A stretch of DNA of 64,000 nucleotides. It comes from Methanoregula sp. PtaB.Bin085. Lineage in GTDB: Archaea > Halobacteriota > Methanomicrobia > Methanomicrobiales > Methanospirillaceae. Position 1 is the first letter of the stretch. Each line of letters opens with the position of its first letter. The translations under genes were made by a program, and so were the position numbers. The stretch spans positions 186,001 through 250,000 of the forward strand of contig NZ_MVQB01000027.1 in the NCBI RefSeq assembly GCF_002067035.1, written 5' to 3'. Positions 1 to 64,000 of this stretch are shown here, piece after piece. Under the pieces are notes generated by a model. That model did no database searches. It saw only the letters and a list, made by a program, of their open reading frames with translations, and was not told where the DNA came from.

Positions 1-105
1 GTCATCCCTAGATTCACGGGAAAGGTGAAGCAGTGAAATGACGGTCGTTCTGGCAATAGTGAAAGACCGAACAGTTGAAAAACCCAGTTTGTCCATTATA
101 ACGGG

Positions 106-891
106 ATGAAGTGCTCGACCGGGGATCTCGGGTGCAGGATGGGGCAGGTGGAGCAGATGATCCGCTACACCTGCTGGAACAGCGGCTGCGGGCAGATCGT
201 CATCGGGGTAAGCGGGGGGGTGGACTCGGCGGTGGCTGCTGCCTTCTGCTGCCGCGCTGTCGGGCCGGGCAATGTGCTTGGCCTTTCCCTGCCTTCCGCC
301 ATCAGCAATAAACAGGACTGCGAGGATGCAGTGACACTCTGCTCCATGCTCGGAATGGAACACCGGATCATCAGCATCGAACCGGTTCTTGCCGGGTTCC
401 GGCAGCTCCCGGGATTCACTGCAACCCCGTACGAGATGGGTAACCTGATGGCCCGCGTGAGGATGGCTGTCCTGTACTACCATGCAAACCGGGACCACCG
501 GCTTGTCTGCGGGACCTCGAACCGGAGCGAGTATATGCTGGGCTACTGCACGAAGTTCGGTGATAATGCTGCCGACATCCAGCCCATTCTCCATCTCTAC
601 AAGTCGGATGTCTATGTCATGGCAAAGGAACTCGGGATTCCGGACGCGATCATAAAGAAGGTTCCATCTGCCGGGTTATGGGAAGGCCAGAGCGACGAGA
701 AGGAGATAGGGCTCACCTATGACCAGATCGACGCGTCTCTCCGGGCACTCGAGGAAAATACCTGGAAGCCGCAGAACCCTGTCGAGGAGACGGTGCTCAC
801 CCTGGTGAAGAAGAGCGGGCACAAGCGGATGGCAGCGCCTAACCTTTTAGGATCGCCTCAAAGACCGGCAGATATTTCTCCGGGAAATTGA
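106..891 (+). CDS. nadE: NAD+ synthase (ammonia-dependent type)
   Basis: This protein should amidate nicotinic acid adenine dinucleotide to NAD+, the last step of NAD biosynthesis, in the cytoplasm. The ATP pyrophosphatase P-loop SGGVDSA lies at about residues 36-42, and the later TSNRSEYMLGYCTKFGD stretch matches the family's conserved substrate-binding region. At 261 residues it has the length of the short NadE proteins that use free ammonia; there is no nitrilase or glutaminase domain. I use the first ATG; an internal ATG at residue 12 is also possible because the N-terminus is short compared with relatives. The last 53 bases overlap the convergent pgiA gene, so the C-terminal tail is probably non-conserved. 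Function is confident, exact start less so. Confidence 0.93.
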   Translation: MKCSTGDLGCRMGQVEQMIRYTCWNSGCGQIVIGVSGGVDSAVAAAFCCRAVGPGNVLGLSLPSAISNKQDCEDAVTLCSMLGMEHRIISIEPVLAGFRQLPGFTATPYEMGNLMARVRMAVLYYHANRDHRLVCGTSNRSEYMLGYCTKFGDNAADIQPILHLYKSDVYVMAKELGIPDAIIKKVPSAGLWEGQSDEKEIGLTYDQIDASLRALEENTWKPQNPVEETVLTLVKKSGHKRMAAPNLLGSPQRPADISPGN

Positions 892-1549
892 GGAACGCAA
901 GGGCATCCCCGTTCCCGACAAGGTCGTACAGCGGCCCCCTGCAGATCCGCTGGGTTCCCCGCCGGCAGCTGGGTCCCCTCCTGAAGACAGGCGGAACTTT
1001 TTCATATGCCGGGTTCTTCCGGAGAGATCCATCCGATAATTCGTAATAGGCGGCACCGTGCCGGGCCTCGTACTCCCCGTACTCGCTCTCGAACGCCGTA
1101 GAGACGATATTTGCCATGGACAGGGTCTCGTCAGGAGACGGGTTGATCGTGACATGCCCGTATTCCGGGGGGATAATCACCAGATCGCCGGCATCGGCCG
1201 TGATTAAGACAACATTGTCAAGGGAGCGGGACTGGAGGAGGTAATGCGCCGACCCCTCCAGGACCTCGTAGATCTCCGGGAAACCCACCCCGGCACCATT
1301 CTTCGGGTGGTAATGCCCCTTGGTCTTGACACGTTCGCCACACAGATCACGGGGAGGGATAACCGTGAGGTCGTACCGGAGATTATGGTCATGAAGCCAC
1401 TGCCAGTCGCTCTCAGACCTTGACAGGTCGCGGTACATAAAATAGAGGGGCTCCCTGCACTGGCACCGGGGATCGAGAAGGACCGCACGCATATCGTCAG
1501 CGGTCCGCCCTGAAGGCTCCGGAAGTTCCCCTTCCCACCCGAACATCAC
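839..1549 (-). CDS. pgiA: Cupin-type glucose-6-phosphate isomerase
   Basis: Archaeal cupin phosphoglucose isomerases interconvert glucose-6-phosphate and fructose-6-phosphate and bind a divalent metal. The metal-binding cupin signature is visible as GHYHP, then the FPEIYEVLEG segment, and a second histidine in PPEYGHVTINP. The protein is 236 residues, longer than the roughly 190-residue archaeal prototypes, with extra sequence at both ends. Its 3' end overlaps the 3' end of nadE by 53 bases on the opposite strand. The gene belongs to gluconeogenesis and glycogen metabolism, as does pgk elsewhere in this window. Confidence 0.9.
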   Translation of the reverse strand: MMFGWEGELPEPSGRTADDMRAVLLDPRCQCREPLYFMYRDLSRSESDWQWLHDHNLRYDLTVIPPRDLCGERVKTKGHYHPKNGAGVGFPEIYEVLEGSAHYLLQSRSLDNVVLITADAGDLVIIPPEYGHVTINPSPDETLSMANIVSTAFESEYGEYEARHGAAYYELSDGSLRKNPAYEKVPPVFRRGPSCRRGTQRICRGPLYDLVGNGDALAFLNFPEKYLPVFEAILKG

Positions 1550-1701
1550 TTCATGGTTTCCCCTGCAAGTAAATAATACCCGGCGCTGGGGGTGAGTGGG
1601 CCAGAGAGGCCGTCACTCCGGCTTTCGGAAACAATCCGCGCCGGCGCGCGAAAACCATCCTCATGCTTGCCGTTCCAACCGCTGTGGGAGGTGTCGCGGG
1701 A

Positions 1702-2448
1702 TCAGAACGAGCGGATCTCTTCCATCTCCCTGAGGTCCATAAGGCCTTTCATGGCCTGGATCTGCACCCACCGGCCGCTCTCGCGGATTGCGGCCATCGG
1801 GTTGGTGCCGCCAACCGCCGCGATTGCTACATACTGCGGGCTGACCGGGACCCCGAGAAGGGGGAGATTCGGCATCCCGACTTCGAGGATTCCGGTATAA
1901 TGGCTGTCGGCAAGTTCGTCGAGCACGATGCCGACCAGCGGTTCTGCTTCCATGTGGAACTCGCGGATGTTGGCAAGCATGTTCCCGCTCCCCTTCCGCA
2001 TCACGTCAGTTACGGAGGTGGTCTTCTGGGAGATGAGCACCTGCAGCGGGTCGATGGTCGTGTGTTCATACAGGATGATATGGGTAAACCGGAGGGGAGC
2101 CCGGTTCTCGACCTGGACAACCCCGCCACCGATAGGGTTGATCGGTATCCCCCGCCGGATAAGGAGGCCGTCGAAGGTGATACTGCACATCGTGCAGACA
2201 CCCGTGCATCCCTTCGGTATCTGGAAATCCGCAACGGTTTCAAGCGACGGGTAAAATTTCACGAGCCCGCTGACGGAAAGGCCGGTCTTGCTGGCATCCT
2301 TGAGAATGCCGATGGCAAATTCGAGGTCCTCGTTTTTGATCAGGGACATGTTATAGACGACATTGCCTTCGCCCGCTACCGGATCAAAAGTAACCTGAAG
2401 GGCATAATCCTCGATTTTATTGTTGACAAACCTGAGCGGGACGGTCAT
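1702..2448 (-). CDS. Stand-alone DUF128 (NrpR regulatory domain) protein
   Basis: The 248-residue product matches one DUF128 domain, the effector-binding module of the methanogen nitrogen repressor NrpR. Visible family features are the KGCTGVCTMCSITFDGLL segment, a GIPINPIGGGVVQ turn and the C-terminal AAVGGTNPMAA motif. NrpR proteins normally carry an N-terminal winged helix followed by one or two DUF128 domains. Here nothing like a helix-turn-helix precedes the domain: the ATG at 2448 fits the domain boundary, and upstream reading runs into the divergent neighbour. It may sense 2-oxoglutarate, partner a separate DNA-binding protein, or have another role. The open frame extends to 2685, but that extension is the shadow of the next gene. 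Confidence 0.8.
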   Translation of the reverse strand: MTVPLRFVNNKIEDYALQVTFDPVAGEGNVVYNMSLIKNEDLEFAIGILKDASKTGLSVSGLVKFYPSLETVADFQIPKGCTGVCTMCSITFDGLLIRRGIPINPIGGGVVQVENRAPLRFTHIILYEHTTIDPLQVLISQKTTSVTDVMRKGSGNMLANIREFHMEAEPLVGIVLDELADSHYTGILEVGMPNLPLLGVPVSPQYVAIAAVGGTNPMAAIRESGRWVQIQAMKGLMDLREMEEIRSF

Positions 2449-2509
2449 GTTACTAATCTTCTGACAGGACAACAGAAAAATTGTTCTATAAGCGTAGGGA
2501 AATTTATGT

Positions 2510-3472
2510 ATGATGGAACCTGAAATGCGGGAAAAGGCCAAGAATGCGATGCGTCTCATTCTGGAAGCGGCACGGTTCGAGGTGGAGGAGGTCGATGATC
2601 CTCTCGATCTTTCGGCAGTGCGGGAGGGTGTCTGTCTCCTGGTGCTTTGCTCCAATGACAAGGCATTGATCAGCCAGTTCGACAAGACGAACTACAGCCT
2701 GATGATCGACGACCACGAGATGAGCTGCAAGAAACTCCTTTTCTCGATTGATAAGGATGTCGCGACGGAGAACTGCATCCAGTGGGGTGTTGATGAGTTC
2801 GTCCGGTATACCGGTGAGGCGGTCCTTGCCGATATCCTCAACCGCGAGCTCGCGCTCGATCTCACGCCGACAAAAGGAAGGAAGCCTCCGGCCCCGGCCG
2901 CTGCCGCCCCGGCCGCCGCCGTGCAGGAGCCCTCCGGTATCTCCATTCCCCATTTCCCCGTGAAACTGACCGAACAGGCTGCAATCCGGGCTGCCGGGAT
3001 CCAGGGGACCGCAAAGCTCAGGTTCATGCCCTATTACCTGTTCCACTATACAAGCACGGGGGAGCAGGTATACAAGGACCGGCGGATCCCGTTCGATGCC
3101 GACGGCTGGAGCGCTCTGAACGCCATCAACGGGATTAAGATCGATCTCGACAGCAAACAGATCGAGGACTCGGACATCCCGGGGGGAGCGGAAGTATGCA
3201 ACCCGCACATCAAGAAAGACGAAGCCTCCGAGCGGATGGTCAGCGAGCTGATCGACCGGCTGACCCAGAAGGTCCGCATCAAGCAGGAGAAGGGCGATGC
3301 AATCTTCTACGAGGAGAAGATCCTCAAGCCGGACCGGAAGAATATCACCGTTGATACCCGGCAGGTGTACATTCCCGTCTGGCAGATCCGCGGCAAGAAG
3401 ATCGTTGAAGTGAATGCCTTCACGGGCGAGCTGCTCTCGGAGCCGATGGATGAGGGCGTCGAGGTCTTCTGA
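2510..3472 (+). CDS. Uncharacterised two-part protein, archaeal
   Basis: I do not recognise the family. The 320-residue product has a compact N-terminal region (about residues 1-120), an Ala/Pro-rich linker (about 125-145, many consecutive Ala and Pro), and a C-terminal region from about 150 with several short beta-like segments ending VEVNAFTGELLSEPMDEG. No signal peptide or membrane segment is seen. It is transcribed divergently from the DUF128 gene across about 60 bases, so the two may share control. Two ATG codons in tandem frame (2510 and 2513) make the start ambiguous by one residue. Base composition matches the neighbours, so it is probably a native gene. Confidence 0.75.
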   Translation: MMEPEMREKAKNAMRLILEAARFEVEEVDDPLDLSAVREGVCLLVLCSNDKALISQFDKTNYSLMIDDHEMSCKKLLFSIDKDVATENCIQWGVDEFVRYTGEAVLADILNRELALDLTPTKGRKPPAPAAAAPAAAVQEPSGISIPHFPVKLTEQAAIRAAGIQGTAKLRFMPYYLFHYTSTGEQVYKDRRIPFDADGWSALNAINGIKIDLDSKQIEDSDIPGGAEVCNPHIKKDEASERMVSELIDRLTQKVRIKQEKGDAIFYEEKILKPDRKNITVDTRQVYIPVWQIRGKKIVEVNAFTGELLSEPMDEGVEVF

Positions 3473-3598
3473 ACCTCTGCGCCTCCCGTTTTTTTCAACC
3501 GGCACCGGATGGTGTCATTTCCCTGTCGTTCACGGGTTCTGTAATCCCGTATCCTTGAATTTCGCAGCGCAATCGTTTCGGTATCCGGGTGTCCGTCC

Positions 3599-4921
3599 AT
3601 GATTGTCGTCCTGGGAGGGGGCCCGGCAGGACGCCTTGCAGCCATTCGCCTCGCATCATCAGGGAAGCAGGTCACCCTTGTCGAGCACGGGGGGATCGGA
3701 GGGCAGTGCCTTCATTCGGGCTGCATGCCGGTCTGTGCCATGAACGACGTTGCCCGGCTCATCCATTCAGCCCGGGAACTGAAGGATCTTGGCGTGATCG
3801 GCACTGTACCGGGGGTGGACTTTCAGGTCCTCCTGCGGGAGATGGGGAAGATCCAGCAGAAGATCGCCTCCATCCTCGATACGGAAACACGGGAGGCCGG
3901 CGTTGAGATTCTCTACGGCAAAAGCGGGCGGCTTTCCGGGAGGAGGGCGTATGCTGGTGATGAGGACCTGGAGGCTGAAGCCGTCATCGCGGCAACCGGA
4001 TCCCGCCCGTTCGTCCCTGACATACCGGGGGTCGATCTTCCGGGCGTTCTTACGTCCCGGACACTGCCGGGCATGAAAACACTCCCGAAAAAGATTGCAA
4101 TCATCGGAGGAAGCGTTGTCGCGGCAGAGTTCGCTTATATCTTTTCCACATTCGGGTCCGAGGTAACCATCCTCTCCCGCAGCACATTCCTGAAGGATGC
4201 GGACAAACACATCAGGGCTCTCGCGATAAAGGAACTGGAGGGCGTGACGATCCGGGAGAATGCACCGGTCTCATCGATCAACGGCAGGAGCCGGGTCGCA
4301 TCAGTCACCTGCAAAAATGAAGAAATTGAAGCCGATGCTGTCTTCCTCGCTGCCGGCCTCGTGCCGAACTCAGAATCCCTGGAAGGGGTGAAGAAGGGTG
4401 CGCTCGGCGAGGTCGTTGTCGACAACCGCATGCGGACGAGCGTTCCGGATGTGTACGCGTGCGGCGATGTCGTCGGCCCGCCATACCTCACGCCGGTTGC
4501 CCGGCACCAGGGGATCGTGGCTGCCGACAACATCCTCGGGATACCCCGCACCATGGATTACCAGAACATCCCGCGGTCCATCAGCCTCACCCACGAGCTC
4601 GCATACTGCATCAACGAGACCGAAGGCATGGGATCGATGGTTTTCCCGGGCCCGGCCGGCCCCGGATCCTTCTGGTCAGTCCCCACAGGCCAGACCGGCC
4701 TTTCGAAGGTGATCTTCGACCCGGAGACCGGCGATATCGGGGGGATCTGCGCAGCAGGGCCGGGCGGGGGGCTCATCGCCGGTTACATGGCATTCCTCAT
4801 GAAGAAGCACTTCACCGTCCATGATTTCGAGGAGTTCATCGAGGTCCATCCCTCGACGGACGGGGTGTATGGGCTTGCCAAATACGCATCCTCGGTCGTG
4901 AAGAAGCGCAACAATCCCTGA
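3599..4921 (+). CDS. Dihydrolipoamide dehydrogenase-like FAD disulfide oxidoreductase
   Basis: This is a 440-residue class I pyridine nucleotide-disulfide oxidoreductase. It shows the N-terminal FAD Rossmann motif GGGPAG (residues 6-11), the redox CX4C pair in GGQCLHSGCMP, a second NAD(P)-binding GGSVVAAEFA motif in the middle, the ACGDV FAD motif and a C-terminal dimerisation domain. The catalytic His is kept (EVHPSTDG), but the usual His-Glu dyad context HPTLSE is altered. No pyruvate or glycine dehydrogenase partners lie nearby, so the true disulfide substrate is unknown. Lpd-like reductases without a partner complex are common in methanogens. Substrate assignment stays open. Confidence 0.82.
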   Translation: MIVVLGGGPAGRLAAIRLASSGKQVTLVEHGGIGGQCLHSGCMPVCAMNDVARLIHSARELKDLGVIGTVPGVDFQVLLREMGKIQQKIASILDTETREAGVEILYGKSGRLSGRRAYAGDEDLEAEAVIAATGSRPFVPDIPGVDLPGVLTSRTLPGMKTLPKKIAIIGGSVVAAEFAYIFSTFGSEVTILSRSTFLKDADKHIRALAIKELEGVTIRENAPVSSINGRSRVASVTCKNEEIEADAVFLAAGLVPNSESLEGVKKGALGEVVVDNRMRTSVPDVYACGDVVGPPYLTPVARHQGIVAADNILGIPRTMDYQNIPRSISLTHELAYCINETEGMGSMVFPGPAGPGSFWSVPTGQTGLSKVIFDPETGDIGGICAAGPGGGLIAGYMAFLMKKHFTVHDFEEFIEVHPSTDGVYGLAKYASSVVKKRNNP

Positions 4922-5029
4922 CAGTGGACGTTTTCCTGCCTTCTTTTCCGGCGTTGTTGCTGAAGGTATTATTACATCCGGAATCGCATTATTACGATAC
5001 ATACCATCCCACCCCCGGGTGTTTGTACG

Positions 5030-6547
5030 ATGAGCGATCCCACCGAGAACACATCATTCGACCAGACACGGCTCGACAAGGTCCGTGCACTCCAGGAAAA
5101 AGGCCACGTCATCTTCCCTGCGTCGTTCGACCGGCAGCACACGATTGCAGATATCAAGATGAAATACGCGGAGATCGGCCACGACAAAAGTCCGGAATCA
5201 GTGACAACCGCCGGCAGGGTCTACATTGTCCGCAACCACGGCAAGACACTGTTCGCAGACCTTGGGGACGAGACCGGAAAAATCCAGCTCTATGTCCGGA
5301 AGAACGATCTCGGGGAGGAGCAGTTCAGCCTCTTCAACCAGTTCATCGAACGGGGGGACATCATCGGGGTAACCGGGCACGTGTTCCGGACAAAACTCGG
5401 GGAGATCACTATCTGGGTGGATTCATTCACCCTCCTGTGCAAGGCCGTATGCTCGCTGCCGGAGAAGTTCCACGGGTTGACTGACGTCGAGAAACGGTAC
5501 CGGCAGCGGTACGTGGACCTGATCGTAAACGAGGAGAGCCGGCAGACCTTCCGGAACCGGAGCCGGATCGTCTCCCTGATCCGCAGGTACCTCGACGACC
5601 ACGGGTTCCTCGAGTTCGAGACCCCCATCCTGCAGCCAATCTACGGCGGCGCCAATGCCCGTCCGTTTACCTCGTACCATCACTACCTGGACCAGAACCT
5701 CTTCCTCAGGATAGCACCCGAACTCTACCTGAAGCGTCTCATCGTCGGGGGATTCGAGCGCGTCTTCGAGATCGCCCGCAACTTCCGGAACGAGGCTGTG
5801 GACGCCGACCATAACCCGGAGTTCTCGATGGTCGAGATTTACTGGGCGTACCGCGACTTCACGCACATGATGGAGCTGACCGAGGATATCATCTCCTCCA
5901 TCGTCTTCACCGTCCACGGGATGTTCGAGATCCCATACGGCGACACGAAACTCGATTTCAAGCCCCCGTGGAAGAAGCTCTCGATGGCAGATGCCGTCAG
6001 GGAGTATGCCGGGATCGACGTCTTCGCTCACAGTGTGCCCGAGCTCCGCGACCTGGCACGGCAACACCAGCTCGAGGAGCCGGAGAAGCCGCAGAGCCAG
6101 CGGGAGTTTCTCATCGCCTTCTTCGAGGGCCTCGTAGAGGAGAAGCTGATCCAGCCGACCTTTATCCACGACTACCCGGTCGAGAACTCGCCGCTCGCAA
6201 AACGCCACCGCACCAAGGAGGGCTTCACCGAGCGGTTCGAGCTCTTCATCGCCGGGATGGAAGTGGGCAACGGCTTCTCGGAACTGAATGACCCGGTGGA
6301 CCAGAAGGAACGGTTCGAGGCGCAGGACGAGAAGCGCCGGCTCGGCGATGTCGAGGCCCAGATGATCGACTACGACTTCATCAATGCCATCGGGTACGGC
6401 ATGCCCCCGACCGGCGGTGTCGGCATCGGGATAGACCGCCTCGTCATGCTGCTCACCAACAACGATTCCATCAAGGAAGTCATCCTCTTCCCCTCGATGA
6501 AGAAACTCAAAGAGGGCGAATCCGAAGAGGAGAGAAAAACCCAATAA
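5030..6547 (+). CDS. lysS: Lysyl-tRNA synthetase, class II
   Basis: The product charges tRNA-Lys with lysine. It has an N-terminal OB-fold anticodon-binding domain (about residues 60-140, RVYIVRNHGKTLFADLGD), class II motif 1 around the QTFRNRSRIVSLIRRYL region, motif 2 (FRNEAVDADHNPEFSMVE) and motif 3 (GVGIGIDRLVMLL). Its 505 residues match the usual bacterial-type LysRS. Many archaea use a class I LysRS instead; this methanogen has the class II form here, and the window cannot show whether a class I copy also exists. The ATG at 5030 sits about 110 bases after the previous gene, leaving room for its own promoter. Confidence 0.97.
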   Translation: MSDPTENTSFDQTRLDKVRALQEKGHVIFPASFDRQHTIADIKMKYAEIGHDKSPESVTTAGRVYIVRNHGKTLFADLGDETGKIQLYVRKNDLGEEQFSLFNQFIERGDIIGVTGHVFRTKLGEITIWVDSFTLLCKAVCSLPEKFHGLTDVEKRYRQRYVDLIVNEESRQTFRNRSRIVSLIRRYLDDHGFLEFETPILQPIYGGANARPFTSYHHYLDQNLFLRIAPELYLKRLIVGGFERVFEIARNFRNEAVDADHNPEFSMVEIYWAYRDFTHMMELTEDIISSIVFTVHGMFEIPYGDTKLDFKPPWKKLSMADAVREYAGIDVFAHSVPELRDLARQHQLEEPEKPQSQREFLIAFFEGLVEEKLIQPTFIHDYPVENSPLAKRHRTKEGFTERFELFIAGMEVGNGFSELNDPVDQKERFEAQDEKRRLGDVEAQMIDYDFINAIGYGMPPTGGVGIGIDRLVMLLTNNDSIKEVILFPSMKKLKEGESEEERKTQ

Positions 6548-6582
6548 ACCTTTCTTCTGGTATTTCGCATTCCACGAAGCAT

Positions 6583-7425
6583 ATGAGTTCCCGCAGCCAA
6601 CAGGATGCCATGGCAGCACGGACCATCTCAAACGAGTTCCGGAACGTTGACAACGCGGAGACGGCCGACCGCCTCGTTCAATACCTTGAGTACGTGGATT
6701 CGCAGCCGCAGACCCGTCAGACTAAGGCGGACAGTTACGGGTATCTTGGCCTGAAAGAAGGGGACTGCGTTCTCGATGCCGGGTGCGGGCCGGGATACGA
6801 TGCGCTCCGGATGGCGGCGATGGTTGGCAAGAGGGGGAAGGTCACGGGCATCGACCTCAGCGAGCGCATGATCGCGATCGCTGAGGCAAAGGCAAAGGGC
6901 ACCAGCCTGCCGGTCTCGTTCCGGACCGGCGATGTGCGGAAGCTCCCGTTCCCGGATGCCAGCTTCGACAAGGTCAGGATCGAGCGCACACTCCAGATCC
7001 TCGGGAACCCGGGGCAGGTCCTTGACGAGATGATCCGGGTGCTCCGGCCGGGAGGCCGGCTCCTGTCTGTCGAACCTGACTGGGAGACAATGGTGTGCGA
7101 CCCTGGCAGCAGGGACACTGCACGGGTGTTCTTCCGCTTCTGCGCCGACCAGTTCCCCGACGGTTCCACCGGCCGCAAGCTGTACCGTTACTTCCGGGAG
7201 CGGGGGCTCTCCGATGTCACCGTTCATCCTGCGCCGCTGGTCCTCCATGACTTCTCCCTTACGGCAAAGATGATGAACATGGAGCAGTTCCTTGCAGCCG
7301 CTCAGGAGAAGGGTGTGCTGGGGAAGGACGATGTTGCCTCATGGCTTGCCGATCTGAAGGCTGCGGATGCAAAGGGTCACTTCACGTTTGCCGGCCTGAT
7401 GTTTGCTGTAGTCGGGAGGAAATGA
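6583..7425 (+). CDS. SAM-dependent class I methyltransferase
   Basis: A 280-residue Rossmann-fold methyltransferase. Motif I is VLDAGCGPGYDALRMA, followed by an acidic beta-2 end (VTGIDLSE) and the post-motif FPDASFDKVRIERTLQ typical of UbiE/Coq5-like small-molecule methyltransferases. The substrate cannot be read from sequence. Two starts are plausible: ATG 6583, used here, or ATG 6610 nearer the conserved part. The stop overlaps the start of the broken DUF1330 gene by an ATGA junction, so the two were once co-translated. It lies 35 bases after lysS and may be in the same transcript. Confidence 0.85.
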   Translation: MSSRSQQDAMAARTISNEFRNVDNAETADRLVQYLEYVDSQPQTRQTKADSYGYLGLKEGDCVLDAGCGPGYDALRMAAMVGKRGKVTGIDLSERMIAIAEAKAKGTSLPVSFRTGDVRKLPFPDASFDKVRIERTLQILGNPGQVLDEMIRVLRPGGRLLSVEPDWETMVCDPGSRDTARVFFRFCADQFPDGSTGRKLYRYFRERGLSDVTVHPAPLVLHDFSLTAKMMNMEQFLAAAQEKGVLGKDDVASWLADLKAADAKGHFTFAGLMFAVVGRK

Positions 7426-7721
7426 TGCCGGCCTATGTCATCGCACGGGTGGATATCACCGACCGGGAGCAGTACCGGAAATATACTGCCATTGCCCCGG
7501 AGGCAATTATCCGGTATGGCGGCAGGATCATTGCCCGGTCGGTGGACCCGGTCACGCGGGAATGACCGGAGGAGAAACGGAGGATCGTCATCATCGAATT
7601 CCCCTCTCTTGAGAGGGTAAAGGAGTGGTACGATTCCCCGGAGTACCGTCATGCCCAAAAACTCCGGAAGGATGCCGCATCCGGTGAACTGATCGCGGTT
7701 GAGGGATTCATGCCGGGATAA
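7422..7721 (+). pseudogene. DUF1330 family protein interrupted by in-frame TGA
   Basis: Reading from ATG 7422 (or 7425) gives a start typical of DUF1330 (MPAYVIARVDITDREQYRKY), but a TGA codon occurs at 7563-7565. Past it the same frame continues as PEEKRRIVIIEFPSLERV, then WYDSPEYRHAQKLR, and ends at TAA 7719-7721. The full frame is 100 codons, the normal family length. The TGA falls where relatives usually have a Trp before the IEFPS strand, so a single TGG-to-TGA change explains it. The gene overlaps the methyltransferase upstream. A sequencing error or a recent nonsense mutation are the simplest readings. Confidence 0.78.
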
Positions 7722-7844
7722 GATGCGCTGAAAGCCGGCCTTTCCCGGTGAGAACAGCAGGGAAAGGCGCTTGACGGGCAGAGAACGAACCAGCGGGCGC
7801 AGTAAAAACAGAATCGTTATCCGCTTCCGCACCCACCCTTGAGT

Positions 7845-8435
7845 ATGACACCCGGCGATTCTGTTCAACCGCATCACCAGCACGCACTTTTCTCGGCAGA
7901 GAAAGCCTCCCGTCTCGACACCCCCCTGCGCCGTTTTCTCTACCGTCCCGACAGGCTCGCGGAGCAGTACGTGAAGCCGGGCGACCGGGTGCTCGACTTC
8001 GGCTGCGGTCCCGGGTTCTTCACCCGGGCCTTCGTAAAAAGGGTCGGGGACAACGGGCGGGTGTTCTCCGTCGACCTCCAGAAAGAGATGCTTGAGATTC
8101 TGGCAGGTAAACTAAAGCCCGAGGGGCTGATGTCCCGTATCACCACGCACCAGTGCAGGCCGGATACCATCGGCCTGCCTGCCGAACTGAACGGCACAAT
8201 CGATATCGCTTTTACCATATTTGTCGTCCATGAAGTCCCCGATCCGGCGAAACTTTTCCGGGAGATCGCCCTGCTTCTGAAACCGGGCGGAACGCTCTTT
8301 TTTTCCGAACCGCCCCTCGAGGTCCCGGGACGGGAGTTCCGTGAAAAGGTCGCGCTCGCTGAGGAGGCCGGGTTCCTGCAGATCGAGAGGCGGTTCTTCT
8401 TTGTGAACCGGGCAGTAGTGCTGAGGAAGGCGTAA
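7845..8435 (+). CDS. SAM-dependent class I methyltransferase
   Basis: A 196-residue methyltransferase with SAM motif VLDFGCGPGFFTRAF, an acidic FSVDLQKEM strand end and an LLLKPGGTLFFSEP post-I region. The C-terminal part is short, ending soon after the seventh strand (RRFFFVNRAVVLRK). It resembles the small UbiE-like methyltransferases common in methanogens; the acceptor molecule is unknown. I chose ATG 7845; a TTG two codons upstream is possible. It is separated from the DUF1330 pseudogene by about 120 bases, and a repeat island follows it. Confidence 0.85.
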   Translation: MTPGDSVQPHHQHALFSAEKASRLDTPLRRFLYRPDRLAEQYVKPGDRVLDFGCGPGFFTRAFVKRVGDNGRVFSVDLQKEMLEILAGKLKPEGLMSRITTHQCRPDTIGLPAELNGTIDIAFTIFVVHEVPDPAKLFREIALLLKPGGTLFFSEPPLEVPGREFREKVALAEEAGFLQIERRFFFVNRAVVLRKA

Positions 8436-8480
8436 GTGCCTGCCTTTTTACCTGGCTGAATCCCACGTGAAGGGAATGAT

Positions 8481-8518
8481 CCCCCACCCTCCTTGCGCCA
8501 ACCCTGACGCGGTCGGGA
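8481..8518 (+). repeat. GC-rich hairpin repeat, module A copy 1
   Basis: The core CCTTGCGCCAACCCTGACGC matches three other copies in the window (15263-15314 minus, 31353-31406 plus, 31990-32059 plus). Here the inner stem is degraded relative to the other copies. It sits just downstream of the methyltransferase gene and at the left edge of repeat island 1. Confidence 0.6.
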
Positions 8519-8531
8519 GTATATACTCCCG
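8514..8531. promoter_or_regulatory. Perfect 18-bp palindrome
   Basis: CGGGAGTATATACTCCCG equals its own reverse complement. It can form a stem in RNA or serve as a dimer binding site; the centre is also TATA-like. No gene starts close by on the plus strand, so a 3'-end or processing role for the upstream methyltransferase transcript is as likely as an operator. Confidence 0.5.
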
Positions 8532-8563
8532 TTCATGCATGGTCATCCGGAACAGCTGTTTCA

Positions 8564-8900
8564 AATCAGGGTCTGGTTGATCCGGATCGATTTTTCAATC
8601 GCCATCATGATCGCGATGGATTTTTTTGAATCAAAGTCTGCCTGAAATTTTTCAATCAGGGTTTGATGAAAAATTTTTCATCAGGGTCTGATGATCAAAA
8701 GTTAAACACATGTGCACGAGTGCACAGGATTCAGCCACGACGGGAGATCGCGCGAGTGTACCATTTTTCGATTAAAGTATGCTGAAAAAATTTCATTCAG
8801 GGTTTGATTGAAAATGAAAAATCAATGTCTGATTGAAAATGAAAAATCAGGGTTTGATCGATCTGTGAACGATTCTCAATCAGGATCATGATCGCGGTTG
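8564..8900. repeat. Repeat island 1: ATCAGGGTYTGAT repeats and GATC palindromes
   Basis: This AT-rich, non-coding stretch carries six recognisable copies of a 13-base unit ATCAGGGTYTGAT, itself a partial dyad. They start at about 8565, 8655, 8680, 8795, 8821 and 8846, with weaker copies near 8630. It also has two copies of a CATGATCGCG core (8604-8617 and 8887-8896) that recurs in islands 3 and 4. Spacing is irregular and there are no uniform spacers, so it is not a CRISPR array. I see no gene in 8436-8976. Confidence 0.65.
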
Positions 8901-8976
8901 GAAAAAACAGGAATGCTGGATGATAAACCGACACTCAAATTCTGCCGGAAAATGAATTGAGGAGGTATCCCCTGCT

Positions 8977-10314
8977 TCAGTTGATCCGGAGCCGTTCCCC
9001 GTTCCGCATGGGGTGGACATCCTTGTTCGCGGTATACCCGAGGTCACCGGCAAACTCGGCATAGCCTGCGGTCATCGTCAGGTCAGCGTGCGCCGGGATG
9101 ATGTGGCGGGGCTGCAGCATCTCGAGGAACTCGTAGTGATCCTCCCGGTAGGCATGGCCGCTGACATGCAGGTCCTCGAATGTTCTCGCGCCGAGCCTCT
9201 TCAGGTGACGGGATACCACGTACCGCTGCCCGACGTTCATCGGGTTCGGGATCACGTTCGCCGAGAAGAGGACCTTGTCACCCTTTCCCAGCTGGTAGGG
9301 TGTGTCGCCGAGGGCCATCCGCGTCAGGATCGACCCGGGCTCCCCCTGGTGGCCGGTCACGATGGGGACGAACTTGTCCTTGCCCTCCTTCATCATCCGC
9401 CGCATGACCCGGTCGACGGTCCTCCGATCCCCGAAGACGCTTGCGGTTTCCGGGAACGAGACGAACTTCATCTGTTCCGCGGTGACCGCGTACTTCTGCA
9501 TCGACCTGCCGAGGAAGACCGGTTTCCTGCCAATCTCGTGGGCGCATTCCGCGATGGTCTTCACCCGGGCGATATGGGAGGAGAACGTCGAGACAACGAT
9601 GGCGTTCTTGTCGTCCTCGTAACTGGTAATGACGTCCCGGACAAGGTCGCGGGCAACCCGCTCGCTCGGGCACCGGCCCGATCGGTGGATGTAGGTGCTT
9701 TCCACAATCAGGGCAAGAACCCCTTCCTTTCCCAGCTGCCGGAAGCGGGCAAAGTCAGGCGGCTTTCCGATGACCGGTGTCCGGTCGAACTTGAAGTCGC
9801 AGGCGTACACGATCGCACCGTGGGGCGTATGGAGAACCGGCGTCACGGTATCGATGATCGAGTGCTGCGTGTGCACGAACTCGAGGACAAGGTTCGGCGA
9901 GAGCGTGTACCGCTGGCCGGCGCCGAGAGCAAAGAGACGGTTGTTCACCCCGAATTTTTTCTCCCCGGATATCTGCTGCCGGATCAGTTCGGTGGCATAG
10001 GGTGTGGCGATGATAGGTGCCTTGTACCGGTGTGCGAGCTTGGGGATGGCCCCGATGTGGTCGAGATGCCCGTGGGAGCAGACGATTGCTTTTACCGTGC
10101 CTTCGACCTTCTGAAGCACCGTGTCGTCCGGGATTGCCCTGATCTTGATAAGATCGAGAGAGTGCATCTCATCCACCTCGGCATCCTCGTGGATCATCAG
10201 CTGGTCGAGGCGGAGGCCCATATCGAAGATGACGATCTCCTTTCCGCAGCGGACGGCAGTCATGTTCCGCCCGACTTCATCATATCCGCCTACGGCGATT
10301 ATTTCTATTTCCAT
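8977..10314 (-). CDS. rnj: Archaeal ribonuclease J (beta-CASP metallo-beta-lactamase)
   Basis: The 445-residue product is a beta-CASP nuclease of the RNase J group, expected to act as a 5'-3' exoribonuclease in RNA turnover. The metallo-beta-lactamase motif 2 is CSHGHLDHIG (near residue 80), with further ligands in AYACDFKFD and the C-terminal SGHAYREDH and PAHADL segments. There are no KH domains, so it is not the aCPSF1 or aCPSF2 type. It begins MEIEIIAVGGYDEVGRNM, the usual start of archaeal RNase J. The upstream leader (10315-10504) contains strong hairpins that may matter for control. Confidence 0.93.
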   Translation of the reverse strand: MEIEIIAVGGYDEVGRNMTAVRCGKEIVIFDMGLRLDQLMIHEDAEVDEMHSLDLIKIRAIPDDTVLQKVEGTVKAIVCSHGHLDHIGAIPKLAHRYKAPIIATPYATELIRQQISGEKKFGVNNRLFALGAGQRYTLSPNLVLEFVHTQHSIIDTVTPVLHTPHGAIVYACDFKFDRTPVIGKPPDFARFRQLGKEGVLALIVESTYIHRSGRCPSERVARDLVRDVITSYEDDKNAIVVSTFSSHIARVKTIAECAHEIGRKPVFLGRSMQKYAVTAEQMKFVSFPETASVFGDRRTVDRVMRRMMKEGKDKFVPIVTGHQGEPGSILTRMALGDTPYQLGKGDKVLFSANVIPNPMNVGQRYVVSRHLKRLGARTFEDLHVSGHAYREDHYEFLEMLQPRHIIPAHADLTMTAGYAEFAGDLGYTANKDVHPMRNGERLRIN

Positions 10315-10925
10315 GTGTTGTGAATCTCCTGATTATCGGTATTGCATACTCTTTGTTTTCCCGGTTCTGCGGGAACCGGTATACCGGGTCATCCCCCGGT
10401 TTGACCGACGGGAAACCCGGAATTATCCGGAATCATTCGGGCCGGCCAGCAGCTGAATTCAGCCGGTCCTTATTCGTCAGGGGATCTCCGGGAATGGAGA
10501 TCCCTTCGGATATTCCGGCCCTCCTTCTCATCATGCCGGACATACAGGGAGGAAATTGTCTCTCCCCCTGCTTATGCGAGCCATTCTCTGACCTGTCGGA
10601 GAATTTCCCTTGGAGGCCCGTGCAGGCCCTTAACCCAAACGGGAAAAGGACCCGGTAAAGGCCGTCACCACGACACCGTGGATCATCCCAACCCTGTCCC
10701 GGGACCGTTCATTCTCCAGATGCCTTCCTGTATTCAGGCACCTTCCGCATAATTCCTGCACATTGCTTCCCGCGCAGGTTCCGGATCCAACTGGTTCCGG
10801 AAAATGTCTATTGTAAATCGCTCGGCAGATACTTCAACCTTTGTCTTCAGTACGCCACCGGAAGGAGATACCTGTGAGGAAGCGAATCTCTGCTGATGCT
10901 CCATAGCCCGTCAGCCTGGCCCGTT
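10315..10925. other. Gene-free stretch with three strong hairpins
   Basis: No convincing gene is seen in these 610 bases; the open frames lack codon bias and known motifs. Three inverted repeats stand close together: CCGGTTC/GAACCGG (10361-10379, 5-nt loop), CCGGG/CCCGG (10384-10399) and GGGATCTCC/GGAGATCCC (10481-10504, 6-nt loop). They lie upstream of RNase J on the minus strand, so they would be in its promoter or 5' leader. The remainder (10505-10925) shows nothing I can name. Confidence 0.5.
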
Positions 10926-11510
10926 TCAGTTGATAGTCTCAGGATCGGCCGGAATACCTGCAGAAACGGTCCGGGTGAACTCCCGCACCATCTCCCGGTC
11001 ACCTGCCCGGTACAGGACAGTTACACCGACCACGTGTCTGCCTTTCGGGGCCGGACCGTGGGCGATCCAGATACTCTTCGTCTCGTCCGGCTCGAGGCGG
11101 GTGAGCACGATATGTTCCTCCTTCAGCACGAGACCCTGCGGAGGAGAGAGGATAACTGTGACCTGCCCGAAGGGAACCGAAGTGAATCCGCGAATCCGCA
11201 TCTCGAGACGACCGTCAACCCCTGCCGGTATTTCGCCTGAGAGGGTCACAACCGGCATCGGCGTCAGGGCCCGCAAGGTATCGATAAGCGAGGAGGAACT
11301 GTCATGGAACCCTTTGACGAGCCGGAGGGAGGCATACAGGATCGCTGCCATCACGATGATCGCAACCGAACCGATTCCAGGGATAATCAGCCATGCACAG
11401 GTATCAGATGTCGTCATCCGGCTGTCCGCAGCGCCTGCAGCCAGGATCAGGAGAAGGGCGATGATCACGGTGAGCCCGGCAAGGAGAGCAGTGCGGAGGG
11501 CAGGTTGCAT
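10926..11510 (-). CDS. Membrane-anchored protein of unknown function
   Basis: The 194-residue product has two hydrophobic helices near the N-terminus (about residues 7-28 and 41-64). A soluble domain rich in beta-type sequence follows (ARALTPMPVVTLSGEIPAGV onward) and resembles an immunoglobulin-like or CARDB-like fold: strands with conserved Leu/Val spacing and an EPDETKSIWI segment. By topology the soluble part is probably outside the cell. I do not recognise a named family. It stands alone on the minus strand with gaps on both sides. Confidence 0.7.
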   Translation of the reverse strand: MQPALRTALLAGLTVIIALLLILAAGAADSRMTTSDTCAWLIIPGIGSVAIIVMAAILYASLRLVKGFHDSSSSLIDTLRALTPMPVVTLSGEIPAGVDGRLEMRIRGFTSVPFGQVTVILSPPQGLVLKEEHIVLTRLEPDETKSIWIAHGPAPKGRHVVGVTVLYRAGDREMVREFTRTVSAGIPADPETIN

Positions 11511-11597
11511 GCGGTTTTCTCCGGAGTATCATTCCGTTGTCGCCAGCCGGGGATAAGGGTATGGGAATCGTGAATCGATCAAAAGGTCCGGATTGTT

Positions 11598-11954
11598 TCA
11601 CCGTTCATCATGAGGAGCAGATCCTTTCCCGGCCATCGTGCACCCTTCCGGCACATAGTACCGTTTCCCGCCGCTCAGGGTCCTTCCGCAGAAATCCCGG
11701 CAGGTCAGCGGCCGTTTGTCATAGATGGCACAGCCCCACGTCTTTACGCCACTGCCATCGGGCTCTTCCTCACGCAGGTGCCGGCAGGGTGCATTGGCAA
11801 GGAAATACCCGCCTGATTCCTTCAGGCCACGCTCCCGGAAGTAATGGAGCTGGTGGGGTTTACACTGCCGGACAAGGGCGATGGGAAGCCACCGGCAGCA
11901 CTCGCCGCAGCGGCTGCAGGGGCCGCTCTCTGGTTGCTGATCTCCGGATTTCAT
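11598..11954 (-). CDS. YkgJ-family cysteine cluster protein
   Basis: The product carries the CXXCGECC start of the YkgJ/UPF0153 family (CSRCGECCRWLP). Further conserved cysteines follow in NAPCRHL, WGCAIYDKRPLTCRDF and PEGCTM, a pattern expected to bind zinc or an iron-sulfur cluster. The biochemical role of the family is not settled. I start at ATG 11954, which gives 118 residues with the first cysteine near residue 12; the frame is open to 12017, but that extension has no family similarity. The gene is flanked by non-coding gaps on both sides. Confidence 0.82.
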   Translation of the reverse strand: MKSGDQQPESGPCSRCGECCRWLPIALVRQCKPHQLHYFRERGLKESGGYFLANAPCRHLREEEPDGSGVKTWGCAIYDKRPLTCRDFCGRTLSGGKRYYVPEGCTMAGKGSAPHDER

Positions 11955-12077
11955 CAGGAATCCATTTGGATGGCTCCATGGGTAAGGATTACGGATTATT
12001 CGCCCGGGGTAAGCCACAGATGATGGCTATAAATAAAGGAGAGGTGGGGGAATGTGCAGGATGCCCGGCGATCCTGG

Positions 12078-12536
12078 TCAGAGCGAGCCGACGTCCTTCA
12101 GCAGGCTTTCGGTAAATTCACGGAGCACGGGATCCTCGCTGTCGTCGGCCACGAACTCCCGCAGTCCGCGGAGGGCACCGGTACTCCGGATGGCGGTGAG
12201 GGCTGCTGCTGCCTGCTTCCGGATCCCCACCTGCTCGTTCCTGTCCCGGAGCCTTCCTGTCAGCTCATCCACCCCGCGCCCGCTCTTCAGGCTGCCAAGG
12301 GCTGTTGTTGCAGCCAGCCGTATCTCCCTGTCCGGTTCCCCGAGCAGGTCCACCAGGGGCCTGACCGCACGCGGATCGCCGCTCTTCCCGAGTGCAACCA
12401 CTGCCCGTAACCGGTCTTCGGTGCAGTTGCCGGACACTGCCGTATATATCAGGTCGTAGATCCCTCCGTGATGAGGAAGGGAATTATACCATTCGCCGTC
12501 ATCCTGTTCAAGACTTATTCCCATGATCTTCACCAT
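12078..12536 (-). CDS. HEAT-repeat protein
   Basis: A 152-residue soluble protein made of about three HEAT/PBS-lyase-type repeats, seen as recurring ALGKSGDPRAVRPLVDLL, ALGSLKSGRGVDELTGRL and ALTAIRSTGALRGLREFV units. Such proteins act as scaffolds or as helpers of bilin or cluster enzymes; no specific partner is evident here. The start may be ATG 12536 or ATG 12524. No membrane segment is present. Confidence 0.8.
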   Translation of the reverse strand: MVKIMGISLEQDDGEWYNSLPHHGGIYDLIYTAVSGNCTEDRLRAVVALGKSGDPRAVRPLVDLLGEPDREIRLAATTALGSLKSGRGVDELTGRLRDRNEQVGIRKQAAAALTAIRSTGALRGLREFVADDSEDPVLREFTESLLKDVGSL

Positions 12537-12772
12537 TCAGGAAAATTCATTCAACGATACCGGTTCTCCCTTCAGCATCCGTTTACACGGGGCTTAGAGA
12601 ATACAGAAGAGCGTCCGCTTACCACGAGTGGCCCGTACCCGGGTCATGCTCCCACCCATGCGATTCGCAGACGAAGACATTGCAGTAGTATGATGCAATC
12701 CGATTATAAATAATTATGCGATAATTCCGGTTTTGTCATCCGGCAGGTATGAAAGGGCGGATCCCGGATCCG

Positions 12773-13252
12773 TTATTTATGGTAGGGTTCCCCCCGGAGG
12801 ATCCGGAACGCCCGGTATACCTGCTCCAGCAGAATGAGCCGGGCCATCGGGTGCGTGAACGTCATCTTCGAGAGCGAAAGCCGAAGGTCGCTGCGGTCAA
12901 TGACCATGGGAGAAAGGCCGAGATCCCCGCCAATAACAAATGCAACAGGACTCCTTCCCGCAAGCTGCCAGACGCGGAAGCCATTTGCCAGATCCTCGCT
13001 TGTCCAGTTCTGCCCCTTTATATCAAGAGCGATAACCAGCGATCCTTCAGGAATCTCTGCAAGGATCCGCTGCCCTTCCCTGTCAAGAGCTGCCGATTCG
13101 GTTGCGGGTGAAGCTGCCGGCGATCGTTTCTCCTCGGAAAGTTCCGTGATCTGCAGCTTGGCGTAAGGGCGGAGACGTTTTTCATACTCAGCGATACCCT
13201 CCTGCAGGAACCGCTCCTTGATCCTTCCGACAGCAATAATGCGGATATGCAT
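12773..13252 (-). CDS. rlmH: 23S rRNA pseudouridine-1915 N3-methyltransferase (RlmH-like)
   Basis: RlmH is a SPOUT-class methyltransferase that modifies a pseudouridine in helix 69 of 23S rRNA. The 159-residue product starts MHIRIIAVGRIKERFLQEGI. It carries the SAM-knot region VAFVIGGDLGLSP and the C-terminal LSKMTFTHPMARLILLEQVYRAFRI, both close to the bacterial enzyme. The ATG at 13252 gives the family start; an upstream in-frame ATG at 13264 adds only four residues. It is a single gene with non-coding DNA on both sides. Confidence 0.92.
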   Translation of the reverse strand: MHIRIIAVGRIKERFLQEGIAEYEKRLRPYAKLQITELSEEKRSPAASPATESAALDREGQRILAEIPEGSLVIALDIKGQNWTSEDLANGFRVWQLAGRSPVAFVIGGDLGLSPMVIDRSDLRLSLSKMTFTHPMARLILLEQVYRAFRILRGEPYHK

Positions 13253-13326
13253 AGTGCACAGCACTGAAAATTTTTCAATACCACAAGTTACAGGGAACCG
13301 GGAAAGAAGAGGTGGAAGTATGTTAC

Positions 13327-13641
13327 CTATGAATTACCCTTAGCATCTTTGGCATCGATCTTCTGGTGCGATAACACATCCAGCAGGACTTCCTTCATCA
13401 TGTTCTTCATGAGTTCCCGTCCTTCATCCGATGACATGTAGTCCTTGAACAGTTCCCTGAACTGTCCCATATCGTGGTGATTATCGACGAAGGCTAATAA
13501 AGCTTGTGTAATGCAGTCGGAGACCGTGGAGAACTTCTTTTCCTCGTACACCAGTTTATTGACCTTATCATAAATGTTGGGGGGCATTTTGTACGAGATC
13601 GCAACACGTTCCCCTCGGGTTGCCGGAGCCTTCTCTGCCAT
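13327..13641 (-). CDS. Ribbon-helix-helix (CopG/NikR-like) regulator
   Basis: The 104-residue product has an N-terminal beta strand and helices typical of ribbon-helix-helix DNA-binding proteins: RVAISYKMPPNIYDKVNKLV followed by FSTVSDCITQALLAFV. The remaining C-terminal half is helical and charged and may oligomerise or bind a partner. It is transcribed divergently from a small membrane protein gene. The shared intergenic region holds repeated GGAATACT/AGTATTCC sites overlapping both TATA-like elements, so autoregulation and control of the neighbour are likely. Confidence 0.82.
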   Translation of the reverse strand: MAEKAPATRGERVAISYKMPPNIYDKVNKLVYEEKKFSTVSDCITQALLAFVDNHHDMGQFRELFKDYMSSDEGRELMKNMMKEVLLDVLSHQKIDAKDAKGNS

Positions 13642-13796
13642 TCCCTACAAAATTCGCCGGAATACTATAAATAGGCTGTTAAATCCCCGGAGTAATGCTT
13701 ATGTATTCCCAAATTTTCAATAGTATTCCTTAAACAATACTTATGGAATACTTTTTATAGCGCGGCGCAAAACAGGAGATCATCGAGAGGTGAACC
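13642..13796. promoter_or_regulatory. Divergent promoter with GGAATACT operator-like sites
   Basis: Four related sites are seen: GGAATACT at 13659-13666, GTATTCC at 13703-13709, AGTATTCC at 13722-13729 and GGAATACT at 13745-13752. The last two form an inverted pair 15 bases apart. TATA-like sequences TATAAATA (about 13666-13673) and TTTTTATAG (about 13752-13760) adjoin or overlap the outer sites. The layout fits repression of both genes by the ribbon-helix-helix protein, which is an inference. Confidence 0.6.
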
Positions 13797-14294
13797 ATGA
13801 ACGAAATCATCCTGTTACTCCTTGGATTCCTGGGGGTGTTTGCCGCCGGGTGCAGCATAGCCCTCCTTGCACTTGGAAAACTGATCGACCAGTTCCCCTC
13901 GGGTGATGAGTCAAAGCGCACCCGGAGCATTACAAGCCCTGTTGAAACGACGAAGATCTCGATCGCCCTGTTCTGGGGCCTCTTTATTATCGGCGGGTGG
14001 GCGGTGATGCAGGAAAGCCGCCTCGTCATGATCGCGGGGATCACAACGCTCTTTGCCATCAGCCTGTTCATGATCACTGCCCTGATATTCTCCTTTGCCG
14101 TTCTCAATGCCCTGAGGGCGAGAAAGAGCGGTGCGAAGGCACCGGTCGGAATACCGGTGATCCAGATCTCCCCGGCTGCCCCTGTTCCGGTTTCAGCTGA
14201 GGCCGAACCAATCCAGCCGGCGCCGGTCCTCAGGAAACGTTACAACAACCCTCTCACCGACTTCATGCTCAATGCGCTGCTGAAAAAGGAGTGA
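13797..14294 (+). CDS. Small multi-pass membrane protein, unknown function
   Basis: The 165-residue product has three hydrophobic helices (about residues 3-25, 53-72 and 79-103). A Pro/Ala-rich cytoplasmic-type tail ends RKRYNNPLTDFMLNALLKKE. I do not recognise the family. It faces the ribbon-helix-helix regulator across a 155-base operator-like region and is probably its target. A ribosome binding site-like GAGAGG lies about 10 bases before the ATG. Confidence 0.75.
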   Translation: MNEIILLLLGFLGVFAAGCSIALLALGKLIDQFPSGDESKRTRSITSPVETTKISIALFWGLFIIGGWAVMQESRLVMIAGITTLFAISLFMITALIFSFAVLNALRARKSGAKAPVGIPVIQISPAAPVPVSAEAEPIQPAPVLRKRYNNPLTDFMLNALLKKE

Positions 14295-14452
14295 ATTTTT
14301 CTTTTTTTCAAGGGGCAGAGAGGGTTTTTTTTCCGAATCAGTTTTCCTGCTGTATTGTTACGGGTCCCCTGCCTCTGGGTCACTCATGAGGAAATTTGAA
14401 CGATCAGCGCGGGGAAATGCCGGGTAAAAAGTATTCATCGGGAAAAAGTGTT

Positions 14453-14522
14453 GTAAAGTACTCTCTTGATTGCCGGGTAAGTACTTGACTCACTAAGGGC
14501 GTACTTTACTACTTTTTTTTAT
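14453..14522 (+). terminator. GTAAAGTAC/GTACTTTAC stem followed by T run
   Basis: Perfect 9-base arms at 14453-14461 and 14501-14509 enclose about 39 bases that include a smaller AAGTACTT dyad, and a run of eight T follows. It lies about 160 bases after the membrane protein gene, so it may end that transcript; an operator role is the alternative. Confidence 0.4.
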
Positions 14523-14760
14523 TCTCCGTCGTGAACTCTCTGGCCGATCAATCGGATCGCGATTAAAAAATTACGGGCGGGGGGTGAGGGGGCGATTGAA
14601 AATTTTTTCCGGAATCACCACTCCAGCTTCGTAGTTGCACATGGACTGCATCCCTCTTAAAACTCAGCAGGACACTTCAATCGAGATGCCCGGCCAAGTC
14701 TTGAAAAACAGTTGCCCCATGATGATATCTATTTCAACAATAACCGGGTTCAGATTGGAT

Positions 14761-14827
14761 TTGACGCTCTTGGGGGCTCCGCTGATGCTCCGCCCCCGCC
14801 GCGTGGGCATCCCCCACATTGCGATGA
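14761..14827 (-). repeat. GC-rich repeat, module B copy 1
   Basis: Read on the minus strand, this copy contains GCGGCGGGGGCGGAGCATCA followed by GCGGAGCCCCCAAGAGCGTC. It matches copies at 31454-31518 and 32107-32162. The element has a GGGGGC/GCCCCC stem around a roughly 14-base loop. The weak open frame over it (14635-14844) is not a gene. Confidence 0.7.
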
Positions 14828-15023
14828 CGTCGTATTACCGGTAAACCAAACTCCTCCCTATCACCCTGATCGGCTTCCTATTGTGAGACTAATGGTGATA
14901 GAGAAAGATGATTAAAACACTGAAAACGAATATAGCGGCATATAACAATATATAATTACTATAAAACATAGTAGATAAATTTATTTGTCACAACATCCAG
15001 ATAGTATTGAAGGAGTTATTCCA

Positions 15024-15125
15024 ATGAATGATCCAACTGCTGAATCAATACAATATGCATTATGCGTAATTGCCTTGATTGCAGTTCTTGTATGGTGGGG
15101 ACTATATTCCTCCGGAATCTCTTGA
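15024..15125 (+). CDS. 33-residue single-span membrane peptide
   Basis: An ATG at 15024, preceded by AAGGAG at 15010-15015, opens a 34-codon frame whose product starts MNDPTAESIQYALCVIALIA and ends with TGA at 15123-15125. Residues about 10-28 form a single hydrophobic helix with WW near its end. Upstream DNA is strongly AT-rich, with TATA-like ATATATAAT and a TACTAT/ATAGTA dyad near 14955-14975. No family is recognised. The gene lies between modules B and A of a repeat element that elsewhere in the window lack this insert. Confidence 0.55.
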   Translation: MNDPTAESIQYALCVIALIAVLVWWGLYSSGIS

Positions 15126-15262
15126 ACCACATATCGAACTCCCCTTTTTTCTCCTCGAACTCGGTTTATAAACGATAACCCTCACAGGGTTGCACCCACT
15201 GCAAGAGTGCCAAGTTGAACCGCACCGATGTGAGTGTTCTCTGTACAGGTAATGCAGAGGTA

Positions 15263-15314
15263 TCGCAATGCGCCCACGCCCCCACCGGGGGCGGGTTGGC
15301 GCAAGGGGGGCGAT
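15263..15314 (-). repeat. GC-rich hairpin repeat, module A copy 2
   Basis: On the minus strand the core reads CCCCCCTTGCGCCAACCCGC, then a CCCCCG/GGGGGC stem and GCGCATTGCGATA. It matches module A at 8481, 31353 and 31990. The sequence beyond it, including GCATTACCTG, also recurs after the copy at 31990. Confidence 0.7.
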
Positions 15315-15355
15315 CGTATCTGCTGATCGAAATTTTAAAAAAAGAAAAAGGAAAT

Positions 15356-16570
15356 TTACCCGAATATCTTCTTCGACTGCTCAAGGGCATCGACGGCGGG
15401 GAGCACCTTGCCGGTCAGGAACTCGATGCAGGCCCCGCCGCCGGTGGAAATGTGGGTGAAGTCCTTGTCAAGGCCCATCTTCTCGATGACCACCGCGGTA
15501 TGGCCGCCGCCGACAACCGAGAACTCGACCTTCGAGGCTGCTTTGAGCATCTCGTAGGTTCCGGTGGCGAAGTCCGCTTCCTCGAAGAGCCCGGCCGGGC
15601 CGTTGAAGACCACGGTGCCGGATTTCTTCAGGACACCGACCATGTCATGGATCGATTCAATGCCGATGTCGAGGACCGGGCAGTCCTCGGGGATCTTTGT
15701 TATCGGGTACTCTTTCCGGTGGTTGTTCTCGCGGACAGCAACGGTCTGCGGCATGACAACACGGTCTTTGTATTTCGCAAGGATCTCCTTTGCCTTCTCG
15801 ATCTCGGGCTGGTACTTGAGCTGGGCAATCAGCTGGGTGGAGGGTTTGCCGATATCGTACCCTGCCGCGATCAGAAAGACATTGGCAACAACGCCGATGA
15901 CGATGACCTTGTCGGCGATACCCTTGTCAAGGACGTTTTTGGCGACATCGATGGAATCGTCCACCTTGGTGCCGCCGAGCACCATGCAGACGGGCCGGGG
16001 GGCGCCCGAAAAGACTTTGGAGAGCGTGAAGACCTCCTTCTCCATCAGGAGTCCCCCGGCTGAACGCATGGCCATCGGCAGTCCGACCACCGTAGGCTGA
16101 GAACGGTGGGCGGTGCCGAAGGCGTCGTTGACGAACACGTCTGCCATCGACGAGAGTTTCTTCACAAGGTGGGTCTTTTTGGCCTCTTCCGGTTTCAGGG
16201 TCAGGTTCTCCTCGGCATTGAAACGGACGTTCTCGAGCATGACCACGTCACCGATCTTCATGGCGTGGACCGCATCCCGGGCATGCTTCCCGAAGATGCT
16301 GTCCACGTACGTGACCGGTTTGCCGAGCAGCTGCTCGAGCTTCTCGGCATGGGCCTCGAGAGTGGTGAAGTCCTTCTTCCCGGGCCGGCTCTGGTGGGTG
16401 ACGATCACGACCCGGCTCCCTTCGAGGGCTTTGATGGTCGGGATATGCTCCCGGAACCGCTTGTCGTCAAGGATAAGGTTCGAGGCCGGGTCGATCGGCG
16501 AGTTCAGGTCGAGCCGGAGCAGCACGGTCTTTTTCTCAGCACCCAGTTCCCTGATCGTCCCGATGGTCAT
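15356..16570 (-). CDS. pgk: Phosphoglycerate kinase
   Basis: The enzyme interconverts 1,3-bisphosphoglycerate and 3-phosphoglycerate; in a methanogen it works mainly in gluconeogenesis. The N-terminal substrate region LLRLDLNSPID is present, then VVIVTHQSRPG and MLENVRFNAEE. The C-terminal nucleotide-binding domain carries VVFNGPAGLFE and VVGGGHTAVVIE. Its 404 residues match archaeal Pgk. It follows the ATP synthase operon on the same strand with a 19-base gap to atpD, so readthrough is possible. Confidence 0.97.
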   Translation of the reverse strand: MTIGTIRELGAEKKTVLLRLDLNSPIDPASNLILDDKRFREHIPTIKALEGSRVVIVTHQSRPGKKDFTTLEAHAEKLEQLLGKPVTYVDSIFGKHARDAVHAMKIGDVVMLENVRFNAEENLTLKPEEAKKTHLVKKLSSMADVFVNDAFGTAHRSQPTVVGLPMAMRSAGGLLMEKEVFTLSKVFSGAPRPVCMVLGGTKVDDSIDVAKNVLDKGIADKVIVIGVVANVFLIAAGYDIGKPSTQLIAQLKYQPEIEKAKEILAKYKDRVVMPQTVAVRENNHRKEYPITKIPEDCPVLDIGIESIHDMVGVLKKSGTVVFNGPAGLFEEADFATGTYEMLKAASKVEFSVVGGGHTAVVIEKMGLDKDFTHISTGGGACIEFLTGKVLPAVDALEQSKKIFG

Positions 16571-16589
16571 CCGGCCTCACCGTACCTTC

Positions 16590-17219
16590 CTATGCATTGC
16601 TCCTTGCTTTAATCCTCTTCATCCGGAAGAGTTCTTCCCGCTCCATCTCGTCAAGGCGCATCTTGATGAAGTCCCGGGCTGCCGTCAGCTCCGGGATGAC
16701 CTTGAACTCGAGCGCGTTGACACGGCGCTTGGTCTTCTCGATCTCGTCGAGGAGACGCTTCATGGTGGTCTCGATCTCGGCGCTCTCGATGATCGCTTCA
16801 ACCAGTTCTTCGAAAGCCGACGCGGTCTCATCGATGACGGTTGAGGTGCCGAGCACACCATACCCGCGGTCAATGACGCTCTTTTTCACCTTGGAGGAGT
16901 CGATCTCGGGGACAACGACCCCCATGATGTTCTTGCTCTTTAAGGTGATCTGCGGCACTTCCCTGACGGAAAATGCCGCGGACTTTACGCCGATCGCTCC
17001 CTCGACGGTGTTGGCCAGAGCCATCATCTCGGCGGCACGCTCGTACTTTTTGAGGAGTTCGCCCCTGCTGTCCTTGGCGGTTGCCAGGATCTTGAAGAAT
17101 TCCAGGATCAGTCCATCGCGCTTCATCTTGAGGATCTTGTAACCGCGCTCGGAGAGCTGGATCTTCCGCTTGAGGTTGATCAGTTCCGAGCGGGTTGGCT
17201 TGACATCGCGCAGCGCCAT
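16590..17219 (-). CDS. atpD: A-type ATP synthase subunit D
   Basis: This is the central rotor stalk subunit, which transmits rotation between the membrane ring and the A3B3 head. The 209-residue product starts with the family segment DVKPTRSELINLKRKIQLSE. It is largely alpha-helical and coiled-coil at both ends (ERGYKILKMKRDGL; DEIEKTKRRVNALEFKVIPE). It is the last gene of the ATP synthase operon and begins six bases after atpB ends. Confidence 0.95.
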   Translation of the reverse strand: MALRDVKPTRSELINLKRKIQLSERGYKILKMKRDGLILEFFKILATAKDSRGELLKKYERAAEMMALANTVEGAIGVKSAAFSVREVPQITLKSKNIMGVVVPEIDSSKVKKSVIDRGYGVLGTSTVIDETASAFEELVEAIIESAEIETTMKRLLDEIEKTKRRVNALEFKVIPELTAARDFIKMRLDEMEREELFRMKRIKARSNA

Positions 17220-17225
17220 GGACGG

Positions 17226-18614
17226 TTACACCTTCTTTGCACCGGCTTTGAACTTCGGGTGGTACTTGTTGATCAGGTCGCGGTCGATACGGGTGAGCTG
17301 CTCAACCGGCAGTGTGGAGAGGAGGTCCCAGCCGAGGTTCAGCGTGTCCTCGATCGAGCGGTCCTCGTCATAGCCCTGCCGGACAAAGCGGTTCTCGAAG
17401 AGATCCGCGAACTCGAGGAGCAGGCGGTCACGCTCGGAGAGTGCATCCTTGCCAACGATAGCCACCAGGCCGCGGAGATCGTTGCCTTCCGCGTATCCCG
17501 CGTACATCTGGTCGGAGACCTTCTTGTGGTCCTCGCGGGTGTGCCCCTTGCCGATACCGAGGTTCATGAGTCGTGACAGTGAGGGCAGCACGTTGATGGG
17601 CGGGTAGATGCCCTTGCGGTGCAGCTCACGGTTGACCACGATCTGGCCTTCGGTAATGTACCCGGTCAGGTCGGGGATCGGGTGGGTGATATCGTCGCCG
17701 GGCATGGTCAGGATCGGGATCTGGGTAACGGAACCCTTCTGGCCCTTGATCATACCGGCACGCTCGTAGATGCAGGCAAGGTCCGTGTACATGTACCCGG
17801 GGTAACCGCGCCGGCCCGGAACTTCTTCACGGGCTGCACCGATCTGGCGGAGCGCTTCGCAGTAGTTGGTCATATCGGTCAGGATGACCAGCACGTGCAT
17901 ACCGAGCTCGAAGGCAAGGTACTCAGCGGTGGTCAGGGCGAGACGCGGGGTGATGATACGCTCGACGGCCGGGTCGTCCGCAAGGTTGAGGAAGACCACG
18001 GCACGCTCGAGTGCGCCCGTGCGCTCAAAGTCCTGCATGAAATAGTTCGCTTCTTCCTTGGTGATACCCATGGCAGCGAAGACTACGGCGAAACTCTCGG
18101 TCGAACCGGGCACTTTTGCCTGCCGGGCGATCTGCAGCGCAACATTGTTGTGCGGCAGACCTGCACCCGAGAAGATCGGGAGCTTCTGACCGCGAACAAG
18201 GGTGTTCGTGCCGTCGATCGTGGAGATACCGGTCTGGATGAAATCCGCCGGCATGCCGCGGGCGTACGGGTTGATGGCTGCACCGGTGATGTCGAGACGC
18301 TTCTCCGGGACGATCTCCGGACCGCCGTCGATGGGCTTTCCGCCACCGGACAGGATACGGCCGAGCATCTCGCGCCCGACGGGCATCTTGATAGTCTCAC
18401 CGGTGAAACGGACGCCGCTGTCTTTCCCGATACCGGTCGTGGTCTCGAAGATCTGGACGACTACGAGCTCGTCGCTCGTGTCCAGCACCTGGCCGCGCTT
18501 GATGGTCCCGTCGAAGAGGACGATGTTCACGAGTTCGCCGTAGGCGACAGGCTCGGTCTTCTCGACAAAGACGAGGGGACCGGCAATCTTGTTGATAGTC
18601 CTGTATTCCTTCAT
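17226..18614 (-). CDS. atpB: A-type ATP synthase subunit B
   Basis: This is the non-catalytic nucleotide-binding subunit of the A3B3 hexamer. The 462 residues begin [16 protein letters not shown] and include the degenerate P-loop region [20 protein letters not shown], where the catalytic GKT is absent as expected for B, and the conserved [14 protein letters not shown] segment. Its ATG overlaps the stop of atpA by four bases. Confidence 0.97.
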
Positions 18615-20377
18615 GCTGCCGACCTCAGTGCGCTGAACTCGGTGTCCATCTGCTTCTCGATCTTCGCCAGTTCGGGCTTGTAGTCCTTGATGAACTTGAT
18701 CTGCGGCAGTTCGCCCTTGCTCTTGACAGCGTTGATCTGCGCCGGGCTGACGCCGGCCAGCTGGGCTGCGTAGGCAAGGTCTGCGAAGAGCTTGATCGCC
18801 TTCATCATGTCATACTGCTTGGTCATGTCACAGAACGTGTCGACCGAATCGTACGCGTTCTGCTGGAGGAAGATCTCGCGGATCATGCGGGCCACCTCGA
18901 TGGTGACCTGCTCGGCCTCGGGCAGGGCGTCGGAACCGACGAGCTGCACGATCTCCTGCAGTTCGGCTTCCTTCTGGAGAACCTCCATGGCCCACGACCG
19001 GATCTTGTTCCACTCGGGGGAGACCTCCTTGTCGTAGTAGCCCTGGAGCGCTTCGAGATAGAGCGAGTAGGAGTTGAGCCAGTTGATGGCCGGGAAGTGC
19101 CTGCGCTGGGAGAGCTTGGCGTCGAGCGCCCAGAATACCTTCACGATACGCAGGGTGTTCTGGGTGACCGGCTCCGAGAAGTCTCCGCCCGGCGGGGACA
19201 CTGCCCCGATGACCGAGACGGACCCGGGATCGCCGTTGAGGCTGGTGACCAGACCGGCCCGCTCGTAGAACTCCGAGAGGCGGGCGGCAAGGTATGCCGG
19301 GTACCCTTCCTCACCGGGCATCTCTTCGAGACGGCTGGAGATCTCACGCATGGCTTCTGCCCAGCGGGAGGTCGAGTCCGCCATCAGCGAGACGTCGTAG
19401 CCCATGTCACGGAAGTACTCCGCGATGGTGATACCGGTATACACGGATGCCTCACGGGCAGCCACCGGCATGTTGGAGGTGTTTGCAATCAGCACCGTCC
19501 GCTCCATGAGGGGCTTTCCGGACTTCGGGTCCTCGAGGTGCGGGAATTCCGTCAGAACTTCCGTCATCTCGTTGCCGCGTTCGCCACAGCCGATATAGAC
19601 CACGATCTCGGCATCCGACCACTTGGCCAGCTGCTGCTGGGTGACCGTCTTGCCGCTCCCGAACGGGCCGGGAATAGCGGCGGTACCGCCCTTCGCAATC
19701 GGGAAGAGGCCGTCGAGAATACGCTGACCGGTGATCAGCGGGATCGTCGGGTTCTTCTTCTCCTTCACGGGGCGCGGAACACGGACCGGCCAGCGCTGGA
19801 TCATGGGGAACTCCCTTCCATCCTCGAGTACGCAGACGGTTTCATCAACGGTGAAGTCCCCGCTCCTGATGACTTTGACCTTCCCCGCCTTCGCGTTCGG
19901 GGGGATCATGATCTTATGGACGATGTTGGTCTCCTGCACCTCACCGATGATGGTGCCCGGTTCGACCGTCTGGCCGACCTTGGCGATCGGCTTGAACGTC
20001 CACTTCTTCTCGTGGGAGAGCCCCGGGGCCGAGACGCCGCGTTCGATGAAGTTGCCCATTTTGTCGACGAGCACCGCGAGCGGGCGCTGGATCCCGTCAT
20101 AGATACTGGTCAGGAGGCCCGGACCGAGTTCCGCGGCAAGCGACAGCCCGGTGTTGGACACCGGCTCGCCCGGGCGGATACCCGAGGTATCCTCGTACAC
20201 CTGGATGATGACGTTCTCGCCCTGGATCTTGATGACTTCTCCCATCAGCTCTTCTTTGCCGACCTTCACCACATCGTACATGTGGGCGTCAAGGTTGACT
20301 GCCGTAACGACAGGGCCGGCGATTCTTTTGAGAACCCCTTGTTTTGCTTCTTTGGTCTTTTTCTCTTTTACTTCCAC
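18611..20377 (-). CDS. atpA: A-type ATP synthase catalytic subunit A
   Basis: This subunit makes or hydrolyses ATP. The P-loop GPFGSGKT is intact, with the non-homologous insertion of A-type enzymes before it ([18 protein letters not shown] region) and a Walker B-like [20 protein letters not shown] segment. The length of 588 residues is normal. The first dozen residues are Lys/Glu-rich and extend the usual N-terminus slightly. The start overlaps the end of atpF by 10 bases. Confidence 0.98.
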
Positions 20378-20673
20378 AGATCAACACCCACCGATCTCTT
20401 GATTTTCTCCCTCATGGAGAGCCCGCCTTCTTCGCCGCCGCCGATGGTGATGACGGTCGGTTTGACGGAATTATCCAGCGTTGCGCGGAGCTTCCGCGGG
20501 ACTTTTTCCATATCTCCCGAGTTCATGACCAGGATACCGACATCGGGATCCCGCAGCACGCCATTGATATGCTCAACGAGTTTCTCGTCGTTCTCCGCTG
20601 CATAGGTCTTCTGGATCCCTGCAAGCCGGAAGCCGAGGATGAACTCGCTGTTTCCGATAACTGCGATCTCCAT
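20368..20673 (-). CDS. atpF: A-type ATP synthase subunit F
   Basis: A small central-stalk subunit of 101 residues with a Rossmann-like fold, starting [20 protein letters not shown], a very typical F-subunit start, and containing [14 protein letters not shown]. It regulates coupling between stalk and head. It lies between atpC (one base upstream) and atpA (10-base overlap) in the operon. Confidence 0.93.
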
Positions 20674-20674
20674 G

Positions 20675-21730
20675 TTACATCACCAGGTAGTCCACGATCT
20701 TCTCCGACGGGAGTTTCGACTCCTTGCCCCGTGCCAGCGCACGCAGGTTGAAGACCTCGTACTTCTTCTTCTCGAGGTAGACGAGGATGGGGTGGATGGA
20801 GATGGGGTGGCGTTTTGACATCTTCTCCATCTGCTCCAGCTGAACCCGTGTCAGTCGGGTTTCCACGTCACGGATGGTCTTCTCCTCCCGGATCTCATCC
20901 AGGAGGGCCAGCAGGGCTTTCTGACGGTACAATCCCTTCAGCATATCGATAAACTCGCCCTGGTTTTTGATGGTGTTCAGGTTCGCAAAGTCGGTTGCCG
21001 AGAGTGCCCCGCCAGGGATATGCATCTCGCGGATATCCGCGTCGAGAGCATCGGCACGCAGCCGGAACAGGGTCTTCAGATTCTTGATATCGATGTCAAG
21101 CCTGATGAAATCAAGGAACAGGTTTCCTCCCTTGATCCCGCTCTCGGCTCCGGCGATAATCTCGGCATAGAACTGCTTGAACAGCTCATTCTCCATCCGG
21201 GAGAAGGATCCGCTCTCCTTTGCATAGGGATATTCCCGCGCCAGGACCGGGTACATATGATGGCCTTTCAAAGCCTCGATGACCCGTTCCGGGTTCTCCT
21301 CTCCAAGGAGGCGATCGAGGGCCTGCGTATCAAGACTCCCGGCGGGAACAAGGATCTCCTTGATCTTGCCGGTCTTCGCACCCTGCATCCTGCCCCTGAG
21401 GATGGTTAAGACATTCTGGATATCCCAGCGCCGGAGGTATGCCTGCGTGAACGTTTTTAATGTCCCCGGCGTAATCTCCTGGATCTTCTGGTATTCCTTT
21501 GCAAGGTTCCAGCTCAGGGCTACCTCAATCAGGTCGATTCCCTTAAAGGTCGTGCCGAGCTCGTCAATCTCCTGTTTGTATTCGGTTTCACCGATGATAC
21601 GGGTAATTTCGGGAAGGCCCATGTTGAGCATCCGCTGGTATTCCTCCCGCGGAATCAGCTTGGCTTTCCGTACCCGCATCCTGGTGCACACGTAGATGTA
21701 CGGTGCTGAGATACCTCTCATCCCAACCAT
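20675..21730 (-). CDS. atpC: A-type ATP synthase subunit C
   Basis: A V-ATPase d/AC39-type subunit that links the central stalk to the membrane c-ring. The 351-residue helical protein has the family segments [17 protein letters not shown] near the start, the [15 protein letters not shown] helix and [14 protein letters not shown]. It ends [13 protein letters not shown]. It is transcribed after atpE with a 12-base gap. Confidence 0.95.
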
Positions 21731-21742
21731 ACGTGTACCTCC

Positions 21743-22393
21743 TTATCCAAACAGGATATCGGATGCATCTTTCAACCCGGATTCCCAGACTTTCGCAAGG
21801 ATTGTGCGATAACTGAGGTCTATCTGCAATGCTGCCCCTTCTCCTTCAACGACGATACCGCCGTCAATATCGACCGGTGTCCCGATCCGGAACTTCGCGA
21901 ACTCGGCATTGTCGGCGATGACGGCTTTAAGGGCAGCGACATCGCGGGCATTGCAGGATACGGTTCCGGCCGGGATCTCCTTTTTGGCATCGTTCAGGAG
22001 TTTTCTGATTGCTTCCCGGTGGAAGCTCTCGGGGAGGGCGACAATCTCCTTTCTCGTGGCCTCGTAGACCTGGTCAAGGAGTGCCTTCTGGGTGTTCAGG
22101 AGCTCACGCTTGACCAGCAGGTTTGCAGCCGAGACTTCCTGGCTGAGGATGTGGGAGGTCTGTTTCTGAACCTCATCATCTGCGCTCAGCTTGATCGCCT
22201 CAGCCCGCTTCCCGGCCTGCATGAGGATCTGGTCAGAATCGGCTTTGGCCTCGGCTTTGAGCTTTTCTGCTTCTTCCTTTGCCTTCTCACGGATATCCTT
22301 CACGAGCTTCTCAAGGCCGATGTTCGCATCCCCGGGGGTATGGACATGGCCGCAATTGGGGCACACTTCCTGTTCTTTCACAACGGATCCCAT
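21743..22393 (-). CDS. atpE: A-type ATP synthase subunit E with N-terminal zinc-ribbon-like motif
   Basis: The peripheral stalk subunit E pairs with H to hold the head static. The 216-residue product has the long charged helix typical of E (EKAKEEAEKLKAEAKADSDQ) and the conserved C-terminal globular domain (IDGGIVVEGEGAALQIDLSY). Unusually, the N-terminus carries CPNCGHVHTPGD, a CXXC plus two His pattern that could bind zinc and is not part of the usual E subunit. The start is ATG 22393, 13 bases after atpK; the longer open frame to 22555 is a shadow of atpK. Confidence 0.92.
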   Translation of the reverse strand: MGSVVKEQEVCPNCGHVHTPGDANIGLEKLVKDIREKAKEEAEKLKAEAKADSDQILMQAGKRAEAIKLSADDEVQKQTSHILSQEVSAANLLVKRELLNTQKALLDQVYEATRKEIVALPESFHREAIRKLLNDAKKEIPAGTVSCNARDVAALKAVIADNAEFAKFRIGTPVDIDGGIVVEGEGAALQIDLSYRTILAKVWESGLKDASDILFG

Positions 22394-22406
22394 TGTCTGC
22401 CTCGTG

Positions 22407-22676
22407 TTATACGAACAGGAGCAGGAGGGCGACGACCAGACCGAAGATGACGATGGTTTCCGGAATGACGGTGAAGAGCAGGGCGAGACCGAACATGTCC
22501 TTGTTCTCGGCAACGGCCCCGACGGCGGCTGAACCGATACCCATCTCGGCGACACCGGATCCGATACCGGTCAGGCCGACGGCGATACCCGCGCCCAGCG
22601 CTTTCATTCCCATCTGCGATGCTGCAATCTGTTCGACGGTCATTACATCAACTGCTGCTACAACTTCTGCTGCCAT
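22407..22676 (-). CDS. atpK: A-type ATP synthase subunit K (c-ring proteolipid)
   Basis: The membrane rotor subunit forms the ion-carrying ring. The 89-residue product has two transmembrane helices after a short leader. The first is rich in Gly (GAGIAVGLTGIGSGVAEMGI), and the second carries the ion-binding Glu in LLFTVIPETIVIFGLVV. The Glu-Thr pair is often seen in sodium-binding rings, but ion specificity cannot be decided here. It begins four bases after the end of atpI. Confidence 0.93.
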   Translation of the reverse strand: MAAEVVAAVDVMTVEQIAASQMGMKALGAGIAVGLTGIGSGVAEMGIGSAAVGAVAENKDMFGLALLFTVIPETIVIFGLVVALLLLFV

Positions 22677-22680
22677 TTTC

Positions 22681-24666
22681 TTATTCCTCCGTAAATCTGC
22701 GTTTTATCCCAAAGGGATTGTACCTGATGCCTCCACCCTTGTAGAACTTGGTGAAGAATTCGACATAATGCAAACGAATCGAGTGGAGCCCACCACCCAG
22801 GATACTCAGTGCGATGTTCAGGAGATGCCCGAACACGAAAACCACGATACCGGCAAGGATTCCGATTATGCTCAGGATCGTGAAATTCGCAAGCGCCGGG
22901 TTGATGAACATATCAAAGGTCATGTAGTTTACAACCATTGCGATTGCAACACCCGAGAGGCCGACCGCGACCAGACGGGCATACGAGAGCACGTGGGAAA
23001 CGATCGTGGGCAACTCGATCACTTCCAGGAAGTTCTCCCGTGCGATACAGATGATCCCGACCAGAAGAAGCACGATACCAACGACGTGGCCGATGGTAAC
23101 GCCGAATCCGAGACCCGGTACAGTCCACAGCACCGGAAGTCCCCTGAGGTCGGGCATAAGCGGGATCGCGGCGCTCGACCAGATGGCAAGGATGATACCC
23201 CACATCACGGCAAGCCAGCCGAAGTTCGCCATAACGGCAAGCGTGCGGTGGTGGCCGTGGTCCTGCGTAGCATGATTGTACATGCCGAGGATCCTGCCAA
23301 GTGTGAGGTGTACGATACCGATCCAGATGGAAAGGACCATCAGTTCCGGAATATTCGGCCCGTGACCCCCCTCCTCTGCCATCAGGTGGCGGGAGTAGAG
23401 CAGGGGTTTCCAGCCGGGAATCGCGAATCCCAGAAACTCGCTGTAAATAAAACCAAAGATAATTGTAGAGATGCTGGCATTCCGGAGAACCGCGAGCATC
23501 TGCCCGCCGGCCTCTCCTTTCAAAAATTTCCTCAGCCCGAATGCCATGGCAAGGAATATCAGACCGTATCCGACATCTCCCACGATCAATCCGAAGAAGA
23601 TCGGAAACACGATTGAAACCATCAGGGTAGGGTCCACTTCCGTGTACCTGGGCCGGGAGTAGACGTCCATGAGTACCTGTGTCGGCCGGGCAAAGTCCGG
23701 GTTATCATACTCAACCGGAACCGAATCCTGTTCGGGATCGATCGGGACGACTGTGATGAAGATCTTCCCTTCCGTCACATGGGTGAGGGAATTCGTCACA
23801 TCCCTGACCTTGTCTGCAGGTACCCAGCCTTCCGCAACAAAGGTCTGTTTTGTTGTCGCGAAACGGAGGGGTGCCTCCGACTGGTCGACTTCAGCTTTTA
23901 AGAGTTCTTCGCAGGCAACGAGGAACCCTGCGTGTTTCTTTTTCACATCCTCAAGCTGCGTGCTGATCTCCAAGATCTCTTTCCTTGTGGCGGTAATCTC
24001 GCCCTGATAAAACTCGATCCGCCCCCTGGCAGAGCCCGATTCATTGGGAACAGGCACCGACTGGAACCCGGCCTCCTGCAGGGTCTTTTCCACCTCGCTC
24101 TTCCGGTCGGACGGATAGACCATGACAAGGAACCTCTTCTCCTTCCCCTGCGAGAGATACTTCTCGTGGGGGACGGAGAGCACAAAATCGCGGGATACAT
24201 AACCGGCAATGGTGGTGAATCTCTTGTAACCGTGATACAGATTCAGGTCAACCGGTATGTCTGAAAACGGGGTGAGCTCGTGGATCTTCTGTTCGAGTTC
24301 CTTCTCCCGTGCATCGAGTTTTGAGCGCCTGACCGTCAGCTCCTCGACTTCCCGCTCCAGGAGCGGGAGTTCCCGTTCGATCCTTGCCTGCAGCTCGTCC
24401 ATGGAACAGGACGGACCTTTCTCAACGTCATCTGCACTGAGCGAGATGGCATTGGTAATCGCACGGATCTTGATGAGATCCGCGGACTTTTCGCTTGCAC
24501 CGGAAAGAGGCGTACCTATCTTAAAGCCCTCGTAGCCTTCCGCCCCGACATCGACATACTCCTCGATGTGGAACAGGTTATGGCGGTACAGTTCCGCAAT
24601 AACCGGGGCCATCTGGTCCCGCGAGGCTGCGATGAGAAGCCGGCTCATCTGCTTAGGCTTTAACAT
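22681..24666 (-). CDS. atpI: A-type ATP synthase subunit I
   Basis: The 661-residue stator subunit contains the ion half-channels. Residues about 1-345 form a cytoplasmic helical arm (IERELPLLEREVEELTVRRS). The C-terminal half has about seven to eight transmembrane helices, with family motifs FPIFFGLIVGDVGYGL and the SYARLVAVGLSGVAIAMVVN stretch that carries the key Arg. It overlaps atpH by 14 bases. Confidence 0.96.
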   Translation of the reverse strand: MLKPKQMSRLLIAASRDQMAPVIAELYRHNLFHIEEYVDVGAEGYEGFKIGTPLSGASEKSADLIKIRAITNAISLSADDVEKGPSCSMDELQARIERELPLLEREVEELTVRRSKLDAREKELEQKIHELTPFSDIPVDLNLYHGYKRFTTIAGYVSRDFVLSVPHEKYLSQGKEKRFLVMVYPSDRKSEVEKTLQEAGFQSVPVPNESGSARGRIEFYQGEITATRKEILEISTQLEDVKKKHAGFLVACEELLKAEVDQSEAPLRFATTKQTFVAEGWVPADKVRDVTNSLTHVTEGKIFITVVPIDPEQDSVPVEYDNPDFARPTQVLMDVYSRPRYTEVDPTLMVSIVFPIFFGLIVGDVGYGLIFLAMAFGLRKFLKGEAGGQMLAVLRNASISTIIFGFIYSEFLGFAIPGWKPLLYSRHLMAEEGGHGPNIPELMVLSIWIGIVHLTLGRILGMYNHATQDHGHHRTLAVMANFGWLAVMWGIILAIWSSAAIPLMPDLRGLPVLWTVPGLGFGVTIGHVVGIVLLLVGIICIARENFLEVIELPTIVSHVLSYARLVAVGLSGVAIAMVVNYMTFDMFINPALANFTILSIIGILAGIVVFVFGHLLNIALSILGGGLHSIRLHYVEFFTKFYKGGGIRYNPFGIKRRFTEE

Positions 24667-24982
24667 GCAGCTGCTCCTTAAACCGCAAAACCAGCAGCTG
24701 CACTGCCTTTGGAAGGTTCTGTTCGCCCTTCACTCTCAGTGTCGCTGCGCGCTGATTGCCGCTTTTAATGATTTCAGCGTGCTTAAGTGCTGCCTGGTGC
24801 CGTGCTTCTTCCAGTTTCAGCTTTTTGTACTGTTCTGCATTGCTCTGCGCCTTGGATACCAGGTTATCAGCCTCGAGCTCGGCCTGAGAATGCCGTTGCT
24901 TCTTCTCTTCCTGAGCCCTGCTGATGGTGGACTGGTACTCTTCTTCAGCCTTTTTTATGTTTTTTAAGACCTCAGTCTTCAT
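24653..24982 (-). CDS. atpH: A-type ATP synthase subunit H
   Basis: The first gene of the operon encodes a 109-residue, nearly all-helical peripheral stalk subunit (EVLKNIKKAEEEYQSTISRA). It shows heptad-like spacing and many Lys, Glu and Gln, as expected for the right-handed coiled coil it forms with subunit E. The upstream gap to 25107 (about 125 bases) should hold the operon promoter; sequence at about 25021-25035 is AT-rich, but I cannot fix a TATA box with confidence. Confidence 0.9.
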   Translation of the reverse strand: MKTEVLKNIKKAEEEYQSTISRAQEEKKQRHSQAELEADNLVSKAQSNAEQYKKLKLEEARHQAALKHAEIIKSGNQRAATLRVKGEQNLPKAVQLLVLRFKEQLHVKA

Positions 24983-25107
24983 CCAACCCTCCTCTCACGG
25001 CAAGTACAATACTTGGGAAAAATGGGATATATGCGTTGTTATTTCGCGCCGACGTCGGTATGCACCGGGAACATAATACGATGTTCCGGGTATCGTGTTG
25101 CGGATTT

Positions 25108-25581
25108 TTATGAAAAACGGGTATGTATGCTCATCTGTATCCGGCGTACGGCTGCCTTCTGAGGGAGGTGCAGGATTTCCACATCGTGCCCATCCCCGTT
25201 CAGCACCATTCCGGCCAGCTCATCGCTCGAGCAGATCAGATGCTGCTCGGGATGGGTGCCCCTGCGGATAGAGCAGCTGGTATGGATCTCCGGGGCAACC
25301 GATACGACGCGGGACATCCTGCGCGAACCCGGGTGATCCTTTGGCAGCACGAGAAGCGGCACATGGTATTTTCTGACGAGCTCCATCAGCATCAGCGCCG
25401 GCTCAACCGGCCCCCCTTCGGGTGCGGAGACCGCGATGATATCGCCGGGCATCACGCCCTGGCAGATTTCATCCTGAGATGTCTCTATGCACAGGGAGAA
25501 TTTTTCAGTGGCCGTCCCGATAAGGAGGAACGAATGGTCTCCCTGAATCAGCAGGAAGTCGTCCTGGAGGGAATACTTCAT
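25108..25581 (-). CDS. Conserved-looking protein of unknown function
   Basis: The 157-residue soluble product has alternating strand/helix sequence (FLLIQGDHSFLLIGTA; PGDIIAVSAPEGGPVEPALM; YHVPLLVLPKDHPGSRRM). It does not match a family I know. Its ATG overlaps the stop of the upstream zinc-ribbon gene by four bases, so the two are translationally coupled and may form a complex. No membrane segment is seen. Confidence 0.7.
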   Translation of the reverse strand: MKYSLQDDFLLIQGDHSFLLIGTATEKFSLCIETSQDEICQGVMPGDIIAVSAPEGGPVEPALMLMELVRKYHVPLLVLPKDHPGSRRMSRVVSVAPEIHTSCSIRRGTHPEQHLICSSDELAGMVLNGDGHDVEILHLPQKAAVRRIQMSIHTRFS

Positions 25582-25733
25582 GCTGCCGAAACGTCTTCAG
25601 ACTGGCAGCTGGGACAGACGGGCTTCCTGCCTACGCCCTTGAACTTCTCGCCGCATTCATTGCACCGGTAGTCCTTCCCCTTCACCCGGTCCGGGGGAAG
25701 GTCGATATCAACCGGCCCGCCAACTGTGCACAT
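25578..25733 (-). CDS. Small zinc-ribbon protein, 51 residues
   Basis: The short frame from ATG 25733 encodes a product with two cysteine knuckles, CNECGEKF near residue 24 and CPSCQSED near residue 40, a classic zinc-ribbon spacing. An acidic/hydrophobic lead (VGGPVDIDLPPDRVKGKDYR) precedes them. It overlaps the following gene by ATGA. Such tiny ribbons often bind RNA or partner proteins; the function here is unknown. Confidence 0.72.
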   Translation of the reverse strand: MCTVGGPVDIDLPPDRVKGKDYRCNECGEKFKGVGRKPVCPSCQSEDVSAA

Positions 25734-25796
25734 GTATTGTGTACCTCATAACGACATCCTCGCTTTATTGATTTAACACTATCTCAGCGGGACGTT

Positions 25797-27731
25797 TCAC
25801 ACGACGAGGACGAAGTTGAATGCTATCAGCGCGATGATCAGCAGGATGCAGGAATGCTTGACGCCCGCTGCAAGCGATGACTCCCCCATCTGTCCGGCAA
25901 TGAGCCCGGAAAAGATGGCCTGGACAAGGCAGGCATGGTACAGGAGCCTGCTGAAGGTCATGATGGGGATCGATCCGATGCCGGAGAGTGCGCCCGTGGC
26001 CGGGAGCCCCTGGGTGGAAATATTCGCAAGGACCGGCAGGAACTGCGTGGTCAGTACGCCCACAACGAACAGGAAGACGAAGAACGAGAGGTACACGATC
26101 GCCGTGTAAATGAACATCTCGGAGAGGCGCTCCTTTTTGAGGATCTCGGTCATCTTGGCATCGCTCGATGCGATGGAGAGGACCTCGCCGATCTGCCCGC
26201 TCATCTCGCTTGCCTTGGTGATCAGGGTAACTGTTCGTGCAATGGAGGGGGTGCTGACCCGCTCCTCGAAACGCATCAGCGCCTCGGTGAAGTTGGCGCC
26301 CCATTCCATGTCCCGCTTGATCCGCCGGATCTCGTAGCTGAGCAGCCCGAGATTGGTATTCACCATGATGGCGATGGCCTGTGCTATGGTGAGGCCTACC
26401 TGGTTGATACCCGCCATCCGCTCGAGGAAATCCGGGATGAGCGCCTGGATGCCAAGAACCTTGCGGGACCAGATCTCGTAGAAGACGGCGTACGGGATGA
26501 GGATCATGAGGAGCGCGATAACGATGTGATCGTCGACGACCGTTATGTACGTCTCGATATCTGCGTAATGCGGGGCTCTCAGGAACACGATGATGATGTA
26601 GATCAGCGCAACCGGGACGGTGACGTAAAGGGTATGGTTGGCGTTCGAGATGAAGCTCTCCAGCGGGTGCTTCAGGTGGTATACAAGGTTCCGGAGCTGG
26701 TCGTACTTCTTCAGCTGCTCAAAAAGGGTATCCTCGCCCGTCTTTTTGACAATGGTGACATCGGAGAATGTGTGGAGCCACTTGGTCCTGACATACCGTT
26801 CGGTCTTCTCGGTCTTGATGGAGATGAGATCGATTAAGAGGATGAAGACGAGCGAACCGATAGGCAGCACGAGGTAGGTGACCAGCGCCAGCTGTATCAC
26901 GGCAGAACCGCCCATCATCCCCATGACCACCATGATGATGATCAGGAAAAGGGGGCCCGCGACAAACAGGGTCACATAGGATTCGGCAACAATGGAGAGC
27001 ACATTCAGGAACTGCCGCTGCTCGAACCGGGCTTCCTCCTGGTACAGGCGCACCCGCATCGAGAGGAACTCGGCCATGTCCCCGCCGCTCTCAATCACGG
27101 AGAGGAGGTCTTCGAGGAAATCCTTGAGCTTTTCCGAGGGGGTGGTCTCAGAGAGGTGACGGATTGCCGAGACCACGTCATACCCGAAGAACTCCGCGTC
27201 CCGTACGATCTGCCTGAACTCAAGGGCAACCTCGCCATAGACATTCGCCCGGTCGGAGAGCGAGACGAAGATCGTCATCAGCTGGGCGCCGCCCCGGCGC
27301 ATCGCGTACATGTAGGCAACAGCATTGTGCAGTGTCAGGTTGATCTTGATCTTCCGGTTGTTCTTCTCGAGAGCTGGCAGCCGCAGGAGAACGGCATACC
27401 CGATGAACGTACCGGCAATGAAAGATGCAAGAACGACGATGACCTGCATGTACTGCGATGGATACACGGTCTGGAAAAAGACCGGCATCTGGATATCAAA
27501 CACGTTGTAGATGCCCGCCCGGGTTGTCAGTGCCTGGACGCTGAGATAGGCACTTGCAACAAAACCAAGAACGGCAAAGACGATCCCGGTAAGGACGGCG
27601 ATCTTTGCCGAGCGCCAGAGGTACTGGTCAAGGGTCATCCCGCTCCTTGCAGATACCATGTCCGCATGGAGGCTGTGGTAACGGAGCGGATCGCGTTTTA
27701 CCCATTTCAGGAAATGATCCCGTATTTTCAT
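25797..27731 (-). CDS. Type IV pilus/Tad-like membrane platform protein (T2SF domain)
   Basis: The 644-residue product has two type II secretion F domains with several transmembrane helices each. N-terminal helices lie around residues 45-68 and 92-115, with further groups near residues 245-300, 360-410 and at the C-terminus. The soluble parts resemble archaeal pilus platform proteins (LKDFLEDLLSVIESGGDMAE; ITKASEMSGQIGEVL). It would anchor the pilus assembly ATPase encoded just upstream (four-base overlap). No pilin or prepilin peptidase gene lies in the window, so the assembled structure is unknown. Confidence 0.9.
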   Translation of the reverse strand: MKIRDHFLKWVKRDPLRYHSLHADMVSARSGMTLDQYLWRSAKIAVLTGIVFAVLGFVASAYLSVQALTTRAGIYNVFDIQMPVFFQTVYPSQYMQVIVVLASFIAGTFIGYAVLLRLPALEKNNRKIKINLTLHNAVAYMYAMRRGGAQLMTIFVSLSDRANVYGEVALEFRQIVRDAEFFGYDVVSAIRHLSETTPSEKLKDFLEDLLSVIESGGDMAEFLSMRVRLYQEEARFEQRQFLNVLSIVAESYVTLFVAGPLFLIIIMVVMGMMGGSAVIQLALVTYLVLPIGSLVFILLIDLISIKTEKTERYVRTKWLHTFSDVTIVKKTGEDTLFEQLKKYDQLRNLVYHLKHPLESFISNANHTLYVTVPVALIYIIIVFLRAPHYADIETYITVVDDHIVIALLMILIPYAVFYEIWSRKVLGIQALIPDFLERMAGINQVGLTIAQAIAIMVNTNLGLLSYEIRRIKRDMEWGANFTEALMRFEERVSTPSIARTVTLITKASEMSGQIGEVLSIASSDAKMTEILKKERLSEMFIYTAIVYLSFFVFLFVVGVLTTQFLPVLANISTQGLPATGALSGIGSIPIMTFSRLLYHACLVQAIFSGLIAGQMGESSLAAGVKHSCILLIIALIAFNFVLVV

Positions 27732-29452
27732 TGGATTACCCTGCGCAGGTCGGCGATGTGGGCAAGCACATTGGCGGGATCGATGTTATATGCGTGAAAA
27801 ACCGTTGCTACCGAGATGTAGTCCCGGATCCCCTGTTTCTTCATCTCCTCCAGAAGGTTCTTGCGGACCTGGATCTCGGAATCCAGTTTTTCCCGTGTCC
27901 AGCCCCGCCGTTCGGCAATGTCCGAGTAGACCTGGGACCTGCCGGTGTACGTAAACCGGTCCCTGACCGGATCGTAGACGAACACGTTGTTGACACGGAG
28001 GTTGCCGGTTGCAGGATCGATGCCTGCAATCTCGACGATCTCCTGCACCCTGCGGAACCGTTCGGTCCCGTGATACACGAGCGCCTGAACACTGATGATG
28101 TTGAGCGCCTGGACCATGTTCCGCGGAACGTTCAGGGGTTCGCTCTCGAGACGGTGGATGGCCGCATCGACACTCCCGGCGTGCATGGTGGAGAAAGTGG
28201 TATGCCCGGTATTCATTGCCTGGAAGAGTGTCTGGGCTTCAACGCCACGGACTTCGCCCACGAGGATGAACTCGGGCCGCTGACGCATCGCGGCACGCAG
28301 GAGATCGAACATGCTGATGGCGTTGCCACCCTCCGAGAGTGCCTCGCGGGTGACGCTCGCAATCCAGTTATCGTGATACAGGGTAATCTCCCGCGTATCC
28401 TCGATGCTGACGACCTTGGCGACCGGCGGGATGAAGAGGGAGACCGCGTTCAGCGAGGTGGTTTTTCCCGATGCCGTCCCGCCGATGAAAAGAAGGCTCT
28501 TGTTGTTCTCGATGGCGAGCCAGAAATAGACGAGGGCGTCGGCGCTGAAGGTGCCGATCTCCATGAGCTCGACAGGAGAGAACGGCTCCTCACGGAACTT
28601 CCGGATGGTAAACGAGGTTCCCCGTGTCGTTACCTCCGTTCCCAGCGTCAGCTGGAGCCGCGAGCCTTCGGGAAGGGTTGCATCGACCATGGGCGAACCG
28701 GTCGATATGTGCTTCCCCGACCGCTGGGCAAGGGTGATGGCAAGCGAGTTCAGGACATCGGATTCGAAGGTGATGTTGGTTTTGATGTTCCGGTATTTCC
28801 GGTGGTAGAGGAACAGCGGGATCTTGTTGCCGTCGCAGGAAATATCCTCCAGGTTGGGGTCCTTCATCAGCGGATCGATCCGTGACCAGCCGATGAAATT
28901 CCGGATAAGGAAGTACTGGAGCTTATACAGGGTACTGTTTTCAAGAGAGATACCATAATCGTCGATGAGGGCATGCATCTTTTCGAGGAGGATCCGCTTG
29001 CGGTCCACCTTGATCTCGTCGGACGAGAGGATCAGGACATCCCTAAGATCTTCGTACAGCCGCTCGAGGAGTTCATATTCAAAATCCGACAGGGTCGGCT
29101 CGAACAGGAGATACTCCCGCTGGTTCGTGCGCCGGTTGAGGGCGATGATCACGAGCGATCGGCCTTTCTCGATCCAGTACTGGTCGACCAGCTCGTAATT
29201 GTCAGCAAGCCGGGGTGTGACAAGGGTCCCGTCCCGCTCAAAATCGTATTCAATGACCGCGGATCGCCGGGATCCCTGGAGGAGACGGAAATAATGGCGG
29301 TATGTTGCATCCGGTTTCTCCCTGGCTCCCGCTGCAGGGATACCTGCCAGAACAGTACCCGGCCCGGAACCTGCCTCTTCTGCAGCCTGGTGCAGGACAG
29401 GCCCTCCGGTCTCCCGGGTTCCTTCGGATCCGGTGGCTTCAGAATTCTCCAT
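27728..29452 (-). CDS. Type II/IV secretion system ATPase (VirB11/GspE family)
   Basis: The 574-residue ATPase should power assembly or secretion through the paired T2SF protein. Walker A GGTASGKTT is at about residues 324-332, an Asp box (SIEDTREI) follows at about 349, Walker B RPEFILVGEVRG is at about 392-403, and a His box (AMNTGHTTFSTMHA) follows. The first 50 residues are low complexity (Glu, Gly, Ala). The archaeal TadA-like N-terminal domain is present (EDISCDGNKIPLFLYHRKYR). It is transcribed divergently from the KaiC-like pair. Confidence 0.94.
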   Translation of the reverse strand: MENSEATGSEGTRETGGPVLHQAAEEAGSGPGTVLAGIPAAGAREKPDATYRHYFRLLQGSRRSAVIEYDFERDGTLVTPRLADNYELVDQYWIEKGRSLVIIALNRRTNQREYLLFEPTLSDFEYELLERLYEDLRDVLILSSDEIKVDRKRILLEKMHALIDDYGISLENSTLYKLQYFLIRNFIGWSRIDPLMKDPNLEDISCDGNKIPLFLYHRKYRNIKTNITFESDVLNSLAITLAQRSGKHISTGSPMVDATLPEGSRLQLTLGTEVTTRGTSFTIRKFREEPFSPVELMEIGTFSADALVYFWLAIENNKSLLFIGGTASGKTTSLNAVSLFIPPVAKVVSIEDTREITLYHDNWIASVTREALSEGGNAISMFDLLRAAMRQRPEFILVGEVRGVEAQTLFQAMNTGHTTFSTMHAGSVDAAIHRLESEPLNVPRNMVQALNIISVQALVYHGTERFRRVQEIVEIAGIDPATGNLRVNNVFVYDPVRDRFTYTGRSQVYSDIAERRGWTREKLDSEIQVRKNLLEEMKKQGIRDYISVATVFHAYNIDPANVLAHIADLRRVIQ

Positions 29453-29671
29453 ACGTGTGCTCCCTGCCTCTCCTCATGAGAGGATGCTCCCGGATTATAA
29501 TTCGGGAGATGCTTCTATATAACTATGCCCCGCTCCGGCAGTCCTGCTGCCCTCGGCAGGAACGTCTGATTCCTTTGTTTGATTCCTTTATCTGGGGGGA
29601 AGATCAGATAGATATATCTGAATGACCATGAGAGTTTCTCATACGGGTATTCTATCGTACGGGGGATCCGG
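29453..29671. promoter_or_regulatory. Divergent promoter region with dyads
   Basis: The region between the secretion ATPase gene and the KaiC-like genes has three dyads: CCTCTC/GAGAGG (29467-29483), a near-perfect 22-base palindrome CTCCCGGATTATAATTCGGG AG (29487-29508), and CAGATAGATATATCTG (29605-29620), which overlaps a TATA-like core. A TATA-like CTATATAAC at about 29514-29522 would serve the minus-strand pair. Shared control of the two gene pairs is an inference. Confidence 0.5.
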
Positions 29672-30499
29672 ATGCCAGCCGCGGTAAAACAGCGTATGCC
29701 TACAGGGATATCATCGCTCGATCCGATTCTCGACGGGGGTGTGCCGCCGGGATCCGTGATTCTTCTCCTCGGGGACCTGGGAGCGGGAAATGCCGAGTTC
29801 GTCTTTAGTTCCATGGTGAACAGCCTTGACGCGTCCGCGGCCGGGGAGCAGAAGGGAAACCGGGGCCCGAAAGAGATCTGGTATGTCACGATTACCCGGG
29901 TGAAGGAGGATATCAGGAACGAGATATTACAATCGTTCCATCTCGATAACATCGAGCGGCTGGTCGATACCATCCGCTTTGAGGATCTCTCCGAGCAGTA
30001 TTTCGATCACAGCGTTGTCCCGGACGAGTGGTACAGCCACAGCGATGTCTTCACCCGTCTGCAGAAGCGGACGGGCCAGGAGAGCATGGTCACCAGGCTC
30101 TCGAAGGTCATCGACTCGGTGCAGCCCGGCAGCCTCATCGTCATCGATTCGGTGACGGACCTTGCAACGCAGTTGTCTCAGCAGGATGCATGGAGCAACC
30201 TCTCCGGCTTTTTACGGGGTCTCCAGCGCGTATCGAAAACGCGGGGTATCACCAGCTACCTGCTTCTCTCGAGCGGCATCCTCGATTCCTCCCGTGAACG
30301 GGAACTTGCCGACATCGCGGATGCCGTTCTCCTCTTCCGGTGGGAGGAGACGCAGGGCGCCCGGCGGCAGCGGGTGATGTACTTCGAGAAGTTTCGGGGC
30401 GTGATGCCCCATCTCGAGGAACGCGACCTGGTGAAATTCGCTGTCAGGATCTCCGAGACCAGCGGTTTCGAAGTGAGCAACATCAGGGTGATTATATGA
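29672..30499 (+). CDS. KaiC/RAD55-like protein with degenerate Walker A
   Basis: The 275-residue product has the RecA/KaiC domain start PTGISSLDPILDGGVPPGSV, followed by GDLGAGNAEF where the P-loop GXXGXGKT should be. The catalytic Lys is Asn (residue 40) and the Thr is Ala, so ATP binding or hydrolysis is probably lost. The Walker B-like strand SLIVIDSVTDLAT remains. It overlaps the next gene, an intact paralogue, by four bases, so a pseudo-ATPase/active-ATPase pair is likely. Relatives include the archaellum regulator FlaH/ArlH. Confidence 0.85.
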   Translation: MPAAVKQRMPTGISSLDPILDGGVPPGSVILLLGDLGAGNAEFVFSSMVNSLDASAAGEQKGNRGPKEIWYVTITRVKEDIRNEILQSFHLDNIERLVDTIRFEDLSEQYFDHSVVPDEWYSHSDVFTRLQKRTGQESMVTRLSKVIDSVQPGSLIVIDSVTDLATQLSQQDAWSNLSGFLRGLQRVSKTRGITSYLLLSSGILDSSRERELADIADAVLLFRWEETQGARRQRVMYFEKFRGVMPHLEERDLVKFAVRISETSGFEVSNIRVII

Positions 30500-31197
30500 G
30501 TAAGGAGCGGGTCAAGGTCGGTATACCAGGCCTCGATGATATGCTCGGGGGCGGGCTTATCCCCGGGAGCATCACCTGTATCATCGGAACGTTCGGTACG
30601 GGAAAGACGACGTTCTCCCTTGAATTCGTCTGGGAAGGGCTCAAGAAGAACGAGCGGATCATCTACATCAGTCTCGAGGAACGGGAGGAGCGGATCATCT
30701 CGTACATGAAGCTGAAGGGGTGGGACGTGACACCGTTCATCAACAAGTCCCTGTTCATCATCAAGCTCGATCCCACCGATTTCAACATCGCCAACAACCG
30801 GATCAAAAACGAGCTTCCAAGACTCATTGAAGAGAAGCAGGCCAATCGTGTCGTGATTGACCCGATCTCACTCTTTGAGGACCTGTTCTCTACCGACGCG
30901 GAACGCCGGCGGGAGATGTACCGGTTCATCGAGGGGCTCCGCGACAGGAACTGCACGATCATGCTCACTTCGGAGACAGACCGCAACAATCCGTTCTCCA
31001 GCCGCCACGGTCTCATCGAGTACCTCTCGGATACCGTCATCCTCCTCCGGTATGTCCGGCCTACGGAGATCTCCGTCGATGTCCACCTTGCGCTGGAGGT
31101 CGTGAAGATGCGGATGTCCGCCCATTCCCGCGAGATCAAGCCGTACGACCTGAAGCAGGACCAGGTCGAGGTGTACTCAGAAGCGAACGTGTTTTAA
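30496..31197 (+). CDS. KaiC/RAD55-like ATPase, intact Walker A
   Basis: The 233-residue product starts MSKERVKVGIPGLDDMLGGG and has the P-loop GTFGTGKTT, then a Walker B-type VVIDPISLFED and a NCTIMLTSETD strand. It is a single-domain archaeal KaiC-like ATPase resembling ArlH. ATG 30496 sits in an ATGA overlap with the degenerate partner. The pair diverges from a secretion ATPase/platform pair, so it may regulate pilus assembly as ArlH does for the archaellum; this is inferred from context only. Confidence 0.88.
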   Translation: MSKERVKVGIPGLDDMLGGGLIPGSITCIIGTFGTGKTTFSLEFVWEGLKKNERIIYISLEEREERIISYMKLKGWDVTPFINKSLFIIKLDPTDFNIANNRIKNELPRLIEEKQANRVVIDPISLFEDLFSTDAERRREMYRFIEGLRDRNCTIMLTSETDRNNPFSSRHGLIEYLSDTVILLRYVRPTEISVDVHLALEVVKMRMSAHSREIKPYDLKQDQVEVYSEANVF

Positions 31198-31352
31198 AAC
31201 CGATCCCTGCCTTTTTTTGTTCTGGTGTTTCGGTACCCGTATACGGGAGCGGCCATGCTGTTCCTGCATTTCAAATCGATCAGCGATTTTTGTATAAACA
31301 CCGCTCCCTGATTATTTCGGCACTCTGTAGAAATCCTGTCCTTTGGAAGTGA

Positions 31353-31406
31353 AGCCCCCCTTTTGCGCCACCAGTCCCCGTTCGATGACGGGGCGCATTG
31401 CGATAG
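31353..31406 (+). repeat. GC-rich hairpin repeat, module A copy 3
   Basis: It contains GCCCCCCTTTTGCGCCACCA, a CCCCG/CGGGG stem and GCGCATTGCGATAG. It lies about 48 bases before module B copy 2 in the same orientation; the same order and near-identical spacing recur at 31990-32162. Confidence 0.65.
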
Positions 31407-31453
31407 CGGATAATCATCTGTTCGTATGCGTTCACAAAAACCTTCTGAGTGAA

Positions 31454-31518
31454 TATCGCAAAGCGGGGGCTGCCACAGCGGCGGGGGCAGAGCATCAGCG
31501 GAGCCCCCGAGAGCGTCT
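31454..31518 (+). repeat. GC-rich repeat, module B copy 2
   Basis: It reads ATCGCAAAGCGGGGGCTGCC, then GCGGCGGGGGCAGAGCATCA and GCGGAGCCCCCGAGAGCGTC. It is close to identical to the minus-strand copy at 14761-14827. Confidence 0.7.
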
Positions 31519-31539
31519 CTTTTTTATCAATGATTTCTC

Positions 31540-31970
31540 AAGAGCATTTTTTAGATATAGATACCCGGTTTTTATTTTCAAATCGGATCCCGGTTTTTTC
31601 ATTCCAATCTCGATCACGATCGCAATCAAAAAACGTTCCGGAAAAATCGATCTGCGATTTTCAGATCAAAATCGATCAGCGATTTCCGGATCAAAAACGG
31701 ATCCCGATCTGCAGGAAAAAATCGATCCGCGATTGAAAACCCGGCCCGGACATCTTTCCACAGACGGGGCTTAAAATCGCGATCCGATTTTTGTACGAAA
31801 ATCGGATCCCGATTTGCAGGAAAAAATCGATCCCTGGTTTTTATTTTGAAATCGGATCCCGATTTTTCAATATCAATCGCGATTACGATCGCGATCAAAA
31901 ACCGTTCCGGAAAAATCGATCCGCGATTTTCAGACCAGAATCGGATCCCGGATTTTCTGCTCTTGAGAAA
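31540..31970. repeat. Repeat island 3: GATC-rich palindromic repeats
   Basis: Many interleaved units of the types AAATCGGATCCCGATTT, AAAATCGATCCGCGATTTT and CGATCACGATCGC, plus a longer unit with CCACAGACGGGGC followed by TTTTTGTACGAAAATCGGAT (31755-31806). Outlying copies occur at about 31271-31292. The long unit recurs inverted in island 4. The open frames across this block are low-complexity artefacts of the repeats. No gene is seen in 31198-32271. Confidence 0.75.
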
Positions 31971-31989
31971 TCATTCTCATGTTGTGAGA

Positions 31990-32059
31990 TCGCCCCCCTT
32001 GCGCCAGCCCTGCCCCCGTTGGGGGCGGGTGTGCTTAGGATTCCGCAGCATTACCTGCA
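31990..32059 (+). repeat. GC-rich hairpin repeat, module A copy 4
   Basis: The core CGCCCCCCTTGCGCCAGCCC is followed by a CCCCCGTTGGGGG stem, and downstream GCATTACCTG is shared with the flank of copy 2. Module B copy 3 follows after about 48 bases. Confidence 0.7.
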
Positions 32060-32106
32060 ATCATCATCTCTCATTTTTATGGTACGGTGATTCGGCGCTA
32101 TCTTAA

Positions 32107-32162
32107 CGCGGATGCCGCAGCGGCGGGGACGGAGCCACCTGGCGACGCCCCCAAGAGCGTCA
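32107..32162 (+). repeat. GC-rich repeat, module B copy 3 (divergent)
   Basis: GCCGCAGCGGCGGGGACGGA is followed by a changed loop and GACGCCCCCAAGAGCGTCAG. The ends match the other two copies, and the middle differs. Confidence 0.6.
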
Positions 32163-32271
32163 GAATTGGAGGTTTTCTATCGTGCAGAATTTTCAAAACG
32201 ATCCGCGCTTCAGATCAGAACAGGATCATGATAGGTGATGCAAACCGTATTTCATAACCCGGCCATCCGGC

Positions 32272-32535
32272 TCAGATCGTCACGCCGAGGATATTCAGGA
32301 GCACCACGATACAAACGCCGGGGACTCCCCCGATGGCGCAGATGAGGACCGTTGGCAGGTCATAACCGAGGTCCGGCCTTCCCATCCACTGCATGATGTG
32401 GAAGAAATTGATGACGATGAGGAGGATCAGGCCGACGATGGCGTTCTCCACGACCACCGAGAGTTCTTTGACAAGATACCAGACAACGGCGACAATGGCG
32501 ATGACGAGCAGGATTGCGACAAGGACCGAACTCAT
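32272..32535 (-). CDS. BofA-family small membrane protein
   Basis: The 87-residue product has three hydrophobic helices and the BofA-type C-terminal pattern (YDLPTVLICAIGGVPGVCIV). In Bacillus, BofA inhibits the intramembrane protease SpoIVFB; archaeal homologues have no known role. It is the last gene of an apparent series lonB-tldD-pmbA-bofA on the minus strand, 11 bases after pmbA. The neighbourhood of three protease-related genes makes a protease-linked membrane role plausible but unproven. Confidence 0.75.
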   Translation of the reverse strand: MSSVLVAILLVIAIVAVVWYLVKELSVVVENAIVGLILLIVINFFHIMQWMGRPDLGYDLPTVLICAIGGVPGVCIVVLLNILGVTI

Positions 32536-32546
32536 CTTCTCTCCTT

Positions 32547-33833
32547 TTATTTACCAATGATATGCTGCTTATTTAATTTTACCGACGGCAGGATGAGGGA
32601 TCCGACGGCCCGGGACTCCCTGCTCAGGCCGGCGATCTCCTTGTGCATATCGAAGACATTGCCGGACATCATGGCACTCCGTATGGGCTCTTCAAATTTT
32701 CCATCTTCCATCCAGAAGGCATTCGACAGTTCAACGGAGAAGTCGCCGCTCATCGGGTTGGCTGTATGGGCACCGACAACATTATGGACATACACGATCC
32801 GTTCATCGAGGATGTCATCGCGCTCCCCGTCGACAATGAAATTGTGGTGGCCGATGGCCGGCAGCCCGCCGAAACCGCCCCGGACAGCAGACCCGGTGCT
32901 CTCCTTCCCGTAGCGGTATGCTGTCTTGAGATCGTACGCAAAGCCGAGAAGGACGCCGTCGCGGATAAAATCCGTCCGCCTTGTCGGCGTTCCCTCGGCA
33001 TCCCACCATGTGCTGCCGGCCGCCCGGGGGCGCAGGGGATCGTCATACATGCAGATACGGGGATCGGCAATTGTCTGGCCGACCAGGGGTGCGAGCCGCG
33101 ACCGGCCCGAGTGCACGCTGCGTCCGTTCAGGGCCGGGACAAGGACATTTCCCAGCAGTTCTGCGTATGCAATCGGGGAGAGCACAACGGGATAATCGCC
33201 GGTCGGGATATCCTTCCCGTCTGCGGACCTGCTGGCAAAGAATGCTGCCTGCTCCCCGACACGGTGCGGGTTCAGGTCCTCCATGAAACAAACGTGGTCG
33301 AACTCGTAGCCGGTTGACTGCCGTTCGATCGCCTCGAGGGAGAGCGATGCCCCGGAATACTGCCCTCCGTACCGGATCCCGTGGCTGTTTGCCAGCGTTG
33401 CGGTCGAGACCGAGAGTGCGGCAGAACCCGCTGTCACCTCAGCGGTGTGCCCGGACGCCCCTTCGAGCATCTGTGCAAGGAGGTCGCGGCAGATCGCCGG
33501 ATCGCATACGAGCGAGGGATCGAACGAGAGCGGTGATGCAGGAAGCGGGGCCGGTTCCGGCAGGCCGTTCCATGCCTGCGGCGTAGCGAGGTGCCCGCTT
33601 GCAACGGCAGCTGCAAGGCAATCCCTCCAGCGGGCCGGGTCGTTCGTGCTCGACGACCCGATCCTCCCTTTGTGGATCGTGCGGATGCCGAGGCCGCAGT
33701 CGCGGGAGGTTGTGGCAAGGTTCACTTTTTTCTGTTTGAGGTCGGCGGAGACGGAAGTACCTTCAACGTAAAAGACCTCGACTTCGTCGACCGATTTTTC
33801 CCCTTCCCGGATCAGGTCGTCAATCCACGCCAT
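32547..33833 (-). CDS. pmbA: PmbA/TldE-type metallopeptidase subunit
   Basis: TldD and PmbA/TldE form a heterodimeric protease that degrades unfolded peptides and matures some modified peptides. The 428-residue product has the PmbA-type N-terminus VEVFYVEGTSVSADLKQKKV, the central DYPVVLSPIAYAELLGNVLV region, and the C-terminal domain ending in the LPSVKLNK strand. It lacks the HEXXXH metal motif, as expected for the non-catalytic partner. ATG 33833 overlaps the tldD stop by 14 bases, consistent with coupled synthesis. Confidence 0.9.
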   Translation of the reverse strand: MAWIDDLIREGEKSVDEVEVFYVEGTSVSADLKQKKVNLATTSRDCGLGIRTIHKGRIGSSSTNDPARWRDCLAAAVASGHLATPQAWNGLPEPAPLPASPLSFDPSLVCDPAICRDLLAQMLEGASGHTAEVTAGSAALSVSTATLANSHGIRYGGQYSGASLSLEAIERQSTGYEFDHVCFMEDLNPHRVGEQAAFFASRSADGKDIPTGDYPVVLSPIAYAELLGNVLVPALNGRSVHSGRSRLAPLVGQTIADPRICMYDDPLRPRAAGSTWWDAEGTPTRRTDFIRDGVLLGFAYDLKTAYRYGKESTGSAVRGGFGGLPAIGHHNFIVDGERDDILDERIVYVHNVVGAHTANPMSGDFSVELSNAFWMEDGKFEEPIRSAMMSGNVFDMHKEIAGLSRESRAVGSLILPSVKLNKQHIIGK

Positions 33834-35151
33834 GGCCACCCACCACCGCATCGAGAAGAAGGACATGCGGTGCACCGTCGCTGACCGGCACGCTCTGGCC
33901 TCCTTTTCCGCAATATCCCGGGCTCATCTTCCGGTCGTTGCCGCACAGGGTTATCGAGTGGAGTGTCGACAGGATTTCCCCGGAGAGCGAGACGTCACGA
34001 ATCATCTTCGTGCATTCTCCGTTCTCCACCAGATATCCGTACTCCGCGTTGAACTGGAATATCCCCCGTCCCGGGTCGACCTGACCTCCGCGGGATCCTG
34101 CAAGGAAGATCCCGTTCCTGCACTCTGAAAAGATCTCTTCCCTCGTGGCATCCCCGTTCTCGATGAACGTGTTGCTCATCCGCACCAGCGGGGGTTCCCC
34201 TGGCATGGCACGGGCATGGCCGGCAATACCGTTGCCGACTGCTGCCAGCGACTCGCGGCAGTGGAGGAACGCGCTGATAACGCCCCGGCTGATGATCTCG
34301 GTCCGTACAACAGCAGTCCCTTCCGCATCCACCGGACAAAACCCGAACTCGTGGAGGGAGGGGTCATCGACGATGGTCAGGATCTCCCCGCCTATCTTTT
34401 CCCCGGTCCTTCCTTTCAGGACGGAGTTGCCCTCCTGGATGAGGTCTCCTTCGCTGGCATGACCGACCGCTTCGTGGGCAAAAACGCCCGCAAGCTCGGG
34501 ATCGAGGACTGCACGCATCTTTCCGCCCTTCACGGCACCTGCATCGAGCAGGGCAACCGCGGTATCGGCTGCCTTTTTCCCGGACTCCTGCCGGTGACGG
34601 AGATCGAAGCCATGGATGGTGTGCTCCCGTTCGTATCCCATCTGGACATTCCCGTTCCGGGAAGCAACGGCAAGCACGTTGAAACCGGACCGGCAGATCT
34701 CATACCGGTATTCGCTGCCGGAGCTGTCCTCAAACCGGACCTGTTCTATCCGTTCAATATAATTCGCCCGGCGGTTCGTAACCAGCGGGTGCCGGGCTGC
34801 GTCTTCGATACCGGCAAGCAGCGATGACTTTTCCTCGATACTAACAGTACGGGGATCTTCCTTCATGGGAGGAACGGGCAGGATTCCATGGGGCACCTCG
34901 CCCAGCTCTACGGGCTGTTCGGTGATACGCGCCAGTTTCTGTGCAGACACGATCAGTTCATCGAACTTCCTGCCGGTACAGGGTGTGTAGTTATCGATCT
35001 GGAGGATCCCCCAGCCGGTCCTGTCAAGGACCCGGAGCACTGCCTTGTTGAAAAACGAAGTTCCGGCCGATTCGACAACGCCGTTATCGATATCGATGTG
35101 GGTCACCTGGCCGGTGACGTGCCGCAGGTCGTAATAGTTCACGCCAGCCAT
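33820..35151 (-). CDS. tldD: TldD-type zinc metallopeptidase subunit
   Basis: The catalytic half of the TldD/TldE protease. The 443-residue product carries the zinc motif HEAVGH within the GVFAHEAVGHASEGDLIQ segment at about residues 238-243, and conserved downstream segments TIVDDPSLHEFGFCPVDAEG and ISAFLHCRESL. The start MAGVNYYDLRHVTGQ is five bases after lonB. A partner is encoded immediately downstream. Confidence 0.94.
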   Translation of the reverse strand: MAGVNYYDLRHVTGQVTHIDIDNGVVESAGTSFFNKAVLRVLDRTGWGILQIDNYTPCTGRKFDELIVSAQKLARITEQPVELGEVPHGILPVPPMKEDPRTVSIEEKSSLLAGIEDAARHPLVTNRRANYIERIEQVRFEDSSGSEYRYEICRSGFNVLAVASRNGNVQMGYEREHTIHGFDLRHRQESGKKAADTAVALLDAGAVKGGKMRAVLDPELAGVFAHEAVGHASEGDLIQEGNSVLKGRTGEKIGGEILTIVDDPSLHEFGFCPVDAEGTAVVRTEIISRGVISAFLHCRESLAAVGNGIAGHARAMPGEPPLVRMSNTFIENGDATREEIFSECRNGIFLAGSRGGQVDPGRGIFQFNAEYGYLVENGECTKMIRDVSLSGEILSTLHSITLCGNDRKMSPGYCGKGGQSVPVSDGAPHVLLLDAVVGGHGVD

Positions 35152-35156
35152 TTCGT

Positions 35157-37127
35157 TCAGGCCATCGGCCGGCTCGATGCCGTGACGTCGGGGATGATCG
35201 CCGTTGATCGCATTGCCATCTTCTTGAGCTTGGAAAGGAAACTCTCCGAGTTCTCCGGGACGAGGGCATACTTGAGGACATCATCGATCGTGTCCACGGG
35301 AACGATGCTCACGAGGGGCTTGTACCGCTCCTCAATCAGGACATCGCCGACATTCATCCGGGGGATGAGGACCGTCTTGATCCCCGCCTTCGCGGCTGCC
35401 TCGATCTTGTAGGTAACCCCCCCGATCGGGAGGACATCTCCCCGGACGGAGAGGGAGCCGGTCATCGCGATGTCCTGCCGGACCGGGATGCTCTCGATGG
35501 CGCTGATGACCGCGGTGGCGATGGTGATCGATGCCGAGTCCCCTTCTGCACCATAGGTGCCGATGAACTGGATGTGCACATCCATGTTCTTGATGTCCTT
35601 GCCGGTGAACTTCTTGATGAGCGCGGATACGTTCTTGATGGACTGCTGGGCGATCGATTCCTCGTCTTTCAGCCACGGCTCCTGCCGCCGCCCGGAGATG
35701 CCGGTGGCAATGATCTGGCCGCTCTCCCCCTGGGCCGGGGTGACCTCAGCCATGATCGGCAGGACTGAACCGGCATCGTTGCCCGTCACGGCAAGGCCGT
35801 TCACCCGGCCGAGGCGGGTCCCGTCGACAACGGTCATTTCGTACTCCCGGAGGTGCTGGGTCATCTCAGCGGAGACCTGGTCTTCGATGGACCGGGCAGT
35901 CTTCTTTGCAGCGATGACGTGGGCGGCCGTGGTGATCGGCGCTTTTTCTTCCCGTGCGATATCCCCGGCAACGCGGATGAGGCCGCCCATGTCGCGCAGC
36001 TTGAGGGTCAGGTGCCCCTTGCGGTTCGAGCGCCGGCGGGCCTCGCGGAGGATCTCGTCGATGGCCGTCTGGTCGAAGTGCGGAATCTTCCCGTCGTTCT
36101 TGACCTCCTGGGCGATGAAGCGGATGTACTTCTGCCGGTTCTCGTCCGTGTCCTCCATGCTCTCGGACATGTACACCTCGTACCCGTACCCGCGGATACG
36201 CGACCGGAGGGCGGGATGCATGCCCTGGATGGCATCGAGGTTGCCGGCAGCGATCATCACGAATTTACAGGGGACCGGTTCCGTCCTGACCATTGCACCG
36301 CTCGACCGCTCGCTCTGGCCGGTGATGGGGAACTCTCCCTCCTGCAGTGCGGTGAGGAGGTTCTGCTGGGAGTGCGGGTCGAGGGTGTTGATCTCGTCGA
36401 TGAAGAGAACCCCGCCATTCGCCCGGTGGATCGCCCCGGCTTCGACGCGGTCGTGCGAGGGGGTTTCGAGGCCCCCGCTCTGGAACGGGTCGTGCCGGAC
36501 ATCGCCCAGGAGGGCCCCGGCATGGGATCCGGTCCCGTCGATGAATGGCGCGATGCTCTTGGTATCGTTGGAGACCAGCAGCTTGGGGACCATTGCTTCC
36601 TCACGGGGCGTGCTGTACCGCAGGGCCATGAACACGAACGCACCCGCGATAAGCCCCATCAGGAGCTGCATCGTGATGATCGAGTATCCCGCGATGCCCA
36701 GCAAAAGGAGCATAAGGAGGGTGTTCCGGAACTGGATCTTCTTCTTTGCCTCGACCTTGTGGGCGCTTACGATCTGCTTGCCCCTGCCGGCTGCCACGGT
36801 CCGGATCACCGGGTTGTTGTTGTCATCCGAGTTCGGGTACACGAGGATGTCCTGCAGCTCCTCCTTGGGGAGAAGCTCGGCCATGGCCTTTGCGAGCATG
36901 GACTTGCCAGTACCGGGGCTGCCGATCATCATGACGTGCCGGCGCTGGATTGCTGCCTTCCTGATGACCTCGACCGCATGCTCCTGGCCGATGACCTGGT
37001 CGATGAGTTTTGGCGGTACCTCTATCTGTGATGACGACGCGATCACAGCCGGATCTGCCTGGACGGGGACTGCCCCCTCCGTGCTCGTCTCCTCCGTCTG
37101 CGGCAATACCTGTTCTGCTCTTTCCAT
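35157..37127 (-). CDS. lonB: Membrane-anchored ATP-dependent protease LonB
   Basis: Archaeal LonB degrades regulatory and damaged proteins at the membrane. It has Walker A GSPGTGKS, then a pair of transmembrane helices inserted in the AAA domain ([20 protein letters not shown] and [17 protein letters not shown]), Walker [13 protein letters not shown], and a C-terminal Lon protease domain with catalytic Ser in [12 protein letters not shown] and Lys in [13 protein letters not shown]. From ATG 37127 it is 656 residues, and a GAGAGG sequence lies 11 bases upstream; an in-frame ATG at 37178 would add 17 residues. Confidence 0.96.
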
Positions 37128-37364
37128 TCCCGGAGTAACCTCTCTTGAACCTGAAGGTTGTGATAGTAAATGTATCATGCTGGTTTAAGTACTTTCAGCT
37201 GATCCCCATTGACGGCAGGAAATCATGATCCCTCGTGGATTTTCCGTGGTTTTTCCGATCGGAGAGCATCCGTGGGTAAAACGGAAAAACTACAATACCC
37301 TGCGCTGCATAATGATCCACTGCTAAACAATCCCCGGTCTTCCGGGCCTCTCAGGAATGATATC

Positions 37365-38213
37365 ATGAAAGTCATCTGCACGGAGAAATCCCAGGTCCTT
37401 GCCACGCACATTGCCCGGGCGCTGAAGACCACGGTTGTCAGTGTCGGATATTCCCGGTTCCCTGACGGAGAACATTACCTCGTGACCGGCGAGACCGACG
37501 ACGAGATGGTGATTGTCGGGAGCGTTGTCGACAACGATTCGCTCGTCCAGCTGATGCTCCTGGCCGATGCATGCGACCGCTCGACAAACCACCTTGTCCT
37601 GCCCTATATGGCATATGCCCGCCAGGACAAGCGCTTCAGGCCGGGCGAACCGATCAGTTCGCGGGTGGTTGCAAAGGCTCTCAGCACGGGTGTTTCCGAT
37701 GTCACAACCGTCAATATCCACGAGAAGGAGGTCCTGAAGTCGTTTACCGTGCCGGCGCAGAACCTCTCCCTCGCTGCCGGTATCGGTTCCTATATCAAAA
37801 CCCTCGGCCTTAAAAAACCACTCATTCTCGCACCGGACGAGGGGGCAATGCATTTTGCAGAGAACGTGGCATCCACCGGGGGGTGGGAGTGCGACCACCT
37901 GGAAAAGACACGCCTGAGCGGGGTTGAGGTGAAGATGGCACCAAGGCAGCTGTCCGCAAAATCCCGATCCGTTGTGATCGTCGACGATATCATCTCCACC
38001 GGGGGAACGATAGCAACCGCTGCCGGCATGCTCTACCAGCAGGGCGCAAAAGATGTTTATGCTGCCTGTGTCCATGGCGTCTTCACCGGTGGCGCGTACG
38101 CCCGCCTTATGGCAACCGGGATCCGGGATGTTGTCTGCAGCGATACCATAGAGCGGAGCTGCAGCAGGATCTCTGCGGCTGAGGAAATCGCCCGTGCTGT
38201 CAGGCAGCGCTGA
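37365..38213 (+). CDS. prs: Ribose-phosphate pyrophosphokinase
   Basis: The enzyme makes PRPP from ribose 5-phosphate and ATP, feeding purine, pyrimidine, histidine and NAD synthesis. The 282-residue product starts KVICTEKSQVLATHIARALK and has the FPDGEHYL segment, the PYMAYARQDKRF ATP-binding region and the PRPP loop SVVIVDDIISTGGTIATAA. ATG 37365 is preferred because the 52 upstream codons lack family similarity. PRPP users gfcR, purF and purM (partial) also lie in this window. Confidence 0.95.
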   Translation: MKVICTEKSQVLATHIARALKTTVVSVGYSRFPDGEHYLVTGETDDEMVIVGSVVDNDSLVQLMLLADACDRSTNHLVLPYMAYARQDKRFRPGEPISSRVVAKALSTGVSDVTTVNIHEKEVLKSFTVPAQNLSLAAGIGSYIKTLGLKKPLILAPDEGAMHFAENVASTGGWECDHLEKTRLSGVEVKMAPRQLSAKSRSVVIVDDIISTGGTIATAAGMLYQQGAKDVYAACVHGVFTGGAYARLMATGIRDVVCSDTIERSCSRISAAEEIARAVRQR

Positions 38214-38263
38214 CAGAGGGTATGCATGTCCGCCTATTCCCGATCCGGGCCCGGGTCGACCCT

Positions 38264-38719
38264 ATGAACGCCGTACTTGACACCGGTTTCTTTTTCGGTG
38301 ATTTTCCCGCCGAGGGGGCCCTGTTCACCGTCCCGTCCGTTGTTGAAGAGCTGAAGGATATCCGGGCAAAAGGGAATTTTGAGAAATGGCTGGCAAGGGG
38401 CCTGAAGGTGCAACCCCCCGCGGATGAGAGTATCGGTCGTGTGACTGCTGCTGCAGAAAAGACGAGGGATCTCCCGGTGATCTCCGGCACGGACCGGGAT
38501 CTGCTCGCCCTGGCGCTCGATCTCGGCGCCGAACTGCACACGGACGATTTCGCGATCCAGAACATTGCCCATGTTCTCGGGGTGAAAACGGTCCCGATCC
38601 TCCAGCGCAAAGCCCGCAGGGTTCACTGGAAGTACCGGTGCAGTGGCTGCGGAAGGTATGCGGACCATGACGGGGAGTGCCCGGTCTGCGGTGCCGCCAT
38701 CAAAAGAAAACTTAAATAG
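38264..38719 (+). CDS. nob1: Endoribonuclease Nob1 (PIN domain plus zinc ribbon)
   Basis: Nob1 cuts the 3' end of 16S pre-rRNA. The 151-residue product has a PIN domain starting AVLDTGFFFG (catalytic Asp) with further acids in PSVVEELKDI and ISGTDRDLLALALDLGAEL, and a C-terminal zinc ribbon (CSGCGRYADHDGECPVCG). I start at ATG 38264, which fits the PIN domain; the frame is open to 38222. It lies 50 bases after prs and 21 before gfcR, all on the plus strand. Confidence 0.93.
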   Translation: MNAVLDTGFFFGDFPAEGALFTVPSVVEELKDIRAKGNFEKWLARGLKVQPPADESIGRVTAAAEKTRDLPVISGTDRDLLALALDLGAELHTDDFAIQNIAHVLGVKTVPILQRKARRVHWKYRCSGCGRYADHDGECPVCGAAIKRKLK

Positions 38720-38740
38720 CGGGCGGCGAACCTTTTCTGC

Positions 38741-39343
38741 ATGTCTTCCCTTGACGATCTGATCGGCCGGGCAAAACTCCTGCTTGCCGATGGGCACAGC
38801 CCGGGTCAGATTGCAGATGAACTGTCCCTGTCCATGGAAACCGTTACCTGGCTCCTCACCCAGGCCAAGGGCTCTGCAGCGCCAAAAGATGTCCACATCG
38901 ACTGGACCGCGGTCTCGAGCCAGGGGCCTCTCCTCGAGGAGACCGCCCAGATGCTGCTCTCGCGGTACTACCTCTCCCGCGGGGATGCCGAATCCCCGTC
39001 AGCGGATGTCATTGTCGGTATCGCCCTCTCGGGGATACCACTTGCTACCATCATCGCCGTCCAGGAGGCTGCCCAGCTGGCGATCTACCACCCGGCAAAG
39101 CAGAACCCGAGCGAGAAGCCGACCGGATCGGTCAGTGGCAACTTCGCGGCGGTCGGTGGCCAGCGGTGCATCATTGTCGATGACACCATCACCTCCGGCA
39201 ACACCATGCGTGAAGTGGTCAAGTATCTCAAGAAGCACAATGCAGTCCCGGTTGCGATCTGGGTCATCTTCGACAAGCGCGGCATCAGGGACGTGGACGG
39301 CGTCCCGGTCTTCTCCCTCTTTAAAATATCCCGGATTGACTGA
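38741..39343 (+). CDS. gfcR: GfcR-type regulator (orotate phosphoribosyltransferase-like)
   Basis: The 200-residue product joins a short N-terminal helix-turn-helix ([20 protein letters not shown]) to a type I phosphoribosyltransferase-like domain with the PRPP loop [18 protein letters not shown]. In haloarchaea the family includes GfcR, a sugar-metabolism regulator; methanogen members are often annotated as PyrE-like. DNA binding controlled by a phosphorylated sugar or PRPP is likely. The neighbouring prs supports a PRPP link. Confidence 0.85.
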
Positions 39344-39424
39344 TCTCCCTTTTTTTCCGGCACAAGACCCGCATCTTTTATATAGAAGTTCAATTCCACC
39401 TTTTACAACATCGGAGGATCAAGT

Positions 39425-41023
39425 ATGCAGTCCCAACAGCCGATTATCATTTTAAAAGAAAATGTGGAGCGTAATTACGGGCGGGAAGCCCAGCGCTCGA
39501 ATATTATGGCAGCAAAAGCGATTGCAGGTGCTGTCCGCTCAACGCTCGGCCCCCGGGGTATGGACAAGATGCTCGTGGGTTCGACCGGGGATATTGTCAT
39601 CACCAACGACGGCGCGACAATTTTGAGCGAGATCGGCGTCCAGCACCCGGGCGCGAAGATGGTCGTCGAGGTCGCCCGGACCCAGGACGATGAGGTCGGC
39701 GACGGGACCACCACCGCAGTCGTCCTTGTCGGCGCACTGATGGAGCAGGCGGAACAGATGCTCGAGCAGGGCATCCACCCGACCGTCATTGCCCAGGGAT
39801 ACCTGATGGGCATGGACAAGGCACTGGAGATCGTGGACAGCCTCTCCCTTAAAGTCGACCCGTCCGACCGCAAGACTCTCATGAAGATCGCCGACACGGC
39901 CATCACCGGCAAGTCGATCGAGCAGGTCAAGGACAAGCTCGACGGCATTATCGTCGACGCCGTTATGATTGTTGCCGAGAAGGCTAACGGGAAGCTGACC
40001 GTTGATGAAGACGACGTCATGATCAAGAAGCAGAAGGGCGAATCCATCGACGATGCCGAGCTGATCCGTGGCGTTGTTATCGACAAGGTCAAGGTCAGCG
40101 AGCAGATGCCCAAGAAGGTGCAGAAGGCAAAAGTCGCCCTCATCTCCATGCCTCTCGAGATCACCAAGACGCAGGTGAAGGCAAAGATCAAGATCACCAC
40201 TGCCGAGCAGGTCAATGCCTTTGGCGACCAGGAGCGCGAGACCTTAAGGAAACTTGCCGACGCAATCGTTGCCAGCGGCGCAAACGTCCTCCTCTGCCAG
40301 AAGGGCATCTCGGACATCGCCCAGTTCTACCTTGCCAAGGCCGGTGTCCTTGCTATCGAAGACGTCCCGGAGAAGGACATGAAGTATGCAGCCCGGGCCC
40401 TGAATGCAAACATCATCACCAAGCCGGAGTCACTGACTGCAAAAGACCTCGGCACGGCCGATCTCGTCGAAGAAGACACCGAGGGCAACGTGACCCGGAT
40501 CTCCGGGTGTAAGAACCCCAAGACTACCACCATCCTCCTCCGCGGTACCAGCGACTTCCTGCTCGAGGAGCTCGAGCGGGCCGTTGTCGACGGGACCCGC
40601 GTGGTCATGGATGCCATGGAAGACGGCACGTACGTTGTCGGCGGCGGTGCTGTGGAGACCGAACTCCTCATGAAGATCCGGGACTATGCCCAGACCGTCG
40701 GAGGACGCGTCCAGATTGCGCTCGAGGGATACGCAGCGGCATTCGAGTCCATTCCGCTGGCCCTTGCCGAGAACTCCGGGTTCAACCCGATCGACAAGAT
40801 CGTCGAGCTCAAGAACGCCCATGCAAAGGGCAAGAAGAATGCCGGGCTGAACGTGTACGAGGGCAAGGTCACTGATATGCTTGCCGAGGGCGTCATCGAG
40901 CCGCTCCGGTCCAAGCGCCAGTCCATCCAGAGCGCATCCGAGACCTCGGTCATGCTCATCCGCGTCGATGACATGATGATTACCCAGCAGGCCAAGAAAG
41001 GCAGCGCCGCTCCCGGGATGTAA
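39425..41023 (+). CDS. thsA: Thermosome (group II chaperonin) subunit
   Basis: The 532-residue subunit assembles into the double-ring ATP-driven folding machine of archaea. ATP-site motifs are clear: RSTLGPRGMDKMLV, TNDGATILSE and DEVGDGTTTAVVL, with a GGGAVETEL in the equatorial domain. The C-terminus ends KGSAAPGM and lacks the long Gly-Met tail of some relatives. A TATA-like TTTTATATAG lies about 50 bases before the ATG, and a GGAGG-type ribosome site at about 39413-39417. Confidence 0.98.
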   Translation: MQSQQPIIILKENVERNYGREAQRSNIMAAKAIAGAVRSTLGPRGMDKMLVGSTGDIVITNDGATILSEIGVQHPGAKMVVEVARTQDDEVGDGTTTAVVLVGALMEQAEQMLEQGIHPTVIAQGYLMGMDKALEIVDSLSLKVDPSDRKTLMKIADTAITGKSIEQVKDKLDGIIVDAVMIVAEKANGKLTVDEDDVMIKKQKGESIDDAELIRGVVIDKVKVSEQMPKKVQKAKVALISMPLEITKTQVKAKIKITTAEQVNAFGDQERETLRKLADAIVASGANVLLCQKGISDIAQFYLAKAGVLAIEDVPEKDMKYAARALNANIITKPESLTAKDLGTADLVEEDTEGNVTRISGCKNPKTTTILLRGTSDFLLEELERAVVDGTRVVMDAMEDGTYVVGGGAVETELLMKIRDYAQTVGGRVQIALEGYAAAFESIPLALAENSGFNPIDKIVELKNAHAKGKKNAGLNVYEGKVTDMLAEGVIEPLRSKRQSIQSASETSVMLIRVDDMMITQQAKKGSAAPGM

Positions 41024-41184
41024 ATCCCCGGATACTTTTTTCCCTTCCCCGTTCCGGATTCTTCAGAGTCCCCGCACCGATGTATACCCGTCCGGCTGCA
41101 CCAGGGGTTCCTCCGGCCGTGCGACAGCAGGGGCAGGTCAGATAACTATTAGAGCAAGCGATGAAAAATACAAAAAGGCATAGT

Positions 41185-41269
41185 GCCGAGGTAGTCTAGT
41201 CCGGAAAGGCGGCAGCCTCGAAAGCTGCTGGCGCCCAGCGCCTCGGGAGTTCAAATCTCCTCCTCGGCG
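41185..41269 (+). tRNA. tRNA-Ser (anticodon CGA)
   Basis: Acceptor stem GCCGAGG pairs with CCTCGGC, the discriminator is G, and no CCA is encoded. The anticodon stem GCAGC/GCTGC encloses CTCGAAA, giving anticodon CGA for UCG codons. A long variable arm follows, as serine tRNAs require, and the T loop TTCAAAT is intact. A T-rich run just downstream may end transcription. Confidence 0.96.
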
Positions 41270-41539
41270 TTTTTATTCTTATCGTTGCAGGATACTCCGG
41301 GAACCGGGACGGGGATCCCGGAAATCCGTATCTGCCGGTGTACTTCCAGCGCATGGTGCGGGGATTGCGGGAAAATATCAGTATTATAGCCGAATTTTGT
41401 GGAAATAATCACAAAAGAGAGGATTATCAACCGGTTTAAAACTCATAAAAAATAAATAGTGCATGTTCTTAGTATATGGTTGCACAACAGAATTACCGGA
41501 CGAAGTGACACTAATATATTGGCAGAGGAATAACCGGAT

Positions 41540-41746
41540 ATGATGGCAAGGATAAAACAGAACAAACCGGCAATATCGGGCGAGGCCAGATCATTCCGTG
41601 CAGTACGGAGGTCCAACCTCAACCGGACCGACATGCCGCTCAAGATCGGTGCAATCGCCGGGTACATCCTCCTTGCAATGCTCTCCGCCTCAACGTCCAT
41701 GTTCGGCATCCTTGTCGGGGCAATGCTGCGCATGATGGGTTTATGA
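41540..41746 (+). CDS. Small membrane protein, 68 residues
   Basis: The basic N-terminal half (many Arg and Lys) is followed by a hydrophobic segment of about 35 residues (IGAIAGYILLAMLSASTSMF onward) that could form one or two membrane helices. AT-rich sequence precedes it, with GAGG about 12 bases before the ATG. I do not recognise the family. Confidence 0.55.
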   Translation: MMARIKQNKPAISGEARSFRAVRRSNLNRTDMPLKIGAIAGYILLAMLSASTSMFGILVGAMLRMMGL

Positions 41747-41807
41747 GCCCTGCTGTTCTCGTGTCGAACACTCCCGTTTCCGTAATGCCTTCCGCAGCTT
41801 ATCCGGA

Positions 41808-42026
41808 TCAGAGATAGGCAAGGATCCCGAGGATCCCGTGGATGAGTGCGAGCAGGATGGTTATTCCTGCACAGACCGGGTGCCACCGGAACGGGACGAT
41901 CCGGATCCCCTTCTTATTCATGAGAGGGATCGAGGCTGTCACAAGAAGCGACAGGAGGGTAAGGACCCCGAGGTACAGGATCAGGGGTTTTCCGAAGATA
42001 AGATAGTACGTGACATCCTGGAGCAT
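41808..42026 (-). CDS. Small two-helix membrane protein
   Basis: A 72-residue protein with two strong hydrophobic stretches (LILYLGVLTLLSLLVTASIP and ITILLALIHGILGILAYL) and a His in each half (WHPVCAG, LIHG). The His residues recall small heme-binding or b-type membrane proteins, but this is only suggestive. It begins three bases after the blue copper protein gene, so the two are probably one transcript with a shared redox role. Confidence 0.65.
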   Translation of the reverse strand: MLQDVTYYLIFGKPLILYLGVLTLLSLLVTASIPLMNKKGIRIVPFRWHPVCAGITILLALIHGILGILAYL

Positions 42027-42029
42027 GGC

Positions 42030-42470
42030 TCATCCCTCCACCGTGATGATTCCCCGCATCTCCGGGTGGATCATGCAGGAATAATTGAACGATCCGGCAC
42101 GGTCGAACCGCTGGCTCGCCGACTGGCTGGAACCGAGAAGGAACGTGGAGGTCGTGAACGACTTGTCCTCGAATTCGATCCGGTGCGGGCGGTCATCGGC
42201 ATTCACCCATCGTACGGTCGAATGGACAGGAACCGTCATATTGGCGGGCCTGAAGGTGTTCTTTGCAATCGTAATGGTGTTATCCGAAACGGAAGTCGTG
42301 CGGGTCGGGGTCGCGAGGGACAGCGGCAGCGTCGGGAGTATCTCCTGCGTGGGAGTTATGATTGTTGGCGTTGTCGGGGGGGGCGTGGTTTGTGCCGGGG
42401 GCGAATCCAGGCACCCGCAGGCAAAAACGCCAAGGAATACAACGATGATGAAAACCGGGGCAGTTCTCAT
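42030..42470 (-). CDS. Cupredoxin (plastocyanin-like) lipoprotein
   Basis: The 146-residue product has a signal peptide and Cys-containing lipobox region near residues 15-20, a Thr/Pro-rich linker (about 25-58), and a cupredoxin domain. All four type 1 copper ligands are visible: His96, then Cys132, His135 and Met138 in YSCMIHPEM. It should be exported and membrane-tethered and carry one electron. A blue copper protein is notable in an obligate anaerobe. It is co-transcribed with the small two-helix membrane protein. Confidence 0.85.
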   Translation of the reverse strand: MRTAPVFIIVVFLGVFACGCLDSPPAQTTPPPTTPTIITPTQEILPTLPLSLATPTRTTSVSDNTITIAKNTFRPANMTVPVHSTVRWVNADDRPHRIEFEDKSFTTSTFLLGSSQSASQRFDRAGSFNYSCMIHPEMRGIITVEG

Positions 42471-42541
42471 ACATGCCGGTCAGAGTTGTCCGTATAAGAA
42501 GATGGTGGTGATACCCGCGATGCTGACGTTCCTGTCCCTTC

Positions 42542-44761
42542 TCACGGGGCCTGCCTGTCCTGCTCCGGCTGGTGCAGGAAGGAGACTGTCAGCGACCTGA
42601 GCGTCCCGAGGAAATCCTCTCCATGGTAATGGTCGGAGATCACCATCTTCCGGAACAGCGGTTCCGGAAGAGCCGATGCAAACTTCCACCCATCTGCAGG
42701 CAGAAGAGGCAGTACCGGTTCGAGATCCTTATTACCAAGTGTCTGGAGATCCCGGATCGTCCCGATAACACGTTCGCCGGACCCGTCTTTCCCCGCCCGG
42801 GTTACGATAAGGCGGAGATCATCGAACCGGACCTGCACTTTTTTTCCCAGATGGTGACGGAGGAGGATTGCAAGGACCCGGTTGAATCCGCACCCGTTCA
42901 TTGAAAATACCATGACAGTCCCTGGTTTGGAACCTTTGGGTTCGGTAACAAACAGGCCCTCCGGCCCGATGCCCTCCGGGAACTGCGCTAGTGCCTGCGT
43001 GAGCAGTTCCTGTTCGTGCCGGCCAATCGGGAGCGTGGTGGTTTTCCGTGCCGCCAGTTCCTGGAGCCCATGGCACACCAGCGGGGAGAAGCCCTCTTCG
43101 CTCCCGCCGGTCCAGAAGACCCGTGACGATCCCGTGCCGCCGGGAACCACAACAACGATATTATACCCCTCGTCGCTTTTGACCAGAGTCCAGCTGCGTC
43201 CCCCGAGCGAGACCTCCCCCCCGTCCTTGCTGTTGATGAACTGCGCATCGAGCATCCCCACGACCTCCCCGTCGGGTGTGACCGCCCGGTACTCGCCCCC
43301 GCCGCTGATCACCGAGTACAGGTCCTTCCAGTTCGAGCGGCCGAACTGCCGCTCGGCCCCGGGCCCCGTCATGATCATCCCGCCGTCAGTTGCCAGGTAA
43401 TCACTGGTAATGAGATGGTCCAGGATCCGGTCTATGTCCCGGGGATCGATCTCCCGGAAGACCGGCACGGCACGGGCGAACGATACCAGCTCCCGCCGGG
43501 TCGTCCGCGGGTGGTTGAGGAGGAAGAGGAAGAGCTGCTGCAGGAGGACATTCAGGGGCATCTTCAGGGGCCGGAGGTTCTCGACGCGCTTCTGCATGGC
43601 GCATTCGATGATCGCAATGCTCCAGAGCAGTTCGTTGTTGTCCTTCAGAATCCAGGCAACGAACGCTGCCTTCCCCCGCCGCCCGCTCCGGCCCATGCGC
43701 TGGAGGAACGAGGAGACGGTGTCCGGCGGCCCGGCCTGCACAACCACGTCGAGGTCGCCGATATCGATGCCCAGTTCCAGCGTGCTGGTACAGATGATGC
43801 AGGCTCCTTCCGGCGAACCGAATGCCTCCTCAGCCCGTTTTCGGGCCGCGGGAGAGACTGACGAGTGATGGATGTGGAGGTTCCGGATCCTCCCGGTGCA
43901 CGCGTTCACCAGCTGCTCGGCCCGGCTCCGGCTCCCGGTAAAGACAAGCGCTTTTTTGCCGCTCACGATCCGGACAAGCGCATCGATCCTGCGGGACTCC
44001 TCCGGCTCGACAATGAACAGGAACTGCTTCTCCTGCGGCGGTGAGGGGACACTGACCAGTTCCGCGTCGTGCCTCCCGTCCGAGAGCCACTGCAGGATCT
44101 CGCGGGGATTGCCGGCGGTTGCAGAGAGGCCGATCCGCTGGATCTTCCTTCCTGCCACCTGGTCCATGCGATGGAGCAGAACCCTGAGGTGCACGCCCCG
44201 TTCGGACTCCACGAACGCGTGGAGTTCATCGATGATGATGAACCGCACCTGCCGGAGGTCGGGTGCGGGCGTCCTCTCCTGCAGGAGGACCTCGAGCGAT
44301 TCCGGGGTGATCATCAGGAAATGGGGCGGTTCCCCGTCCTCCCACGTGCGTTCACTCCTCGCAACGTCGCCGTGCCACTTCGCCACGGTGAGGGCGACTG
44401 GAGTGCAGAAGGCCCGGAACCGCTCCTCCTGGTCGTTGATGAGAGCCTTTAACGGCGAAATATAGAGGCACGCAATTCCCGGCCTGCCATGCCGCAGTAC
44501 GTCATCCATCACCGGGATGAGTGCGGCCTCGGACTTCCCCCCGGCCGTGGGGGCGAGGATAAGGGCATCGCCTCCTTTGCTGACCGCACGGTATGCCTCT
44601 TCCTGAACCTGCCGGAGTTCCTTCCAGTCAAGCCGATGGGCAAGGATCTGCTGGAGGGATTCGTGCAGGGTGGGAAAAACGGACGACACGGGTAATCCGG
44701 AAAGAGGATTGTGCCTGAAGCGATAAGGTCTTTTTCCGGCTTTTTTGTGGCTGACGGCCAT
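42542..44761 (-). CDS. Lhr-like DEXH-box ATP-dependent helicase
   Basis: The 739-residue product is a superfamily 2 helicase. It has motif I APTAGGKSEAAL, motif II IIIDELHAFVE (DELH), motif III LSATAGN, motif V GIDIGDLDVVVQAG and motif VI LQRMGRSGRRGK. The Lhr-type winged-helix region and a C-terminal domain follow. Lhr-group enzymes act in DNA repair or RNA processing. ATG 44761 is the likely start, since the 37 open codons upstream lack similarity and are AT-rich promoter sequence. Confidence 0.9.
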   Translation of the reverse strand: MAVSHKKAGKRPYRFRHNPLSGLPVSSVFPTLHESLQQILAHRLDWKELRQVQEEAYRAVSKGGDALILAPTAGGKSEAALIPVMDDVLRHGRPGIACLYISPLKALINDQEERFRAFCTPVALTVAKWHGDVARSERTWEDGEPPHFLMITPESLEVLLQERTPAPDLRQVRFIIIDELHAFVESERGVHLRVLLHRMDQVAGRKIQRIGLSATAGNPREILQWLSDGRHDAELVSVPSPPQEKQFLFIVEPEESRRIDALVRIVSGKKALVFTGSRSRAEQLVNACTGRIRNLHIHHSSVSPAARKRAEEAFGSPEGACIICTSTLELGIDIGDLDVVVQAGPPDTVSSFLQRMGRSGRRGKAAFVAWILKDNNELLWSIAIIECAMQKRVENLRPLKMPLNVLLQQLFLFLLNHPRTTRRELVSFARAVPVFREIDPRDIDRILDHLITSDYLATDGGMIMTGPGAERQFGRSNWKDLYSVISGGGEYRAVTPDGEVVGMLDAQFINSKDGGEVSLGGRSWTLVKSDEGYNIVVVVPGGTGSSRVFWTGGSEEGFSPLVCHGLQELAARKTTTLPIGRHEQELLTQALAQFPEGIGPEGLFVTEPKGSKPGTVMVFSMNGCGFNRVLAILLRHHLGKKVQVRFDDLRLIVTRAGKDGSGERVIGTIRDLQTLGNKDLEPVLPLLPADGWKFASALPEPLFRKMVISDHYHGEDFLGTLRSLTVSFLHQPEQDRQAP

Positions 44762-44980
44762 GCGACATGTTAGCAAAGTACAGGTGTAAAAACCGGAAAA
44801 ATTCACAACCGTTAAATACCGCGGACGGAATAGAATGATCCGGTAAACAATGAGGTCGCACCGGGTCTTCACGTCCGTTTCTTCACAGAGCCCGTGCTTC
44901 GCATTCTTCTTTAGATAGGGGACCTTCTCTCACTGGTCCCCCTGTACTGTCGCATGGAAGAGTTTACCAGAGGTCTTCAT

Positions 44981-45106
44981 ATGATCCTTGGAATCCCTGA
45001 TCCGCAGATAGTGATCGGCTATGGGCTGGCCATCGGCTTAGCCCTTGCGTGTATCGTATACGGCTGGCTGCACTGGAACGAGGAGGACGACAGCAATGGC
45101 AGTTGA
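44981..45106 (+). CDS. Symporter small accessory protein, 41 residues
   Basis: The short frame starts MILGIPDPQIVIGYGLAIGL and continues as a single hydrophobic helix, then ends with an acidic tail containing EEDD. Small proteins with this GIPDPQ start precede sodium:solute symporter genes in methanogens and are thought to help the transporter. Its last 11 bases overlap the symporter start, so translation is coupled. It lies in the divergent promoter gap after the helicase gene. Confidence 0.75.
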   Translation: MILGIPDPQIVIGYGLAIGLALACIVYGWLHWNEEDDSNGS

Positions 45107-46664
45107 TACCCTGACCATGACCGTTCTCGTCCTCATCTACCTGGCGGCAACCCTTGCCATCGGGTACATCGGCTACCGGCAGACAAAGAGCAGCGAGGAC
45201 TATCTTGTTGCAGGACGCTGCAGCCACCCGGTCATCATCGCCCTCTCGTACGGCGCCACATTCATCTCCACCTCCGCCATCATCGGCTTTGGCGGGCAGG
45301 CGGCCAACCTCGGCATGGGGCTCATCTGGCTCACGGTGCTGAACATCGGCGCCGGCATCCTCCTCGCGTTCATCGTCTTCGGGAAGAAAACACGGGAGAT
45401 CGGGCACCGCCTCTCGGCAGTCACGTTCCCGGACCTCATGTGCAAGCTCTACAAATCCCCCCTCCTCCAGTACATCGCAGGGTTCATCATTGTCATCTCC
45501 ATGCCGCTCTACACGGCAGCGATCCTGATCGGAGGGGCGCGGTTCATCGAACCCACACTCGGGATCGATTATACGACCTCCCTCCTTGTCTTTGCCGTCA
45601 TTACGGCTGTGTACGTGGTCTTCGGCGGGCTTATCGCGGTCATGTACACCGATGCGTTCCAGGGAACGATCATGCTGATCGGGATGACCGTGCTGCTCGC
45701 GTTCACGCTGGTCGCGGTCGGGGGCTTCTCCGCGGGCTCCGCCACGCTCACCATCATGGCAGGCCTTGTCCCGAAAACCCTTGCCGCGCAGGGAATGTCC
45801 GGCTGGACCGTGATGCCCGAGCTGGGATCCCCCATCTGGTTCACGGTCGTCACGACCCTCGTCCTCGGTGTCGGCATCGGTGTCCTTGCCCAGCCGCAGC
45901 TCGTGGTGCGGTTCATGACGGCTAAAGACAACAAGTCGCTGAACCGTGCGGTGCTCGTGGGCGGGCCGTTCATCCTGATGATGACCGGCGTTGCCTTCAC
46001 GGTCGGCGCACTCTCCAATGTCTGGTTCTACCAGACCTCCGGGAAGATCGCCATCGATGCCGCGGGAGGGAACGTCGACGCTATCATGCCGCTCTTCATC
46101 AACCAGGCAATGCCGGACATCTTCGTGGTCATCTTCATGCTGACGCTCCTCTCGGCAGCAATGTCAACGCTCTCTGCCCTCTACCATGCCATGGGAACAG
46201 CGCTCGTCTGCGACATCTGGGGGAGGGGGAGGGAGTGTGCGCTCTCCCTGCGGGCGCACCAGGCCGGTATCGTGGTGATGATGGTTGTGTCGACCATCCT
46301 CGCTTTCCTCCTGCCGGTAAGTATCATCGCCCGGGCAACCGCGATGTTCATGGGCCTGTGCGCCTGCGCATTCCTTCCCGCCTTTGCGATCGGGATCTAT
46401 GCGAAGGTACCTTCGACGCGGGCTGCGCTTTCGAGCATGGTTTCTGGCGCCGTTGTCTGGTTTGCCTGGACCGCGTTTGTTCATGCTGCGGAGGCAAAAC
46501 CGCTCGGGCTCTGCCAGGCCATCTTCGGCACACCCACACTGCTCGGCTCGCCGTGGACCGCGATCGACCCGATCGTCATCGCCCTCCCGGTCTCGTTTGT
46601 CGTCATGGGCTTCCTCCAGCTGCAGTGCAGTGCGGACCAGCCGGTGGCGGAGGCCACGGCCTGA
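45096..46664 (+). CDS. Sodium:solute symporter (SSS family)
   Basis: The 522-residue membrane protein has about thirteen hydrophobic helices and SSS-family features: SSEDYLVAGRCSHPVIIALS after the first helix, FISTSAIIGFGGQAANLGMG, and VYVVFGGLIAVMYTDAFQGT. It imports a small organic solute with sodium; the substrate (for example acetate, proline or pantothenate) cannot be decided. ATG 45096 lies within the end of the accessory gene. Confidence 0.92.
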   Translation: MAVDTLTMTVLVLIYLAATLAIGYIGYRQTKSSEDYLVAGRCSHPVIIALSYGATFISTSAIIGFGGQAANLGMGLIWLTVLNIGAGILLAFIVFGKKTREIGHRLSAVTFPDLMCKLYKSPLLQYIAGFIIVISMPLYTAAILIGGARFIEPTLGIDYTTSLLVFAVITAVYVVFGGLIAVMYTDAFQGTIMLIGMTVLLAFTLVAVGGFSAGSATLTIMAGLVPKTLAAQGMSGWTVMPELGSPIWFTVVTTLVLGVGIGVLAQPQLVVRFMTAKDNKSLNRAVLVGGPFILMMTGVAFTVGALSNVWFYQTSGKIAIDAAGGNVDAIMPLFINQAMPDIFVVIFMLTLLSAAMSTLSALYHAMGTALVCDIWGRGRECALSLRAHQAGIVVMMVVSTILAFLLPVSIIARATAMFMGLCACAFLPAFAIGIYAKVPSTRAALSSMVSGAVVWFAWTAFVHAAEAKPLGLCQAIFGTPTLLGSPWTAIDPIVIALPVSFVVMGFLQLQCSADQPVAEATA

Positions 46665-46851
46665 ACTCTTTTTTTATCGATCCCTCATTCAGATTTCGGA
46701 ATATCCCGCACGTTGAAGAACCCTTCGGATTCTTCAGAGACCTGAAGGTCTTCTCATCTCACAAGTCTGATGGCTTGTTCGATTCTGTCCCGGGTCTCCG
46801 ACCCTCGACAAATCAAAACCTTTACGCGTGAATGGCGGCAAACAGTTATGA

Positions 46852-48666
46852 ATGAACGATTCGGGCAGCCCGGTATCGAAGATCATCAAGTCCCTCGGCC
46901 TGGTCTTCGGGGATATCGGCACCAGCCCGATCTACACGATGGGTGCGGTCCTGCTCTTCATGCTCCCCACTGCCGAGAACATCTTCGGCCTTCTCTCGCT
47001 CGTCACGTGGACGCTTCTTGTCATCATCACGTTCCAGTACATCTGGCTCGCCATGTCCCTCTCCGACAAGGGAGAGGGCGGTACCATTGTCCTGCAGCGG
47101 ATCCTTGACACGCTCGTAAAGCCCGGGATCGCCATGTCGTTTATCTCGGTGCTCGCCCTGGTCGGGATCGCGCTCTTCATCGGCGACGGCGTAATCACCC
47201 CGGCCATCAGTATTCTCTCGGCGGTCGAGGGCATCGTGCTCATCCCGGGATTCGAGGAAACGAACGGGTTCACCCTTCTCATCATCGCGGCTGCCATTGC
47301 CATCGGCCTCTTTCTCATCCAGAGGCGCGGGAGCGACCGGGTGGCGTGGGCGTTCGGACCGGTCATGGCGATCTGGTTTCTGACGCTGACCGTGACCGGA
47401 ATCATCTCCATCATCAGCGCCCCGCAGGTCCTCTTCGCGCTGAACCCGGCCTTTGCCATCCAGTTCATCCTGCAGAACGGCTGGGCATCCCTCGTCGTTC
47501 TGTCCGCCGTGATCCTCTGCGTCACCGGGGGGGAGGCGCTGTACGCCGACATGGGGCACCTCGGCCGGGAGCCGATCATCAAAGGCTGGGTCATCGTCTT
47601 CCCCGCCCTCGTCCTCAGCTACCTCGGGCAGGGCGCCTTCGTTCTCATGACGGACAACACTCACAATGTCCTCTTTGCGATGATCCACCACATCAGCCCC
47701 GCCCTCTACATCCCCTTCCTCCTCCTGAGCATCTGCGCGACCGTCATCGCGTCGCAGGCAATGATCTCGGGGATGTTCTCCATCGTGTACCAGGGGATGA
47801 CAACCCGGATCTTCCCCAAACTGAAGGTCGAGTACACCTCCGCCGAGCTCCGATCGCAGATCTACATCGATGCCGTCAACTGGATGCTCCTGCTCGCGAT
47901 CCTCGTGGTCATGTTCGAGTTCGGGTCGTCCGAGAAACTTGCTTCCGCGTACGGGCTTGCCGTCTCGGGATCCATGATGATCTCGGCCATCATGATGACC
48001 GTCATCTTCTTTTTGAAAAAGGAGCCTTTCAAGATGGCCTGCGCAGCCCTCCTGATCGTGCTCGACTTCTTCTTCTTCCTTGCAACGCTGCTGAAGATCC
48101 CGCACGGTGCCTATTTCTCGTTCATCCTGGCCGCCATCCCGCTCATCCTGACAATTGCCTTCATCCGCGGGCAGGACCGGCTCCACGAGCTCGTCAGGCC
48201 TATCCCGCTCGATGAATTCATCCCGCGGTACCGTGAGAGTTACGCAACGCTGAACAAAATCCGGGGGACCGCGCTGTATTTCGTCGGCGATGTCGGGAAC
48301 CTCTCTCCCTACATCGGCCAGGTCTTCTTCCAGAACGAGATCATCTACGAGAGAAACGTCCTTGTCCGCATCCAGATTACCGAAAAGCCGTTCGGCGTCG
48401 AGACCACCCTGGATACCGGCCTTGCCGAGGGACTTCAGCTCTTCACAATCACGGCCGGCTACATGGAAGTAATCGATATCGTCTCGCTTCTCGAAAGCCA
48501 CGGGATCGACGAAAAGACCATTTTTTACGGGATCGAGAACATCGTCTCCGACAAACCGTTCTGGAAGATCTACAGCATTATCAAGAAGGTCTCTCCCCCC
48601 TTCGTCCAGTTTTACACCCTGCCGCCGGAAAAGATGCACGGGGTCGTGATGCGGGTCGTGATGTGA
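46852..48666 (+). CDS. kup: Kup-type potassium transporter
   Basis: The 604-residue product has the Kup/HAK start SLGLVFGDIGTSPIYTMGAV and about twelve membrane helices, including segments with GGEALYADMGHLGREPI and SYLGQGAFVL. A shorter C-terminal cytoplasmic region of about 150 residues follows (LARPIPLDEFIPRYRESYAT region). It takes up K+ with H+ in bacteria. The ATG at 46852 is in a 187-base gap after the symporter, so it probably has its own promoter. Confidence 0.95.
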   Translation: MNDSGSPVSKIIKSLGLVFGDIGTSPIYTMGAVLLFMLPTAENIFGLLSLVTWTLLVIITFQYIWLAMSLSDKGEGGTIVLQRILDTLVKPGIAMSFISVLALVGIALFIGDGVITPAISILSAVEGIVLIPGFEETNGFTLLIIAAAIAIGLFLIQRRGSDRVAWAFGPVMAIWFLTLTVTGIISIISAPQVLFALNPAFAIQFILQNGWASLVVLSAVILCVTGGEALYADMGHLGREPIIKGWVIVFPALVLSYLGQGAFVLMTDNTHNVLFAMIHHISPALYIPFLLLSICATVIASQAMISGMFSIVYQGMTTRIFPKLKVEYTSAELRSQIYIDAVNWMLLLAILVVMFEFGSSEKLASAYGLAVSGSMMISAIMMTVIFFLKKEPFKMACAALLIVLDFFFFLATLLKIPHGAYFSFILAAIPLILTIAFIRGQDRLHELVRPIPLDEFIPRYRESYATLNKIRGTALYFVGDVGNLSPYIGQVFFQNEIIYERNVLVRIQITEKPFGVETTLDTGLAEGLQLFTITAGYMEVIDIVSLLESHGIDEKTIFYGIENIVSDKPFWKIYSIIKKVSPPFVQFYTLPPEKMHGVVMRVVM

Positions 48667-48746
48667 TCCCCGGAACGCACCGTTTTATCCAGTACTTAAC
48701 TCAGGCTTTTCACTGAAAAACCCGCGACAGTGCGAGGCGTTCCTGT

Positions 48747-49382
48747 CTATCCCTTACAGACAAGGCTGCCGATCCCAGCCGGGAGCGTGCCGTTGGCGCA
48801 CAGGAAGGACAGGATTGCATCGGATCCAAGCGCAATGGCAAAGCACCCCATGAGGGCACCGGCAACAATGGCAAGGAATGTCAGGACGGTGCTCATCCCC
48901 AGCAGCTTTCCGGCGATGGAGCCCCTCACACCCCCGCTCCCGAAGAACGGGACGCCAACCATCAGGACAACGGCAAAGAACCACAGCCCGGCGAGCCACC
49001 GGTGCGATGCAAGGAACCCGCGGGTCTTCTCCGTCAGGTCTGAAAGGACCGGGCCCAGCAGCGGGAGCCGGTAGGCCAGATCAAAGTTCAGCGCCATGAA
49101 AAGGCCGGTCTCGATATCAATCAGCGTTATGGAGAGGGCCATGTACCACCACGGAATCCCCAGAGCAATCCCGAGCGGAATAACCGTTTCCTTGCCTGCC
49201 GGCGGCAGAAGGTACGCCACCATGAGCCCGATCATAGCGGTAAAGTCTTTCCCGGGGAGCGTTGCGGCCAGGACCGCGATGTGGATTGCAGTAAGGATGG
49301 CGGGGGCGAGGAGCGCAACAGCCCGGTAGGGAAGGCGATGGTATGCTGATCGGATTGTTCCCTGAAGTTCTTTTGCCGTCAT
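48747..49382 (-). CDS. COG2426 small multi-pass membrane protein
   Basis: The product has about six hydrophobic helices and the COG2426 core PPAGKETVIPLGIALGIPWW followed by TLIDIETGLFMALNFDLAY. This family is sometimes labelled small multidrug export protein, but the activity is unproven. ATG 49382 has AGGG five bases upstream and gives 211 residues; ATG 49409 would add nine. It ends near the convergent kup gene. Confidence 0.82.
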   Translation of the reverse strand: MTAKELQGTIRSAYHRLPYRAVALLAPAILTAIHIAVLAATLPGKDFTAMIGLMVAYLLPPAGKETVIPLGIALGIPWWYMALSITLIDIETGLFMALNFDLAYRLPLLGPVLSDLTEKTRGFLASHRWLAGLWFFAVVLMVGVPFFGSGGVRGSIAGKLLGMSTVLTFLAIVAGALMGCFAIALGSDAILSFLCANGTLPAGIGSLVCKG

Positions 49383-49474
49383 ACAATCCCTAGAATCCTG
49401 ACTGTTCATCCGCCCCCGGTTCCGGGAAGCTGCATCCCGGGTATGCGGAAACCACAAAAACGAGCGGTGACCGG

Positions 49475-49879
49475 TTATTCCAGCCCGAACCGCCGGACAA
49501 TCTTTTCCCGGATGGCATCCTTGGGGTATGCCCCGATGATCCGGTCGGCCAGCTGCCCGTTTTTGAAGAGCATGATTGCCGGGATTGCCGAGATGTTGAA
49601 CTCCATGGCAATGTGGCGGTTCTCGTCGGTATTGCACTTGCCGAACGCCACTTTGCCGGCAAACTCCTTTGCGAGTTCGTCCATGACCGGTGCAACCCGC
49701 CGGCACGGCCCGCACCATTCCGCCCAGAAATCGACGACCGCGAAGGGGTTGCTGCTGATAAACTGCGGGAAATGTTCCTCGCTGATATCCGATACGCTGC
49801 CTGCTTTTCCGCCCTTTTTCATCGTGTCCACGAGCTCCTGCCTGCGCTTCTCCCGTATCCGGGCAAGCTCATCATCCAT
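49475..49879 (-). CDS. trx: Thioredoxin
   Basis: A thioredoxin fold with active site WCGPC (within VVDFWAEWCGPCRRVAPVMD) and the cis-Pro in ISAIPAIMLF. The first 40 residues form a charged helical lead (DDELARIREKRRQELVDTMK) not found in the shortest thioredoxins. It should reduce protein disulfides in the cytosol. ATG 49879 is preferred, giving 134 residues; ATG 49906 is possible. Confidence 0.94.
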   Translation of the reverse strand: MDDELARIREKRRQELVDTMKKGGKAGSVSDISEEHFPQFISSNPFAVVDFWAEWCGPCRRVAPVMDELAKEFAGKVAFGKCNTDENRHIAMEFNISAIPAIMLFKNGQLADRIIGAYPKDAIREKIVRRFGLE

Positions 49880-49996
49880 GCTGATGAGTATTCCGGTCAA
49901 TCTCATTTAATCGTAACGGCACAGGAGAGCTATCCGGGGGTAACTGAGTAAAGTATATCAGCGCTCCCCCACTATACTATTACCCTGATTATACGC

Positions 49997-50071
49997 AGCG
50001 AGGTAGGGTAGTCAGGATATCCCGACGGGCTCATAACCCGTAGATCGATGGTTCAAATCCATCCCTCGCTA
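49997..50071 (+). tRNA. Initiator tRNA-Met (anticodon CAT)
   Basis: The anticodon loop CTCATAA gives CAT. The A1:U72 acceptor pair (AGCGAGG with CCTCGCT, discriminator A) and three consecutive G-C pairs at the base of the anticodon stem (GGG/CCC) are initiator features. T loop TTCAAAT is intact and CCA is not encoded. The upstream region has TATA-like TATACTATTACC at about 49974-49985. Confidence 0.93.
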
Positions 50072-50193
50072 CTGGATTGTTCTGCAGTTGTTGTGTCTCC
50101 TTCAGGTATTGTGTATCCTCAGCAGGACCTGTACCGTGTTTTTCCCCGTATCCATCCGCGTTCTGTTGCACTCGTACCGTGATCGATACCAAT

Positions 50194-51903
50194 TCAGCCC
50201 CGTTTCCACGACTGCCGGGGGACGTGCATCTCGAACCGGGCTCCCTTCCCCGGGATACCGGTTTCGATGAGGCGGATGTCAGTGACTGCAAGGATCTCGC
50301 GCGAGAGCGTCAGGCCAAGGCCGGTGTTCTTCCCGAACCCGTGCGTGAAGATGAGCTCCTTCTCATCGGCAGGGATGCCCGTTCCGTTGTCTTCGAACAG
50401 AATGACCAGCTCGCCGCCGTCCCCTTCGACAGTAGTCACCCGGACCCGGGTGAGATCCGGTCCGCCGTGGCGCAATGCGTTCTCGAGCAGGTTGTACACG
50501 ACCTTCACGGTGAGCGGGTCAGCATAGATCTCGATCGGCGGGAGACTGATCTCAAACGCTGCCAGGGAAACGGGAAGGTCGGCCTTTGCACGGACAACCG
50601 TCTCCTCAAGTGACTGCCAGACGGGTTCATGCTGCCCGATCTTCTCGTACTCCCGGGAGAACTGGAGGTGCTGGTCGATCTTCTCCAGGATTTCCGAACT
50701 GGCTGCGATATATTTCGACGGGACGGGATCGGTTATCTTCTCGGACAGGAGGAGGATGTACCCGTTGAGGGCCGTGACAAGGTTGGTGATGTCGTGCCGG
50801 GTCAGCTGGGAGAGGAGCGAGACCTTATCCTTTGCAAGACGGAGGGCACGTTCCGATTTCTTCCTGCTGGTAATGTCGTGGATGATCAGGACAGTTCCGG
50901 CCGGTTCTCCGCCGGGATCGGTGATCCGGGCCCCGGCAATGCTGACGACCCGGTACCCGGGAACCGCGAGGATCGCCTCGAGGTCTGAGAACGTGCCGCT
51001 CTCCCGGAAGGCCTGCTGTATGGCATCGGTACATTCCCGCGGCAGGACGGACTCAACCGGTTGTCCGGTAAGGTCGCTGTTCTCCCTCCGGAACAGGGCC
51101 TCTGCTGAGGCATTGGCTGTCACGATCCTGCCGTCCCGGTCCGCGATGAGCAGGCCGTCGGGCATGATACGCAGGATGTTTGCCGCTGCTGACTCCGGCG
51201 TCAGTGTGAAGAGCCCCTGGCGGATAATCGCGTACGCAATGATAATCGAGAAGCAGACGATCCCGCAAAAGACCGTATTGGGGATATGGATGCCGGCGAG
51301 GGGGAGGAAAAAGGCTGAGATCGTGCCGGAGATGATGACGATGACCGTCCCGATGCTGAGCAGGAAGTTCTGCTGCCGGACCCGGCCCGGCGGCTGTTTC
51401 AGCCATGCGCTGATGCAGATACTGAGCGAGAAGACAATCAGGATGACAAACAGGAACGATTCCGTGAGGTATGCCGGGCTGCCCGTGACCGGCACGTAGA
51501 TGAACCCTCCCCCGGCAGACGGGACGACCGTGTACAGCAGGTCCGTGAAGATCCCGGTCAGGGCAACGATGACTGCCGGTCCGTAGAGGAGAGGCAGCAG
51601 GTATTTCAGGTTATGCCGCTTGGCTAGGGGGTGCGCGGTGAACGCGAGGATGAAATGGGCCATGAGCACGATGGCCAGCGGCCAGATTGCGCTCGCTTTC
51701 AGCCAGAACCTGACTGCTTCATAGCCCGCAGACTGCCAGATCATGAACTCGCCTGCCGCCCACCACGATGCCGCGAGCATGGCAAGGAGAAAGAGCCGGT
51801 GAAGGAGGGAGCCGGGGTTCTTTGCAAAGACACACAGGCCGAGACTGTACGTAATGACGGCGGATGCGAGGCAGAAAAATACCAGGATTGCAGTGATGTC
51901 CAT
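50194..51903 (-). CDS. Membrane sensor histidine kinase (7TM-PAS-HK)
   Basis: The 569-residue kinase starts with about seven membrane helices (a histidine kinase N-terminal 7TM type). A PAS domain follows from about residue 240 (GLLIADRDGRIVTANASAEA), then a dimerisation helix with the phospho-acceptor His in LSQLTRHDITNLV (about residue 370). The HATPase domain carries YNLLENALRHG and EDNGTGIP, then GFGKNTGLGLTLSREI. No response regulator is adjacent, so its partner is unknown. ATG 51903 is chosen over 51927. Confidence 0.92.
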   Translation of the reverse strand: MDITAILVFFCLASAVITYSLGLCVFAKNPGSLLHRLFLLAMLAASWWAAGEFMIWQSAGYEAVRFWLKASAIWPLAIVLMAHFILAFTAHPLAKRHNLKYLLPLLYGPAVIVALTGIFTDLLYTVVPSAGGGFIYVPVTGSPAYLTESFLFVILIVFSLSICISAWLKQPPGRVRQQNFLLSIGTVIVIISGTISAFFLPLAGIHIPNTVFCGIVCFSIIIAYAIIRQGLFTLTPESAAANILRIMPDGLLIADRDGRIVTANASAEALFRRENSDLTGQPVESVLPRECTDAIQQAFRESGTFSDLEAILAVPGYRVVSIAGARITDPGGEPAGTVLIIHDITSRKKSERALRLAKDKVSLLSQLTRHDITNLVTALNGYILLLSEKITDPVPSKYIAASSEILEKIDQHLQFSREYEKIGQHEPVWQSLEETVVRAKADLPVSLAAFEISLPPIEIYADPLTVKVVYNLLENALRHGGPDLTRVRVTTVEGDGGELVILFEDNGTGIPADEKELIFTHGFGKNTGLGLTLSREILAVTDIRLIETGIPGKGARFEMHVPRQSWKRG

Positions 51904-52100
51904 AGAGGCTCGGTTGCGGGATCTCATCCGCTGCAGCCCGATGAGATCGGGATCGGGTGGTTCCCATCAGGATTCCCTGAGCAGGGAACGAGACGTTCCA
52001 TTTTTCCTCTCAGAATCTGTTCATCGTCATAATAAAACGATTGATTTTTCCGCCCGGCCCGGCAGTTCCCTTCGCTTGTGCGGTTGCGGGAAAGCCTTTG

Positions 52101-52898
52101 TCACCGTCGCCCAGACAGGACAAGTGCTGCGGCAGCGAGGATGGCAGCGGCAGGAATGCTGCCCGGCAGCGTGGCGGGATGCGTTGGCTGAGTTGCCGGG
52201 CCGCAGGTTTTGTCGAGTGCCCCGAGGTTTTCGCCGGCACCGGTAAAGGCGGGCCAGGGCAGGTCGTACCCGGGATCGAGGGCAAGCGACGTTTCAAAAG
52301 CTTTCCGAGCGCCGGTGCAGTTCCCCGACGCGGCAAGGATCCGGCCTTTCACGTGCCAGTAATGGGCGCTCTCCGGGTCAAGGGCGAGTGCCGTGCCGAT
52401 GGTTGCGCCGGCATCGGTGTTCCTGCCCATTCCCTGCAGGGCCAGCGCCTTCACCCCGTATACTGTCGGGTAACTCGCGTTGAGTGCGATGCCGCTCTCC
52501 GCATCCGCGAGGGCTGCGGAATAATTGCCGAGCGCAAGGTATGCATATCCCCGGTTTGCATACCGGACCGGCCGGGGATCGCGCCTGATCCCTTCCGAAA
52601 CCGCGTCCACGGCTTTCCGGTACTGGCCGAGTTTCCGCAGCGTGTATCCCTGCAGGCAGTACAGCTCCGGCTCATCGGGATAGAACGCAAGCCCCCGTGT
52701 CGTGAGGAGCAGGGCCCGCGTCCAGTTCCTTTCACTGACCGCAGCCTGCGCATCGGCGATGTACACGGAAGCAGCGAAGGGCGGATTATCCAGGGATGCG
52801 TTCACCGAAGATATGCCGGAGGTCAGCGGCTCGGCAATCAGCGCCGTGACGGGGAGGCAGAGAAACACGCAGAGAAGGGGGATCAGGAGAATTTTCAT
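52101..52898 (-). CDS. Secreted or membrane-tethered TPR protein
   Basis: The 265-residue product has a signal peptide (MKILLIPLLCVFLCLPVTAL), about four TPR units in the middle (RGLAFYPDEPELYCLQGYTL; ANRGYAYLALGNYSAALADA; VKGRILAASGNCTGARKAFE) and a C-terminal hydrophobic anchor ending LVLSGRR. The layout of signal, soluble domain, membrane helix and Arg suggests an exported protein held at the membrane, like archaeosortase substrates, but the sorting motif is not evident. Partners unknown. Confidence 0.82.
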   Translation of the reverse strand: MKILLIPLLCVFLCLPVTALIAEPLTSGISSVNASLDNPPFAASVYIADAQAAVSERNWTRALLLTTRGLAFYPDEPELYCLQGYTLRKLGQYRKAVDAVSEGIRRDPRPVRYANRGYAYLALGNYSAALADAESGIALNASYPTVYGVKALALQGMGRNTDAGATIGTALALDPESAHYWHVKGRILAASGNCTGARKAFETSLALDPGYDLPWPAFTGAGENLGALDKTCGPATQPTHPATLPGSIPAAAILAAAALVLSGRR

Positions 52899-53009
52899 GG
52901 CGTTCCTGATGGGGATTTGTTCATTCGTGGTATTTACACCTGTTGTATTTGTTTCTGCACCTGTTTCTTGTTCATCCGGGTTATGAAAAAAGGGGAGGCC
53001 GGGCGGGAT

Positions 53010-53687
53010 TCAGTCTTTCCGTGCTACGGTGACGATGAACGTCCGGTTCCGGTACACAACATCCACATCCGCAAACCCGGCCTCTGTTAACCAGGCGAGC
53101 TGGTCCGACAACTTCTCGTTCCGGTCCAGGGTGTCGCGCCGTTTCAGGATCTCAGCGTGCTGGGCTTCCGTCATCGGGCCGCTTTTAAGGTACTCGTTCC
53201 AGTAATCGAGATACCGCTGCGTGAAGAACGGTGTTTCCCCGAGGGCCTGGTCAGCGTTGACGAACATCCCGCCGGGTTTCAGGGCGGTATGGATCCGGTG
53301 GAAGAGCTCGCGCTTGTCCTCCGGTGCAAGGTGGTGGATGGAGAGGGCGGAGCAGACAATAGCGTACGGCCCCCCAAGTTCCGCCCGGCTGTAATCGCAG
53401 ACAACGTACTCCGTCCCCGGCCGGGCGGCGAACCGCTTGCGTGCCTGGTCCAGCATGTTCTCCGAGATGTCCATCAGGGTGAGCCGGGCATCGGGGAACT
53501 TCGAGAGGAGATACGCGCTGAGCAGGCCGGTGCCCGCGCCGACATCGAGGATTGCGGGCTCTGGTTCGCTGGTCTCCATAGCCCAGACCGCGGCCCCGTA
53601 GTATTCCCGCATCTGCGGGATGACGTACTCCCGCTGCGAATCGTAGTCCTGTGCGAATCTGTTGAACGCCTGCCTGATATGCTCCAT
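53010..53687 (-). CDS. SAM-dependent class I methyltransferase
   Basis: The 225-residue product has SAM motif ILDVGAGTGLLSAYLL, then LTLMDISENMLDQA and the acidic SALSIHHLAPEDKRELFHRI stretch seen in UbiE-like enzymes that act on small molecules. The acceptor is unknown. It begins 31 bases after the response regulator-PAS gene on the same strand. Confidence 0.87.
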   Translation of the reverse strand: MEHIRQAFNRFAQDYDSQREYVIPQMREYYGAAVWAMETSEPEPAILDVGAGTGLLSAYLLSKFPDARLTLMDISENMLDQARKRFAARPGTEYVVCDYSRAELGGPYAIVCSALSIHHLAPEDKRELFHRIHTALKPGGMFVNADQALGETPFFTQRYLDYWNEYLKSGPMTEAQHAEILKRRDTLDRNEKLSDQLAWLTEAGFADVDVVYRNRTFIVTVARKD

Positions 53688-53718
53688 ACGAACCTGTCCG
53701 GGAATTTGGGCGTCGGAG

Positions 53719-54498
53719 TCACATATACACTTTCTTCACGTCCTCGCGCAGCGAGACCAGCACTGCAAGAAACCGGTCGCGGCCGTCACGGAGCGGGCGG
53801 ATGGTGGCGAGGACCTTACGGCGTTTTGAGGTCCGGGTCACTACGGCCGTGCCGGAGTCATAAATTGTTGCGGACTGCCGGCGGATAACATCCGCGACAG
53901 GATCCGGAAGCTCTTCACTGGTCCCGTCATTGACGAACATCATCACGTCCCGCCAGTATCTCATGCGTGCTTCCGGTGCAGGGATGTCTACGAACCAGGC
54001 GGCAAAGGTGTTCAGGAGGATGATCCGGCCTTTCCTGTCGAGAACGATGACCGCTTCCGAGGGATTGTCCATCATCTTCCGGGAATCGCCAAGAGGCAGG
54101 GCCGGCAGGGTCGCGGCACGGTCGGCGTGCGCAAACAGCGCGATGTCCATGACCGTCGTGACCTCGGCCGCGGTGAACGGTTTAAAGAGGACGCCGGCCG
54201 GATACGCCAGTTTCAGCCGGTCGAGCCTCGCCTCATCGGTCTTTCCGGCAACAAGAACGACCGGGACATGGAAGAGCCCGAAGAGATAATACGCTGCGTC
54301 CACGCCGTCCATGGGGCCGGCAATCCCGGCGTCAAGGATCACGAGATCAGGGGCGAGCGTGGCGCATTTCTCCAGCGCATCCCCGCCGGTCCCCACGATG
54401 CCGGCGATCGTGTATCCCTTCTTCTGGAGCATCGTGGAGAGAAGGTGCGTGATGACAGCGTCGTTGTCAGCGATCAGGATGCGGGGGGACGGGGGCAT
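53719..54498 (-). CDS. Response regulator with PAS-type output domain
   Basis: The 259-residue product has a receiver domain: acidic pocket Asp11 and Asp13 in IADNDAV, phospho-acceptor Asp56 in LVILDAGIAG, Lys106 in LFKPF. A PAS-like domain follows from about residue 140 (EAVIVLDRKGRIILLNTFAA). There is no DNA-binding domain. Such receiver-PAS proteins are common in methanogen phosphorelays. The orphan kinase at 50194-51903 is a possible partner. Confidence 0.87.
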   Translation of the reverse strand: MPPSPRILIADNDAVITHLLSTMLQKKGYTIAGIVGTGGDALEKCATLAPDLVILDAGIAGPMDGVDAAYYLFGLFHVPVVLVAGKTDEARLDRLKLAYPAGVLFKPFTAAEVTTVMDIALFAHADRAATLPALPLGDSRKMMDNPSEAVIVLDRKGRIILLNTFAAWFVDIPAPEARMRYWRDVMMFVNDGTSEELPDPVADVIRRQSATIYDSGTAVVTRTSKRRKVLATIRPLRDGRDRFLAVLVSLREDVKKVYM

Positions 54499-54588
54499 AA
54501 ATTCCGGAGCCTGCAGGGTGTAACGAGGGATGGATCGCAGGATCGGATATGCCTTGTGATCAGGAAAACCACTGGTTTTGTAAAAACA

Positions 54589-56010
54589 CTACGCCTCAAA
54601 GCTCCCGAGCTTGGCCTGAACCGTTGTGTCCACGAAGTCGACCCGGCAGGGCTTGGCCTTCTCGCCATCGATCGGGAGCGGGTAGCAGCTCGTGAGGCAG
54701 CCGGTGCAGAGATCGTCGCGGGGAAACCCGATGGCCTCCACGAGGGCATCGATCGAGATGTGGTGGAGGGTGGTTGCCGTGATGCTCTTCCTGACCTCCT
54801 CCTCGTCCCGCTCCGCCGCGATGAGCTCCTCACGCGTCGGGAAATCGACGCCGAGGTAACAGGGAGCCTTGATGGCCGGGGAGCCGATGCGCATGTGAAT
54901 CTCCCGGGCGCCGGCATCCCGTACGATGCCGATGATCCGCTTGGATGTCGTGCCCCGGACAATGCTGTCGTCCACCAGCACCACGGACTTGTCCTGCAGG
55001 TGGGCCGGGATCGGGTTGAGCTTGATCCGGACCGCCTTCTCCCGCTCCTTCTGGGTGGGCATGATGAAGGTCCGGCCCATGTACCGGTTCTTCATCAGGG
55101 ACTCGACGTACGGGGTTTTCGACTGCTCCGCGTACCCGATCGCGTACGCGATCCCCGAGTCCGGCAGGGCCCCGACAGAGTCTGCCTTCACGGGCGCCTC
55201 CTCGTGGAGCTTCTTTCCCACCTTCCGGCGCACATCATACACCAGCACCCCGTCGATGACCGAGTCCGCCCGGGCGAAGTACACGTACTCGAAGATGCAG
55301 TGCGCACGCCGGCCGGCAACGGCCACCTGCATACAGCGGATGCCGTCGCAGCCGATCCGGACAAGTTCCCCGGGCTTCACGTCGCGGATGAGCTTTCCCC
55401 CGAGGGCATCGATCGCAACGCTCTCCGAGGCCACCATGTACCCGCTCTCGATCTTCCCGATCACGAACGGCTTGATCCCCAGCGGGTCGCGGAAGGCATA
55501 GATGACGCCGTCGATCATCATCACGACCGAATAGGAGCCCTGCAGCTTCTTCATGCAGACCTGCACGGCGTCCTCGACGATACCGGACCTGCTGATCTCG
55601 TCCATCAGGATCTTGGCGATGATCTCGGTGTCGGTCGTTGTCGTGAAGATCTGGCCGGCCTGCTCGAACTCGGACCGGAGCGTGCAGGTATTGACCAGGT
55701 TCCCGTTGTGGGCAATGGAGATGAAGTGCTCCTGGAACTGGAAGTTCAGCGGCTGGATGTTCTCGGGAAGGTTTGCGCCGGTGGTCGGGTACCGCACGTG
55801 CCCGATGCCGGCATTGCCTTTCAGGTCGGCAAGAACAGGGGGGGTGAAGACATCGGCAACGAGGCCGTTGCCCTTGAACTTGTGAAGGTTTGCACCGTCA
55901 AAAACAGAGATTCCCGCGCTCTCCTGGCCACGGTGCTGGAGAGCGTACAGGGCGTAATAGAGTTGTATTGATACACCGCCAGCATCCACGATGCCAACGA
56001 TTCCACACAT
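54589..56010 (-). CDS. purF: Amidophosphoribosyltransferase
   Basis: PurF makes 5-phosphoribosylamine from PRPP and glutamine, the first step of purine synthesis. The catalytic Cys2 of the glutaminase domain is in MCGIVGIVDAG, with GIGHVRYPTTG following. The phosphoribosyltransferase loop is KSVVLVDDSIVRGTTSKRI. Near the C-terminus a cysteine group (CTGCLTSCYP) recalls the iron-sulfur sites of the clostridial-type enzymes. Its 473 residues are normal. It lies nine bases after rpl37e. Confidence 0.97.
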   Translation of the reverse strand: MCGIVGIVDAGGVSIQLYYALYALQHRGQESAGISVFDGANLHKFKGNGLVADVFTPPVLADLKGNAGIGHVRYPTTGANLPENIQPLNFQFQEHFISIAHNGNLVNTCTLRSEFEQAGQIFTTTTDTEIIAKILMDEISRSGIVEDAVQVCMKKLQGSYSVVMMIDGVIYAFRDPLGIKPFVIGKIESGYMVASESVAIDALGGKLIRDVKPGELVRIGCDGIRCMQVAVAGRRAHCIFEYVYFARADSVIDGVLVYDVRRKVGKKLHEEAPVKADSVGALPDSGIAYAIGYAEQSKTPYVESLMKNRYMGRTFIMPTQKEREKAVRIKLNPIPAHLQDKSVVLVDDSIVRGTTSKRIIGIVRDAGAREIHMRIGSPAIKAPCYLGVDFPTREELIAAERDEEEVRKSITATTLHHISIDALVEAIGFPRDDLCTGCLTSCYPLPIDGEKAKPCRVDFVDTTVQAKLGSFEA

Positions 56011-56019
56011 GGTACAACT

Positions 56020-56202
56020 CTAGTGCGTTACGGTCTTTGGTCGCTTGGTGTTCCACTTGTGGTCGGTAATCTTGGTGCTCCGGCCGAATCCGCAGGCGGA
56101 GCAGACTTTCTTCTGGGCGTGGAACGAGATCCTCCCGCAGCGCCGGCAGGCGATGTGGGTGAACTTGTTCATCTTTCCCATCGATGGAGTGCCTTTTGAC
56201 AT
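56020..56202 (-). CDS. rpl37e: 50S ribosomal protein L37e
   Basis: The 60-residue product begins [20 protein letters not shown] and has two CXXC pairs forming a zinc ribbon (CRRCGR and CSACGFG), exactly as in archaeal L37e. It follows the LSm gene by 11 bases, a pairing widespread in archaea, and precedes purF. Confidence 0.96.
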
Positions 56203-56213
56203 GTTGTTTCACC

Positions 56214-56456
<243 letters not shown>

Positions 56457-56651
56457 TTACCATCGCTCTGGAGTACTACATGTGGGTGACTTGATCACTT
56501 AAACATACCGTAGATCAGCATCCCTCAATAAGGTTTCCTGTCCTGAAAATTGTTGCCGGACCCGCGGCCGCTCCCGAAGGCTGCCGGCCCTGAAATCCCG
56601 TGGCGGGAGAAAGGTTTTCCGCTCGCGCAGAGATATGATGGAGCGAAAGCG

Positions 56652-57149
56652 ATGAAGAAGATTGTTGCAAAGAAGCGTCACTCCATCCGGAAGAGCCAGG
56701 CACAGGACCTGCTCACGCGGCTCGCCGAGCAGATCGGCCCCTCGGCAAAACTCTTCCACGCGGACATGATCGAGGTGCTGGAGACGAACGCGGACGTCTC
56801 GCTCTTTCTTGTCGGCAAAAAACCGCTCCTCATGGACACGGGCACGTGGGTCTTCCCCACGCTCCGGGGAGCCGTTCAGTTCCCGTTCCCGGAGCGCAGG
56901 GTCGCCGTCGATGCCGGCGCGATCCCGTTCGTGGTGAACGGCGCCGACATCATGCGGCCGGGCATCGTGTCGGTGACCGACGACGTGAAGGCGGACGCCC
57001 CGGTCCAGATCGTGGACGAGCGGCACGGCAAGCCGCTTGCCGTCGGCATCGCCCTGTTCGACGCGCCCGCGATGCGTGCGGCTACGGGCGGCAAGATGGT
57101 GAAGAAGTTCCACCACGTCGGTGACGAGATCTGGATCCTGGAGATCTGA
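56652..57149 (+). CDS. PUA-domain RNA-binding protein (archaeal MCT-1-like)
   Basis: The 165-residue product has a pre-PUA part (RKSQAQDLLTRLAEQIGPSA) and a C-terminal PUA domain (VDAGAIPFVVNGADIMRPGI), ending GKMVKKFHHVGDEIWILEI. Eukaryotic relatives (MCT-1, Tma20) help translation re-initiation and ribosome recycling. ATG 56652 is the first with family similarity. Confidence 0.9.
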   Translation: MKKIVAKKRHSIRKSQAQDLLTRLAEQIGPSAKLFHADMIEVLETNADVSLFLVGKKPLLMDTGTWVFPTLRGAVQFPFPERRVAVDAGAIPFVVNGADIMRPGIVSVTDDVKADAPVQIVDERHGKPLAVGIALFDAPAMRAATGGKMVKKFHHVGDEIWILEI

Positions 57150-57271
57150 CGCGATCCACCTTTTTTCCCGGCCCGAAAAAACCGGCATTTTGCCCATTTT
57201 TTTTGCAGAAATCCCGTTCCGGGGGCTTTGAAATAGATACTATTAAATAACTTTCGTCATACAGTTTTTTT

Positions 57272-57637
57272 ATGGTTAAAATCATAGACACCCTTCTTGG
57301 CAAGACCGCTGCTCATTCGGACGAAGATTACATGGAACTGGATCTTGCGTCGTACGAGGAGAGCGGCGGCAAAGGCCCGGCACTTCTCGTGAAGATCGCA
57401 ACGATCGCCGACCTCAAGGACACCCCCCGGGTCAAGGACGAGGTCTACAACGGCAACATCGTCATCGTGGACATCTCCCGGCTCAAGATGGACAAGATCT
57501 CCTACGAGCGTGTCTTAAAGGACCTCAAGGAAGTTGCAAAGGACGTCAACGGCGACATCATCGGCCTCGGCGACCAGCGCTATGTCGTAATCACCCCGAT
57601 GTCGGTCAAGATCTCCCGCGACAAGATCGGTGCATAA
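57272..57637 (+). CDS. sepF: SepF-like cell division protein
   Basis: The 121-residue product has an amphipathic membrane-targeting start (MVKIIDTLLGK), an acidic linker and the SepF fold (GNIVIVDISRLKMDKISYER then GDIIGLGDQRYVVITP). Archaeal SepF anchors FtsZ to the membrane. The downstream ZPR1-type gene overlaps it by eight bases. The promoter is probably the AT-rich stretch at 57235-57265. Confidence 0.93.
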   Translation: MVKIIDTLLGKTAAHSDEDYMELDLASYEESGGKGPALLVKIATIADLKDTPRVKDEVYNGNIVIVDISRLKMDKISYERVLKDLKEVAKDVNGDIIGLGDQRYVVITPMSVKISRDKIGA

Positions 57638-58166
57638 GGTCGTGGAAACCAGAGTCCCGGGCCCGTGTCCGTCCTGCAATACCCAGATCGAATATCTCTA
57701 TACAACAGAAAATATCCCCTATTTTTCCGATATTTTGATCATCTCGGCCATCTGTCCCGCGTGCGGATACAAGTTCGTTGACACGCAGCTCTTAAAGCAC
57801 GGCGAGCCGGCACGCCACACGCTCGCGGTGGAATCCGCCGGCGACCTCTCGGTCCGGATCGTCCGGAGCATGAGCGCCAGCATCGAGATCCCCGAGCTCG
57901 GCGTCCGCATCGATCCCGGCCCGCAGTGCCAGGGGTTTGTCTCGAACGTGGAGGGCGTGCTCGACCGGATCGAGGAAGTGGTGAAGGGTGCCCTCCGCTG
58001 GGGGACCGATGTGGAGAAGGAGAATGCGGCTGCTTTGCTCGCCGATATTGTGAAGGTGAAGGCCGGGATGTTTCCGGTTACTGTTATCTTAGAGGATCCG
58101 TGCGGGAACTCGGGGATTGAGTCGGAGAGGGTGGTTGAGGAGAAGTACGTGCCGCCGGAGGAATAA
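57630..58166 (+). CDS. ZPR1-type zinc finger protein
   Basis: The 178-residue product starts with a four-cysteine zinc finger (CPSCNTQIEYLYTTENIPYF and later CPACGYKF). A single ZPR1 beta domain follows (IEIPELGVRIDPGPQCQGFV; EEVVKGALRWG). Eukaryotic ZPR1 helps fold elongation factor 1A; archaeal single-domain forms are presumed similar. The start is GTG 57630 inside the sepF end; GTG 57642 is an alternative. Confidence 0.9.
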   Translation: MHKVVETRVPGPCPSCNTQIEYLYTTENIPYFSDILIISAICPACGYKFVDTQLLKHGEPARHTLAVESAGDLSVRIVRSMSASIEIPELGVRIDPGPQCQGFVSNVEGVLDRIEEVVKGALRWGTDVEKENAAALLADIVKVKAGMFPVTVILEDPCGNSGIESERVVEEKYVPPEE

Positions 58167-58336
58167 TCTCGTTCGTAGAAGGTTCTCATTTTTCCATTAC
58201 GATCGCTCCTCACATCAGGGCCGTTCTCACAGCACGATGGGGTGGTGGATTGAATGGACGCTGTCTGGGACATACCGGTGACAATCAATCATGTTCATCT
58301 CCACGGGCTGATCACCCGTTCCGCGTCGTAAAACAA

Positions 58337-59887
58337 TTATTTTCTTTCCAGGTGCATGAACGATTTGTAGAAATCAATTTTCGACTTCGTTAACGAAGAC
58401 GGAGTATTCTCAATAATGAATTCCAATAATTCTTGCTCTAATTCGTCAAGACCATCTTTGAAAGCTTTTCTTGCAGCCTCGTTTACGATGAGAGCGATAT
58501 CCGAACTGGCGTAATTTTCTGTTTTCTTTGCCAGCGCATCCAGATTGATATCTTGAGATTGTGATCGGCCTTCTAACTGTTTTCTGAATAGGTCTTTTCT
58601 TGCATCAAAATCCGGTGGCGGGATGTAAACGCGCTTGTCCATTCTACCAGAACGCATGATTGCATCATCAATTGCATCAGGTTTATTCGTCGCACCGATG
58701 ACCAAAACCTTATGTTCACTGGCATTGTTCATCTGCGTGAGGAACTCGTTAATCTCTTCCTGTTTCCATTGTTCCGAACCTAATGATTCCCTTTTCGGAA
58801 CTAGAGCTTCGATTTCATCAAAGAATAGAATTGTAGGTGCATTGTCGGTTGCTTCTTTAAAGATTTTAGCGATATTTCCTGATGTTTCATGAGCCCATTT
58901 GGACCCAACATCTGACGCTGAAAATTCTTTGTAATTATAACCGATTTCTTCCGCCAATTTTCGAACAATGAATGTTTTTCCACAACCCGGTGGACCAAAG
59001 AATAAAAAGCCATTCGGGATACTTACACCCAATTTTTTTGCTTCTTCCGCTCGATTTAAAGGTTCGATAATATCCTTTGTTAAAATGTCTTTGACATCCT
59101 GCATACCTGCAACACAGGCAAAACCCTTTGGTCCAGATTCTTTTTTCGTCTTTTCTGGTCGTTTAAAAGATTTTTTAGGCTTTTCTGTGGTTTTATCATC
59201 AGATTGTTTTGAGGATTGTTCCTTTTTATCAGATAATTTTACAGGAACATCATCGGCTTTTTCCTCTTCATCTTCATCACTTTCGTTGTCTTCACTGTCA
59301 GTTTCTGAAACCGACTCAATTATGGTAAGGACTATCGCCAGATCAGGGCTATCCGGATCGATCTCTTTAGCTTCTTCAATGAGTTCATTTGCTTCGTCGA
59401 TGTCTCCTTGCAAATACAGAACTAAAGCTTTTCCGGATAGGGCTTGCACATTTTCATCATTCAATTCAAGGGCGGACTCATAATATGGAAGGGCCTCATC
59501 CATTTTTTCTAAAGAAACGTATGATTCCGCTATCGTAACAAAGGCGGTAACTTCATCGTCAGGGATTAATCCAAACTCTAAAGCCTTATTGATATTTTTT
59601 ATTGCAAGTCGGTATTTTTCCTGATCGTATAGGACGCACCCTTTCCGTAGAAATGCCTCAGCATAATCAGGTTGAAGCGTTGTGCACATATCGAAGGATT
59701 CGTATGCATCATCCAGCATACCGAGTGCGTGATAAGATAATCCTAAGTTGAACCAGACATTCTGATCTTGATTATCGATTTCTAAGGCCTTATGATATGC
59801 TTCAACGGCCTTATCAAAATCCCCGTTATCGATATGCTTTCCACCGAGACCGAACCATTCTTCTTTTGTTTTTCTAAAAATCCCCAT
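58337..59887 (-). CDS. TPR-AAA ATPase fusion protein (AT-rich, probably acquired)
   Basis: The 516-residue product has an N-terminal run of about four to five TPR units (residues about 20-180, for example NVWFNLGLSYHALGMLDDAY). A highly charged linker follows (about 195-250, runs of Asp/Glu then Lys/Ser). An AAA+ domain has Walker A GPPGCGKT at 298-305, Walker B ILFFDEIE at 353-360, sensor 1 VIGATN and Arg fingers in RSGRMDKRV. It looks active. Its sequence is much more AT-rich than the genes to the left. The AAA core resembles Vps4/katanin-type enzymes. TPR-AAA fusions like this may act in protein complexes or defence; context is an island with a kinase operon. Confidence 0.85.
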   Translation of the reverse strand: MGIFRKTKEEWFGLGGKHIDNGDFDKAVEAYHKALEIDNQDQNVWFNLGLSYHALGMLDDAYESFDMCTTLQPDYAEAFLRKGCVLYDQEKYRLAIKNINKALEFGLIPDDEVTAFVTIAESYVSLEKMDEALPYYESALELNDENVQALSGKALVLYLQGDIDEANELIEEAKEIDPDSPDLAIVLTIIESVSETDSEDNESDEDEEEKADDVPVKLSDKKEQSSKQSDDKTTEKPKKSFKRPEKTKKESGPKGFACVAGMQDVKDILTKDIIEPLNRAEEAKKLGVSIPNGFLFFGPPGCGKTFIVRKLAEEIGYNYKEFSASDVGSKWAHETSGNIAKIFKEATDNAPTILFFDEIEALVPKRESLGSEQWKQEEINEFLTQMNNASEHKVLVIGATNKPDAIDDAIMRSGRMDKRVYIPPPDFDARKDLFRKQLEGRSQSQDINLDALAKKTENYASSDIALIVNEAARKAFKDGLDELEQELLEFIIENTPSSLTKSKIDFYKSFMHLERK

Positions 59888-59989
59888 TGTCGATCACTTT
59901 TCGTAACACAAATTGTATGATGATTTATTAATTCAATTTCGATTTAATCTAGTAGGCAAAAGAGGGATTTGAGAGAAAAGAGCAGAGAT

Positions 59990-60450
59990 ACTACTGGCAT
60001 GATCTTTTGTTTCCAATATCTGCAGAAATCGGTATGCCGGATTGTACGGATCAATACCGATATCGAATCCTGTTTTTTTCCTGAAAAAAGAATCCCGATA
60101 TTCACGTCAAAATCGATCCCTGATCAATCCGGAGAAATTTTCAATCACGATCATGATCGCGATTTGCAAACAAAAATCGCGGATCGATTTGAAAAAAATT
60201 TTCGGGATCCGATTTTGATCTGAAAATCGCTGATCGATTTTCGTACGAAAATCGGATCCCGATTCTACGCTCCGTCTGTGGTGCAGTACATCAAACCGTT
60301 TTTCAATCGCGGATCGATTTGAAAATAAAATTCGAGGATCGATTTTGATCCGGAAATCGATGATCGATTTTCGTTCGAAAATCGGATCCCGATTTTTCCG
60401 GAAATGTTTTCAGTCGCGATCACGATCGCGGTTGGAATCTGAAAACCGGG
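59990..60450. repeat. Repeat island 4: GATC-rich palindromic repeats
   Basis: The same family as island 3, largely in the opposite orientation: AAAATCGGATCCCGATT, GCGGATCGATTTGAAAA and two CGATCAYGATCGCG cores (60148-60161 and 60418-60431). The stretch around 60237-60285 (TTTTCGTACGAAAATCGGAT then CCGTCTGTGG) is the inverted counterpart of 31755-31815. No CRISPR-like regularity and no supported gene. Confidence 0.75.
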
Positions 60451-60535
60451 TCCCATTTGGAAGGCTTCCGCCATTTCTCATATAGTCCAGGCAAAGTCCC
60501 CTAGGTCATTTGAGCGATCGATCGCCCCTTGTATC

Positions 60536-60736
60536 GTGTCTGAATGTGGCCATTTCCGGGGCAGGAAACATATGAAAAACGTAAATCAGGGGCTGAAATG
60601 GCCGATTCCGGAAAACATGTGGCCTCTTTTTGACGAATTATGGCCAAACGAACCGGAAAAAGGTGCAATCGGAGGTGAAAATGAGCTCCGTTGGGAGACT
60701 CCCTTTTTCGATACCCTGATGTTCCAGGTATGGTGA
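60536..60736 (+). CDS. Uncertain small ORF rich in Trp-Pro pairs
   Basis: A 66-codon open frame on the plus strand encodes a Trp-rich product (GLKWPIPENMWPLFDELWPN) ending TLMFQVW. A GAG-type ribosome site is not obvious. The DNA has a degenerate direct repeat (TGGCC then TTCCGG then AACAT at about 60546 and 60598). It may be the remnant of a mobile gene or non-coding DNA. The rest of 60737-61069 shows nothing I can name. Confidence 0.25.
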   Translation: MSECGHFRGRKHMKNVNQGLKWPIPENMWPLFDELWPNEPEKGAIGGENELRWETPFFDTLMFQVW

Positions 60737-61069
60737 CCCCCGGTATTTTACGACGTGCTGCACCCCGAAAAACCCCTGTAAAATCCGGGCCCGCAGCGTG
60801 CCCTGTTGGACGTCTTTTACCACACCGCCAAGTTGGGAGAGGCAATGATTCGTGAAAAACGCGGAATCCGGGCCGGAAAACAGGGGCGATCTCCGGCGGG
60901 AAATCAAGAGGCAGTGTATAGCAACGTTATAGCGGCTTTGGGAAGGAGGGGGTGTGGTTTGGGAGGTTATTAAGGCTCCAGGAGTAATTCCTTGCGGATA
61001 TAGAAATCATTAAGGTATGAGAGATTATCAGTGACTATATAATAACAAATTTGATAATGGTGTACTCAA

Positions 61070-61918
61070 TTGAGCAATGTTGAAAGCGATGATGTAATCT
61101 GTAATTTCTCAAATCCACAAAAAATACATGAAGGGGGACAGAGAGTCGTATTTAGAGTCGACAACCCCACATATGGATTTGCGGCATTAAAGATCGGATA
61201 TTATGCAACTCCAACAAATCCAATAGGTTGGGAATTATCACGTATTGAGAGAGAAGTAGAAATATTAAGGCAAATTAATTCACATTTTTATCCGAAAAAT
61301 TACGATTTCCAGATAATTTCGAAAAACCGTTATCTTATTCTTGAAGAATTTCTTAATTCACCGCAGCTCACACAACGCATGGAAAGATTTTATTCTCCAT
61401 TTACGGCATTGAACCTCATAAAACAATTAGCTGTAGGATTAAAAATCATCTGGGATAAAAAAATTGTGCATCGCGATATTAAACCAGATAATATTCTCAT
61501 CAACGATGATAATTCCCCTAGAATCATAGATCTTGGTATAGCTCGAGTACTCGATCTGGATTCAATTACCCAAACAAAATATGGGGGGCCATTATCCAGA
61601 GATTATGCTGCTCCAGAGCAACATAGGTATAATAAGTCGTTAATTAACTGGAGAACCGATCAGTATAACCTGGGGATCATTTTAATGCAGTTATTACTGA
61701 AAGGTCAACACCCATTCTCCCCTACATTGGTCGGTGGAAAATCAATACGAGATAATATTCTTAATAACAATTGGTACCGGAATGCCTTTTCTGATAAGAG
61801 CTTTTTTCCAATACAATCACTCGCTACAAATTTGTTGGGTTATGAACAATACGACCGATACAGGACGTTTGAACTTTTCATGGAGGATCTTAATTACAGT
61901 CTGGAGTTGATGAGATGA
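61070..61918 (+). CDS. Eukaryote-like Ser/Thr protein kinase
   Basis: The 282-residue product is a full kinase domain and nothing more. A Gly-rich loop is in IHEGGQRVVFRV; Lys41 lies in FAALKIG with a Glu-containing helix (residues 60-64). The catalytic loop HRDIKPDN is at 134-141, the metal Asp154 in IIDLGIAR (DLG in place of DFG), and APE at 181-183. All catalytic residues are kept, so it should be active. There is no membrane helix or sensor domain. The start is TTG 61070. Its stop overlaps the next gene by ATGA. It is strongly AT-rich versus core genes and heads a three-gene operon. Confidence 0.9.
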   Translation: MSNVESDDVICNFSNPQKIHEGGQRVVFRVDNPTYGFAALKIGYYATPTNPIGWELSRIEREVEILRQINSHFYPKNYDFQIISKNRYLILEEFLNSPQLTQRMERFYSPFTALNLIKQLAVGLKIIWDKKIVHRDIKPDNILINDDNSPRIIDLGIARVLDLDSITQTKYGGPLSRDYAAPEQHRYNKSLINWRTDQYNLGIILMQLLLKGQHPFSPTLVGGKSIRDNILNNNWYRNAFSDKSFFPIQSLATNLLGYEQYDRYRTFELFMEDLNYSLELMR

Positions 61919-63105
61919 CATTTGAAATTTACCACCAATTGGGTCACAGAGACAAATGGAGTATTGATAGTTATCAAGAGGATGGAACTGGGGAAGGAGT
62001 CATTATTTCTCCGCGCAGCAGAAAAAAAGGAAAAGTTGAGTCTTTGCCCACGATTGTGAAAAATAAAGCAATTTTTGATCCTCAGTTTTTCAACCCGAAT
62101 GCTGCAATAAAAAAAATGGATTCGTATGATTTTTATCCGGATTTATTGATGCCGGGTGGCTTTGAAACGAACCGATATCCAAATTATTGTTCAACCGTTG
62201 CGGAAAAATGTGTTAATTTCCAGATAAAAAATAATTTCAGATATTTGGTAATTCCTACAAGATTCTACGAAGGAGCGCCAGATGTTGAACAATTTGTGCA
62301 AAATCAAGAGACAAATTTTGTCACTCCTTTTTTAGAGGCTCGAAATAATCTCAATCCAAGTAAGGATGTAATTCTTCAACTAGTTCTCACGGCACACATG
62401 TTAAAAAATAAATCATTTACAGATTATTTGCTAACGTGGATAACTGGTTTAGAAGGTTTAAAAGGAATCTACCTTATTACAGAATTATTACCACGAACCT
62501 CTCAAATTACTGACGCCGAATTCTTACTAAATTTAATGAACTTTGTCCATGTACTCAATAAAAATAAAATGATTATTGTTCTGGGCTACCTCAATAGTGA
62601 ATCTCTGGTATTATCGATTGCAAATCCATCAATAGTGACTATTGGTTCATTCGGTAATTTACGAATATTTAATTCAAAAATGTTTGAAGAAACAGAAACT
62701 GGTGAGATAAAAGTACCGAGTTATAAAATATATTCACCTGTCCTTCTTGATTGGATTGATGCTCCCTATGTAGATTTAATGAGAAATCGATCCTTGGTTA
62801 ACGATGACTTTTTCGGGGATAATGAATATCTTGAGACTATGTTCGGAACCGGATATAACGGCAGTGCCCAAAGCAGTGAACCATACAAACATTATTTTGT
62901 AGAGATCTCAAAACAATTAAAAGAAATTCGAGCCCTTGTCGGTGCGAACAGATATTCTAAGGTGAGTGAAATAATTCAAAATGCTATTGAAGAATATTCT
63001 CGAATTAACAGCACGGGAATTGAAATAGGAAGACAGGGTGCATTCACGACTCAATTTGCAACTGCGGCAAATTTATTTGCCCGCGACCAAGGTTGGAGAA
63101 GCTAA
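61915..63105 (+). CDS. Unknown 396-residue protein between kinase and nuclease
   Basis: I do not recognise the family. The protein is soluble, with no membrane segment or signal. It has an early segment with PRSRKKGKVE, a conserved-looking YPNYCSTVAEKCVNFQ helix, and an alternating strand/helix middle (LKGIYLITELLP; NKMIIVLGYLNSES; NPSIVTIGSFGNLRI) that hints at a TIM-barrel-like fold. A helical C-terminal region follows (KQLKEIRALVGANRYSKVSE). Several Ser/Thr make it a possible kinase target. It overlaps the kinase by four bases and is followed after three bases by the nuclease-like gene. Confidence 0.75.
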   Translation: MTFEIYHQLGHRDKWSIDSYQEDGTGEGVIISPRSRKKGKVESLPTIVKNKAIFDPQFFNPNAAIKKMDSYDFYPDLLMPGGFETNRYPNYCSTVAEKCVNFQIKNNFRYLVIPTRFYEGAPDVEQFVQNQETNFVTPFLEARNNLNPSKDVILQLVLTAHMLKNKSFTDYLLTWITGLEGLKGIYLITELLPRTSQITDAEFLLNLMNFVHVLNKNKMIIVLGYLNSESLVLSIANPSIVTIGSFGNLRIFNSKMFEETETGEIKVPSYKIYSPVLLDWIDAPYVDLMRNRSLVNDDFFGDNEYLETMFGTGYNGSAQSSEPYKHYFVEISKQLKEIRALVGANRYSKVSEIIQNAIEEYSRINSTGIEIGRQGAFTTQFATAANLFARDQGWRS

Positions 63106-63108
63106 AAA

Positions 63109-63540
63109 ATGGCATATAAAACTGAGGCTGAGATGGTGGAGGCTATTAAAAGGGCTGAGCAAATCCACAATTTCATGATTTCAGGAAAAAGTATAATGCA
63201 AGAGCAAGTCGCAGGTTTTTTTGGTGTTCCTGATATTATATTTATTAAGAGGAATAAGGAGAAACAAATTTCGTACGCATATGAAGCAAAACTTACTAAT
63301 TGGACTCGGGCATTAACGCAAGCTTTCCGCTATAAAGCATTCGTCAATAAATCATTTGTAATTTTAGATCACGATCATGTAGAACCTGCATTGTCGAATA
63401 CGGATAAATTTTGTAAAGCCAATGTTGGATTGATAAGTATCGACGACTCAGGTTCTATCCATTGTCATTATAATCCGTTTTTCGAAGAGCCGTATTCTCC
63501 GAGATTAGAAGAAAAGTTCAATGAAAAATTTCAATTATAA
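63109..63540 (+). CDS. PD-(D/E)XK nuclease-like protein
   Basis: The 143-residue product shows a PD-(D/E)XK core: GVPDIIFI with Asp42, then YAYEAKL with Glu59 and Lys61, and a following helix with Gln71 (ALTQAFRYKAF). Acidic residues before the first strand (Glu17, Glu32) may complete the site. This fold is used by restriction enzymes and many defence nucleases. It is the third gene of the kinase operon, beginning three bases after its neighbour. There is no separate DNA-recognition domain, so a partner probably supplies specificity. Confidence 0.78.
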   Translation: MAYKTEAEMVEAIKRAEQIHNFMISGKSIMQEQVAGFFGVPDIIFIKRNKEKQISYAYEAKLTNWTRALTQAFRYKAFVNKSFVILDHDHVEPALSNTDKFCKANVGLISIDDSGSIHCHYNPFFEEPYSPRLEEKFNEKFQL

Positions 63541-63592
63541 TTGATTAATATAGTATAATTCGGTTTAATTAAGAATTTTTTTTGTATGAGAA

Positions 63593-64000
63593 TCAGGTAA
63601 TCTCCATCCCGCCGAACCACGCCCCGGGCTCCTTCACCACGTTCCCGACAACCTGCGAGCCCTTCACCATCTTCAGCACCTTCGCAACCGAGGCCTTCGG
63701 GACAACGTAAGCATAGCCCATCCCCATGTTGAACGTGCGGTACATCTCCATGGGCGTGATGTCGCCGGCCTTCTGGATCCACGTGAAGATCTCGGGCGGT
63801 TTGATGGGTGAATCGAAGAGGAACCCGTACTTGCTGAGGCGGGTGAAGTTCAGCAGTCCGCCGCCCGTGACGTGGCACATGCCGTTCACCTTGCAGCTTG
63901 CCGCAACTTTCAGGCTTTCGTGGTAGATCCGCGTGGGGGTCAGGAGCTCCTGGCCGAAGGTCTTCTTCCCCTTGAACTTCTCATCGTAGCCCGCGTATTT
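63593..64000 (-). CDS. purM: Phosphoribosylformylglycinamidine cyclo-ligase (partial)
   Basis: PurM closes the imidazole ring in purine synthesis. The C-terminal 135 codons are present: ELLTPTRIYHESLKV, GMCHVTGGGLLNF and the final MFRTFNMGMGYAYVVP-like region (seen as TFNMGMGYAYVV). The gene continues beyond 64000, so the start is outside the window. It is GC-rich like the core genome and marks the right end of the AT-rich island. It belongs to the same pathway as purF at 54589-56010. Confidence 0.93.
   Translation of the reverse strand, partial: KYAGYDEKFKGKKTFGQELLTPTRIYHESLKVAASCKVNGMCHVTGGGLLNFTRLSKYGFLFDSPIKPPEIFTWIQKAGDITPMEMYRTFNMGMGYAYVVPKASVAKVLKMVKGSQVVGNVVKEPGAWFGGMEIT

Follow-up and report, generated by a model that had tools for sequence, protein, structure and literature searches.

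Why would a methanogen encode, opposite the genes of a pilus motor, two overlapping KaiC-like proteins of which one has lost the residues for ATP binding? The question is raised by a locus of Methanoregula sp. PtaB.Bin085 (order Methanomicrobiales, phylum Halobacteriota) within a stretch of 64,000 nucleotides (contig NZ_MVQB01000027.1, positions 186,001 to 250,000), hereafter the window. The relevant features, numbered from the first nucleotide of the window, are the following.

25797 to 27731, minus strand: F, a T2SSF/TadC-like platform membrane protein of 644 aa (PF00482, 109 bits)
27728 to 29452, minus strand: E, a T2SSE/VirB11-type secretion ATPase of 574 aa (PF00437, 124 bits)
29453 to 29671, no strand: divergent intergenic region between E and K1
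29487 to 29508, no strand: dyad CTCCCGGATTA/TAATTCGGGAG, between the E start and its TATA-like stretch
near 29512 (for E) and near 29612 (for K1): TATA-like stretches, recognized by eye
29672 to 30499, plus strand: K1, a KaiC-like pseudo-ATPase of 275 aa (PF06745, 52.3 bits)
29771 to 29800, plus strand: degenerate Walker A of K1, GDLGAGNAEF (from the sequence and the family tally)
30389 to 30397, plus strand: K-F-R of K1, at the place of the trans-acting KxR of KaiC (from the HMMER alignment to KaiC)
30496 (ATG) to 31197, plus strand: K2, an intact single-domain KaiC ATPase of 233 aa (TIGR03880, 330.9 bits)
30586 to 30609, plus strand: intact Walker A of K2, GTFGTGKT (from the sequence)
31105 to 31113, plus strand: K-M-R of K2, the KxR finger (from the family tally)

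The K1 and K2 open reading frames share a 4-bp ATGA that combines the stop codon of K1 with the start codon of K2, and the E and F frames, which likewise have four bases in common, diverge from this pair on the opposite strand. Where K2 has the Lys-Thr of Walker A, K1 has Asn-Ala. The original prediction, namely that the first of the two overlapping KaiC-like proteins has lost the Walker A Lys and Thr, that its partner is intact and that both diverge from a secretion ATPase/T2SF pair, is borne out by the sequence, the open reading frames, their strands, the PF00437 and PF00482 matches and the family tally given below. The adjacency of a T2SSE ATPase and a T2SSF platform protein in E and F is the arrangement that marks a type IV pilus system.

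TATA-like stretches similar to those of the intergenic region are present by eye upstream in relatives. Of the 20 relatives scanned, four (L039, L041, L042 and L044) have a dyad of this kind, that of L045 is close, and half or degenerate versions are visible by eye in several further relatives; the dyad is possibly an operator of E/F rather than of K1/K2. The expectation that pilin genes elsewhere would stand under the same dyad failed: no second exact copy of the sequence at 29487-29508 exists anywhere in this genome, and none of the eight Pilin_N genes of the genome is on contig C27 or in the K1/K2/E/F locus. Archaeal pilins often stand alone, according to an excerpt of PMC4858521. On the 3' side of K2, a GATC-rich imperfect repeat array (31529-31975) contains 118-nt copies at 31557 and 31826 that are 86% alike, and the 18-nt arms of a perfect inverted repeat lie at its two ends (31529-31546 and 31958-31975); this array is perhaps a small non-coding mobile element, and a pattern guessed for the repeats 3' of K2 gave no match.

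The loss of the ATP site is a property of the K1 family. Our alignment of 126 K1 proteins covers Methanomicrobiales as well as further families of the phylum sample, and 124 of the proteins have letters at the position of the Walker A Lys; this residue is present in just one of them and is replaced mostly by Asn, Ser, Ala or Gly in the rest, so that the P-loop defect is not due to chance or a sequencing slip. The catalytic Glu pair of KaiC is Thr-Arg in the window protein and Thr-Arg or similar across the family, and Glu occurs at neither position in any of the 124 proteins. Thus, K1 lacks both the Walker A Lys with Thr/Ser and the Glu pair that characterize active P-loop ATPases. Both proteins of the window score above the PF06745 cut-off of 26.6 bits (K1, 52.3; K2, 171.7), and TIGR03880 (KaiC_arch_3), with a cut-off of 249.45 bits, separates them: K2 obtains 330.9 bits over positions 1-224, and K1 obtains 25.9 bits.

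The partner is intact in nearly all genomes. The Walker A Lys is present in 116 of the 121 K2 proteins, the Glu pair (as Glu or Asp/Gln) in 116 of the 121, and the KxR finger throughout (Lys in all 120 with letters, Arg in 121 of 121); the predicted fold of the window K2 has a pLDDT of 85.6. Genus g24 (L068-L072) is an exception: in all 5 loci, the K2 motif reads GTGRT in place of GTGKT, and the Glu pair is missing. Judging from the sequences, the live partner seems to have died there as well, so that the two genes can be kept together even when neither site is whole. Three of these five loci have the pair separated from E/F, and in L068 it is located beside TldD/PmbA-like genes. In several haloarchaeal K2 genes (L133-L137, L144 and L148), the open frame is far longer, and the KaiC domain is preceded by a segment rich in Gly and Asp that is probably disordered.

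The two proteins occur, with few exceptions, in the same genomes. In the phylum sample (295 genomes), with thresholds chosen after the scores were known (E ≤ 1e-17 for K1 and E ≤ 1e-45 for K2) and with 21 of the 180 K1 matches, weak ones with E between 1e-8 and 1e-10, counted as no K1, K1 is present in 159 genomes, K2 in 155 and both in 154, five genomes having K1 alone and one K2 alone (phi 0.96). The order sample (150 genomes), for which the thresholds were also set after inspection of the scores, gives 100 genomes with K1 (E ≤ 1e-6, 5 of 105 genomes above this value being counted as without K1), 97 with K2, 97 with an E orthologue (at least 520 bits, lower scores being taken as paralogues, with a gap between 530 and 504 bits) and 109 with ArlH. 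Neither K2 nor the E orthologue occurs there without K1, and three K1 genomes have no K2 match and three have no E match; phi is 0.957 for K1 and E vs 0.17 for K1 and ArlH. Each of 30 chosen K1 genomes has a K2 above the curated cut-off, including 21 haloarchaea-like ones with the genes apart (by about 174 kb in G171), where the label haloarchaea-like rests on a Natrinema match and on Haloferax volcanii as a positive control for K2. Shared ancestry accounts for part of the agreement between K1, K2 and E; joint absence recurs in genera g1, g16, g20, g24 and g31, which also hold members with all three genes. K1 and K2 are a real, deeply conserved pairing.

Gene order is conserved in Methanomicrobiales. 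In 46 loci of this order, the sequence extends 4.5 kb or more upstream of K1, and 42 of them have F and E leftward followed by K1 and K2 rightward, so that the four genes are conserved together; the exceptions are L021, where E and F are not adjacent, and three g24 loci that have K1-K2 without E/F beside them. The 4-bp overlap of the K1 stop and K2 start is present in 68 of 86 loci, and no K1-K2 gene fusion was found among the loci scanned. Outside the order, the divergent arrangement appears in two f14 loci, one f31 locus and one f18 locus (L092, L094, L093 and L096), with E further off in the f18 locus, and in family f9 and others K1 and K2 are adjacent with E/F not nearby. In all 21 haloarchaea-like loci, neither E nor F nor a full-scoring K2 lies closer to K1 than about 8 kb; a weaker KaiC-like match (100 bits) about 5.4 kb from K1 in L114 was not counted as K2. 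The haloarchaeal relative of K1 in Natrinema is annotated as 'HTR-like protein', a phrase for which no paper was found among the literature searched; its neighbors are housekeeping and hypothetical genes, and a search of the annotation revealed no pilus genes within 7 kb. The link of the pair to a pilus is therefore firm in Methanomicrobiales and a few other lineages only. Taken together, the joint inheritance of a dead and a live KaiC protein and their proximity to a pilus motor in the methane-makers suggest a single mixed regulatory machine.

Which motor this machine might serve is indicated by the phylogeny of E. The genome encodes four T2SSE ATPases, namely the E protein of this locus, one on C24, one on C26 beside pilin genes and an ArlI-like one on C23 (C23:5727) beside the genome's own ArlH (C23:4445). 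A gene near the C24 ATPase (L161:11833-12627) encodes what we take, from its N-terminal sequence, to be a MinD/FleN-like protein, so that each of the three types of motor may be paired with its own kind of P-loop regulator. In the IQ-TREE phylogeny of 79 E sequences, the K1-linked E proteins of Methanomicrobiales form one clade (UFBoot 99), to which the E proteins of G054, G065 and G030 belong even though they are unlinked, and a FastTree of 49 sequences agrees. Three g24 genomes in which E is away from K1/K2 have kept an E of the same clade elsewhere (UFBoot 99; FastTree 1.0, f14 included), i.e. the partnership outlives linkage in these genomes. By contrast with these, the E proteins of genomes of the order that lack K1 (G014, G019, G034, G044 and G115) group with the C24 paralogue (UFBoot 100). 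For the haloarchaeal E, the tree gives little support either way on membership in the K1-linked clade (UFBoot 20), and the E of G200, which has no strong K1 match, is placed beside the K1-linked f14 E (UFBoot 85).

These observations bear on the alternative that K1/K2 is a general signalling module whose proximity to a pilus operon in Methanomicrobiales arose by accident, whether regulatory or historical. In its favor are the haloarchaea-like genomes, in which the two genes are retained but widely separated and K1 is remote from E/F, and a KaiC homologue of H. volcanii, CirA (not equated here with K2), affects motility and cell-shape genes according to PMC13286277. Against an accidental neighborhood stand the loss and retention of K1/K2 together with this particular E across the order (phi 0.957) and the same-clade E that is kept even where it is unlinked. 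We consider this alternative rather unlikely, though worth weighing.

The fold of K1 and its C-terminal finger suggest what a mixed machine might look like. The predicted fold (mean pLDDT 83.3, pTM 0.85) matches, as a model, PH0284 over nearly its full length (Z 22.8, rmsd 2.9, 216 aligned residues), KaiC CI (Z 22.4, rmsd 2.8, 216 aligned) and FlaH (Z 22.4, rmsd 3.1, 221 aligned; Z 21.9 for a second FlaH), and we treat the three as ties. In KaiC, the neighboring subunit contributes Lys224 and Arg226 (KxR) to the γ-phosphate, according to the relevant portion of PMC9599734. At the corresponding place, Lys is found in 104 and Arg in 100 of the 126 K1 proteins (by one count, Arg is replaced in 25 of them); 78 proteins have both residues, and none of the 126 lacks a basic residue there altogether. 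The stricter idea that K1 retains the KxR as such is weakened by this variation, which depends on the lineage: 20 of 21 haloarchaea-like K1 proteins have another residue in place of Lys, and other K1 proteins have lost Arg. The C-terminal block is conserved as a whole (mean 0.84 and 0.81), and the KxR thus does not stand out within it.

A K1 without a site of its own and with a finger fits beside a K2 that has a site. We tentatively propose, as the best of the readings though with a somewhat less than even chance of being correct, that K1 and K2 form one KaiC-type regulator, a mixed ring that tunes the pilus motor E in Methanomicrobiales. In this ring, K2 would bind and cycle ATP and K1, itself devoid of an ATP site, would complete the K2 site in trans through the KxR finger, of which it keeps at least a part; adding no site, K1 would fix the number of live sites and make the face of the ring asymmetric. 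In Methanomicrobiales, such a complex might dock on E (with F) and there permit or adjust the assembly of pili, much as ArlH acts on ArlI. Several observations weigh against this proposal: K2 is impaired as well in g24, L087 retains the Walker A Lys, the KxR varies and does not stand out from its block, haloarchaea-like K1 is remote from pilus genes, K1-K2 fusions were not found among the loci scanned, and the E of G200 groups with the K1-linked E of f14. A broader formulation, possible and on balance rather doubtful, would be an obligate two-part KaiC machine of Halobacteriota in which a finger-only pseudo-ATPase subunit lets the subunit ratio set the number of live sites, which would act in methanogens as an ArlH-like clutch of a non-archaellum pilus motor, and which would be unlinked in haloarchaea, its dead half being the 'HTR-like protein'.

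The same data can be read with K1 outside the ring, as a separate adaptor that binds K2 in the manner of KaiB or KaiA on KaiC. Co-occurrence and gene overlap fit any obligate partner, and K1 has a signature of its own, DLSxxYFxxSxVPxxWY, which is recognizable in haloarchaea-like K1 too and for which no counterpart was found in the K2 alignment. An external adaptor would nevertheless have no need of a nearly full-length KaiC fold or of a basic residue at the KxR position, and its probability appears low, if still worth weighing against the mixed ring.

That K1 is an active ATPase with non-canonical nucleotide binding is quite improbable. The Walker B Asp is retained in 125 of 125 K1 proteins, the P-loop glycines persist across the family and Lys is still present in L087; set against these remnants are the loss of Lys in 123 of 124 proteins and that of the Glu pair in 124 of 124. 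The single protein with the Lys, L087:7571-8419 (GDIGSGKNEF), is possibly an intermediate or a reversion.

That K1/K2 is a diverged ArlH of the archaellum hardly deserves credence, given that, despite the common fold (FlaH Z 22.4 and 21.9) and an ArlI-like neighbor E (404 bits), both proteins score under the ArlH cut-off, the true ArlH adjoins the ArlI-like ATPase on another contig, and 10 genomes of genus g24 that are listed without ArlH contain the pair. The scores on NF052589 (cut-off 215 bits) are 31.1 bits for K1 and 59.2 bits for K2, which, with the separate true ArlH on C23, led us to reject ArlH membership; the 404 bits of E are below the cut-off of 550 for the archaellum motor FlaI, and F is below the cut-offs for ArlJ, UpsF and BasF. 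Thus, of the ArlH-like two-component regulator that was originally suggested, the inactive/active pair and its co-inheritance endure, and ArlH membership is contradicted by the cut-offs, by the genome's own ArlH and by the phi of 0.17. The ArlH label is a fair analogy for a possible action on E, not a statement of family membership. The likeness to ArlH/FlaH (NF052589; 4yds, 4wia) is that of a lone RecA domain of the KaiC type, encoded close to an ATPase of the ArlI type and a platform protein; the differences are that K1/K2 diverges from a pilus-type E/F and that ArlH is one ATP-binding subunit of the archaellum (part of PMC8978795), whereas here there are two subunits, one of them dead. According to the same part of that source, ArlH binds ATP, stimulates ArlI and leaves ArlI on autophosphorylation (PMC8978795).

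With respect to other described systems, K2 is a full member of KaiC_arch_3 (TIGR03880), the listed entry of which names no partner. KaiC comprises two domains on a single polypeptide, each with an ATP site. K1 and K2 resemble cyanobacterial KaiC in fold and, for K2, in Walker A, Glu pair and KxR, and differ from it in being two genes with one ATP site. Inactivated KaiC homologues (iKaiC) are reportedly treated by Makarova in mBio in 2017. Such homologues are known in archaea and, like K1, contain a KaiC-like domain with a lost ATP site; in the section of PMC5847659 that describes them they form part of larger signalling proteins that also contain receiver or HalOD1 domains, whereas K1 is free-standing and tied to K2 by co-occurrence. 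KaiC families beside such pilus operons have already been published: Makarova 2016 (PMC4858521) reports, in the passage concerned, the arCOG01172/01173 families near VirB11/TadC operons in Methanomicrobia, possibly co-transcribed, and these are likely the K1/K2 genes studied here. That passage mentions neither an inactive member nor a pairing nor joint inheritance, and no paper on an obligate dead/live KaiC pair was found in the literature that could be searched; the obligate dead/live pairing is what appears to be new.

KaiC-like proteins have been proposed as archaeal signalling hubs, with a partner known for few of them, according to an extract of PMC4858521. Here, a dead K1 is almost never found without one live KaiC family, and the partner is thereby named outright. 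Haloarchaea carry both genes and have genetics. The pair would show whether non-catalytic subunits regulate KaiC rings and how pilus motors other than that of the archaellum are controlled.

Follow-up and report, generated by a model that had tools for sequence, protein, structure and literature searches.

A conserved kinase, barrel-protein and nuclease gene trio from Methanoregula: a probable undescribed system of antiviral or anti-mobile-DNA defence

Three adjoining genes of Methanoregula sp. PtaB.Bin085, coding for a Ser/Thr kinase (K), a protein of a new family (X; TIM barrel, predicted) and a predicted minimal nuclease (N), were found together again in 31 loci outside the window (the whole 64,000-nt stretch of DNA that was analysed), 32 trios in total with that of the window. 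The association is far beyond chance, since it is repeated in these 31 loci; K, X and N are a conserved unit of unrelated genomes with differing flanks. The original prediction had proposed a search for the three genes as a unit, and was to be given up if the homologues never stood together elsewhere; the search returned all three side by side in each of the further loci. The trio combines a new protein family with known principles of nuclease-based immunity in a new arrangement, and probably constitutes an undescribed system that protects against viruses or mobile DNA. No named system with this trio was known at the outset, and none is described in the literature searched; a description was not found in the searchable open literature, most subscription papers and preprints lying beyond that search.

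Genes of the window: K, 61070–61918, plus strand, TTG start, 282 aa; X, 61915–63105, plus strand, 396 aa; N, 63109–63540, plus strand, 143 aa. K and X share an ATGA overlap (61915–61918), and X and N are separated by a 3-base gap (63106–63108); the joining of the genes was thus correctly predicted. A TATA-box-like TATATAAT was read from the sequence at 61036–61043 (plus strand), 27 nt upstream of the TTG start of K, and its position would imply a leaderless or near-leaderless transcript; a run of 8 T at 63576–63583 (plus strand), after the stop codon of N, may be an archaeal terminator. Both signals are consistent with a single archaeal transcription unit for K, X and N. The trio lies on one strand within an AT-rich island beside core genes, as had been noted (GC: trio 35.5%, whole window 56.3%). 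The same island holds a gene of a TPR and AAA ATPase protein (58337–59887, minus strand, 39.6% GC); its best PADLOC matches were IetA models (E=3.3e-32), and no IetS-like protease was recognised. It was rejected as a partner of the trio, no close homologue adjoining any other trio. Between this gene and the trio, at 60083–60446, there are two direct 90-nt copies (88% identical) and many overlapping inverted repeats made from GATCGATTTT/AAAATCGGATC elements.

K matched Pfam PF00069 (Pkinase) with E=1.4e-26 and has the full catalytic set of a soluble Hanks-type Ser/Thr kinase (ALK lysine, alpha-C Glu, HRDIKPDN, DLG, APE), in agreement with the intact soluble kinase that had been proposed; the motifs are intact and conserved across the aligned homologous trio kinases. 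PD-T4-6 is a stand-alone Ser/Thr kinase defence gene. K scored E=1.6e-32 against the PADLOC model of PD-T4-6, so automated annotation may give it this label; the match, however, covers the kinase domain only, and K as a stand-alone PD-T4-6 was rejected because its gene forms one conserved unit with those of X and N. If the trio defends, other kinases annotated as PD-T4-6 may likewise belong to larger units. PglW of type 2 BREX unites a NERD nuclease and a Ser/Thr kinase in one defence protein (PMC12839542) and resembles the trio in the pairing of a restriction-type nuclease with such a kinase; PglW is, however, one large multi-domain protein within BREX, whereas K is small. K as PglW was rejected: 20.7 bits against an NCBIfam cut-off of 990; no BREX core gene recognised near the trio.

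N gave no detectable PD-(D/E)XK match in sequence libraries, a curated match being absent, and no match in a sequence search of the PDB. Its AlphaFold2 model (24 homologues; pLDDT 91, pTM 0.86) has a predicted core of the order alpha-beta-beta-beta-alpha-beta, which is restriction-enzyme-like; Foldseek with this model gave PaqCI as the best match (TMq 0.64), followed by AF2093, FokI and BamHI. E6, D42, E59, K61 and Q71 are invariant among the 24 homologues, and the pattern E6-D42-E59xK61-Q71 corresponds to D...(D/E)xK plus a helix Glu and a Gln. N is therefore a predicted minimal PD-(D/E)XK nuclease with putative metal-dependent DNA cleavage; the nuclease assignment of the third protein, which a structure of another fold would have overturned, is supported by the predicted fold and by the invariant catalytic residues. 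In many relatives of N an inserted, winged-helix-like segment separates the D motif from ExK; N of the window is without it.

X gave nothing above noise against Pfam, PADLOC, NCBIfam and PHROGs, so the 396-residue protein is of no family in these four libraries, as had been supposed; a sequence search of the PDB gave no match. The AlphaFold2 model (21 sequences; pLDDT 86, pTM 0.89) shows eight strands in TIM-barrel order and a C-terminal helical subdomain, and X is accordingly described as a new family with a predicted TIM barrel, a fold common to many unrelated families. Foldseek with the model returned generic TIM barrels from the PDB and, from a viral library, a protein like tRNA-guanine transglycosylase (TGT; TMq 0.41). 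TIM barrels bind ligands at the C-terminal ends of their strands. In the model D55/P56, P114 and G244 are placed just after strands 3, 4 and 8; D55 and P56, at the C-terminal mouth of strand 3, are invariant in 28 X proteins.

Kinship of X with the TGT superfamily is suggested by its divergent members. A CxCxxC...H motif, at the place of the TGT zinc site, was found in X of Priestia, Kineococcus and two archaeal relatives; the zinc cysteines are absent from X of the window. The divergent zinc-type X and the main X family were aligned by hhalign with a probability of 99.94%, two of the five rows being common to both alignments. Zinc-type X against TGT gave E=0.0019 and a probability of 14.5% (DHDPS and TIM controls: E ~0.38), and in this alignment CxCxxC falls at the zinc cysteines of TGT. 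With the main X profile the comparison with TGT gave no significant score and was barely above the DHDPS or TIM controls. PF01702 was matched neither by the 21 members nor by the divergent members. Because of the probability of 14.5% and the unmatched PF01702, the kinship is put forward as suggestive. TGT catalysis uses two aspartates; D55 is the sole invariant Asp in the 28 X proteins, the equivalence of residues with TGT coming from a weak alignment.

Hosts of the trio belong to Euryarchaeota, Pseudomonadota, Actinomycetota, Bacillota, Myxococcota, Planctomycetota and Hydrogenedentota; four trios are on plasmids and one is on a viral contig. The X profile was positive in 5 of 295 genomes of the phylum, with K and N adjoining X in all five. 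An N-anchored scan of genome contigs gave 24 bacterial loci: in 19 all three genes were present, the kinase frame being split in one of them; four were interrupted by contig ends, and one (L040) was degraded to N and a truncated X. An X-anchored search of two bacterial families, with the centre genomes left out, gave four X matches, three of which were trios; the fourth was weak, partial and without partners. No trio was found in other genomes of the proteobacterial class (n=368), and genome contigs scanned with X alone gave no match. On tblastn of plasmids, X was located near N in a Natribaculum plasmid, and N matches were obtained in Polaromonas, Kineococcus, Priestia and Halorubrum plasmids; the full set of K, X and N was present in four of the five (Natribaculum, Polaromonas, Kineococcus, Priestia). 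One trio was found in the viral collection (L146, IMGVR_UViG_3300047328_000107; order N-K-X), and no copy in 50,697 phage records. The distribution is very patchy, about 2% of genomes or less.

In every trio K is upstream of X on the same strand. N has three placements: on the strand of K and X it is upstream or, in the window and genome G238, downstream; on the opposite strand it is downstream. In Priestia a single protein of 677 aa comprises both K and X, a fusion that supports contact between the two. The three proteins have congruent distance matrices (Mantel rho 0.53–0.62, p=0.0005), host relatedness being included in the signal. In the trees of X and of K the copies of the window and of G238 fall with those of Cellvibrio, Oceanobacter and Variovorax, not with the haloarchaea, and this grouping points to transfer between domains; distances of N alone gave no proteobacterial grouping of the window copy. 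That the trio is mobile is plain from its carriage.

Neighbours of the trios include a TniB/Mu-type transposase, an integrase, DUF1016, AAA ATPases, an Mrr enzyme and a type IIG-like enzyme, and one trio lies within a Tn5053-like transposon. PADLOC listed type I, IIG and III restriction enzymes among 150 trio-neighbour proteins, and RM methylase and specificity genes, generic ATPases and kinases among 145 proteins of random regions, the control having contained an RM locus; the comparison mildly favours a defence neighbourhood, without a strict count of enrichment, since PADLOC reports families and not proteins. RM, integrase and transposase genes adjoin the trio elsewhere; the window's own island has no other clearly recognised defence system. 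One neighbour taken up as a restriction enzyme (L053:5-2584) was rejected; it is a glycosyl hydrolase. Plasmids, the Tn5053-like transposon, the integrase, RM genes and the viral contig together favour an accessory conflict role.

The trio is accordingly best read as a horizontally mobile conflict cassette of three components, directed against invaders: N would be the effector, X a sensor or adaptor and K the regulator. We regard this explanation as reasonably probable. N would be a PD-(D/E)XK nuclease that cuts, presumably, DNA once released or activated. X, a TIM-barrel sensor or adaptor that may derive from the TGT superfamily, would bind a ligand at the C-terminal mouth of the barrel, perhaps a nucleobase or nucleotide, a nucleic acid or a modified peptide, and its recognition would be coupled to N. 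K, a Hanks kinase in complex with X, would set the state of X or N via phosphorylation; activation and restraint of N are both possible, and the Panacea exchange described below leans to restraint. No phage-sensing domain is recognisable in the trio. We infer the defence role from how patchy and mobile the trio is, from the company it keeps, and by analogy with PglW (PMC12839542) and with Cap10 of type IV CBASS, a TGT-family protein remodelled for protein binding in phage defence (PMC11996544). Cap10 is a precedent for a TGT-family protein as binding partner; the trio differs in that no CD-NTase or QueC-like gene was recognised next to it and in that the kinship of X with TGT is weakly supported. 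A narrower form of the cassette reading is tentative, and on balance doubtful: a kinase-coupled, catalytically repurposed TGT-like barrel would sense a nucleobase-related ligand or modified end in infection and license N, kinase and Panacea would be interchangeable safety catches, and the trio would be a new anti-phage type. In either form the interest lies in a compact three-gene unit common to archaea, bacteria, plasmids and a virus, with an X family that four public libraries do not recognise; if the trio defends, it adds a kinase-controlled nuclease system with a possible relative of a tRNA-modifying enzyme as sensor or adaptor.

The same mechanism could serve the carrier instead of the host, as a superinfection-exclusion or inter-element competition cassette directed by mobile elements against rival phages or plasmids, with the benefit going to the element. 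The copy of L146, which follows terminase and head-morphogenesis genes and precedes a head-protease gene, is amid the head and packaging genes of a viral contig, and this agrees with such a use, as do the copies on plasmids and on the Tn5053-like element; many copies, however, are on large chromosomal contigs, and the viral collection and the 50,697 phage records yielded the single viral copy between them. We consider this account unlikely.

In two archaea a Panacea gene adjoins N and X in the order Panacea-N-X, no kinase being seen (L029, 1320–3534; L030, 7802–10057; one contig of only 4.7 kb). X of both loci is zinc-type, the Panacea gene stands where K would stand, and Panacea is absent from the window locus; neither viral contigs nor the remaining genomes of the phylum sample yielded X of the Panacea type. 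Experiments have established Panacea as an antitoxin domain (PMC8832971). Its standing in the place of K suggests a regulator that keeps N-X in check until infection, and two alternative regulators, kinase and Panacea antitoxin, on the same N-X core make effector regulation directly testable. The likeness to PanAT is confined to these two archaea; the common form of the trio has a kinase, and the passages of PMC8832971 consulted do not describe such a three-protein core. The two kinase-less loci, along with the occurrence of the trio on plasmids, would also suit a toxin-antitoxin or addiction module in which N is the toxin, K (or Panacea) the neutraliser and X a chaperone or scaffold, serving maintenance of plasmid or island and not phage defence. 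Known toxin-antitoxin pairs are, however, mostly two small genes, whereas the trio keeps a 30-kDa kinase and a 45-kDa barrel across phyla; moreover, one copy is carried among the structural genes of a phage, and N is sometimes on the strand opposite K and X, which is unusual for such modules. This account appears less likely again. In two haloarchaeal trios a metallophosphoesterase gene directly follows or overlaps X (L002, 8198–8887; L022, 5612–6298), possibly an opposing phosphatase; being present only in these loci, it was rejected as a fourth component and is an accessory at most.

A restriction-modification-like system, in the manner of Dpd, would have X as an active TGT-family enzyme that marks host DNA with 7-deazaguanine or another modified base, N as the nuclease that cuts unmarked DNA, and K as the regulator. 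The predicted TIM barrel of X, the CxCxxC...H at the TGT zinc position in divergent members, and the precedent of DpdA, a TGT homologue of an RM-like system (PMC12839542), speak for it. The trio resembles Dpd in that a TIM-barrel protein, possibly a TGT relative, shares its locus with a nuclease. Dpd as described has no kinase (PMC12839542), whereas the trio has one, and X, whose kinship with TGT is unproven, has no PF01702 match and one invariant Asp against the two used by TGT. QueC was absent from 6 of 15 carriers, among them all five actinobacterial genomes (salvage is possible), and TGT was not found in the three actinobacterial carriers tested; host 7-deazaguanine synthesis is therefore not generally required, which argues against a mechanism in need of it, and no 7-deazaguanine genes were recognised next to the trio. 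A marking enzyme is, on this evidence, improbable. A host regulatory or DNA-repair module, the kinase controlling a repair nuclease and with no conflict role, is very improbable: repair, too, employs Hanks kinases and PD-(D/E)XK nucleases, but the very patchy distribution, transfer between domains and carriage by plasmid, transposon and virus speak against it.

Two loci are probably decaying copies: L053, with its kinase (8270–9130) split into two frames, and L040 (8365–9153), with a truncated X and the kinase absent. N-like proteins were also found without this X, in other contexts, in the 295 genomes of the phylum. In two haloarchaea, relatives of N adjoin DNA methyltransferase-like genes (SPPYF motif), or lie one gene off, as RM-like pairs (L026, 7709–10421; L027, 9873–12743). 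A further archaeal relative, beside a Cdc48-like ATPase (L028, 8973–9608), has lost the ExK motif (VQVYSG) and is probably a dead nuclease.
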